Origin: a virus
DNA length: 36,994 bases
IMG/VR virus record: IMGVR_UViG_3300042292_000808
Location: 1 to 36,994 of that record
Strand: one strand, 5' to 3'
Shown: in pieces, positions 1 through 36,994 of the stretch
Position numbering within the stretch: the stretch's first letter is position 1
Layout of the letters: the number at the start of each line of letters is the position of its first letter
The notes under the pieces: model-generated
Told to the model about the DNA's origin: nothing
Databases searched by the model: none
What the model saw: the letters and a program-made list of their open reading frames with translations, nothing else
Position numbers and translations under genes: made by a program

Positions 1-1064
1 CTGTACCAGCAAACACCACTCAAACCCTGTCAGTTGAAATATACGCCTACTGCTACACGTTGCAAGGTGGGTTCCCCAATGGTTACGATATCTCACAATG
101 GCTTATTGCAGATCCATTATCAGCTACTGTAACAATATCTGGTGGTGGTAGTAGTATAGCAGCTCCTACAGCTGGTGTTGTAACTAGTACAGGAACCGCT
201 TTAACTAGCACCGCGTATGGTACCAACAATCATTTGTTAGCTAGTTCAGGTTCAGGTTTAAAATGGGTTGACCCAGCTACAATTGGTGGGAGTGGAGGGG
301 TTACCACAAATGTAGTTAACGGTGCTGTATACTCTACTGGAAAAATAGCAAACCCTACCTCAGTAACTCTTACCATACCAATACAATCAACTACAGATAC
401 GGTACAAGTAGTAGTTAGCTACGGTGGTCATTATGGATCCAGTAGCACATATACCGGATCTACAATTCTTCAATCAGAATTTATACTAAAACGGGGCAAC
501 ATAGTAATAGATTCTGGGTTTGGAGGTAATGTTTCAGGTTCTGAATCATATTTTAATGGTGATTTTAACCGAGAATGTAACTTTTCAATGGTTCCAAATA
601 CAACAGCTCCGCTAACCCTCACTGTTAAAGATGGATCGTTTGTAGATGGTTATATTATAGCGACCGTATACTCCGGTACTGTTGGCGGAGGTGGCAGTTC
701 AGGTGCCGTTCAAATGGTAAGAAATACAGTACTTACAAAAACAAATACATCGTTAAGTAATATTGTTTCAATTACAATACCAGCATCAACAGACGGTACA
801 CCTGTTGAATATTGGGTTACCGGTGGCACTGGTTCAGCATCTACAACACCGCAGAACTGGTCTATTGCAACTCTCACTATTAAAAACGGTACATCAGTAA
901 TAACAGAAGGTAATATTAACAGTTCTGGTAGTGGGTGGTCGGGCGCAGGTAGTGTAACTGTATCAACAACCTCAGTAACGATCATCATGGCTGGTACAGG
1001 CGCTGGTAGTATTATTTACCGAAATAACTATCTTACAGCTACACCGATAACACCAATAGTATAA
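1..1064 (+). CDS. Phage virion/tail-fibre-like protein, 5'-truncated by the window edge
   Basis: The reading frame is open from base 3, so the gene starts before the window and only its last ~353 residues are seen. The visible part is rich in Gly, Ser and Thr, has no Cys-rich or catalytic motif, and alternates short hydrophobic beta-strand-like stretches with Gly/Ser linkers. Two related segments follow one another, each opening with a beta-strand stretch on valine/threonine and ending in a YR/Y-x-x-x-V-type strand, as in stacked beta-sandwich domains of fibre tips. A Gly-rich linker (near base 690) separates them. The composition matches the plus-strand adhesin genes from 12.2 kb on. Function as a virion surface protein is inferred from composition and context; no specific family is recognised. 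Confidence 0.6.
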   Translation, partial: VPANTTQTLSVEIYAYCYTLQGGFPNGYDISQWLIADPLSATVTISGGGSSIAAPTAGVVTSTGTALTSTAYGTNNHLLASSGSGLKWVDPATIGGSGGVTTNVVNGAVYSTGKIANPTSVTLTIPIQSTTDTVQVVVSYGGHYGSSSTYTGSTILQSEFILKRGNIVIDSGFGGNVSGSESYFNGDFNRECNFSMVPNTTAPLTLTVKDGSFVDGYIIATVYSGTVGGGGSSGAVQMVRNTVLTKTNTSLSNIVSITIPASTDGTPVEYWVTGGTGSASTTPQNWSIATLTIKNGTSVITEGNINSSGSGWSGAGSVTVSTTSVTIIMAGTGAGSIIYRNNYLTATPITPIV

Positions 1065-1077
1065 TTTAAAAATCACT

Positions 1078-1112
1078 ATATAATACCAATTTTGACTAAG
1101 TTGGTATTATAT
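1078..1112. repeat. 12-bp inverted repeat around the nuclease gene start
   Basis: Bases 1078-1089 are perfectly complementary to 1101-1112, with an 11-base loop. The right arm contains the first bases of the ATG of the next gene (1111), and no clear Shine-Dalgarno sequence lies between. The left arm also contains a TATAAT hexamer (1079-1084), but no fitting -35 box is visible. It could be an upstream terminator lacking a U-tract, a translational control hairpin, or a binding site. Confidence 0.5.
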
Positions 1113-1770
1113 GAAATTTATTCACAAACCGATTCACATACCTGAAATTACAGCTGATATCAAACACGGTATTAGACACTATAATTGCAATGGTAATGAA
1201 TACCCATCTATTACATCCGTATTAGGATTTGGACCAAAAGAGTTTCTAATCGAGTGGAGAGAACGCTTAGGTGAAGAAGCTGCTAATGTCGAAACAAAAC
1301 GTTGCGCAGATCGTGGAACAGCTGTCCATACAATGTGTGAGCAATATCTTAATAATGAAGCTATCAGTGAACAATCTAAAACAGATACAAAATTATTCAA
1401 AAAATTAAAATTTACATTACGCAACATCAATAATATCCTTATACAAGAAGCGGGTCTATACAGTGACGTTCTTAAAGTTGCTGGACGCGTTGATTGTATT
1501 GCTGAATATAATGGTGTACCATCTATTATTGATTTTAAAACTTCTAATAACGTTAAAACAGATGAAATGTGCCATGATTACTTTTTACAAGAAACATTCT
1601 ACTCGTTAGCATTATACGAAGGTACAGGAATCGATGTTGAACAAATCGTTACTGTTATAGCTGTCGAAAAACAAATGAACCCTCAAGTCTTTATTAAAAA
1701 TAGAAATAATTACATTTCTGATCTTAATAAACGAATAAAAAAATTCTATTTGGATTTTAAAGGAGATTAA
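1111..1770 (+). CDS. PD-(D/E)XK exonuclease, MGME1/RecB-like
   Basis: This 219-residue protein has the ordered motifs of the RecB/MGME1-type PD-(D/E)XK nuclease fold: a GTAVH helix motif (His73), an acidic residue in the following helix (Glu113), a GRVD motif (Asp128), and a DFKTS motif (Asp141, Lys143) followed by Gln160 in a helix ending FYSLALYE. These residues normally bind the metal and cut single-stranded or free-ended DNA. Such enzymes are common in T4-like phages, where they act in DNA replication and repair. The start ATG lies within the right arm of an inverted repeat and lacks an evident ribosome binding site, so translation may be regulated or the start may differ. The stop codon falls within the first of two AGGAGATTAA direct repeats. 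Confidence 0.85.
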   Translation: MKFIHKPIHIPEITADIKHGIRHYNCNGNEYPSITSVLGFGPKEFLIEWRERLGEEAANVETKRCADRGTAVHTMCEQYLNNEAISEQSKTDTKLFKKLKFTLRNINNILIQEAGLYSDVLKVAGRVDCIAEYNGVPSIIDFKTSNNVKTDEMCHDYFLQETFYSLALYEGTGIDVEQIVTVIAVEKQMNPQVFIKNRNNYISDLNKRIKKFYLDFKGD

Positions 1771-1873
1771 AGGAGATTAAATGACAATTAAAAGATATAC
1801 CTAGGTATTATTTCTTAATTGTCATTTGGGAGATCAAAGGAGAACAATGACAATAACTAATAATAATGAATAG
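1761..1873 (+). other. Hairpin with two tiny SD-led reading frames downstream of the nuclease gene
   Basis: A 10-base direct repeat (AGGAGATTAA at 1761-1770 and 1771-1780) supplies strong Shine-Dalgarno sequence. It is followed by ATG at 1781 and a 7-codon frame (MTIKRYT, 1781-1804). A second strong SD (AAAGGAG) precedes an 8-codon frame, MTITNNNE, at 1847-1873. Bases 1779-1791 and 1815-1827 form a perfect 13-bp inverted repeat, and its loop contains the self-complementary ATACCTAGGTAT. The second mini-frame ends immediately before the convergent gene's stop codon at 1874. This could be an mRNA 3'-end structure, a leader-peptide-like element, or the remnant of a lost gene; I cannot tell which. 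Confidence 0.45.
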
Positions 1874-2434
1874 TTATAGATTTACTAAATTTCTAATTTC
1901 TTCTAATGATTGGTTCCGTGTTAACCGACCATTTGTGTATACTAATTGCATTGTATCTTCATAATCGTCACTTGGTTTATTAACCGCAGTAACAAAGGTG
2001 TTATCAGTTTTATGTTGATACAATTTTACAGCACCTCGTTTAGATTGTTTACTGGTATCTGTAATAGGATCTTTGTAAACATCTCTCCATACCCCGTTAA
2101 CTCTAACGGTGCTACATTTCATAGCGAACTTCATTGTATCGCGATTCATTTGTTGTAATAATGCTCCACCTGAACCAAATACAATGTTTTCTAAACTATA
2201 CCCAGCCTCAATAATATGGTTAGCAATTTTAACAACACTATCATGGTTAATTCCATCGCCCCATAATAATTTAACCGCTTCATCGCGGGTGAGTTTTTGA
2301 ATGAATTGTACCCTATCCATTTGATTGATTTTTACATTATCTTTATTAGTCGGAAATGTAAATACTACCATTAATGGTATCATTGCCAGTGCAAACAATA
2401 ATAATACCGTCGTAAAACTACTATTATTTTTCAT
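1874..2434 (-). CDS. C-terminal NAMPT (NadV) fragment behind a transmembrane segment
   Basis: From about residue 55 onward this 186-residue protein matches the last third of nicotinamide phosphoribosyltransferase: LLWGDGIN (57-63), ENIVFGSGGALLQ (82-94), MKCS (105-108), KDP (121-123), SKRG (131-134), and a C-terminal EEIR helix, in the same order as human NAMPT. The family is ~460-490 residues long; the N-terminal two thirds, with the nicotinamide pocket, the phospho-histidine and the PDSG motif, are absent. In their place are ~50 residues with one strong hydrophobic helix (residues 8-28), predicted to be a membrane anchor. I chose ATG 2434, because the longer frame begins with TTG. It follows the 118-residue gene by a few bases in the NadM-Nudix operon. 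It is unlikely to make NMN alone: it is a decayed gene, one part of a split gene, or a repurposed domain. Confidence 0.75.
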   Translation of the reverse strand: MKNNSSFTTVLLLFALAMIPLMVVFTFPTNKDNVKINQMDRVQFIQKLTRDEAVKLLWGDGINHDSVVKIANHIIEAGYSLENIVFGSGGALLQQMNRDTMKFAMKCSTVRVNGVWRDVYKDPITDTSKQSKRGAVKLYQHKTDNTFVTAVNKPSDDYEDTMQLVYTNGRLTRNQSLEEIRNLVNL

Positions 2435-2439
2435 TGTCG

Positions 2440-2796
2440 TTATCTCACGCAAATATAAACATTAAGACCGTTATTGTTCTGTTCTTCAATAATTAAGAGA
2501 TTGTCTAGATGTTGGTGTTCATCGTACCGATAAAACCAGGTATCTTTCTTAAAAAACTCCCACTCTTCAATAACATCTTTAGTTAACTTTACCGCAGCTT
2601 GAAAATCATATTTCAATTTTTTAGTTTGATTTGATTTCTTCCATAACATTTTGATGAACTCATAATCTTCATCGCTAAATTGATTCATGAAGTGAAATGT
2701 TGATGATAGCCTACCATGTTCATCAACATTAAAATCGTCATGTAAAATAAAATCTGTATCTTGTTTAGCTGCAACAACATATGTGTAGTAACTCAT
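2440..2796 (-). CDS. Hypothetical protein between the two NAD-salvage genes
   Basis: This 118-residue protein is not recognised. It has a beta-strand-like start (MSYYTYVVAAKQ), an acidic and aromatic middle with DEDYEFIKMLWKK, a charged helix, and a C-terminal half with repeated acidic and aromatic residues ending in a beta-strand (LNVYICVR). There is no signal peptide or membrane helix. It begins 4 bases after the NadM-Nudix stop codon and ends 6 bases before the NAMPT-fragment start, so it is surely co-transcribed with them. A link to NAD metabolism is suggested only by position. Confidence 0.65.
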   Translation of the reverse strand: MSYYTYVVAAKQDTDFILHDDFNVDEHGRLSSTFHFMNQFSDEDYEFIKMLWKKSNQTKKLKYDFQAAVKLTKDVIEEWEFFKKDTWFYRYDEHQHLDNLLIIEEQNNNGLNVYICVR

Positions 2797-2799
2797 GTC

Positions 2800-3852
2800 T
2801 TAAATTCCTGTAAACCAACTAATAATCTCAAAATGATCTTCAAAGCAATTAGACCTTGAAACTTTGTTTAACGGTATAAACCTCGCTTTTTCAGCGTCGT
2901 CACCACCTTTCACTTTAGGTAATTCACCATCTGGTAGGCTTATATGATATGCATGTGTAATTGTTCTACCTCTTGAAGATCGACCGATTGCATCAAATAC
3001 ACGAACATTAACGATGCTTCCTCTAAGTACGGGTTCTGGAATTTTTAATTTTGTTTCTTCTCTTAATTCACGCATCATTGCGTCAATCAATGTTTTATCC
3101 GTATTAGCATTAACAAAACCGCCAGGTAATGCCCATTGACCTTGACCAGGGTAAGATTTTCTCTTTACCATTAATATATGACCTGACATAACAACCACAG
3201 CGTCTGTTGTTACAAAAATTGGAGGATATGGACATTTTGAAAATGATTGTTTATAATCATCAATATATTGCTTTTCTTTTCTTAATTCTTTGTATACTGG
3301 TAAATTACCATTTGTATATAAATCCAAATAAACGTTATACGGTAAACAATCTATAAGTTTTTGAATTGTATAACTGAAAAATGCTTTTCGTATATCTGTA
3401 CCGTTGATTATGTTTTGAGTCTCGGTTCCACTGACAACGGCGTTAAGTAACCGTTTACCCCACTGGGGGAACATATCAAGGTAAAAGCTGGAGTCGTCTT
3501 TATAGTGTCCAATAATACCGATTGTGCTATCATCGTTATTATGTTTGTGCACAATATCCTGAATTTGTTTAGCCCACCTGTTATCATTGTATAAGTAATC
3601 AACCGATGGTTCATAAATGAATTGGCAACCCTTCGTATCATTATGATTTAACCCATTAAGAGCTCCTACAATAAATGATTCTCTTTCTTCGAAGGTCCAG
3701 GGATTTTTTTCGGTTCTCGGTCCATACGATGATCCAATAATAACGATTAATTGTTTACAAAGCTGAGAAGCTAATTTGAATGTTTCGAGGTGCCCGTTAT
3801 GTATAGGGCTAAACCGTCCAATATAGACGAGGGTGTCGTATTTTTTTACCAT
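2800..3852 (-). CDS. nadM: Bifunctional NMN adenylyltransferase / Nudix hydrolase
   Basis: The N-terminal half is a nucleotidyltransferase of the NadM type: the HIGH-like motif GRFSPIHNGH is at residues 12-21 and the NGTDIR motif, equivalent to ISSTxxR, at 150-155. It would join NMN and ATP to give NAD. The C-terminal half is a Nudix hydrolase: an ALPGGFV strand at 241-247 and REL-REE at 261-266 supply the metal-binding glutamates, followed by an SRGRTITHAY segment typical of the phage and bacterial fusion. Two Nudix-box positions differ: one extra residue precedes the helix so the first conserved Glu is not evident, and Lys269 replaces the usual Gly. Length (350 aa) fits the family, which includes the vibriophage KVP40 enzyme. 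An AGAGGA ribosome site precedes ATG 3852. It heads a three-gene operon with an NAMPT-like fragment. Confidence 0.93.
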   Translation of the reverse strand: MVKKYDTLVYIGRFSPIHNGHLETFKLASQLCKQLIVIIGSSYGPRTEKNPWTFEERESFIVGALNGLNHNDTKGCQFIYEPSVDYLYNDNRWAKQIQDIVHKHNNDDSTIGIIGHYKDDSSFYLDMFPQWGKRLLNAVVSGTETQNIINGTDIRKAFFSYTIQKLIDCLPYNVYLDLYTNGNLPVYKELRKEKQYIDDYKQSFSKCPYPPIFVTTDAVVVMSGHILMVKRKSYPGQGQWALPGGFVNANTDKTLIDAMMRELREETKLKIPEPVLRGSIVNVRVFDAIGRSSRGRTITHAYHISLPDGELPKVKGGDDAEKARFIPLNKVSRSNCFEDHFEIISWFTGI

Positions 3853-3877
3853 TAAAGAAATCCTCTTTAAGTTAGAA

Positions 3878-3902
3878 AGTCGGTGAGTCTATCTCACCGA
3901 CT
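3878..3902 (-). terminator. Hairpin between adhesin operon and NAD operon
   Basis: A perfect 10-bp stem (3878-3887 with 3893-3902) with a 5-base loop lies just after the last adhesin gene, followed on the minus strand by TTTC. It can act as a terminator with a weak U-tract. Because it overlaps the predicted start of the NadM transcript, it could equally be a 5'-end stabilising hairpin. Confidence 0.6.
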
Positions 3903-3904
3903 GT

Positions 3905-3933
3905 ATTATAAGATACTCAAATTAATAAATCAA
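3905..3933 (-). promoter_or_regulatory. Sigma70-like promoter for the NAD-salvage genes
   Basis: On the minus strand TTGATT (3933-3928) and TATAAT (3910-3905) are separated by exactly 17 bases. The -35 box overlaps the stop codon of the adhesin gene. The expected start near 3898 lies ~45 bases before ATG 3852. The same arrangement occurs upstream of two other minus-strand genes in this window (9381-9409 and 12164-12192), which strengthens the call. It would allow transcription by unmodified host RNA polymerase, that is early or middle expression. Confidence 0.6.
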
Positions 3934-4967
3934 GTACCTCTTATCCCATTAACAGACACGTACACTATAATATCATCGAGACGTGCTGTACATTTTATTT
4001 TAAACATCGTCGTAGATGTCAACTCTACGTACGCATCACCTGCGACACCGGTATTAGTAGTACCTGGTACATCAGCACCGTTTGATATGTTGCTTGAGAC
4101 AGTAACAAAGTAATTACTAGCCATTGAAACCGGAAAAGTGCACTCACAAACAACCTCACCAGGTATAGTTGAACCTGGAATAATAATATACCCGGAATAA
4201 TTAACGTAAAATATATTATTTTCAGCTGTGTGCTGTATTGTTGTACCTATAATGAACGGTGTTGCGTTTGTTACTATTAAATCAGCTATTGATGCTTGGT
4301 ATAGTTTACGTTTAATATCAACGTATTTTTTTGTTGCAGCAGAACTGATATTAGAGGTATCATCAATTAACGTTATTGTCGTACTTGTTTCAGATCCTGA
4401 AACAGTTACATAATGATCTAATAACGTGCTATTATTGTTATCGCACGCACATACTAATGTATCAACATATTTTTTTGTTGCTACTACTAATGGGTCACTA
4501 TATGTTTCTATTGAGTCGACTAATAGACTACCTGTCATCTCAATAGAATTGCCGGTTAGTGGTATATAATCTGCAAGAGCTATTGTCAAACTGCTGTCTG
4601 TAACAATTCCAAATAAATCAGGTGACGCAATATTAGTTAATGGCGTCCACTCTAATGCCGCTGCTGTTGCAACACCATCTGAATCAATATATTCTGTTGT
4701 AGATTTGGTACAAAGGTTTAATTGTTTGGTACTAGAATTGTACCATAGTTGACCTTCTAAAACTTGCCCCGCGTAACCTGGTAAATAATCATTACAAAAA
4801 TTCTCAAGTAAACGTATTAAATTGGTATTAAAATCGACGCCCCAATCTGTTGTACTACGACCAAATAACACCAACGGTGTGTTATAGTTTCTTGTACCGG
4901 GTGCTATAACAATAGGTTCTTTACTTGTATCTGAAAAAGAAATTGTATAATTTAAATCAACTGACAT
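3930..4967 (-). CDS. Tail-fibre/adhesin paralogue 3 (KKYVD-repeat family)
   Basis: This 345-residue protein is the last of three tandem paralogues. Residues 1-85 form a shared N-terminal domain recognisable by a GT-N-Y-N-TPLVL strand, a DWGVDFNTNLIRLLENF helix and an EGQLWYNSSTK ending, a pattern I know from baseplate or fibre proteins of large T4-like phages. Two tail-fibre repeats ending ATKKYVD follow (near residues 160 and 215), then a ~115-residue beta-rich C-terminal domain that probably contacts the receptor or another virion protein. It is preceded by the 4975-5985 gene with a 7-base gap, and a hairpin and a new promoter lie downstream. Receptor binding is inferred. Confidence 0.75.
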   Translation of the reverse strand: MSVDLNYTISFSDTSKEPIVIAPGTRNYNTPLVLFGRSTTDWGVDFNTNLIRLLENFCNDYLPGYAGQVLEGQLWYNSSTKQLNLCTKSTTEYIDSDGVATAAALEWTPLTNIASPDLFGIVTDSSLTIALADYIPLTGNSIEMTGSLLVDSIETYSDPLVVATKKYVDTLVCACDNNNSTLLDHYVTVSGSETSTTITLIDDTSNISSAATKKYVDIKRKLYQASIADLIVTNATPFIIGTTIQHTAENNIFYVNYSGYIIIPGSTIPGEVVCECTFPVSMASNYFVTVSSNISNGADVPGTTNTGVAGDAYVELTSTTMFKIKCTARLDDIIVYVSVNGIRGT

Positions 4968-4974
4968 ATTTCAC

Positions 4975-5985
4975 CTATGTTCTCGCTCTGTAACCGTAAA
5001 TGTTACCACAAAATTTAACAGCGCCTGTCGTACCATCACGTTTCACTTTAATATTAGAGCCATTTACAAACGATACATTTAATTTTACATTTGTGTCAAC
5101 AGAAGTACAAACAGCAATAGCACTAAAAACGTAATTAGTCGATGCTGACGACGCTGTAATAAAAGATACAGGTAATTCAATAGTCGCATCACTTGCAGTA
5201 TCAATGATTGTACCATGAAACCACACTACCGTATACCAAGGTGTAGTAACATCTACCCCGCTATCGGTTTTCCGATCTATATCACAGTACGTTGTCACAC
5301 GAAATTGCTCTGGATACTCATTATTGTTTTCTGTATCAACAGTACCCAACTCGTTAACGTACTTTACATTAACGACCGTATCATCGTCACCAGATCTTAA
5401 TGTATCAGCTACTAACAATTTACCCTGCATTTCAATATACCCTGTACGAGGTAAATATGGCGCTGGAGCTAATAATACTGAATCAGCATATTTCTTTGTC
5501 ACCGCTTCATTGTTAAGTGTTGGTTCTAAACCCGATAATGTAACAGTAGCTGGTACACTATTTCCTGATGAGGGTATTAACGTACTTAAAAAATCTTGTA
5601 ATATGTGGGAGCTGTGGTTTGATGTTACACTTGTTTCGTATACGATATCTAAAATATCGTTATTTTCAGTAATAGCAATTTCGCTCCAATCACCATCGTA
5701 AATTGATAATGATTTTGTCGTTGGGTTATAATATTTTTGCCCAAGTATCGGTGAACTCGGTGATGATACATTACTAAAGTTTTCAGTTAAATGTACTAGG
5801 TTAGTAAGTAGATCTTGACCGTAATTAAACGCGCTATCACCGTGCAGCACTAATGAGGTACTTGTATTGCGTTCTCTATACGCTAATGTTTTTGTCGGTG
5901 TTGTTACGTATGTACCGGTATCAGAATCATAAACATTAACAGATTGAGTGTTTGATGAAAAAATTTCTATTGTAGTATCTATCAT
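4975..5985 (-). CDS. Tail-fibre/adhesin paralogue 2 (KKYVD-repeat family)
   Basis: This 336-residue protein shares the N-terminal domain of its neighbours: a TSTSLVLHG strand, FNYGQDLLTNLVHLTENFSN, and a GQKYYNPTTKSLSIYDG ending (residues ~40-105). Two VTKKYAD/VKYVN-type fibre repeats follow, then a C-terminal beta-rich domain different in sequence from those of the paralogues. Its start overlaps the previous gene's stop region by 4 bases (ATGA-type coupling). A conserved base with divergent tips suggests alternative or cooperating receptor-binding proteins; this is inference. Confidence 0.75.
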   Translation of the reverse strand: MIDTTIEIFSSNTQSVNVYDSDTGTYVTTPTKTLAYRERNTSTSLVLHGDSAFNYGQDLLTNLVHLTENFSNVSSPSSPILGQKYYNPTTKSLSIYDGDWSEIAITENNDILDIVYETSVTSNHSSHILQDFLSTLIPSSGNSVPATVTLSGLEPTLNNEAVTKKYADSVLLAPAPYLPRTGYIEMQGKLLVADTLRSGDDDTVVNVKYVNELGTVDTENNNEYPEQFRVTTYCDIDRKTDSGVDVTTPWYTVVWFHGTIIDTASDATIELPVSFITASSASTNYVFSAIAVCTSVDTNVKLNVSFVNGSNIKVKRDGTTGAVKFCGNIYGYRART

Positions 5986-6902
5986 GACGTAAATCCACTA
6001 ACTGAAAAGTTAACAGAAACAGCTTTTGTTAATGTTATGTGTTTAATTATTCTTAATACTATTTCCGATTTTGTGTTAGTCGTAACATAAGCACTAACGT
6101 CAATAGTAGCGTCAAACGTACCGGTCACATTTACTAAAGCGCATTCATTAACAATATCAGTTACTGGCAATAAGATATCAACAAATGGTACAGACGCGGA
6201 TACATCAACATTGCCAAATATTTGAATTTGGTTTGCAGGTTTAAACAAAACCGTATTGATTTTACCGGTAGCTAAACCACTTGTAACAGTTATAGCTTGA
6301 TCAATTGTCTTAACAATTTGAGGTACTGTTGAATCAGCGTATTTTTTTGTAGCTGCTTGATTAGGTTGTGATACACTAATGTTCCGAGTTATTATAGCAC
6401 CGGTAGGGATTACTGTGTTACCATATACAGATATTAAATCACCAATTTGCTTTGGTTGTAAATTATCAACATACTGTTTGGTTACAGCTGCATTATCACT
6501 ATCGCTGATTGATGTAGGCTTAAGCAATAATGTACCGACCATATCACCGCCGTTGACCTTCAAATAATTGCTTATTTTTATTTCTAATGCAGCTGGGTTT
6601 ACAGCTTCATCTGGTACAGTAGGTCGGTTTGTATAACCTACAGGTGTCCAGTAGGTACCGTCATATACGTTAAGAGCTTTTGTTTCTGTGTTATACCAGG
6701 TTTGTCCTTCAATTGGGTTAGCTGGTGGTAAATCATTGCAAAAACTCTCTAATAAATGGTAAAAACACGAATTGAGGTCTTTACCATAGTTGACGCTGTT
6801 TTTTCCTGGCAAAGTCAAAGTCGTTTGAGAATTGAATGTTCGGTACCCAACCTCAAACGGTGTTTTTGATTTGTTAGAAAATTCAATTCTATATTTGTCC
6901 AT
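5982..6902 (-). CDS. Tail-fibre/adhesin paralogue 1 (KKYVD-repeat family)
   Basis: This 306-residue protein is the shortest of the three paralogues and directly abuts the ADP-ribosyltransferase gene (stop at 6903, start at 6902). Its N-terminal domain has the same landmarks: a TTLTLPGK strand, NYGKDLNSCFYHLLESFCN, and an IEGQTWYNTETKALNVYDG ending. Two fibre repeats with VTKQYVD and ATKKYAD follow, then ~100 residues of beta-rich C-terminal domain. It belongs to the late operon starting at the TATAAATA near 8050, in line with a virion protein. The target is unknown. Confidence 0.75.
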   Translation of the reverse strand: MDKYRIEFSNKSKTPFEVGYRTFNSQTTLTLPGKNSVNYGKDLNSCFYHLLESFCNDLPPANPIEGQTWYNTETKALNVYDGTYWTPVGYTNRPTVPDEAVNPAALEIKISNYLKVNGGDMVGTLLLKPTSISDSDNAAVTKQYVDNLQPKQIGDLISVYGNTVIPTGAIITRNISVSQPNQAATKKYADSTVPQIVKTIDQAITVTSGLATGKINTVLFKPANQIQIFGNVDVSASVPFVDILLPVTDIVNECALVNVTGTFDATIDVSAYVTTNTKSEIVLRIIKHITLTKAVSVNFSVSGFTS

Positions 6903-8012
6903 TTATTGTTTTTGTATGTTGTTTAATACTTGAACTAAATCATTTGTAAAACGTTTAATCGCTTGAATTTTTTCATCGTGTGGTAAACTTTCAATTGATT
7001 TAATATCGCTATTTTTTTCTGTAGATTGGTACCGTTGTTGCAATTCACTGTCAATATTTCTGAATGCATTGATACCGGTAATCAACTCACCTAACACTAC
7101 TGTAGGTGAAGCGTGAATACGTATTGATCTAAGATCGACATCTTTTTCTTTTGCAAACTTTTCAATCTTATTGCTAATATCTTGTAATGCATTTTTAATA
7201 GCAATACGAATAGCTTGTTGATGTTCAGGTAACAATATCCGGTAGCTATATAACAACCCATCTGGAACATCATAATCGACTTTAACAACAGTATCTTCTG
7301 ATTGATCACTACCTTGCAAATCAACATAGGTTTCAATTTTTTCTTTAAATTTAAATAGTTCCCAGATTTTTTGTTTTGCTTCGTTAGATATATCAGCAAA
7401 TCTGAATAACACGTGTTCTAATTTTTGTCTGTTAAAGCCTGAATCAAGATCGTCTAACGCTTGAATAATTTCATCATAATTTTCATCATGAATAGATTTA
7501 ACGTAAGGTATAGTTGTTTTGTAAATTGAAATATTATAATGTCCAGGAACTATAATAATTTCATTTTCAAACGTATATTTTGATTTTGAAACGTCAACGC
7601 CGGAATTAGCTGGAACTGATAGTTTTAAAACAACACCAGCAGGTCCTACTAAGAAATCACGTTCTTTACGTTTCTTATCTTCTGGTTGTGCTAAATTATC
7701 ATCTTCATCAAAAAATGCTGGACGTGTTGAAGCAAATTGTGACGCTGTATGTACATCAGATGACCACGATGTAATGGTGCTTGTCGTTAATTTAGTACCA
7801 TGCTCTGTTTTGTCAAGAAATGATCTGTATTGCTCTTCGTCAGCAAAATTCACACTTCTGTATACAGGTAGGTTTTTTGTATATGGGTAAGAATGTAAAA
7901 GATCATCAACAATATCCTGTGTTGGATATTTGTCTACTGTATGTCTAGTGTGAGTAGATAACCATTGATCTGCTACTTCGGATTCTGCTATAAAATCGAA
8001 AAATGTGCTCAT
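6903..8012 (-). CDS. Predicted arginine-type mono-ADP-ribosyltransferase with capsid-targeting-like N-terminus
   Basis: From ATG 8012 the protein has 369 residues. Residues ~10-170 carry the R-S-E signature of arginine-type ADP-ribosyltransferases: Arg52 in a strand (NLPVYRSVNF), the Ser82-Trp83-Ser84 motif followed by HTASQFA, and the catalytic loop pair Glu149-x-Glu151 in FENEIIIVPG. The family transfers ADP-ribose from NAD to protein arginines; T4 Alt, ModA and ModB do this to host RNA polymerase and translation factors. The N-terminus, MSTFFDFIAES, closely resembles the T4 internal protein IPI start (MKTYQEFIAEA) and contains IAE, fitting the L/I-x-E cleavage rule of the T4 prohead protease. 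Packaging and injection with the DNA are therefore inferred. The last ~195 residues, helical and charged, are not recognised. A TATAAATA late promoter lies upstream and three adhesin genes follow. A longer TTG start at 8024 is less likely. Confidence 0.82.
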   Translation of the reverse strand: MSTFFDFIAESEVADQWLSTHTRHTVDKYPTQDIVDDLLHSYPYTKNLPVYRSVNFADEEQYRSFLDKTEHGTKLTTSTITSWSSDVHTASQFASTRPAFFDEDDNLAQPEDKKRKERDFLVGPAGVVLKLSVPANSGVDVSKSKYTFENEIIIVPGHYNISIYKTTIPYVKSIHDENYDEIIQALDDLDSGFNRQKLEHVLFRFADISNEAKQKIWELFKFKEKIETYVDLQGSDQSEDTVVKVDYDVPDGLLYSYRILLPEHQQAIRIAIKNALQDISNKIEKFAKEKDVDLRSIRIHASPTVVLGELITGINAFRNIDSELQQRYQSTEKNSDIKSIESLPHDEKIQAIKRFTNDLVQVLNNIQKQ

Positions 8013-8047
8013 CTCTGTATTCAAAATAGTAAGTGGTATAGATTACG

Positions 8048-8055
8048 TATTTATA
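8048..8055 (-). promoter_or_regulatory. T4-type late promoter (TATAAATA)
   Basis: An exact TATAAATA is read on the minus strand at 8055-8048, 35 bases before ATG 8012. This is the T4 late-promoter consensus recognised with the gp55-type sigma factor. It sits in the gap between a terminator-like hairpin (8075-8098) and the ADP-ribosyltransferase gene, and would drive that gene and the three adhesins as a late operon. Confidence 0.65.
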
Positions 8056-8074
8056 AGATTAGACAAACGGTAAG

Positions 8075-8098
8075 AACCCCTAGATGTAACTAGGGGTT
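8075..8098. terminator. Intrinsic terminator-like hairpin after the membrane-protein gene
   Basis: A 9-bp stem (8075-8083 with 8090-8098) with a 6-base loop, flanked by A and T runs on the two sides, lies 6 bases beyond the end of the minus-strand membrane-protein gene. It separates that transcript from the downstream late operon. Confidence 0.7.
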
Positions 8099-8103
8099 TT
8101 AAA

Positions 8104-8511
8104 TTATCGAATTTTATATCTTAATTTAATTTCTGAATCTAATTTTTTACCATAATACTCTATAAATTCATCGTTCTTGTATAATTCTGAATTTAATTGA
8201 AGATTCTTCATATCGAGGTAAGCTGTTAACGATGCTAAATCGTGTGCAATACCAATACTCAATATTGTTATGATATGTATACGTCGTAGCATGTACACTA
8301 CCACCATGATACTTAACGCTAATACTATAAGATTATCTACTAAAGGTATTGTACCTAGCTTTGTGTAGTTATAGATATCTTGTACTGTAAGAATAATAGA
8401 TAAGCTACTTACAATAGTAATCACCCATCTACTGAAAAATAGTGAAGCTAGTGATTTAGCATATAAAAACTTAACTACATTGATATTGTGTGAAAAAGAT
8501 TCTGGTGTCAT
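8104..8511 (-). CDS. Hypothetical membrane protein
   Basis: From ATG 8511 the protein has 135 residues; an in-frame ATG at 8526 inside the upstream gene would add 5. Hydrophobic stretches near residues 25-45 and 60-90 predict two or three membrane helices, followed by a helical charged tail rich in Leu, Lys and Glu. It is translationally coupled to the 8514-9344 gene: the TAA stop is 2 bases before the ATG and a GAG lies just upstream. A 2-TM protein with a helical tail could fit the SLATT-type pore families or a superinfection-exclusion protein, but I see no decisive motif. Confidence 0.65.
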   Translation of the reverse strand: MTPESFSHNINVVKFLYAKSLASLFFSRWVITIVSSLSIILTVQDIYNYTKLGTIPLVDNLIVLALSIMVVVYMLRRIHIITILSIGIAHDLASLTAYLDMKNLQLNSELYKNDEFIEYYGKKLDSEIKLRYKIR

Positions 8512-8513
8512 TT

Positions 8514-9344
8514 TTACTCTACCCATAAAAGGTTGTTGGCTAATTGGTATAATTTACCATCACCAGCATACGCTTCGTATTGAATTAATTCTACTACGTA
8601 TTGCCATGCTTGCAATTTGGTTAAATTTGTTGGATCATCTTCTGCGTATGTACCTGATGTATCGTCTGCAATTTCATGAACATTTCTTGCATTAGCGAAT
8701 TCATTAATAGCTGATAATGTTTTACCGTTGCATGGTTGATTTTTCATCTCTTCAAACTTCAATTCAAAACATTTTGAAATTATCGATAAACAATATTCAC
8801 TTTCTTTTAATAACTCTGTATACCACGTCTTAGGAGTTATGCTTATTTTATGATTTGCTAACGGTCTGTTAAAAATTACATCACCTTCATCGACTGTAAT
8901 TCTGTATGAGAACCTAATATTATTTGAAAAGGGACTCCAAACATGAAATAATTCAATTTCTCCTAATGATAGTCCGCGTCGTTTGCAAGATTTCACTAAG
9001 GTATATTGACTTCTACCGCTAGATACTAAATGTAAACCTTTTAAATCTTTTTTAGATATGTTCGATGTACATCCAATTTTTGATTTAACTTCATTAATAT
9101 CAGCATCAGTCATTATATATCCATGATATGATGAATCTCGGTGGTCTATTAATTCATCATTTATAAAGAAAAATGAACCACCTGTTAATTTTGATATACA
9201 TTCATCTTTGTTATTGTTATATAATTTAAATACATTTGAATGTTCGGCAAACGATGCTACGTATTGATTGTTAATTGTAACAATTACATTGGTTTCGGTT
9301 GCATCAACCTTGACATTTTTTGCAAAAACTAAGTTATAGTCCAT
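8514..9344 (-). CDS. Hypothetical protein with conserved-looking FHVWSPF motif
   Basis: This 276-residue soluble protein is not recognised with confidence. It starts with a beta-rich segment, contains an FHVWSPFSNNIRFSY segment near residues 132-147, and ends with helices containing LSAINEFANAR and a GDGKLYQLANNLL tail. The order of features is loosely reminiscent of the DUF932 plasmid/phage family, but the resemblance is too weak to assign. A good AAAGGA ribosome site precedes ATG 9344, and a TTGATA-17-TATAAT promoter lies 37-65 bases upstream. It is the first gene of a two-gene unit with the membrane protein. Confidence 0.65.
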   Translation of the reverse strand: MDYNLVFAKNVKVDATETNVIVTINNQYVASFAEHSNVFKLYNNNKDECISKLTGGSFFFINDELIDHRDSSYHGYIMTDADINEVKSKIGCTSNISKKDLKGLHLVSSGRSQYTLVKSCKRRGLSLGEIELFHVWSPFSNNIRFSYRITVDEGDVIFNRPLANHKISITPKTWYTELLKESEYCLSIISKCFELKFEEMKNQPCNGKTLSAINEFANARNVHEIADDTSGTYAEDDPTNLTKLQAWQYVVELIQYEAYAGDGKLYQLANNLLWVE

Positions 9345-9380
9345 ATGATAGTCCTTTTTGTTTATAAAAATTACATATGT

Positions 9381-9409
9381 ATTATATTATTTTTTACTAC
9401 TATTATCAA
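9381..9409 (-). promoter_or_regulatory. Sigma70-like promoter
   Basis: On the minus strand TTGATA (9409-9404) and TATAAT (9386-9381) are 17 bases apart, near consensus for the host housekeeping sigma factor. The predicted start near 9374 is ~30 bases from ATG 9344. It is one of three identical-geometry promoters in the window. Confidence 0.65.
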
Positions 9410-9415
9410 ACACCT

Positions 9416-9568
9416 ATGAAACGTGAACTTCGATTTTTAGATATATGCGCTAAATACCCAACAAAAACTAAAAAATTGCCAGAATCAGTTATGATGGATT
9501 ATCTGAAAGATTTTAATGTCACTAAAGGACCAAATCATGCCGTTACCGTACGTAAAAAAGACAGCTAA
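9416..9568 (+). CDS. Small hypothetical basic protein
   Basis: A 50-residue frame starts at ATG 9416 (an upstream in-frame ATG at 9377 would add 13 Tyr-rich residues and is unlikely). It is rich in Lys and ends VRKKDS. No good ribosome site is seen at 9416. Its 3' end overlaps the next gene by 32 bases. No family is recognised and it could be a chance frame. Confidence 0.4.
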   Translation: MKRELRFLDICAKYPTKTKKLPESVMMDYLKDFNVTKGPNHAVTVRKKDS

Positions 9569-9749
9569 AAAACATCATGTATCAGTAGCTAAAGCTGAAG
9601 ATAAATGGAAAAAAGCTAAAGCTGTTGCTGCAAAACAAGGTAAAAGTGATAATTATGCACTGATAACAGGAATTTATAAAAAAATGATAGGTGAAAATTT
9701 ATCGTTTACAGAATTCTTAATGATTGATAAATACATTATCAATGAATAA
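9537..9749 (+). CDS. Small conserved phage protein (MPxxVKK...KKM family)
   Basis: The 70-residue protein starts at ATG 9537 behind a good AAAGGA site 7 bases upstream. Residues 1-52 follow a pattern I recognise from many short T4-like phage proteins: MPLPYVKK, a V-A-K-AEDKWKKAK helix, then YALITGIYKKM. The function of that family is unknown to me. An 18-residue extension (GENLSFTEFLM...) follows, whose FTEFL resembles internal-protein targeting peptides but sits at the C-terminus. Bases 9723-9743, in the last codons, contain an 8-bp inverted repeat (ATTGATAA/TTATCAAT). Confidence 0.65.
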   Translation: MPLPYVKKTAKKHHVSVAKAEDKWKKAKAVAAKQGKSDNYALITGIYKKMIGENLSFTEFLMIDKYIINE

Positions 9750-9774
9750 TTGATAATCATTCATAGTATTAAAG

Positions 9775-9782
9775 TATAAATA
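9775..9782 (+). promoter_or_regulatory. T4-type late promoter (TATAAATA)
   Basis: An exact TATAAATA occurs 26 bases after the stop at 9749 and 111 bases before a 32-codon membrane-peptide frame, with an intrinsic terminator at 10003-10035. The transcript from ~9788 to ~10035 would be ~245 bases. The leader at 9788-9892 has a run of alternating A/T and the near-palindrome CTAACAGTTAG, but no tRNA or known RNA is recognised. Confidence 0.5.
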
Positions 9783-9892
9783 GTAAAGTAATATATTATA
9801 TAATATATTGTGTAGTTAATATTACTACTAACAGTTAGCTGTTCATAAGACGGCTAGTTTTAATTTAAAACTTAACCATAAGTACTCAAATT

Positions 9893-9991
9893 ATGAAATA
9901 CCTATTACTCATTACACTTTCATGCTTTGGATATTTTATCTATAATCCATTCCTTATGGTCATGGCTATAACAGCAATGGTATATGCTTAA
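9893..9991 (+). CDS. Very small hydrophobic membrane peptide
   Basis: A 32-residue frame begins MKYLLLITLSC and is hydrophobic almost throughout, with one predicted membrane helix or two short ones. It is bracketed by a late promoter (9775) and a strong terminator (10003), so it is the only candidate product of that short transcript. There is no clear Shine-Dalgarno sequence, so the RNA itself may be the product. Confidence 0.45.
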   Translation: MKYLLLITLSCFGYFIYNPFLMVMAITAMVYA

Positions 9992-10002
9992 AATATCATT
10001 AG

Positions 10003-10035
10003 AACGTCTAGTTTTCGCGAACTAGACGTTTTTTT
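10003..10035 (+). terminator. Strong rho-independent terminator
   Basis: A perfect 11-bp stem (10003-10013 with 10020-10030) closes a TTCGCG loop and runs into a T tract ending at 10035. This is the clearest intrinsic terminator in the window. Confidence 0.9.
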
Positions 10036-10056
10036 ATACTTGAAGTATTTAGGTTA

Positions 10057-10064
10057 AATAAATA
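10057..10064 (+). promoter_or_regulatory. Late-promoter-like AATAAATA
   Basis: AATAAATA, one base from the T4 late consensus, lies between the terminator at 10035 and the gene at 10115, 50 bases from its ATG. The same motif precedes other plus-strand units in this window at similar distances. Confidence 0.45.
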
Positions 10065-10114
10065 CACTATTACAAATATTTGCAATTTATTACAAAAAAA
10101 AGGTGATAACTATC

Positions 10115-10918
10115 ATGTTAGATTTATCTAGATTACTTACATTAGCAGGTCTTAACGAGTCATTGCAGTTAGATGAAGCTCGTGAAGACGACGCTGCTAA
10201 AAATGCAGAAGGTGTACTTTCTGCATATAACAACGACCATAGCGCTAACAAACCTCAAGAAACAGATGCTTTAGCTATCGTTAAACATTTTTCTTCATTA
10301 TTAGGTCTACCAGCTAATAAAAACATCGTACGGGTCATGCAATGGTACACTAACGGTGAATTTTACTTAAATGATTTACATGATTTAAAAGTTCGGTTAG
10401 ATGCTTTTGAAAAACCAGCTGTTAAAACCGCATTAGTATCAGCAGGTAAATCAAACAGTATCGTTAATTACTCTGCATATAGAGACTTTATTACAGCGAT
10501 CGACCCTATTATTCAGCAAGGTGTTAAATCTGGTAAAGAACAGAAAAAAGAAGCAAAAGCTGACGTTGAAAAATTAATTGACAGCGCTAATTTTAAAGTT
10601 TACATTCCATTATCAGAGCAAGCTTCTCAATTATATGGACGTGGCACTGATTGGTGCACAGCTTATACAGATAAACCTAATAAGTTTAACGAATATAACG
10701 CTCAAGGTAAAATCTACGTTATCTTAATTCCTACTAATGAAGCTAATGGGCCAAAAGTATACAATGGTTTCCGTAAATATCAACTTCATATGGAAAATTC
10801 TGAATTCAAAGATGCGTTGAACCATGATGTTGGTAAAGATGACGTTGAATTTTTGAGTAAAATTCCAGAATATAAAAAATTCTTAGAATATTTGATTCAA
10901 AAATATTACGCAAAATAA
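10115..10918 (+). CDS. Phage protein with GxGTxWCTA motif and internal-protein-like N-terminus
   Basis: From ATG 10115 (preferred over GTG 10103, which overlaps the AAAAGG ribosome site) the protein has 267 residues. Its N-terminus, MLDLSRLLTLAGLNES, is an amphipathic helix followed by L-N-E and L-D-E, both fitting the L/I-x-E cleavage rule of T4-type prohead proteases. The middle is helical and charged. Residues 175-184 (GRGTDWCTAY), then an EYN...GKIYVILI strand and a KYQLHME segment, match a pattern I know from uncharacterised T4-like phage proteins; the invariant Trp-Cys-Thr hints at an active or binding site. It heads a tightly packed three-gene unit ending at the terminator at 11662. 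A virion-internal protein is plausible but unproven. Confidence 0.7.
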   Translation: MLDLSRLLTLAGLNESLQLDEAREDDAAKNAEGVLSAYNNDHSANKPQETDALAIVKHFSSLLGLPANKNIVRVMQWYTNGEFYLNDLHDLKVRLDAFEKPAVKTALVSAGKSNSIVNYSAYRDFITAIDPIIQQGVKSGKEQKKEAKADVEKLIDSANFKVYIPLSEQASQLYGRGTDWCTAYTDKPNKFNEYNAQGKIYVILIPTNEANGPKVYNGFRKYQLHMENSEFKDALNHDVGKDDVEFLSKIPEYKKFLEYLIQKYYAK

Positions 10919-10919
10919 T

Positions 10920-11405
10920 ATGTTATTATCTGAATTATACGATAACAAAGATAATAAAATTGACTGGGATTGGCACGGTGATGCGTACTACGGTACATTC
11001 TCTGTAGGTGAACAAGAGTATATGGTTCAAATGCGTAAAATCATAAAAGGTAGTATGATTTATAAACAATTTAACCCTGCTCCGCCTGTGACTGATAATA
11101 CCTGGTATTACGCATTTGCGCCGATGGATCCAAATACACACCAACCTGTTAATACACGCTTCCCAACAGATAAGCCAATTGAATTAATTTCAAAAGTTAT
11201 CGGTATTGCTGTAAAATACATACAAGATAACGACGTCGATGTTCTTTATTATGGTGGCGATAAATCTGATCCTGTACGTGTTAGAGTATACGATATGATC
11301 ACCAAAAAGATGACATCAAGATATGGTTGGGAATTTGCTGGTGAGGGCGACGCTAATTTTATGGGTGTATCTTCACATTTCTATTATATTAAAAAACCTG
11401 AATGA
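10920..11405 (+). CDS. Phage protein of the MLLxEL...RVRVYD type
   Basis: This 161-residue protein starts one base after the preceding stop. It begins MLLSELY, like T4 Alt (MELITELFDE), with L-S-E as a possible prohead-protease site. The body alternates beta-strands (YYGTFSVGEQEYMVQMRKI; WYYAFAPMD) with a long helix (ISKVIGIAVKYIQDND) and then VLYYGGDKSDPVRVRVYDMITKKM, a layout seen in many unnamed proteins of large phages. No catalytic motif is visible. Position next to another internal-protein-like gene suggests a head-associated role. Confidence 0.65.
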   Translation: MLLSELYDNKDNKIDWDWHGDAYYGTFSVGEQEYMVQMRKIIKGSMIYKQFNPAPPVTDNTWYYAFAPMDPNTHQPVNTRFPTDKPIELISKVIGIAVKYIQDNDVDVLYYGGDKSDPVRVRVYDMITKKMTSRYGWEFAGEGDANFMGVSSHFYYIKKPE

Positions 11406-11659
11406 GTACAGTTTACGATCGGTTAGCTAGACGTAAAAGATTATGTGAATTAGGTAAACCATTTACCCCGACGTTCTATAATTTTATTACGGATTTTTTT
11501 ACAGATGAATGCTTTTTTGATGTTGAGAAATTTAAAGAAAAAGTATTAGGTATCAGTGAAAAAGATGATTTACTTGAATATATTGATAGTAGGTATAGCA
11601 AACAAACCGTAACGTTAATGAAAAGAATTCTTGCGGTTAATACTATAAAAGAATTATAA
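11402..11659 (+). CDS. Small hypothetical protein
   Basis: An 85-residue, mostly helical, charged protein starts at an ATGA overlap with the previous gene's stop. It has DRLARRKRLCELG near the start and FFTDECFFDVEKFKEKVLG in the middle; no family is recognised. It is the last gene before a terminator. Coupling to its neighbours supports it as a real gene. Confidence 0.6.
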   Translation: MSTVYDRLARRKRLCELGKPFTPTFYNFITDFFTDECFFDVEKFKEKVLGISEKDDLLEYIDSRYSKQTVTLMKRILAVNTIKEL

Positions 11660-11661
11660 AG

Positions 11662-11688
11662 AAAGAGCGCACCATGGTGCGCTCTTTT
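11662..11688. terminator. Bidirectional terminator between convergent genes
   Basis: Bases 11664-11685 are a perfect 22-bp palindrome, AAAG-flanked on the left and CTTTT-flanked on the right, so both strands carry a GC-rich stem with a U tract. It lies between the plus-strand gene ending at 11659 and the minus-strand gene ending at 11694. Confidence 0.85.
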
Positions 11689-11693
11689 ACTGT

Positions 11694-12002
11694 TTACTTG
11701 TTTTGTGGGAACACGATTGTACAATTTGATGAGTCAATTTGGCAAGCTTTTAGTTTATTGCGTAACTCAACTGCTGACATTGTATCAATATAAGAAAAAA
11801 CTACATCGTTGTTATGTACGTTTTCAAATTTTTCAAGTTCGTATTTACCGTATAGTTTAAAACTAACGATAACTACAACAATTATAACAGGTATGCTCCA
11901 ACCTACTAATTCTCTGAAGTTTAAGCATTTTTTTTCACCGATTGTAGCAACTGCCCAAATCCCACAAATAACAACAAATCCAAAAATAATTCCGTACACC
12001 AT
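11694..12002 (-). CDS. Two-helix membrane protein
   Basis: From ATG 12002 the protein has 102 residues (a TTG at 12017 would add 5). Residues 1-22 and ~36-56 are strongly hydrophobic, separated by a short charged loop (GEKKCLNFRE), so both ends probably face the same side. The C-terminal ~45 residues are soluble and contain two Cys flanking a short segment (KACQIDSSNC). It follows a 36-residue gene in the same direction by ~21 bases. Functions such as lysis control or exclusion are possible, but no motif decides. Confidence 0.6.
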   Translation of the reverse strand: MVYGIIFGFVVICGIWAVATIGEKKCLNFRELVGWSIPVIIVVVIVSFKLYGKYELEKFENVHNNDVVFSYIDTMSAVELRNKLKACQIDSSNCTIVFPQNK

Positions 12003-12023
12003 ACCGCCCACCCCCAATTAAAT

Positions 12024-12134
12024 TTATTTTTTATCTTTTAATAACCTATCCAATTTATCTTCCATATAGCTTAATCGCTTACTCATTGCTGCAACAAGCT
12101 CTAACAGCTTTTGATACTGCTCTTCTGTCATCAT
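12024..12134 (-). CDS. 36-residue coiled-coil microprotein
   Basis: The frame begins with two ATG codons at 12134 and 12131 behind a very good AAAGAGG site (12144-12138). It encodes a short Leu-heptad, highly charged helix (EEQYQKLLELVAAMSKRL, then YMEDKLDRLLKDKK). A TTGATT-17-TATAAT promoter precedes it. The strong signals and heptad pattern make a real gene likely. It may oligomerise or bind the adjacent membrane protein's product. Confidence 0.7.
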   Translation of the reverse strand: MMTEEQYQKLLELVAAMSKRLSYMEDKLDRLLKDKK

Positions 12135-12163
12135 AAACCTCTTTAAAATACTTTACGTATATA

Positions 12164-12192
12164 ATTATATATAAGTACCCGTAAAAAATCAA
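12164..12192 (-). promoter_or_regulatory. Sigma70-like promoter
   Basis: On the minus strand TTGATT (12192-12187) and TATAAT (12169-12164) are spaced by 17 bases, identical in geometry to those at 3905-3933 and 9381-9409. The predicted start near 12157 is ~23 bases before the 36-codon gene. It overlaps the divergent late-promoter motif of the fibre operon. Confidence 0.6.
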
Positions 12193-12199
12193 ATAAATA
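12192..12199 (+). promoter_or_regulatory. Late-promoter-like AATAAATA for the fibre cluster
   Basis: AATAAATA lies 31 bases before ATG 12231 and overlaps the -35 box of the divergent minus-strand promoter, so the two could be mutually exclusive. It is one base from the T4 late consensus. Confidence 0.45.
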
Positions 12200-12230
12200 A
12201 GATGAATAACCTCTACACAGGCCCCCGTAT

Positions 12231-14864
12231 ATGACTACCACATTCCTGGATACACTAAATTCTTTGTTACCTACCCCCAAAGATTTTCACCGTATCGCAT
12301 ACTCTGATACCACAAATTTGCCAACATATTTAACTCCGACTGACCCACATGATTTTGCATATGATTACACCGCTGGTGTGTTAATGGTAAAAAGTGGGGG
12401 TGCATGGACGACCGTAGATCAAACAAAAACGTTTATTTTTAAAGAATATACGGTTAATTGTGTTCCACCTGACCCATATTATGGTATCGCATATAATGGT
12501 ATCCCAGACATTGATTGGCCACCTGAATTGCATTGGGGATCAATATACGTATCCGATAGTTGGACACCTATATTAGCGTCAAACGCTCACACTGGTGAAC
12601 TCGCTGTTATTAACGAACTAACTCACATGTTAGCTATGACACCAGCTGGGATTAAACTAAACTGGGCTGAGTTAGACCAATCACCTACAGGATCTGGAGG
12701 ATTTGTTCATGAAAATGATCCGACTATTAATAGACCTATTTTAGTAACAGCAGTATTAACGAACCCAACATTAACGGATGCGTTGATGACAGATTCTGTT
12801 ATAGAGCGTACACTAGCATTAACGACAACGTTAGATGATCCTACGATTCTTACAGGTACGTTAACTAGCTCAACTATAGATACACCTATTGTAACTGGTG
12901 GTACATTCTCTTCTCCAGTTATATCAACAGCTACAATTAATAATGCAGAAAGTCATGATGAAATGTCGTACGACGCTACATTATTTACTGCTCAAATAAC
13001 TAACGGAACGTTAGATACAGCAATATTGAATAGTCCAAATTTAAATACAGCGACTATAACATCTTCATTATTAGATGATGTTGTAATCACTTCAGCGACT
13101 ATATCTAGTTCAGCATTAAACGATTCAAATATAACTGATGCGATTATTGCTACTAGCTCAATGAGTGGTTCATATATTTACACCACAGAAATTGATACAT
13201 CTACTGTAAATGGTGCAACTATAAACGATGCGATTATTAGTACAAGTAATATTTCGTTTACTAATGCTACTGATATAACAATGGTAGATAGTACCATGGG
13301 TAACTCAACTATAACAACTGCATCAATGAATAGCTCATCAATTGAAACCACCTCAATTGATGCGTCTACTGTATCTAGTTCGACTATAACTAGCTCAACT
13401 GTCGATGATGTGGTTATCACAAACAGTACAATGAGCGGTTCAATTATAGATAGTACATCAATTTATACAGCTACGGTAAATAATTCAACTATAGATAATG
13501 CAACAATATCTAGTACGACGGTAACAGGATCAAACGTCAATGATGTAATTATTATTACCAGTACAATGAGTGATTCATCTATAAATACAACCTCAATGGT
13601 CAACTCGTCTATAGCTAACACAGCTATAGGTACGTCTACAGTAGATGGGTCAACTATAACTGATGCGATTATTAGTACGAGCGCTATCTCGTTTACTACT
13701 ATTACTGATGTAACCATAAATGACGCAATAATAAACTCTACTGTTTTGAACTCTCCTGAATTGGTTACACCTGATTTAGGTACTCCAACAAGCGGCGATT
13801 TAAGTAATTGCACATTCCCAATTGCTACAGACGCTGATTTGGGTAGTGTTATGGTTGATAATGATTCAATAACAATCTCAGGTACCGGTACTATTACAGC
13901 ATCATCGACTCGTGTGGTTAAAGAATTGGTTCGTAACACCTCTGGTGCCACGATAGTAAAAGGTCAACCTGTTTATATTAGTGGTTCAAATGGCATTGAT
14001 ATAACTGTATCATTAGCGCAAGCAAATTCAGATCTTACATCAAGTAAAACATTAGGTATAGTTGAATCTAATATAAGCAATGGTGCGACAGGTTATGTAA
14101 TTGTACAAGGTATGTTACAGGGTTTAAATACGATATCAGCAAGCGCAGCAGGTGATTCAATATGGTTAAGTCCATCGACACCTGGTGGTTTTGTGTATGG
14201 TATAGTAAACAAACCAGTGGCACCAAACCATGCTGTATATTTGGGGGTTGTATCACGTAAAAATGCTGTTAGTGGTGAGATATTCATCAAAGTAGAAAAT
14301 GGGTATGAAATTGGTGAGTTGCATGATGTTTTAGTTACTGCACCTACCGATGGTCAAATTATTTCATACGAAGCTTCGACATCACTTTGGAAAAATAAAA
14401 CATTATCATCGCAAGCTAATAGCTGGAATGCATCACAATCATTTACCGGTACCGCAGCTAGTTTAGCTACAGTTTTTACTAATACTAGTGAAGTTGTAAC
14501 CGTGTCAAATACAGCTGCTAACAATACTGTTGTGTTTGATGTTACAACTCAGGCCATTGTGTATTATACAGCAAATGCGACAGGTAATTGGACTGTTAAT
14601 TTTAGAGCGTCGTCGGGCACTACTCTAAATGCAGCAATGGTTGTAGGTCAAAGTGTAACAGCATCATTTTTGGTAACACAAGGGTCAACAGCATACTACA
14701 ATGCAGCCGTGCAGATTGATGGTGTATCGGTTACACCAAAATACCAAGGTGTAACATCTATCACATCTGGCAATGCTAACGGTATCGATATGTATACATA
14801 CACAATTATTAAAACAGGTGCAGCAACATTTACTGTTTTAATGTCTTTGACTAATTTTGGGTAG
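12231..14864 (+). CDS. Large fibre protein with a 69-unit pentapeptide beta-solenoid
   Basis: The 877-residue protein has three parts. Residues 1-171 form a base domain with Trp- and Pro-rich strands. Residues 172-516 are an uninterrupted register of 69 five-residue units with Ile, Val, Leu or Met at every fifth position and Ser/Thr/Ala two residues before, as in pentapeptide-repeat quadrilateral beta-helices but with Ser/Thr in place of the usual Ala-Asp/Asn. Residues ~550-700 match a domain known from many phage fibres (VRNTSGATIVKGQPVYISG, then ENGYEIGELHDV), and the last ~150 residues match a second common fibre-tip domain (FLVTQGSTAYYNAAVQIDG, then YTYTIIKTGAATFTVL). It is the first gene of the late adhesin cluster; its ribosome site is weak. 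A rod-shaped trimeric or monomeric fibre is inferred. Confidence 0.82.
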   Translation: MTTTFLDTLNSLLPTPKDFHRIAYSDTTNLPTYLTPTDPHDFAYDYTAGVLMVKSGGAWTTVDQTKTFIFKEYTVNCVPPDPYYGIAYNGIPDIDWPPELHWGSIYVSDSWTPILASNAHTGELAVINELTHMLAMTPAGIKLNWAELDQSPTGSGGFVHENDPTINRPILVTAVLTNPTLTDALMTDSVIERTLALTTTLDDPTILTGTLTSSTIDTPIVTGGTFSSPVISTATINNAESHDEMSYDATLFTAQITNGTLDTAILNSPNLNTATITSSLLDDVVITSATISSSALNDSNITDAIIATSSMSGSYIYTTEIDTSTVNGATINDAIISTSNISFTNATDITMVDSTMGNSTITTASMNSSSIETTSIDASTVSSSTITSSTVDDVVITNSTMSGSIIDSTSIYTATVNNSTIDNATISSTTVTGSNVNDVIIITSTMSDSSINTTSMVNSSIANTAIGTSTVDGSTITDAIISTSAISFTTITDVTINDAIINSTVLNSPELVTPDLGTPTSGDLSNCTFPIATDADLGSVMVDNDSITISGTGTITASSTRVVKELVRNTSGATIVKGQPVYISGSNGIDITVSLAQANSDLTSSKTLGIVESNISNGATGYVIVQGMLQGLNTISASAAGDSIWLSPSTPGGFVYGIVNKPVAPNHAVYLGVVSRKNAVSGEIFIKVENGYEIGELHDVLVTAPTDGQIISYEASTSLWKNKTLSSQANSWNASQSFTGTAASLATVFTNTSEVVTVSNTAANNTVVFDVTTQAIVYYTANATGNWTVNFRASSGTTLNAAMVVGQSVTASFLVTQGSTAYYNAAVQIDGVSVTPKYQGVTSITSGNANGIDMYTYTIIKTGAATFTVLMSLTNFG
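12744..13778 (+). repeat. 15-base/5-residue coding repeat (69 units)
   Basis: Codons 172-516 of the fibre gene can be cut into 69 consecutive pentapeptides without a gap, from VTAVL to VTPDL. Most follow x-x-[S/T/A]-[T/S/x]-[I/V/L/M]. A few units break the pattern (for example NNAES, HDEMS, SFTNA), possibly turns or capping points. At DNA level the units are diverged, with occasional near-repeats of tens of bases (for example around GATGCGATTATTAGTAC at 13227 and 13664). Confidence 0.85.
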
Positions 14865-14870
14865 GTTTTT

Positions 14871-15734
14871 ATGCCTTTATTAAGTAGCTTAGGTTCTAAT
14901 TATTCTACAAAAAAACGCGGCTCAAATCGTGTCAATATTACAAATGCAGGTCAACAAGCTTATACCGTACCAGGTACATACACGTGGGTAGCACCTGCTG
15001 GTGTAACATCGATTTCGGTTGTTAGCGTAGGGGGTGGTGCCGCAGCATCTATATTTGGTTCAGCAGCGGGAGGTGTACCTCGTTCTGTAGGGGGTGCTGG
15101 TGGGGCGTTAGCTTACAAAAATGATATTAGTGTAGTGCCTGGTACTAGTTATACGTTGGTAGTTGGATCAGGTGGTCAAGCAGATCGAGCTAACGGTAAT
15201 GATAGTTGGATTAACGTCGGTGGCACCATTTACGCAGGCGCAAGAGGCGGTAGTACTGCAGCACCTGGTACATATAACGATGCAGTTGTAACCACGTTAG
15301 GTGGTGTACCTTTTGGTCTGTACGATGGGGGTGGATCTGGAGGGGGAGCAGGTGTTGGTAACGCTAACATAGGTGGAGGGGGAGCAGGCGGTTATGCAGG
15401 TAGTGGAAATTCTGGTACTGGCGGTGCAGGCGGTAGTGGTTATTGTAACGGTACAAATGCGTCAGGTGGAGGTGGTGTTGGTATTTTAGGTCAAGGTGCC
15501 TCAGGTTCAAATTCAACTGATGTTACAGTAGGTGGGTTAGGTGGTTCTGGAGGTATTAATGGTTCTGGAGCAGCTATGAGTATTTCGGGAGGTGGAGGTA
15601 AATATGGCGGAGGTGGTGGCCAAAATGACGAAGGATCTAAATCAACCGCGGTACTTGGGGGTGATGGCGCATTGCGTATAATTTGGCCAGGTGCATTACG
15701 TCGATTCCCATCTACTTATACTGGTAATATGTAA
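14871..15734 (+). CDS. Glycine-rich adhesin
   Basis: This 287-residue protein starts with a beta-strand module (TVPGTYTWVAPAGVTSISVV) that precedes Gly-rich regions in many phage and bacterial surface proteins. Long GGGGAGG-type stretches follow, interrupted by two strand pairs, with a closing strand GALRIIWPG and an FPSTYTG tail. Gly-rich runs of this kind form packed polyglycine-II helices in adhesins such as gp38 of phage S16, where exposed loops set receptor choice. It is 6 bases downstream of the solenoid fibre gene, so it may be that fibre's tip. Confidence 0.75.
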   Translation: MPLLSSLGSNYSTKKRGSNRVNITNAGQQAYTVPGTYTWVAPAGVTSISVVSVGGGAAASIFGSAAGGVPRSVGGAGGALAYKNDISVVPGTSYTLVVGSGGQADRANGNDSWINVGGTIYAGARGGSTAAPGTYNDAVVTTLGGVPFGLYDGGGSGGGAGVGNANIGGGGAGGYAGSGNSGTGGAGGSGYCNGTNASGGGGVGILGQGASGSNSTDVTVGGLGGSGGINGSGAAMSISGGGGKYGGGGGQNDEGSKSTAVLGGDGALRIIWPGALRRFPSTYTGNM

Positions 15735-15780
15735 TGGTGTTTTTTATTAGTTTACACAGCGGTAAACCAAAAGGCTTAAT

Positions 15781-15788
15781 AATAAATA
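15781..15788 (+). promoter_or_regulatory. Late-promoter-like AATAAATA
   Basis: AATAAATA sits in the 99-base gap between two fibre genes, 45 bases before ATG 15834. The downstream gene has a good AAGGA site. The position in the only gap of this part of the operon supports a promoter. Confidence 0.45.
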
Positions 15789-15833
15789 ATTGTTATTATA
15801 ATACCTCAGTAAATCTGACACATAAGGACACAA

Positions 15834-16160
15834 ATGACAACCACTTATAAAGTACTAGGGCAAGTGTCACCAGTCGCAACAACCGCTACGACATTGTATA
15901 CCGTACCAGCTACTACAAATACGATCGTCTCAACGTTATCTGTTTGTAATCAAGGTCCAGCTACTACTATACGAGTAGCTGTACGTCCGGTAGGAGCAAC
16001 ACTAGCTACACAGCATTACATATTATACGATGTGACATTACCTGCAAACGATACGTTGTTTTTTACGATTGGTCTAACCTTAGCTACAACCGATGTTGTT
16101 ACGGTGTATGCAGGTACCGGTACTGTTTCGTTTAATTTGTATGGTTCGGAGATTTCCTAA
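15834..16160 (+). CDS. Small beta-sandwich virion protein
   Basis: A 108-residue, all-beta, Thr/Val-rich protein with the pattern YKVLGQ, TLYTVPATTNTIVSTLSVCNQG, AVRPVGA, YDVTLPANDT and a final YGSEI. I recognise this as a common short structural protein of T4-like and marine phages, probably a fibre or baseplate accessory. It overlaps the next gene by one base (TAATG). A good AAGGA site precedes ATG 15834. Confidence 0.7.
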   Translation: MTTTYKVLGQVSPVATTATTLYTVPATTNTIVSTLSVCNQGPATTIRVAVRPVGATLATQHYILYDVTLPANDTLFFTIGLTLATTDVVTVYAGTGTVSFNLYGSEIS

Positions 16161-16603
16161 TGGCCGTTTCAAATGCAGGTACACGATCTGTAACAAGTAG
16201 CGTATCAGCAAAATACAATAATTTAGTGCTACGCAAAACGTCTACAGATGGTGCAACATATACATTAACAACCGATGGGCAAACAGCTGGACAGTTAAAT
16301 CAGATTGTACTTTCAGATGATAGTACGTATGCTTTTACCTTGTTAGTTGTTGCAAGAAGAGCTGACACCGATACAGAAAACGCTGGTTGGGAGTTTAAAG
16401 GTGTTGCTATAAGAAATACGAATGCAGCATCAACTTCTATATTAGGTGTATCAAAATCACTATTGTACAAAACAACTTCAACTTGGGATTGTAATGTAGC
16501 AGTAGATACGGTCAACGGTGGGTTATCCGTTACCTGCAACGGCGATGCAGCAAAAACTATAAAATGGGTTGTTTCAGTTAATATCGCAGAGGTAACAGGA
16601 TGA
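16160..16603 (+). CDS. Stand-alone fibre-tip domain protein
   Basis: The 147-residue protein is essentially one domain that elsewhere ends long fibres: LRKTSTDGATYTLTTDG, VLSDDSTYAFTLLVVARRAD, then WDCNVAVDTVNGGLSVTCNGDAAKTIKWV. The same domain is the C-terminal third of the protein encoded at 21803-23074. Both genes overlap the next by 4 bases, and both are followed by a protein starting with an SxxTGSxxxNGT-type segment, so the gene pair appears duplicated. Confidence 0.75.
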   Translation: MAVSNAGTRSVTSSVSAKYNNLVLRKTSTDGATYTLTTDGQTAGQLNQIVLSDDSTYAFTLLVVARRADTDTENAGWEFKGVAIRNTNAASTSILGVSKSLLYKTTSTWDCNVAVDTVNGGLSVTCNGDAAKTIKWVVSVNIAEVTG

Positions 16604-17319
16604 TAAATTTTAACCATTCTACAAATGATATTTCAGCGAGTTCTGGTTCTGTTACTATTAATGGTACACAGTTAGCTATTTCATTCGGTGCAGGTGTTCA
16701 AACATGGGTGGGAACTCCTTCAAGTGCTAACTTATTAGCAGCTATTACAGATGAAACAGGAACAGGCAATTTAGTATTTGCAACTTCACCGACTTTAGTT
16801 ACTCCAGCTTTAGGAACTCCGTCCAGCGGTACTTTAACAAGTTGCACTGGGTTACCTATTACAACAGGTATTAGTGGTTTGGCTACAGGAGCAGCTACAT
16901 TTTTAGCTACACCGACAAGTGCTAATTTAGCAGCTTTAATTACAGATGAAACCGGGACAGGTTTAACTGTATTTGCTACAAATCCTGCTTTAATTACACC
17001 TACAATAACAGGCACTAAAGAAGTTAAAGTTGTTATGTCGGCTAATAATATAGACCTAGCAACAGGTAATATATTCACTAAAACTATTACAGCAGCAACA
17101 ACACTGACACTTAGCAACACACCTGCTGCAGGTACTGCAGCGACATTTATATTAGATTTAACTAATGGTGGAGCATTTGCAATTACATGGTGGGGTGTTA
17201 AATGGGCCACCGCAACAGCACCCTCACTAACTGCGGCAGGACGGGATACATTGGCATTCTTTACGCATGATGGCGGTACAACCTGGACAGGCCTATTATT
17301 AGGCAAGGATTTGAAATAA
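16600..17319 (+). CDS. Fibre protein with GTPSSGTL repeats
   Basis: The 239-residue protein begins INFNHSTNDISASSGSVTING, like the giant fibre at 23071. Residues 40-125 contain two copies of the repeat TPSSANLLAAITDETGTGNLVF followed by SPTLVTPALGTPSSGTL, a module very common in marine phage fibres. The C-terminal ~100 residues form another fibre-tip domain containing FILDLTNGGAFAITWW. It is a short relative of the 1654-residue fibre. Confidence 0.72.
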   Translation: MINFNHSTNDISASSGSVTINGTQLAISFGAGVQTWVGTPSSANLLAAITDETGTGNLVFATSPTLVTPALGTPSSGTLTSCTGLPITTGISGLATGAATFLATPTSANLAALITDETGTGLTVFATNPALITPTITGTKEVKVVMSANNIDLATGNIFTKTITAATTLTLSNTPAAGTAATFILDLTNGGAFAITWWGVKWATATAPSLTAAGRDTLAFFTHDGGTTWTGLLLGKDLK

Positions 17320-18608
17320 TGAGTATTAGGTCTATTTTAAGCGCAGTTGCAGTTAAAGAAACTGGATGGATAGTTGAAACAAGGCCTAGTGTAGCATCAG
17401 GTGACGGTTTTTATGCAGCTGGAGGTGCTAGTCAAGCAACATTGTCTTCAGGGGATTTAATAACCTATACAGGTGCTCACAGAAATTACTATATATTGAC
17501 TAGATTTGATTATTACGGAGGTATTGTATTTTCAAAAGCCATAGAGCTTGGTAATTATCGCATGTTTTCTGGAAAAGTTGCAGTTGACGCTAACGATAAT
17601 ATTTATACTGTAGGTACTATTGAATACCCAGCAAGTAGTGGATTACGAGATATAAGCTTACGTAAATATACTTCAAGTGGCGCACTCTTATGGGAAAAAT
17701 TAATACATTCAGTAGATAATGACGGAGAAAGTGGTTTTAAAATTATAAATGGATACATTTATATATTATATATAGCTACTGTATATTCTTTGCTCAAATT
17801 AGACCTTGATGGAAATTTTCAACTTATCAAAACTTTTACATTACATGGAGGTTCTGGCTACCCTAGGGCATTTCATGTAAATGCTAATAATGTACTATTA
17901 ATTGGTTATTCAATTAACAATCCATCATATAGTGTTGATAATATTGGATGGGTTACTTTTAATTTAAATAATAATTCACTGTTGACTACTATACGTTATG
18001 CATCATCAGCAACAATGAAGATTCCTCAAGTGTATATAGACAATAGTTCAAACGTATATATAGCCACTAAAATAAGAAATGCAACAATATTAAAATATAA
18101 TAGTAATGGTACTTTATTATGGAAAAAGGGATTTATTCAACAGCAAACTAGTGAAGCTCGCGATATGTCAATAACTTCAAGTCATGTTTATGTTTCTGGC
18201 AGCTCGCTAAGCGACTCGACTAATGTTGGTTGTGATGTTTGTAAATATACTTTGGCTGGTGTTTTTGTATCACGTTTACAGTTTAGTCCAAATTCAGATT
18301 ACACATATTCCCCAGTAATTAATGTGTTTGAATCTGGGGTTATGTATGCCTCGTGTATATCAAATGCCTACCAATGCGTAGTTAAAGGTACTATGGGAAA
18401 TGCTTTATTTACTGGTGGAGGCACACTATTTCCTTGGCCAGTAGGTGTAAGCTCAAGCGCTGAAGGCGCAAGCACTACCCAAGCACCTACCGTTAGTTAT
18501 CCTACTACATTTACAATGGTCGCAGGCACAGCACCTACTATAACAACAACAACAGCATTATCAATGGTTGACATGATTATGCAAAAATGGACTAAAATAT
18601 TATATTAA
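17319..18608 (+). CDS. Beta-propeller virion protein (SBBP-like repeats)
   Basis: The 429-residue protein is unlike its neighbours. At least four blade-like units of ~45-50 residues are visible, each with a VDANDNIYTVG-like strand, a Lys-Tyr strand and a GALLWEK-like end, for example near residues 85-130, 235-275 and 285-330. This resembles seven-bladed beta-propeller (SBBP/PQQ-like) repeats. The first 45 residues are a distinct leader and the last ~60 a Thr/Ser-rich tail. It looks more AT-rich and less repetitive than the flanking fibre genes, so it may have been acquired. A receptor-binding or glycan-binding head is inferred from context. Confidence 0.65.
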   Translation: MSIRSILSAVAVKETGWIVETRPSVASGDGFYAAGGASQATLSSGDLITYTGAHRNYYILTRFDYYGGIVFSKAIELGNYRMFSGKVAVDANDNIYTVGTIEYPASSGLRDISLRKYTSSGALLWEKLIHSVDNDGESGFKIINGYIYILYIATVYSLLKLDLDGNFQLIKTFTLHGGSGYPRAFHVNANNVLLIGYSINNPSYSVDNIGWVTFNLNNNSLLTTIRYASSATMKIPQVYIDNSSNVYIATKIRNATILKYNSNGTLLWKKGFIQQQTSEARDMSITSSHVYVSGSSLSDSTNVGCDVCKYTLAGVFVSRLQFSPNSDYTYSPVINVFESGVMYASCISNAYQCVVKGTMGNALFTGGGTLFPWPVGVSSSAEGASTTQAPTVSYPTTFTMVAGTAPTITTTTALSMVDMIMQKWTKILY

Positions 18609-18617
18609 GAGGTTGTT

Positions 18618-19064
18618 ATGCAATTTGCAATAGTAAATGGAAATTCAATAGTATCGCTCGGTACTCCATTAGAATTATTTCCAAACACATCTTTTCCAAT
18701 CGAACCGATCGATATGGAATTTCTTGACCAACAATCTGCAATGATTGTCAAAGATTACAAACCATATACAGATTCTCAGAAATTAGAAACTGTTACTCCA
18801 TATATTGAGAACGGTTTTGTGTACACAGTTAGAGTAGTTGAAAAAAGACCTGACGAATTAGCAGCAGAAGCTGAAACAATGTATTTAAGCGTTTCTGCTA
18901 ATGTTCGTGAACAAAGAAATAGAATGCTAACGGCCTCTGACTGGACACAAACTAAAGATAGTCCGGATGCCGTAGATGTATTATGGCAACCTTATAGACA
19001 AGCATTAAGAGATATAACAACGCAAGAAGGCTTTCCATTTAATGTGGTTTGGCCAACGATATAA
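18618..19064 (+). CDS. Tail-fibre assembly chaperone-like protein
   Basis: The 148-residue protein ends with the signature of the phage tail assembly chaperone family (Pfam Phage_tail_APC): R-x-x-R-x-x-x-L-x-x-SDW at ~115, then WQPYRQALRDI and GFPFNVVWPT. Such proteins help fibres fold or trimerise and usually lie directly after the fibre they serve, here the beta-propeller gene 9 bases upstream. An AGAGG ribosome site is present. It is the last gene before the late promoter that overlaps its stop codon. Confidence 0.82.
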   Translation: MQFAIVNGNSIVSLGTPLELFPNTSFPIEPIDMEFLDQQSAMIVKDYKPYTDSQKLETVTPYIENGFVYTVRVVEKRPDELAAEAETMYLSVSANVREQRNRMLTASDWTQTKDSPDAVDVLWQPYRQALRDITTQEGFPFNVVWPTI

Positions 19065-19067
19065 ATA
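19060..19067 (+). promoter_or_regulatory. T4-type late promoter (TATAAATA)
   Basis: An exact TATAAATA overlaps the TAA stop of the chaperone gene and lies 35 bases before ATG 19103, which has an AAAGG site further upstream. It starts the unit containing the FN3/Gly-rich adhesin. Confidence 0.6.
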
Positions 19068-19102
19068 TCTGTTAAACATTCTTTTAAAGGTTAATAATAC
19101 AA

Positions 19103-19498
19103 ATGTCAGCACCCAATATATCATCCATAAACAACATATACGGTAGAACAGCATATTTAACACCTACCGTTAACACAACAGTTGTATTATTAGCTAACGT
19201 TGCATCTAGTGGAAAATCTTACAAGATCAATACAATAATGGCGTCTAATATTGATGGTACAAACGCTATTAACGCATCCGTTGCACTATATACAAATGGT
19301 TCTGTACCACAAGGTTCAGGACCTGCAAGTGGTACATCATTTTCAATAATTAGTACTGTATCAGTCCCAGCTAATGCTTCAATGGTAGTTTTAGATAAAT
19401 CAGCTACCATCTATCTTGAAGAAAATACATCAATTACAGTAACATCTGGAACAGCTAATAAACTTACTTTTATTATTAGTTACGAAGAAATCTCTTAA
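19103..19498 (+). CDS. Small virion protein of the YEEIS family, copy 1
   Basis: This 131-residue all-beta protein has the pattern NISSINNIYGRTAYLTPT, SSGKSYKINTIMASNIDGTNAINASVALY, a VSVPANASMVVLDKSA strand and a YLEENTSITVTSG...SYEEIS ending. I recognise it as a widespread small structural protein of T4-like phages. A close paralogue lies at 33704-34093, again directly before a fibre with the FPGG/GxW anchor. It likely caps or connects that fibre. Confidence 0.75.
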   Translation: MSAPNISSINNIYGRTAYLTPTVNTTVVLLANVASSGKSYKINTIMASNIDGTNAINASVALYTNGSVPQGSGPASGTSFSIISTVSVPANASMVVLDKSATIYLEENTSITVTSGTANKLTFIISYEEIS

Positions 19499-19500
19499 TT

Positions 19501-21555
19501 ATGAGCAATAACTTTCCTGGTGGTGTACTGACAGCTGTTACAACTACCCCTAGTGGTACCGCATACACCGGTTCCGCAGGTGGTATGTGGTCGTTAACAC
19601 AGCATGCACAAGCTGTTGCAGCTAATAATTGGCCAACCGGTGTATCAGCGCCTCAACCTCCTACTATTACAGATGTGGTTGTTGGTAATTCCAAAGCTGT
19701 TGTTTATTTTACACCACCGTCTGTAACAGGTGGTTTACCAATTACTAGCTATACTGTTATTTCTTATCCCGGGAATCTTGTGGGAACGGGGACGGGGTCA
19801 CCAATTGCAATAACCGGTTTAACTTCTGGTACAAACTATACGTTTTCAATATCAGCTAATAATAGTATTGGGGTCGGATCAGTAACAAACACTCCAACCC
19901 CTGTTACAACTGCATCAACACCATGGAAACCTTCTAATGTTATAGCTACTGTTGATAACGCGCAGGTGATTGTATCGTTTAACGCTCCAATTAATAATGA
20001 AACACCAGCGATTACAAATTATATAGTAACCGCTTCACCAGGTGGAATAACAAGTACTGGATCATCATCACCAATTATAGTAACAGGGTTAGCTTTGGGT
20101 ACAGGGTATACGTTTAGTGTAGTTGCGAATAATATCAACGGTTCAGGACCATCTAGTTCTAATAGCAATAGTGTCACGCTGGGGTCAGTACCAACAGCTC
20201 CAACAATTGGTACAGCAACAGCAGGTACAAACCAAGTATCGGTAGCATTTACAGCGCCGACAAACAATGGTGGGTACGCTATTACGAGCTATACAGTTAC
20301 ATCATCACCTGGTAATATAACAGGTTCTGGAGCTGGATCACCGATTGTCGTTTCAGGTCTAACTGCTGGTACACCATACACGTTTACTGTAACAGCAACG
20401 AACGCGTTAGGTACAAGTACGTCAAGTGCTTCAAGTATAAGTGCTACTCCATTGGCGCCAGCTCCATCTGTGCCAACGGGTATATCAATATCGTCAATTA
20501 CCGATACGAGTTTCGTGTTAAGTTGGTACCCAGATTCAAATGCAACATCATATTCGTTGCACCGGAGTGACGGTACACCAGTAACGCAAACAGTCACAAA
20601 TGGAATGACTGTTAATTATCAGTATAGTACGGTAGCATTAACACCATTCTCAACGTTCACGTATTATTTGAGAGCGACTAATAGTATTGGTTCAACCAAT
20701 TCGAGCAACTTTAATGTTTCAACTTCACGTAAGGTCTTTAATGTCAGTTGGAGTGGACCCGGGGTGCAATCTTCATCTGTAAAGAATTTAGACGATACGT
20801 GGTTTAGAACTGCTGCTGGCGGTAGCTACGATGGTAGCGTATGTGACTTTACACTGACAATTTCAGGTAGTACGGGTACCACACCAACTAATGCGAGTGG
20901 AGGTAGCGCAGCGTTGACTGTATCTCCTTCATTCCCATCAACCTCAATATTTAAACTCATTTTTGATAGTACCGCGATAATTTATGGAGGTAATGCTCCA
21001 GGTCAATCAGGGGGAGGAGGGGGAGCGGGTGCTGGTGGAGCTAGTGCGACAATGCACGGACTAGGTTTAAATTTAAGTTGTCCAACCGTGCTAACTAATA
21101 ACGGTACGATCTCGGGTGGGGGTGGTGCAGGCGGTAACGGTGGGGCAGGCGCATCATCACCTTATATTTCAAACGGTGGTACAGGAGGTAATGGTACCGC
21201 AGGCATAGCTTTCATTAACACACAGTACTCATTATCAGTAGTTAACAATGGTACGATCGCTGGTGGCGGTGGTGGAGGCGGTGGAGGCGGTGGTGGAACT
21301 GGAACAAGTTCAGCAGTACCAGGTACATTTGTTGGTGGAGCGGTAGGGTTAGGAGGTAACGGAAGTAACGGGGCTGGTACCGGTAGAGGTAACGGCGGGG
21401 GAGGTGGTCAATATGGTAACGGATCGAAGGGTGCTGACGGTAGTGGTGGATTTACCGGCGGTGAAGGTGGGGTGAGAGGTGCTGCGATACTTAGCGGCAA
21501 CGAAAAAATCACGTGGAGTACAACAGGTGTAATTTACGGAGTGCAAAATAATTAA
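19501..21555 (+). CDS. Adhesin: GxW anchor, four FN3-like domains, Gly-rich tip
   Basis: The 684-residue protein begins with an anchor module (FPGGVL; GTAYTGSAGGMWSLTQ; NNWPTG, residues 4-47) shared with two other genes here. Residues ~50-410 are four fibronectin-type-III-like domains, three with the ITSYTV and GLTxGTxYTFxVxAxN landmarks. Residues ~440-684 are a Gly-rich region with runs of up to twelve Gly and a closing strand, as in Gly-rich adhesin tips. FN3 domains act as spacers on phage tails and Gly-rich parts set receptor binding. Gene order and the 5' half match the 33704-34102 pair, indicating duplication followed by tip replacement. Confidence 0.8.
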   Translation: MSNNFPGGVLTAVTTTPSGTAYTGSAGGMWSLTQHAQAVAANNWPTGVSAPQPPTITDVVVGNSKAVVYFTPPSVTGGLPITSYTVISYPGNLVGTGTGSPIAITGLTSGTNYTFSISANNSIGVGSVTNTPTPVTTASTPWKPSNVIATVDNAQVIVSFNAPINNETPAITNYIVTASPGGITSTGSSSPIIVTGLALGTGYTFSVVANNINGSGPSSSNSNSVTLGSVPTAPTIGTATAGTNQVSVAFTAPTNNGGYAITSYTVTSSPGNITGSGAGSPIVVSGLTAGTPYTFTVTATNALGTSTSSASSISATPLAPAPSVPTGISISSITDTSFVLSWYPDSNATSYSLHRSDGTPVTQTVTNGMTVNYQYSTVALTPFSTFTYYLRATNSIGSTNSSNFNVSTSRKVFNVSWSGPGVQSSSVKNLDDTWFRTAAGGSYDGSVCDFTLTISGSTGTTPTNASGGSAALTVSPSFPSTSIFKLIFDSTAIIYGGNAPGQSGGGGGAGAGGASATMHGLGLNLSCPTVLTNNGTISGGGGAGGNGGAGASSPYISNGGTGGNGTAGIAFINTQYSLSVVNNGTIAGGGGGGGGGGGGTGTSSAVPGTFVGGAVGLGGNGSNGAGTGRGNGGGGGQYGNGSKGADGSGGFTGGEGGVRGAAILSGNEKITWSTTGVIYGVQNN

Positions 21556-21698
21556 TGAGAACTAGATATATAGGCGGAGTTGTATCGAATACTGCACCCG
21601 TTACCACTGGGCCAGCGCAAACAGGTCAAGCTAGCGGTATGTGGACACTAACCCAACAAATGAAGCTTAAACAAGCTAATAAATGGCCTACAAGTTAG
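21555..21698 (+). CDS. Orphan 47-residue fibre anchor peptide
   Basis: The frame begins at a TAATG overlap with the previous stop and encodes 47 residues. It consists only of the anchor found at the N-termini of the 19501 and 34102 adhesins: IGGVVSNTAPVTTGPAQTG, then ASGMWTLTQQ and ANKWPTS. The stop codon lies exactly where the other proteins continue into FN3 domains. It is either a separate virion plug, a competitor for the same binding site, or an adhesin that has lost its body. No SD of its own is seen, so translation would depend on coupling. Confidence 0.7.
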   Translation: MRTRYIGGVVSNTAPVTTGPAQTGQASGMWTLTQQMKLKQANKWPTS

Positions 21699-21729
21699 CT
21701 GGAATCTAATATCCCAGATGTTTTAAAAC

Positions 21730-21737
21730 GATAAATA
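21730..21737 (+). promoter_or_regulatory. Late-promoter-like GATAAATA
   Basis: GATAAATA lies in the 104-base gap between the anchor peptide and the 21803 gene, 65 bases from its ATG. The T4 late consensus differs only in the first base. Confidence 0.45.
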
Positions 21738-21802
21738 GATATTTACGTAGATTTTATAGGCTACACGATGTCTACACAGTTAAAATACACGAGGGTTAAA
21801 TA

Positions 21803-23074
21803 ATGGGGTTTGGTACAGCTAGTGCGAGAGCGGTTGCTAACAACACCCCAAATATCGTATTCTCTAATAAAACATCAGCGTACACCGTTAAACTGTCTGA
21901 TGATAATAAAATCATTAATTGTACAGCTAATACATTTACTGTATCTTTACCAGCTGCTGCTGTTGCAAGAGCTGGTTTCTTTTGTGAGGTTTGGAACAGT
22001 TCTGTAACATCTACGGATGTTATTACTATTGATCCAAATAATTCTGAAACCATCGATGGTTTATCTACACTGGTGCTTCAACGAGGTGAAGGTGTACAAA
22101 TCATTAGCGATGGTACCAATTGGCAAGTTGATACCTATAAAGGTACACGATTATATTCAGAAAATTCTCCACCATCTGTATTAAGACCGTCAGCTGGTAA
22201 CTACTCATTAGCGTTAGGTTATGATGCTACACATGTTAGCAAGTCAGATGCAAGCGGAATTAATGCATTTGCTTATGCTGGTACAGCGTCAGGTGATTAT
22301 TCGATAGCAATTGGAGCAATATCTTCAAATATTGGGTCATTAGCAATTGGTTCACCAAAATATACAACAAAAGCAACAGCTAGCAATTTATATTCTATAT
22401 CAATAGGTGGTGATTCAACCGGTGTCTACGGTGCAAGTAGCGCTGGAGCTGGAGCAATATCGCTAGGTGGGTCATATGCAAACGGTACAGCATCATTTGC
22501 AGCTATTAATGAAGATACGAGCGGTACATACGGCGCACAAGGTGTTAACAGTGTAGCAATCGGAAAACAAACATTGTCATCTGGTACTAGTTCTGTTGCA
22601 TTAGGTAGCAATGCTGCTTCTACAGGTTACGGTAAGTTTGCATATGCGTCTGGTAATTTTACATCAGTAGGAGACGCACAATACGGTGTCATGGTGTTAA
22701 GATGTACGACGACAACAGCATCGACAACTATAATGACAAGTGATGCTGGTGCAGCAAGTACGGGTAACCAAATAATTCTACCAAACGATAGTACTTATTT
22801 CTTCCGTGCTCATATTGTCGCAAGACGTTCTGATGTTGATAACGAATGCGCAGCTTTTATTTTAGAAGGTTGTGCAGATCGAAATACAACAGCTGGTAGT
22901 GTACTATTTGTTGGTCCACCTGCTAAACAGATATTAGCAAGAGATGTAGCAGCGTGGGATTGTATCGTAGTAGTAGATACAACAAACGGTGGGTTATCAT
23001 TTACGGTAGTTGGAGAAGTAAGTAAAACAATAAAATGGGTGGCTACGGTTCAAACAGTTGAGGTTTCAGGATGA
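21803..23074 (+). CDS. Fibre with YadA-like head repeats
   Basis: The 423-residue protein has an N-terminal domain (residues ~15-115) distantly like the ~90-residue module of other fibres here (VFSNKTSAYTVKL, then VQIISDGTNWQVD). Residues ~125-300 contain repeats of the YadA/Hia head type: SLALGYDA, SIAIGA, SLAIGS, SISIGG, SVAIGK and SVALGS, which form left-handed beta-rolls in trimeric adhesins. The C-terminal ~130 residues are the fibre-tip domain also encoded alone at 16160-16603. It overlaps the giant fibre gene by 4 bases. Confidence 0.78.
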   Translation: MGFGTASARAVANNTPNIVFSNKTSAYTVKLSDDNKIINCTANTFTVSLPAAAVARAGFFCEVWNSSVTSTDVITIDPNNSETIDGLSTLVLQRGEGVQIISDGTNWQVDTYKGTRLYSENSPPSVLRPSAGNYSLALGYDATHVSKSDASGINAFAYAGTASGDYSIAIGAISSNIGSLAIGSPKYTTKATASNLYSISIGGDSTGVYGASSAGAGAISLGGSYANGTASFAAINEDTSGTYGAQGVNSVAIGKQTLSSGTSSVALGSNAASTGYGKFAYASGNFTSVGDAQYGVMVLRCTTTTASTTIMTSDAGAASTGNQIILPNDSTYFFRAHIVARRSDVDNECAAFILEGCADRNTTAGSVLFVGPPAKQILARDVAAWDCIVVVDTTNGGLSFTVVGEVSKTIKWVATVQTVEVSG

Positions 23075-26000
23075 GTATTCTTATAGACCACGTTAGTGGT
23101 AACGTTTCAGCTAGTACGGGCAGCTTATCTATTAATGGTACCGTACCTCAACCGCTGCATACTATTTTAACATCCGTATCTGGGTTATCTACTAGTGTAA
23201 CAGGATTGTTAAAATTAACAAACGGTGTAGCGTCGTTTGATACGAGTAATTATTTGGTAAGTGGTGGAGCGCTAGGTACACCTAGCAGTGGTACATTAAC
23301 TAATTGTACTGGGTATACATACACCAATTTATCAGGTACAGTACCGACTTGGAATCAAAATACAACAGGTACAGCTGCAGGGCTAAGCTCAACGTTAGCG
23401 GTTAGTAGTGGTGGCACCGGTGCTGCAACGTTAGCAGCTAATAACGTTCTGTTAGGTAATGGTACAAGTGCTGTACAAACCGTAGCTCCTGGTACAGCTG
23501 GTAATATTTTAGTTAGCGACGGTACTACTTGGATATCCGGATCAGCAGCAACTGCATCCTTACCGACCCAAACCGGTAACAGTAGTAAATATCTAACTAC
23601 TGATGGTACAAATGCGAGTTGGAATGCGTCAACTGGTTCTGGTACCGTTGTTTTGTCAACATCACCAACATTAGTATCACCTACTTTAGGTACACCTACA
23701 TCAGTAACGTTAACTAATGCAACTGGTTTACCAATATCAACAGGTGTTTCTGGTTTAGCAACCGGTATAGCAACATTCTTAGCTACACCATCGAGTGCTA
23801 ACTTGATAACAGCTGTTACTGATGAAACCGGTACAGGTTCATTAGTATTTGCTACAAGTCCTACATTAGTAACGCCGTTATTGGGTACACCTACTAGTGG
23901 TATATTGACCAATTGTACTGGTTACACATACGCTAACCTATCAGGTACTGTACCAACTTGGAACCAAAATACGACTGGTACAGCTGCTGGTTTGAGTACG
24001 ACATTAGCTGTTAGTAGCGGTGGTACAGGTACAACAACATTAGCAGTTAATAACGTTCTGCTAGGTAACGGTACAAGTGCTGTACAAACCGTAGCTCCTG
24101 GTACATCTGGTAATATTTTAGTTAGCGACGGTACTACTTGGATATCCGGATCAGCTGCAACTGCATCCTTACCATTACAAACAGGAAATAACGGAAAGTA
24201 CTTAACTACAGATGGTACAAATGCGAGTTGGAGTGCGTCAACTGGTTCTGGTAACGTTGTTTTGTCAACATCACCAACATTAGTATCACCTGCATTAGGT
24301 ACACCGTCAAGTGGTGATTTATCAAATGCTACAAATGCTGTTGGGTATTCATTAAAGTCAGCATCTACGACAATTGCTATTAGTTCAGCTACAGCTCCTA
24401 CTTCCGGGCAAGTTTTAACCGCAACAAGCTCAACAGCTGCAACATGGCAAACGGTTAGTTCATTACCAGCGCAAACTGGAAACACAGGTAAATACTTAAC
24501 TACAGACGGGTCTAGTGCAAGTTGGTCTACGATATCCAGCGGATTAGCATCAACGGCAATTAAAACTGCAAATTATACAGCAGCAGCTTATGAGTTAGTG
24601 CGTGTTGATTCAACATCTGGCGTCGTGACAATAACAATGCCAGCTTCTCCAGCTGATGGTGCTATTATTGGTGTGATCGATGTCGCAAAAACATTCGGCG
24701 TCAATAACGTTACAGTCGTACCTGGTGCTGGGAAAACAATTGAAGGTGATAGCACTGCAATGTTGTTGAATGTTAATGGAGTGTATACATCGTTTGTGTA
24801 TATTTCTGCAACTTCTAATTGGCGGATACTTGAAACACCTCAGAATGCTGGTACAGGCTCTGTTAAACCGACAGCGATTAAAACAGCAAATTATGCAGCA
24901 GCTGAATATGATTTGGTGTGTACAAATTCTACAACAAGCGCGTTTAATGTTACTTTACCAACAGCTCCATTAACAGGTACAGTTGTAGGTGTAATGGACG
25001 TTGCTGGCACACTCAGTACTAATAATGTAACCGTTGTACCTGGCACTGGCGCAACAATTGAAAGTGATACATCGTTTATTTTAGATGTTAATAATACTTA
25101 CGCATCGTTTATATATTTTTCCGATACAGCTAATTGGAGAATACAAAATACACCTGGTGATGCTGGGTTAGCTACTGGTACAGGTAGTTTAGTAAATTCA
25201 ATTTCTCCTACTTTAGTAACACCGATATTAGGTACCCCGACAAGTGGTACACTAACTAATTGTACAGGTTACTTGTTTGCAAATTTAACAAGCACACCTA
25301 CTACAGTATCAGGATACGGCATTACAAATGCGTTGACAACATCTATGCTCGGTGCAGCAAGTGGTGTTGCTCCATTAGGTAGCGATTCAAAAATCTCATC
25401 AACTTATTTACCTAGCTATGTAGATGATGTAATTGAAGCTGCTAATTTTGCAGCATTACCAGCTACCGGGGAAACAAGTAAGATTTACGTAGCTCAAGAC
25501 ACCAATAAAATTTATCGTTGGTCTGGATCTGCATATATTGAGATCGCAACAAGTGTTGGTAGTTCTGATACCGCTGTTAAGTTAGTCACCGCTAGATCTA
25601 TAGCAGCGACCGGTGATGCTACCTGGTCTGTTTCATTCGACGGTTCAGCGAATGTAACAGCAGCGTTAACATTAGCGAACGTTGTTACAGCTGGTACAGG
25701 TACTAAAGTAACTTATAATGCGAAAGGTCTAATAACAAGTTCTACAACATTAACAGTTGGTGATATTACTGATATATCGACAACGTATCAAGCGAAAAAT
25801 ACTAATTTAACATCGTTAGCTGCACTATCACCAAGTACTACTGGGCTAGTCAAATTAACAAATGGTACAGCTTCGTTGGATACTAGTAGTTATTTGGTAA
25901 GCGGTGGCGCATTAGGTACACCAAGCAGTGGTACATTAACAAATGCAACCGGTTTACCAATTACAACAGGTGTATCTGGGTTAGGTACGGGTATTTCAAC

Positions 26001-28035
26001 GTTCTTAGCTACGCCATCTAGTGTTAATTTATTAGCATCTGTTACAGATGAAACAGGTACAGGTTCGTTAGTATTTGGTACTGGACCCACCATTGATACA
26101 CCTAGAATAACAACAGAATTGCGTATTAACAATACAGCTAATACGTTCTATACTGGTTTTAAAACAGGTACAATAACAGCTAATAAAATTTGGACTTTAC
26201 CGACAGCTGATGGGACAGTTAATCAGATAATGAAAACTGACGGTGCGGGGAATTTAGGTTGGTCAGACCCCACAGTTGCAGCTGGCTCAAATACACAACT
26301 ACAGTTTAATAATTCTGGTGCATTAGGTGCGAGTTCAAACCTAACATGGGATGGTACATACATATCAGCGACTTACCTAAAATCATCTAATTCAGTTGGT
26401 GATGAAGGTGGTGAAATATTATTAGCAAAGCCACAAACAAACTCTACTATAGCTGGTACTGGTGTTACGATTGATATCTATCAGAACAAGCTACGAATAT
26501 TTGAACAAGGTGGTACAGCACGTGGGGCTTACATTGATCTAGCAGCAGCCGGTGCTGGAGTTAGCTCAAACTTGTTATCAGCGTCAGCAATGACGTACGG
26601 TACCGGGGTAACAACATGGTTAGCTACGCCATCTAGTGCTAATTTATTAGCAGCTGTAACAGATGAGACTGGTACCGGGTCGTTAGTATTTTCAAATTCA
26701 CCAACATTGGTATCACCTGCATTAGGTACTCCATCAAGTGGTGATTTATCAAATACGACTAACGCGGTAGGCTATTCGTTAAAATCAGCGTCCACAACTA
26801 TTAATATTAGTTCAGCGACAGCTCCAACGACAGGTCAAGTTTTAACTGCTACGAGTGGTACAGCTGCAACATGGCAAACAGTTAATGGACTCCCAACTCA
26901 AACAGGTAACAGTGGTAAATATTTAAAAACCGATGGTGCAACTGCGAGTTGGAATTCGGTAGCTACCGGGTTAATAACCACCGCTGTAAAAACTGCTAAT
27001 TACACAGCAGCTACCAATGATTTAGTTAGCGCTAACTCTACTGCTGGTAGCTTTAGTGTGACATTGCCAGTAACGCCATCTGATGGCGCAGTAGTAGGTA
27101 TAATTGATATCGCTGGTACATTTGCAACCAATACCGTTACTGTACTACCTGGTGCAGGTGCGACAGTTGAAGGTGATACATCGTTTATATTAGATATTAG
27201 TAAAACATATATAACGTTTATTTACATTCCAGCGTCAACGAATTGGAGAGTACAAAATACACCTGCAACAATGATGCCAGGAACTGGTACAGGGTCAACT
27301 GTGTATGCAATAAGTCCTACCTTAGTTACACCATTATTAGGTGTCCCAACAAGTGGTACACTAACAAATTGTACAGGGTATACATATACTAACCTATCCG
27401 GAACAGTACCAACATGGAACCAAAATACTACGGGTACAGCAGCTAATCTATCAGGTACCCCAACATTACCGACAGGTACTACTTTAGTTGCACCAGTATT
27501 AGGTACACCTGCAAGTGGTAATTTTAGTACAGGTACATTCACTTGGCCAACATTTAACCAAAATACTACGGGTACAGCTGCTACTTTTACAAGCACCGCA
27601 CAAAACTCACAATTTAACTCAATTGGTATTGGTACAGCAGCTTCTGCTACTGCAGGTGAGATTAGAGCAACTAATAATATCACCGCATATTATTCAGATG
27701 AAAGGTTAAAAACCAATATTGTTAATATTCCAAATGCGTTAGAAAAAGTACTTCAATTAAACGGAGTAACATTTAACGCAAATGATCTTGCTGCTACATT
27801 TGGATATACTAATCAATCACAACAAGTTGGTGTTATAGCTCAACAAGTTGAAGCAGTTTTACCTCAAATCGTTGTACCGGCACCGTTTGATATTGGTAGA
27901 AATGAAGATGGTGATGAGTATTCAATAAGTGGTGAAAATTTCAAAACGGTTCAATATGAGAAATTAGTACCATTATTGATTGAAGCAATCAAAGAACTAA
28001 CTATCGAAGTTAATAAATTAAAAGGTGGTAAATAA
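23071..28035 (+). CDS. Giant repetitive tail fibre with C-terminal S74 intramolecular chaperone
   Basis: The 1654-residue protein is the largest in the window. It starts like the 16600 protein and consists mostly of repeated fibre modules: SPTLVTPxLGTPSSGTLTNCTG, LSGTVPTWNQNTTGTA, GNGTSAVQTVAPG, GKYLTTDGTNASW and ATPSSANLITAVTDETGTG. Three copies of a ~90-residue domain (TANYTA...LVxxxST...PxDGAxxGxxDxAxTF...GAG...GDT...NWR) lie near residues 490-590, 603-695 and 1301-1396. The last 113 residues are a Peptidase_S74 chaperone: Ser1542-Asp-Glu-Arg-Leu-Lys begins it, followed by VGVIAQQVE and a VQYEKLVPLLIEAIKEL coiled coil. In endosialidases and T5 L-shaped fibres this domain trimerises the fibre, then cuts itself off before that serine. 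A long, trimeric fibre is inferred. Confidence 0.87.
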   Translation: MSILIDHVSGNVSASTGSLSINGTVPQPLHTILTSVSGLSTSVTGLLKLTNGVASFDTSNYLVSGGALGTPSSGTLTNCTGYTYTNLSGTVPTWNQNTTGTAAGLSSTLAVSSGGTGAATLAANNVLLGNGTSAVQTVAPGTAGNILVSDGTTWISGSAATASLPTQTGNSSKYLTTDGTNASWNASTGSGTVVLSTSPTLVSPTLGTPTSVTLTNATGLPISTGVSGLATGIATFLATPSSANLITAVTDETGTGSLVFATSPTLVTPLLGTPTSGILTNCTGYTYANLSGTVPTWNQNTTGTAAGLSTTLAVSSGGTGTTTLAVNNVLLGNGTSAVQTVAPGTSGNILVSDGTTWISGSAATASLPLQTGNNGKYLTTDGTNASWSASTGSGNVVLSTSPTLVSPALGTPSSGDLSNATNAVGYSLKSASTTIAISSATAPTSGQVLTATSSTAATWQTVSSLPAQTGNTGKYLTTDGSSASWSTISSGLASTAIKTANYTAAAYELVRVDSTSGVVTITMPASPADGAIIGVIDVAKTFGVNNVTVVPGAGKTIEGDSTAMLLNVNGVYTSFVYISATSNWRILETPQNAGTGSVKPTAIKTANYAAAEYDLVCTNSTTSAFNVTLPTAPLTGTVVGVMDVAGTLSTNNVTVVPGTGATIESDTSFILDVNNTYASFIYFSDTANWRIQNTPGDAGLATGTGSLVNSISPTLVTPILGTPTSGTLTNCTGYLFANLTSTPTTVSGYGITNALTTSMLGAASGVAPLGSDSKISSTYLPSYVDDVIEAANFAALPATGETSKIYVAQDTNKIYRWSGSAYIEIATSVGSSDTAVKLVTARSIAATGDATWSVSFDGSANVTAALTLANVVTAGTGTKVTYNAKGLITSSTTLTVGDITDISTTYQAKNTNLTSLAALSPSTTGLVKLTNGTASLDTSSYLVSGGALGTPSSGTLTNATGLPITTGVSGLGTGISTFLATPSSVNLLASVTDETGTGSLVFGTGPTIDTPRITTELRINNTANTFYTGFKTGTITANKIWTLPTADGTVNQIMKTDGAGNLGWSDPTVAAGSNTQLQFNNSGALGASSNLTWDGTYISATYLKSSNSVGDEGGEILLAKPQTNSTIAGTGVTIDIYQNKLRIFEQGGTARGAYIDLAAAGAGVSSNLLSASAMTYGTGVTTWLATPSSANLLAAVTDETGTGSLVFSNSPTLVSPALGTPSSGDLSNTTNAVGYSLKSASTTINISSATAPTTGQVLTATSGTAATWQTVNGLPTQTGNSGKYLKTDGATASWNSVATGLITTAVKTANYTAATNDLVSANSTAGSFSVTLPVTPSDGAVVGIIDIAGTFATNTVTVLPGAGATVEGDTSFILDISKTYITFIYIPASTNWRVQNTPATMMPGTGTGSTVYAISPTLVTPLLGVPTSGTLTNCTGYTYTNLSGTVPTWNQNTTGTAANLSGTPTLPTGTTLVAPVLGTPASGNFSTGTFTWPTFNQNTTGTAATFTSTAQNSQFNSIGIGTAASATAGEIRATNNITAYYSDERLKTNIVNIPNALEKVLQLNGVTFNANDLAATFGYTNQSQQVGVIAQQVEAVLPQIVVPAPFDIGRNEDGDEYSISGENFKTVQYEKLVPLLIEAIKELTIEVNKLKGGK
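23461..24300 (+). repeat. Tandem 609-base repeat within the giant fibre gene
   Basis: Bases 23461-23691 recur at 24070-24300, offset 609 bases (203 codons). The first ~112 bases of the two copies differ at only two positions, and the following ~85 bases beginning at GATGGTACAAATGCG (23602 and 24211) at very few. Intervening parts are more diverged. This is the mark of recent duplication or gene conversion inside the gene. Confidence 0.8.
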
Positions 28036-29021
28036 TGAAAGAATATACATGGGAAATATTATCGTTATATACAACACCGTCTGTCGATGGTTTATCAAGT
28101 GTTGTTAAACGTGTAACATGGCGATATCAAGTTAAAGAAGATACGTATGTAGCAGATGTATATAACGATACATATTTTAATTCAGTGGATCCAAATAATT
28201 TTATTGATTATAATAGCCTAGCACCTAATATAGTTTTTGACTGGGTGAGACAAGTTGAAGATATAGATAATATTAAACTGCAACTAGATGAAAAATTACT
28301 AGATGTAAAAACTCCAACAATAGTAGAGAAAGAAATACCTTGGGATCGTTCAATAGGTTATACTGGAACTGAACAATTTGTTGTTACTTTAGATAATACC
28401 GTAATCTTAGGTCCTGTAAATTGGAATAGCGGGGAATTTAATAAAATTTTAAACCAACATAATGTAAGCGATATTTTACCATCAGATATTTTAGCTTACA
28501 AACAAGGAATCGTTCCAAAAGATACCCCATTAGTAATAATAGAAAATTTAAAAATATATCAAGTTGATAAAATTATAAATGATACTGGATTTGATAATAT
28601 TTTATTCAACGGAACTGATATTTCTTGGGATTATTTAACCGGAAAAGCTGTTGGAACTTATGTCCCAACTTTAAACTCATTAGAACATATTAAAACTACA
28701 CTCAAACAAAATTTAAGAAATAAAAATAGCATATTGGAAGATACATCAATTAATGTTAATATAGATGGAACGGAATTTAATATATCTGCAACAAGTTGGG
28801 GTAGATTGTTTATTATGACTAAAATTCTTAGATTAGCCGATGGAGAGAGTTGTGATTGGTGGAATAATAAAGAAAAAATAACAGTTACGAAAGAACAATT
28901 GATGACTATGTTGATCGCTGTTGATGATTATATTAATTCTTTATGGGATGATGAGATACCTAAAATCACAGCAATAGATGTATGCACAACAGTAGATCAA
29001 TTAAAACAGATCGAGATATAA
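28035..29021 (+). CDS. Fibre-associated protein, DUF7936-like plus DUF4376-like
   Basis: The 328-residue protein starts at a TAATG overlap with the giant fibre gene behind an AAAGGTGG site. Residues 1-105 match a domain found beside phage fibre genes (YTWEILSLY, VVKRVTWRYQVKEDTY, FIDYNSLAPNIVFDWVRQ, ending in IPWDRS). The middle is unrecognised. The last ~105 residues resemble the DUF4376 region found at the ends of tail-fibre assembly proteins (NVNIDGTEFNISATSWGRL, then CDWWNNKEKITVTKEQL and a helical end). Both domains are linked to fibre assembly, so it probably serves the giant fibre. The domain names are from memory of their patterns. Confidence 0.65.
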   Translation: MKEYTWEILSLYTTPSVDGLSSVVKRVTWRYQVKEDTYVADVYNDTYFNSVDPNNFIDYNSLAPNIVFDWVRQVEDIDNIKLQLDEKLLDVKTPTIVEKEIPWDRSIGYTGTEQFVVTLDNTVILGPVNWNSGEFNKILNQHNVSDILPSDILAYKQGIVPKDTPLVIIENLKIYQVDKIINDTGFDNILFNGTDISWDYLTGKAVGTYVPTLNSLEHIKTTLKQNLRNKNSILEDTSINVNIDGTEFNISATSWGRLFIMTKILRLADGESCDWWNNKEKITVTKEQLMTMLIAVDDYINSLWDDEIPKITAIDVCTTVDQLKQIEI

Positions 29022-29022
29022 T

Positions 29023-29910
29023 ATGACTTTACCTGCATCTGGATCATCAATATCGCTAAATCAAGTTAATGTAGAACTGGGATTAAGTGGAACTACTACT
29101 ATAACAATGAACCAGACTACGCTTAGAACATTGTTTGCAGTAGCTAGTGGTGCTATATCTATGAGTAATGGATTTAGTAAAAGTGCTGTCACTGCTGCCG
29201 TATCGTCTATTGCTGTATCTGGTTCAGCTTCTACTAATCCCTTTACAAATGGAACATGGACTGTTTTAATAACTTATACTAATTCAACCACTAGCACTGA
29301 TTGTACTAAATTAACATGGGCATGGTATAATGGTGTTGTTAATACTGGAACGTTAACTGGGTGGGTATTAACAGTATCTACTGCAAATGTAACAGGAAAA
29401 AATACTGCTGGGGCAGGTACCGGATACATTAAAGCTACAGATACATCTACTGGAATATATGGAAGTAAAGTTGTATCTTGGACTTGTTTACCGTTAACAA
29501 CATTAATTACAATGTCAGATGGAACTCAGAAGGAAATGAGTAAAATTGGTGTGGGTGATACAATAAAAGCTGTAAATACTGAAACTAATGAATTATCTGA
29601 TGAAAAAGTAACGTTTGTTCTTGATACTATTAAATCATATAATTTAATAAAAATAATTTGCGAAGATAATATCATAATAGAACCAACACCAGAACACGAA
29701 ATCTGGATTAAACGCGATGGTATTACTCTATGGGTAGAGTCAAAAACTGTTATTTTTGGTGACGAATTATTAGCAGATAATTTGTCTTATAAAAAAGTTA
29801 TTTCGGTTGAGGCTATTAATTATCCAGATGGTATTGAAGTCGGAAATATATCAGTAGCAAATGCCAAGGTTTATTTTGCGGAACGCTTACTTATGCATAA
29901 CACTGGCTAA
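29023..29910 (+). CDS. Virion protein with C-terminal Hint (intein-like) domain
   Basis: The 295-residue protein has three parts. Residues 1-53 are a common phage structural N-terminus (SISLNQVNVELGLSGTT, then ASGAISMSNGFSKS). Residues ~57-154 are an Ig-like beta-sandwich. Residues 155-293 are a mini Hint domain: Cys155 starts block A (CLPLTTLITMSDG, then VGDTI), block B is T222-P-E-H225, and it ends VYFAERLLMHN with His292-Asn293, then Thr-Gly-stop. Hint domains activate the peptide bond before the Cys as a thioester and can cut or transfer it, so the Ig-bearing part could be released or attached to another molecule. There is no endonuclease and practically no C-extein, so it resembles bacterial intein-like domains rather than a mobile intein. 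It lies two bases after the fibre-assembly gene. Confidence 0.85.
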   Translation: MTLPASGSSISLNQVNVELGLSGTTTITMNQTTLRTLFAVASGAISMSNGFSKSAVTAAVSSIAVSGSASTNPFTNGTWTVLITYTNSTTSTDCTKLTWAWYNGVVNTGTLTGWVLTVSTANVTGKNTAGAGTGYIKATDTSTGIYGSKVVSWTCLPLTTLITMSDGTQKEMSKIGVGDTIKAVNTETNELSDEKVTFVLDTIKSYNLIKIICEDNIIIEPTPEHEIWIKRDGITLWVESKTVIFGDELLADNLSYKKVISVEAINYPDGIEVGNISVANAKVYFAERLLMHNTG

Positions 29911-29923
29911 AGGCCAGTGTTAT
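29897..29923 (+). other. Perfect 11-bp hairpin over the Hint gene's stop codon
   Basis: Bases 29897-29907 pair perfectly with 29913-29923 around a 5-base loop that holds most of the TAA stop. The left arm encodes the essential His-Asn-Thr-Gly end. No U tract follows, so it is a poor intrinsic terminator; mRNA 3'-end protection or control of downstream translation are options. Confidence 0.55.
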
Positions 29924-29939
29924 AACCGAGAATTTAATT

Positions 29940-30500
29940 ATGTTCGATATTATTGTGTTATCTAGTCCAAAGATGGTAAATCATGTTTTGAACAGAACAA
30001 TGAAATGTGTAGACGGTGAATCTTTTCATATTGTTACACCCTTTAAAGATACAAATACAGATTCAACTGTAAAAATTACGGTTACTGATACCCCAGAAAA
30101 TTCAATAGAAAATAGGGTAGTTATTGTAATTACAAAAGATTGTTATTTACCAGGTTTTTGGGAAGTTCAATTTCAACGCGCATTACAAATAGATACATCA
30201 CAAGTATTAGTACCAACTTTAACTAACCCAACAAATATTAATCAAGAATGTCCATTACTTGACACATTTATTGATGGCATCTATTTGGATAAATTAGATT
30301 GGTATAATAGATGCTGCAAACCAACAATAAAGACTATTTCAAATTGCTCAATAGATGGTAGTATTTTTGGTTATACTACTTTTGTAGATGTACCGTTAGG
30401 TCAAAGAAATTGGAACGTACTACAATCATGTATTATAGGCAACGGTGAAATCTTAACTAAAGATACAGGCAATATGGTTAACTTATTGGATTTAATATGA
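29940..30500 (+). CDS. Hypothetical protein coupled to glycosyltransferase genes
   Basis: The 186-residue protein is not recognised. It has an N-terminal beta-alpha start (FDIIVLSSP), alternating strands, an ENRVVIVITKDCYLPGFWEVQFQ segment and a central WYNRCCKP. No DxD motif is seen. It overlaps the next gene by 4 bases (ATGA), which itself overlaps a third, so the three form one translational unit. An accessory role for the two glycosyltransferases, or a degenerate enzyme of the same class, is possible. Confidence 0.55.
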   Translation: MFDIIVLSSPKMVNHVLNRTMKCVDGESFHIVTPFKDTNTDSTVKITVTDTPENSIENRVVIVITKDCYLPGFWEVQFQRALQIDTSQVLVPTLTNPTNINQECPLLDTFIDGIYLDKLDWYNRCCKPTIKTISNCSIDGSIFGYTTFVDVPLGQRNWNVLQSCIIGNGEILTKDTGNMVNLLDLI

Positions 30501-31069
30501 TTCAAATTTGTATTCCACATACTGGCGAAATAGATGCAAATTTAGTAGAATGGCTAACTGATAATAATCATAAACCATTTTTACAAAAGTCATATTCCGT
30601 GTGTAAAGGTCGCAATCAACTTATGGAAAGGTTTTTAAATGAATCTACTGCCGATTGGTTATTTTATCTCGACTCAGATATGTATCCAGTTAATCCTGAT
30701 TTATTTGAATTTGTAGAACACCAAACTGCTGATTGTTTATTCGTTCCTGGAATAACTAATAAATTAAAATGGAATGTGTCTTTGAATACAACCGAACTAC
30801 TAGAATTGAAAGACTACACTCCAAATGGCAAATATGAATTAAAGTCCACTAATATATTTGGCGGTTCAGGTATATTTTTACATAGAAGATTAGTAGAGAA
30901 ATTACCAAAAAATATATGGCGTGAATCTAATAATGATATTACATCTGAAGATATTCTGTTTTCGTATACATTAACACAAACATATAAGGTACCAGCTTAC
31001 GTGATATACAATTCAGCTTTGCACCACTATAAAGGTGGGTTTGATTTGTATTCATTGGTGAGCATATGA
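30497..31069 (+). CDS. GT-A glycosyltransferase 1
   Basis: The 190-residue protein has the marks of a small GT-A fold transferase: IQICIPHTGEI at the start, the helix CKGRNQLMERFLNES, then WLFYLDSDMYP whose Asp-Ser-Asp is the metal- and nucleotide-sugar-binding DxD, GGSGIFLHRR in the acceptor region, and TSEDILFSYTL carrying a likely catalytic Glu-Asp. It would move a sugar from a nucleotide donor to an acceptor. Its place inside a fibre operon points to virion proteins as acceptors, but host surface glycans cannot be excluded. Confidence 0.82.
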   Translation: MIQICIPHTGEIDANLVEWLTDNNHKPFLQKSYSVCKGRNQLMERFLNESTADWLFYLDSDMYPVNPDLFEFVEHQTADCLFVPGITNKLKWNVSLNTTELLELKDYTPNGKYELKSTNIFGGSGIFLHRRLVEKLPKNIWRESNNDITSEDILFSYTLTQTYKVPAYVIYNSALHHYKGGFDLYSLVSI

Positions 31070-31737
31070 AAATATTAGTTGGTGCACCTGTTAACCAAAC
31101 AACCGAAATATTTGAACGATACTTAACATCGTTACGTAATTTGAATGGTAAATTTGATTTATTTTTCATTTTACATAATTCACCACATTTAAAAGAATTA
31201 TTAAACGATAACGAGTATATTGAATTTAATACAAGTACAAAATACGAACCGCATAATTGGACACCTAAAAATTTAAAAGAAGTTGGTATTATGCGCAATA
31301 TGTTATTAGATTATGTTAAAGCTAATAACTATGATTATTTTTTTTCTGTTGATAGCGATCAATTGGTTCACCCAAATACCTTACAACACCTATTATCATT
31401 TGATAAAGATATAGTAGGTGAAATAATGTGGACGAAGTGGAAAATCGATGATAAAGAAATGCCTAATGCATGGCTGTCTGACTACTACGAATTTGGTAAT
31501 TTTCCAATTGATTTGTTTCGTGTTCCTGGGTTATATAAAGTAGGTATGTTATGTGGTTGCTATTTAATCAAAAAAGAAGTATGGCTAGCTGGCGTTAACT
31601 ATAATCCAATTTATAATATATCGTTTACTGCATGGGAAGATCGAGCGTTTTTTGTAAGAGCTGCTGTACACGGCTTTGACTGCTACTTAGATACATCATA
31701 CCCCATTGAACATTTATATTACACGGTCGACGCATAA
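31066..31737 (+). CDS. GT-A glycosyltransferase 2
   Basis: The 223-residue protein starts MKILVGAPVNQ, has GIMRNMLLDYVKANNYDYFFSVDSDQLVHP with a DxD (Asp-Ser-Asp), a GCYLIKKEVW acceptor segment and a WEDRAFFVRAAVHGFDCYLD segment with a likely catalytic Glu-Asp. It is a second, distinct GT-A enzyme, coupled by a 4-base overlap with the first. Two different transferases in series would allow a short glycan to be built. A late-type promoter follows it, so it ends the unit that began at 21803. Confidence 0.82.
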   Translation: MKILVGAPVNQTTEIFERYLTSLRNLNGKFDLFFILHNSPHLKELLNDNEYIEFNTSTKYEPHNWTPKNLKEVGIMRNMLLDYVKANNYDYFFSVDSDQLVHPNTLQHLLSFDKDIVGEIMWTKWKIDDKEMPNAWLSDYYEFGNFPIDLFRVPGLYKVGMLCGCYLIKKEVWLAGVNYNPIYNISFTAWEDRAFFVRAAVHGFDCYLDTSYPIEHLYYTVDA

Positions 31738-31744
31738 AATATAT

Positions 31745-31752
31745 GATAAATA
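31745..31752 (+). promoter_or_regulatory. Late-promoter-like GATAAATA with 5'-leader hairpin
   Basis: GATAAATA lies 52 bases before ATG 31805. The expected leader contains an 8-bp inverted repeat (31754-31761 with 31783-31790) that ends directly before the AAAGGA ribosome site. It occupies the only gap in this stretch. Confidence 0.45.
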
Positions 31753-31804
31753 CACAATTGAGCGTAATTTATTTACATAGAATCAATTGTAAAGGAAACT
31801 AATA

Positions 31805-33703
31805 ATGGCGATAAATTTATCATCGTTTTTGCACGGTACAAGCTTTGGGACCTTACCTGTTGCTAACGGTGGTACCGGTTCTACAACTTTAACTCTTAAT
31901 AATGTTTTATTGGGTAATGGTACTAATGCGGTACAAGCAGTAGCTCCAGGTGCGACCGGAAACGTGTTAATTAGTAATGGTACAACTTGGATATCCGGTT
32001 CAGCAGCAACTGCATCGTTACCTACCCAAACAGGTAATAGCGGTGGGTATTTAACTACAAATGGTACAACTGCGAGTTGGGGTACATCTACCGGTAGTGG
32101 AAATGTTGTATTATCAACAAGCCCTACATTAGTAACACCAAATTTAGGAACACCTTCTACATTAACGTTAACAAATGCGACTGGGTTACCAATATCAACA
32201 GGTATTTCTGGTTTAGCGGCTGGTATAGCAACATTCTTGGCTACACCATCTAGTGCTAACCTGATATCAGCTGTTACAGATGAAACTGGTACCGGTGCAT
32301 TGGTATTTGCTACATCACCTACATTAGTAACACCGTTATTAGGTACCCCAACTAGCGGTAATTTTAGTACAGGTACGTTTACATGGCCTACGTTTAACCA
32401 AAGTACAACAGGTTCAGCAGCTACTTTAACAACAGCTAGAAATATTTCAGCTAGTGGTGATGCAACTTGGACTGTTAGTTTTAATGGTTCAGCTGATGCT
32501 TCAGCTACTTTAACATTAGCAAACGTCGTTACAGCTGGTACAGGTACTAAATTAACTTATAACGCAAAAGGGTTAGTAACTGGTTCATCGACCTTAACAG
32601 TTAGTGATATTTCTGATATATCAACAACTTACCAAGGGCTAAATGCTAATTTAACATCAGTTGCTGCATTATCAACATCATCTACCGGGTTAGTTAAATT
32701 AACAAACGGTACTGCATCGTTAGATACAAGTAGTTATTTGGTAAGTGGTGGCGCATTAGGTACACCAACGAGCGGTGATCTATCGAATGCTACAAATGCG
32801 GTTGCGTATGGTATTAAAACTGCTACAAATACGGTTAGTGTAAGTGCTGCAACAGCTCCATCTGTAGGACAAGCATTAGTTGCAACAAGTGCGACAACAG
32901 CTACATGGCAAACGGTTAGTGCAGGTGGTAGTAGTTTACCAACACAAACAGGAAACACCGGTAAATACTTAACAACTGATGGTACAAATGCCTCATGGGC
33001 AGTTGTGTCAGGTGGGTTAACATCAACAGCTGTTAGCACATCAGCTTATACAGCTGTAGCGTACGATTTAGTACGAGCTAATACAACGAGTGGTTCATTT
33101 ACAGTAACGTTTCCAACATCACCAGCTGATGGTGCACAAATTGGTGTTATTGATATAGCTAAAACCTTTGGTTCATATCCTTTGACAATAACTCCAGGTG
33201 CTGGAACAACGATTGAAGGTGATACCACAGGTGTATTATTAGATATTAATGGTACATTTGCTGCATTTGTTTATACATCAGCGTTAACAAATTGGCGTTT
33301 GATGAATATTCCAGCAACTACAAATGCTGCTTATAATAACGGTACATTATATCCAACAAATGTAGTAACCTCCGCATATTCAGCATCTAGTAACGAGATT
33401 GTAAGATGTAATACATCCGGTGGAGCGTTTAGTGTTACATTCCCAGCTGTACCATTAGATGGAGCAATTATTGGGATTGTAGATATAAATAATACATTCG
33501 CAATTAATAATTTAACGATATTGCCAGCTGGTAAAACGATTGAAGGTGATGTAACGTCATATGTGTTAGATATGAGTAGTGTATATGTATCATTTATATA
33601 CAGTTCATCAACAGGTAATTGGCGGTTATTAGAAACCCCAACAGCATCACCAACAGCATCGATTGGTAAATCGATAGCAATGTCCATCGCCTTTGGAGGA
33701 TAA
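31805..33703 (+). CDS. Repetitive tail-fibre protein
   Basis: The 632-residue protein is a shorter relative of the giant fibre without the S74 domain. Residues ~18-400 carry the same modules (LPVANGGTGSTTL, GNGTNAVQAVAPG, SPTLVTPNLGTPSTLTLTN, DETGTGALVF, GKYLTTDGTNASW). Two copies of the ~90-residue domain follow at ~403-502 and ~518-612. The tail is short. An AAAGGA site precedes ATG 31805 and the stop codon abuts the next start. With no chaperone domain of its own, it may rely on the assembly proteins encoded upstream. Confidence 0.78.
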   Translation: MAINLSSFLHGTSFGTLPVANGGTGSTTLTLNNVLLGNGTNAVQAVAPGATGNVLISNGTTWISGSAATASLPTQTGNSGGYLTTNGTTASWGTSTGSGNVVLSTSPTLVTPNLGTPSTLTLTNATGLPISTGISGLAAGIATFLATPSSANLISAVTDETGTGALVFATSPTLVTPLLGTPTSGNFSTGTFTWPTFNQSTTGSAATLTTARNISASGDATWTVSFNGSADASATLTLANVVTAGTGTKLTYNAKGLVTGSSTLTVSDISDISTTYQGLNANLTSVAALSTSSTGLVKLTNGTASLDTSSYLVSGGALGTPTSGDLSNATNAVAYGIKTATNTVSVSAATAPSVGQALVATSATTATWQTVSAGGSSLPTQTGNTGKYLTTDGTNASWAVVSGGLTSTAVSTSAYTAVAYDLVRANTTSGSFTVTFPTSPADGAQIGVIDIAKTFGSYPLTITPGAGTTIEGDTTGVLLDINGTFAAFVYTSALTNWRLMNIPATTNAAYNNGTLYPTNVVTSAYSASSNEIVRCNTSGGAFSVTFPAVPLDGAIIGIVDINNTFAINNLTILPAGKTIEGDVTSYVLDMSSVYVSFIYSSSTGNWRLLETPTASPTASIGKSIAMSIAFGG

Positions 33704-34093
33704 ATGGCAAGCCCAAATATAATAAGCATTTCATCGATGTATGGTAGAACGTCTTATTTAACACCAACTGTTAACACTAATGTTGTATTATTAGCAAATG
33801 CTGCATCAAGTAGTAAAGTTTATAAAATTAATAATATATTAGCTACAAATGTTGATGGTACTAATGCAATAAATGCTACTATATCAATATATTCAAACGG
33901 TGGTGTTGCGCAGGGTAGTGCGCCATCAGGAGGTACAGCTTATCCGTTGATATATTTGGTATCTGTTCCTGCTGGGGCAGCGTTGGCATTGTTAGATAAA
34001 TCGATATATTTGGAAGAAAATACATCATTAGTCGTAACCTCAGGTGCAGCGAGTAAAATAAATTACTCTGTATCGTACGAAGAAATTGCGTAG
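33704..34093 (+). CDS. Small virion protein of the YEEIS family, copy 2
   Basis: The 129-residue protein is clearly paralogous to that encoded at 19103-19498, with the same order of motifs (NIISISSMYGRTSYLTPT, KVYKINNILATNVDGTNAINATISIY, YLEENTSLVVTSG...SYEEI). A GGAGG site precedes its ATG, which directly follows the previous stop. As with copy 1, an FPGG-anchored adhesin follows, pointing to a functional pair. Confidence 0.75.
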   Translation: MASPNIISISSMYGRTSYLTPTVNTNVVLLANAASSSKVYKINNILATNVDGTNAINATISIYSNGGVAQGSAPSGGTAYPLIYLVSVPAGAALALLDKSIYLEENTSLVVTSGAASKINYSVSYEEIA

Positions 34094-34101
34094 GGGCTAA
34101 T

Positions 34102-36450
34102 ATGTCAAAATTTCCAGGTGGTATGGTTGGAAGTGTTAGTAATACACCTAGCGGTACAGCGTATACAGGTAAAGCTAATGGTATCTGGTCTTTACCGCAC
34201 CATATTGCTGCAAAAAGCGCTTTGCAGTGGGCGATAGGTCAAACTAAACCAAATCCTCCTACTATTGGGTCTGCGACCGCTATATCATCATCGTCTGTAT
34301 CAGTTGCATTTATACCTCCAGTTCAAGACGGTGGATCAACTATTACGATTTACACGGTAACATCATCCGGTGGTCAAACGGCAACAGGTTCAAGCTCACC
34401 TATCGTGGTTACCGGGCTAACAGCGGGTACAAACTATACATTTACTGTAACCGCAACTAATAATCTCGGTACGAGTATTAGTTCTGGTACATCAAATAGC
34501 ACATCACCTATATCAAATGATGCGTATTTTAATTCAGTTTCATTGTTACTGAATGGTGATACAATAACAGACTTAAGTAATACACCAAAGGTGATCACTA
34601 ATACCGGACCAGTAACAATCAATACTACTACTAAACAGTTCGGTACCGGTTCAATGTCTTTCAATGGATCTACTAGTTATTTGAGTATGCCGGTCACCGC
34701 TAGTACCGTAATCAATGGTAGTGAAAATTTTACTATAGAAGCTTGGTTATATCCCACATCAGCGACAACCTACCATTGTATATATTCAGGACAATGGGCT
34801 ATTCAAGTGTATATGAATGTTAGTCGAAAAATCGAATTAGCTATGTCGACATCTGCATCATCGGGTAGTTATATAACAACTCAGCAGTCAACTGGAACTT
34901 TAACTTTAAATCAATGGACGCATGTCGCAGTAACACGCACCGGTAACAATTTTACCATATTCTTAAACGGTACTTTAGACTCTACGTATGCATCTGCTGG
35001 TGGTAGTATTGGTACATGTACATCTACAGCTGTCGGGTGTTTTAATAACAATCAATATTTCTTTACTGGTTTTATTGATGATTTTAGAGTTACCAAAGGT
35101 TTAGCTAGATATACAGCTAACTTTACCCCACCTGTCGCGGCATTTATTGCATCAGGTCCCACACAAGCTGATCCTTATTATAGTTCAGTTAGTTTGTTAT
35201 TGAATGGTGATGGTACTAATGGCTCACAGGTATTCACGGATTTGAGTAGTAGCCCTAAGACTATAACAGCTAACGGTAATGCTCAGATTAGTACTGCTCA
35301 GCAAAGGTATGGTACCGGCGCTATGTACTTCGATGGTAATGGTGATTATTTGAGTTTATCTACATCTCCATACTTTAACTTTGGGACGGGTGACTTTACT
35401 ATTGAGGTATGGATTAAAACTAATACTAAAGTTGATTACCAATCTATATTCATCAGTGGTGATATTGGCTTGTGGATGCACACTAATTCTGCTGGTAATT
35501 TTATATATGGCGCTGGTAGTGGTGACAGACTAGCAGGATACGGACAAGTTTGTGACGATGCATGGCATCATATAGCAATCACAAGAGCTAGTGGTACTGT
35601 TAGAGTATTCGTCGATGGTGTACAAAAAGATACAACATCAAACACGACAGCTATAAATTTAACTAACCCAATTACAATTGGTACTTATAGTAGTAGTAGG
35701 TACTACACTGGGTATATGGATGACTTCCGTATTACAAAAGGTGTAGCAAGATACACCACTAATTTCACACCACCCTCAGCAGCATTTCTGGCGTCTAATA
35801 CGAACACCGTTAGTCCCGTTGATCCAATATTTTCAAATGTTAGTTTGTTGTTAAACGGTGACACACTAACAGATTCAAGTAGTGTTCCTAAAACTATTAC
35901 TAATAATGGATCAGTAGCTGTAAATACAACTACTAAGAAATTTGGTACAGGTAGTTTATATTTTAGTGGGTCGTCAAGTTACTTGAGCATACCGTACAGT
36001 AGTGCATTTAATTTTACAAGTGGTACATTTACGTTTGAGTGTTGGATATATCAACTAGCGAACGGAGGTACAGGACACTACATCCTTGATCAACGTAACT
36101 TCCCAACAGGTACTGGATTCTCAATCAACGGTGGTATACCTACATTAATGTACGCTGGGATGAATGAAGCAAGAGGTACAACTGCAATACCGTTAAATAC
36201 TTGGACTCACGTAGCAATATCAGTACTTAGTGGTACTGCACGTATATATATTAATGGTGTGCAAACATTTTATGGAACTGGTTATACATTCCCTGATGTA
36301 TCCGGTACTAATACACCACTATGGGTTGGAGCGCCAAATTCATACAGTGTGTTCTTAAATGCGTACGTCGATGATCTTAGAATAACAAATGGTATAGCTC
36401 GATACACCAGTGATTTTGTACCACCAGCTCAAGCATTACCAACATCATAA
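34102..36450 (+). CDS. Adhesin: GxW anchor, FN3 domain, three LamG-like lectin domains
   Basis: The 782-residue protein starts with the anchor (FPGGMV; GTAYTGKANGIWSLPHH, residues 3-40), then one FN3-like domain (~50-138). Three LamG/concanavalin-A-like domains of ~200 residues follow, each with a SLLLNGD start, a FGTGSMSFNGSxxYLSM-type strand, FTIEAWLYP, WTHVAVTR, FLNG and a final DDFRVTKGLARYT...F-PP. Such domains bind sugars or proteins, so this is a good candidate host-glycan receptor-binding protein. The first half is homologous to the 19501 adhesin, which has a Gly-rich tip instead. An AGGGG site precedes ATG 34102. Confidence 0.85.
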   Translation: MSKFPGGMVGSVSNTPSGTAYTGKANGIWSLPHHIAAKSALQWAIGQTKPNPPTIGSATAISSSSVSVAFIPPVQDGGSTITIYTVTSSGGQTATGSSSPIVVTGLTAGTNYTFTVTATNNLGTSISSGTSNSTSPISNDAYFNSVSLLLNGDTITDLSNTPKVITNTGPVTINTTTKQFGTGSMSFNGSTSYLSMPVTASTVINGSENFTIEAWLYPTSATTYHCIYSGQWAIQVYMNVSRKIELAMSTSASSGSYITTQQSTGTLTLNQWTHVAVTRTGNNFTIFLNGTLDSTYASAGGSIGTCTSTAVGCFNNNQYFFTGFIDDFRVTKGLARYTANFTPPVAAFIASGPTQADPYYSSVSLLLNGDGTNGSQVFTDLSSSPKTITANGNAQISTAQQRYGTGAMYFDGNGDYLSLSTSPYFNFGTGDFTIEVWIKTNTKVDYQSIFISGDIGLWMHTNSAGNFIYGAGSGDRLAGYGQVCDDAWHHIAITRASGTVRVFVDGVQKDTTSNTTAINLTNPITIGTYSSSRYYTGYMDDFRITKGVARYTTNFTPPSAAFLASNTNTVSPVDPIFSNVSLLLNGDTLTDSSSVPKTITNNGSVAVNTTTKKFGTGSLYFSGSSSYLSIPYSSAFNFTSGTFTFECWIYQLANGGTGHYILDQRNFPTGTGFSINGGIPTLMYAGMNEARGTTAIPLNTWTHVAISVLSGTARIYINGVQTFYGTGYTFPDVSGTNTPLWVGAPNSYSVFLNAYVDDLRITNGIARYTSDFVPPAQALPTS

Positions 36451-36459
36451 GAGTAGAAT

Positions 36460-36903
36460 ATGTCTAAAACATTATCCTCAACATTAAGAAGTATAAGCGT
36501 ACCAACAGCTACAGGTAGCCTTACACCTACATTAACACAAACTGCTAATTATACAGCGTACATTAATGATATGGTTCTTGCAAATGCGACTAGTGCTTCA
36601 TTTAATATAACATTACCAGCTTCACCAGCTAATGGTGCAGTTGTAGCTGTTGTTGATGTTGCAGCATCGTTTAGCAATCATAACGTTACTGTATTACCTG
36701 GTGCTGGTGCAACAGTTGATAGCACTACATCATCAAAATTATCAACAAATGGTTCGTATACACAGTTTGTGTACATATCATCAACAACAAATTGGCAAAC
36801 ACAAACAACAGCAGCTAGTTCAGGTGCTGCTAATATGGATGGTGGTAGTTCATCATCGGTATATGGCGGTTCAATAACAATAGATGGAGGCGCTAGCATA
36901 TAA
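36460..36903 (+). CDS. Stand-alone copy of the ~90-residue fibre module
   Basis: The 147-residue protein is a ~20-residue leader, one copy of the module repeated in the 23071 and 31805 fibres (TANYTAYINDMVLANATSA, then PANGAVVAVVDVAASF, a GAGATVD turn and FVYISSTTNWQ), and a Gly/Ser-rich tail. The stop codon overlaps the next ATG (TAATG). It may be a small connector or tip unit. Confidence 0.65.
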   Translation: MSKTLSSTLRSISVPTATGSLTPTLTQTANYTAYINDMVLANATSASFNITLPASPANGAVVAVVDVAASFSNHNVTVLPGAGATVDSTTSSKLSTNGSYTQFVYISSTTNWQTQTTAASSGAANMDGGSSSSVYGGSITIDGGASI

Positions 36904-36994
36904 TGGCTACAAAAATACAATTTAGACGTGATACAGCAGCAAATTGGACTACTAATAACCCAATATTAGCTCAAGGTGAGTTAGCGTTAGATCT
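36903..36994 (+). CDS. Fibre protein N-terminus, Mtd_N-like, cut by the window edge
   Basis: Thirty codons are visible. The sequence IQFRRDTAANWTTNNPILAQGELALD fits the N-terminal domain of the Major Tropism Determinant type (I-Q-x-RR-x-T-x-x-x-W...NP-x-L-x-x-GE), which attaches receptor-binding proteins to the tail in many phages. The rest is outside the window. It starts on a TAATG overlap with the previous gene. Confidence 0.65.
   Translation, partial: MATKIQFRRDTAANWTTNNPILAQGELALD

Follow-up and report, generated by a model that had tools for sequence, protein, structure and literature searches.

A protein encoded by an uncultivated phage is, over approximately its last half, a Hint domain, and its sequence together with a structural model of that domain lead us to lean towards reading it as a tail adhesin or tip protein of modular build, whose intein-like C-terminal Hint domain removes itself after synthesis. 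The DNA analysed (hereafter the window) is the 36,994-nucleotide IMG/VR record IMGVR_UViG_3300042292_000808, and the open reading frame in question, at 29023..29910 on the plus strand, translates into 295 residues that include Cys155, T222-P-E-H225, H292-N293 and T294-G295 before the stop. A sequence-only reading of this DNA had pointed to an intact block A Cys155, a TPEH motif and a terminal His-Asn, and these are borne out by the translation, a profile of phage Hint domains, an AF2 model and Foldseek. In agreement with that reading, a virion-type protein bears at its extreme C-terminus an apparently intact Hint domain, the likely outcome being self-cleavage. The same reading had called such a protein unusual, which was overtaken by the finding that many phage proteins terminate in a Hint domain; what is new is the layout and the fact that it recurs, not the chemistry.

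Layout of the protein and fold of its Hint domain

The N-terminal 54 residues (29023..29184, plus strand, as are all features of this gene) form an anchor module with the motif LPxSGxISLNQVNVELG...GKS, which recurs in 54 other IMG/VR phage proteins; these differ in their C-terminal parts, often Gly-rich, and have no Hint domain. It is followed by a variable, beta-rich middle domain (residues 55-154, 29185..29484), whose final SWT abuts Cys155. This domain is probably Ig-like, which we only infer, because the full-length model, built from eight sequences, reached a pLDDT of only 38. The Hint domain itself (residues 155-293, 29485..29901), assigned by profile and fold, is of mini-intein size and without an endonuclease. 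It opens with the block A Cys155 (29485..29487), the predicted nucleophile of an N-S acyl shift, continues through the block B T-P-E-H (residues 222-225, 29686..29697) and closes with the block G His292-Asn293 (29896..29901), leaving a C-terminal tail of Thr294-Gly295 (29902..29907) before the stop. In our reading the whole is an adhesin or tip protein built of modules, its body presumably carried in the virion; the label 'phage structural' would follow from the anchor that it shares with other phage proteins and from the fibre genes nearby. The latter had been named in the earlier reading and were found, whereas the glycosyltransferases it placed beside them amounted to sub-threshold matches only.

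When the window sequence was searched alone, the Pfam matches to Hint (E 3.5e-4; 22.5 bits, cut-off 29.7) and Intein_splicing (E 4e-4; 24.0 bits, cut-off 35.8) both fell under the curated cut-offs. An alignment (A3) that combined the window's Hint and 33 Hint domains of other phage proteins served to build a profile and a model. Compared with PDB chains, the A3 profile placed the BIL domain 2lwy first (E 3e-15), with 6y75 at E 1e-12, and the AF2 model of residues 148-295, covering the Hint only, reached a pLDDT of 91.7 and a pTM of 0.85. Foldseek matched this model best to the BIL domains 6y75/6tmm and 2lwy (query-normalised TM 0.85-0.87; E 2e-11 to 6y75), the closest being BIL2 from the Tetrahymena BUBL1 locus, and next to gp41-1, archaeal and DnaB inteins, and Hedgehog 1at0. 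The Hint call, weak by the single sequence, is firm by profile and fold, and by its predicted fold the stretch from residue 155 to 293 is a member of the Hint superfamily.

With A-type BIL domains (2lwy from Clostridium thermocellum, 6y75/6tmm from Tetrahymena BUBL1), its best fold and profile matches, the window's Hint has in common Cys1, a block B TxxH, a terminal HN, the lack of an endonuclease and a variable host protein. BIL domains generally lack a +1 nucleophile (PMC7664689); unlike them, the window's family has an invariant Thr at this position. Class 1 mini-inteins (gp41-1, 6qaz) are likewise similar in Cys1, TxxH, HN, the +1 Thr and size, and every class 1 residue (Cys/Ser1, HN and Cys/Ser/Thr +1) is present. 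Unlike in these inteins, there is no real C-extein, just Thr or Thr-Gly after Asn293 where two joined exteins define the class, and in place of a conserved enzyme split at a conserved site the host is a variable adhesin. The Hedgehog autoprocessing domain (1at0) offers a third parallel, as a C-terminal Hint acting on its N-part via a thioester. In Hedgehog, a sterol-recognition region follows the Hint and the terminal HN is absent; in contrast, the window's ORF stops two residues past Asn293, with no acceptor-recognition region beyond HN-Thr-Gly. In its working, the window's Hint would resemble an A-type BIL domain or a mini-intein, with neither definition fitting fully: its +1 nucleophile sets it apart from the former, and the lack of two exteins to join from the latter.

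The comparison with Hedgehog bears on another suggestion of the earlier reading, namely that the thioester passes the structural part to the protein itself, to another fibre or to a host-surface amine. In more general form, an amine of the host surface, of a second virion protein or of the protein itself would resolve the thioester into a covalent adduct, in a Hedgehog- or BUBL-like manner. The chemistry for this would be available, and BIL2 of Tetrahymena BUBL1, to which the model is closest in structure, belongs to a system proposed to conjugate ubiquitin-like domains. Nevertheless, we consider such transfer very unlikely, as nothing past the Hint would recognise an acceptor, no conserved acceptor was identified, and this route has no need of a conserved HN and +1 Thr.

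Conservation and domain swapping in the close family

A search for homologues of the same architecture, as the sequence-only reading had proposed, yielded eight loci in IMG/VR with full-length relatives (seven distinct proteins, 58-67% identity over the whole alignment), whose gene, where the contig extends, is flanked identically by a DUF7936 gene upstream and an MFDIIVLSS gene downstream. In the genome contigs collection no relative of the window protein was found, and in the phages collection the query P0001 matched just one Vibrio phage gene, annotated as a DNA helicase; the match is to the Hint part, at 27% identity, and would fit an ordinary intein. Cys155, TPEH, HN and Thr294 are invariant in the window and all seven distinct homologues. 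Cys155 is encoded by TGT in every homologue, the codon of the +1 Thr varies (ACT/ACG/ACA), and synonymous changes are also found at the His, Asn and TPEH codons, pS between the homologues and the window being about 0.6 in the Hint. Since these residues are invariant while their codons, that of Cys155 aside, change synonymously, the Hint is not a matter of chance. Gly295 is absent in one homologue (L001) and may be incidental.

The anchor and the Hint are far more alike between homologues than the middle domain, whose identity is 39-74% when the near-identical pairs L003/L004 and L005/L007 are left out. Between L005 and L006, identity is 100% over residues 1-54, falls to 41% over residues 55-152 and returns to 94% in the Hint; judged by these values, the middle domain is swapped among otherwise near-identical proteins.

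Four of the relatives also carry an 81-aa ORF (L004:6919-7164, L005:6913-7158, L006:2739-2984 and L007:6913-7158), in frame and straight after the stop of the Hint gene, that repeats the second half of the Hint from block B to HNT in another subtype (MTHIVLE[PS]TPEHE...LLMHNT, then stop). The junction is identical in all four, which implies a single origin for the ORF. Purifying selection on it, suggested by 14 synonymous versus 3 non-synonymous changes, was dropped as a candidate once its regions were taken separately: the last 25 codons account for most of the signal, and the unique part holds 3 versus 0-1 changes. Within the region of the last 25 codons, the L006 ORF is identical to its own Hint at 64/66 positions and shows signs of gene conversion. 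This C-half is probably a recombination remnant that later underwent gene conversion, and an action in trans is possible; of a free N-half that might complement it, as in a split intein, none was found on the partial contigs of these four relatives. A similar case is phage NCTB, in which BN7874_135 (L236:2744-3205), a free-standing Hint-like protein of 153 aa that lacks Cys1 and ends in HNKVD, adjoins a tail protein with a Hint of its own.

These swaps raise the idea that the Hint is chiefly a conserved recombination platform for exchanging adhesive domains, its protein chemistry being secondary. The contrast within the L005/L006 pair would fit, as would the leftover C-half with its signs of conversion, but a platform would have no need for the protein to keep its Cys, His, Asn and Thr, and we give this idea very little credence.

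Terminal Hint domains on other phage proteins

IMG/VR was scanned for C-ends of the form YFAxx[hydrophobic]..HN plus one or two residues and a stop, a pattern that restricts block F. Among the scanned ORFs classed as Hint, many of them near-duplicates, the endings were HNK (69), HNT/HNTG (10), HNIK (two) and HNES (two), Lys nearly always following HN at the protein end in the phage terminal Hint domains of these contigs. The domains sit on several unrelated bodies, including fn3 + PFFP-repeat stalks, PASTA-like proteins and PT-rich repeats. Although A3 was sampled by the C-end alone, every complete domain in it has Cys1 and the T and H of block B, which are invariant, as is the HN.

In cultured jumbo phages of Erwinia, Dickeya and Yersinia, a tail protein (about 50 records including duplicates, eight examined in full) ends in a C-terminal Hint with a short tail, e.g., HN-TDIVAKAEKK. 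AD1, Y3, Alexandra, Yoloswag and fHe-Yen9-02 share this layout. Like the window protein, NCTB BN7874_136, Y3 gp110 and AD1 gp108 have a C-terminal Hint with Cys1, the block B His and HN; unlike it, they have an unrelated, collagen-like N-terminal body and a tail of 7-12 residues past HN, with Thr, Val, Met or Ala at +1. The NCTB gene is annotated 'putative phage tail protein, contains intein domain', with the same note in Y3, and the tail cluster of Yoloswag holds more genes annotated 'contains intein domain' or 'putative large intein domain protein' (L246:1527-1733, 4658-6679). The orthologues in the Dickeya phages JA11/JA29 align over the full body and end in ...ARNPK, approximately five residues before Cys1; the body of this tail protein is therefore viable without a Hint, and the Erwinia/Dickeya jumbo phages versus JA11/JA29 offer a natural comparison for Hint function. 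In a search of an open-access library, no paper on the terminal Hint domains of phage tail proteins or on their function was found.

The fn3/PFFP stalk proteins were sampled by the N-terminus only (62 distinct proteins). A Hint-like C-terminus is found on 23, and 39 have none, three of these being ended by a contig edge. Cys1 and HN are kept in 16 of the 23, all ending in HNK, two of which lost the block B His; the other seven lack HN, three retaining Cys1 and four having lost it too. Since catalytic residues are lost in these seven, the fold can outlive catalysis, and some of these domains would be inert or structural, a caution for any Hint family known from sequence alone. Losses of Cys, His or Asn in homologues had been named by the earlier reading as a mark of inertness: none occur in the window and its seven distinct homologues, and they do occur in these distant stalks. 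By the same token, the window's Hint might be a structural or relic domain that folds and caps the protein, its reaction lost or irrelevant, and the fact that a Hint is just one of several alternative C-terminal modules on the stalk would suit such a role. We hold this to be unlikely, as the eight sequences of the window's family show no catalytic change despite the large synonymous divergence of their Hint from that of the window.

Predicted removal of the Hint domain

Under the self-removal that we favour, Cys155, assisted by TPEH, would attack the Thr154-Cys155 peptide bond, and the resulting thioester at Cys155 is the likeliest step. Water might then resolve the thioester (BIL-type cleavage), giving product 1-154, or Thr294 might do so together with cyclisation of Asn293 (minimal splicing), giving 1-154 plus Thr-Gly; by both routes, the mature virion protein would lose its Hint. 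The second route runs counter to the earlier statement that a two-residue C-extein rules out splicing: Thr is a legal intein +1 nucleophile and is invariant here, so the appending of Thr or Thr-Gly is possible. The conserved Thr294 argues mildly for this route in the window's family; the +1 residue elsewhere is Lys, Val, Ala, Met or Ile, and thus canonical splicing cannot be the general purpose.

Several lines of evidence would favour self-removal: no catalytic position is degraded in the window protein or varies within the family, with the +1 Thr held despite codon change; the Hint fold is confidently predicted and closest to BIL domains whose cleavage is known; Cys1 is kept throughout the complete A3 domains; and, by analogy, the JA11/JA29 orthologues present a Hint-less form of an unrelated tail protein with the same layout. 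Against it stand the stalk domains without HN or Cys1, and the retention of both HN and the +1 residue, for which a purely cleaving Hint offers no obvious reason.

As to why a phage would need its Hint removed, our guess is a removable folding or assembly cap, similar to an S74-type chaperone. The S74-type intramolecular chaperone autopeptidase is a C-terminal self-removing domain of phage tail fibres and spikes (PMC7824862); its fold and chemistry (Ser/Lys) are unrelated to those of the window's Hint, and the likeness is an analogy only. If the domain is active, phages would mature a variable tail protein by intein chemistry, an alternative to S74-type chaperone domains. A broader and quite unlikely proposal is that terminal Hints are a device, widespread among phages, by which tail adhesins acquire either a covalent cross-link or an end of defined chemistry, the thioester joining the adhesin C-terminus, after Hint release, to the +1 residue or to a virion or host amine. 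The recurrence on unrelated bodies, the usual HN-Lys/HN-Thr ending and the Hint-less orthologues make the question testable in cultured phages, and a naturally tail-less mini-intein would be of interest to protein engineers.

Two further features of the window were observed. The final codons and stop of the Hint gene are spanned by a 12-bp hairpin without a U-run (29897-29923; -17.7 kcal/mol, z -4.9), and none was seen by eye in the L001 and L008 sequences. Downstream, positions 34102-36450 encode a protein of 782 aa in which an fn3 domain accompanies repeated LamG-like lectin domains and which resembles phage baseplate/structural proteins.
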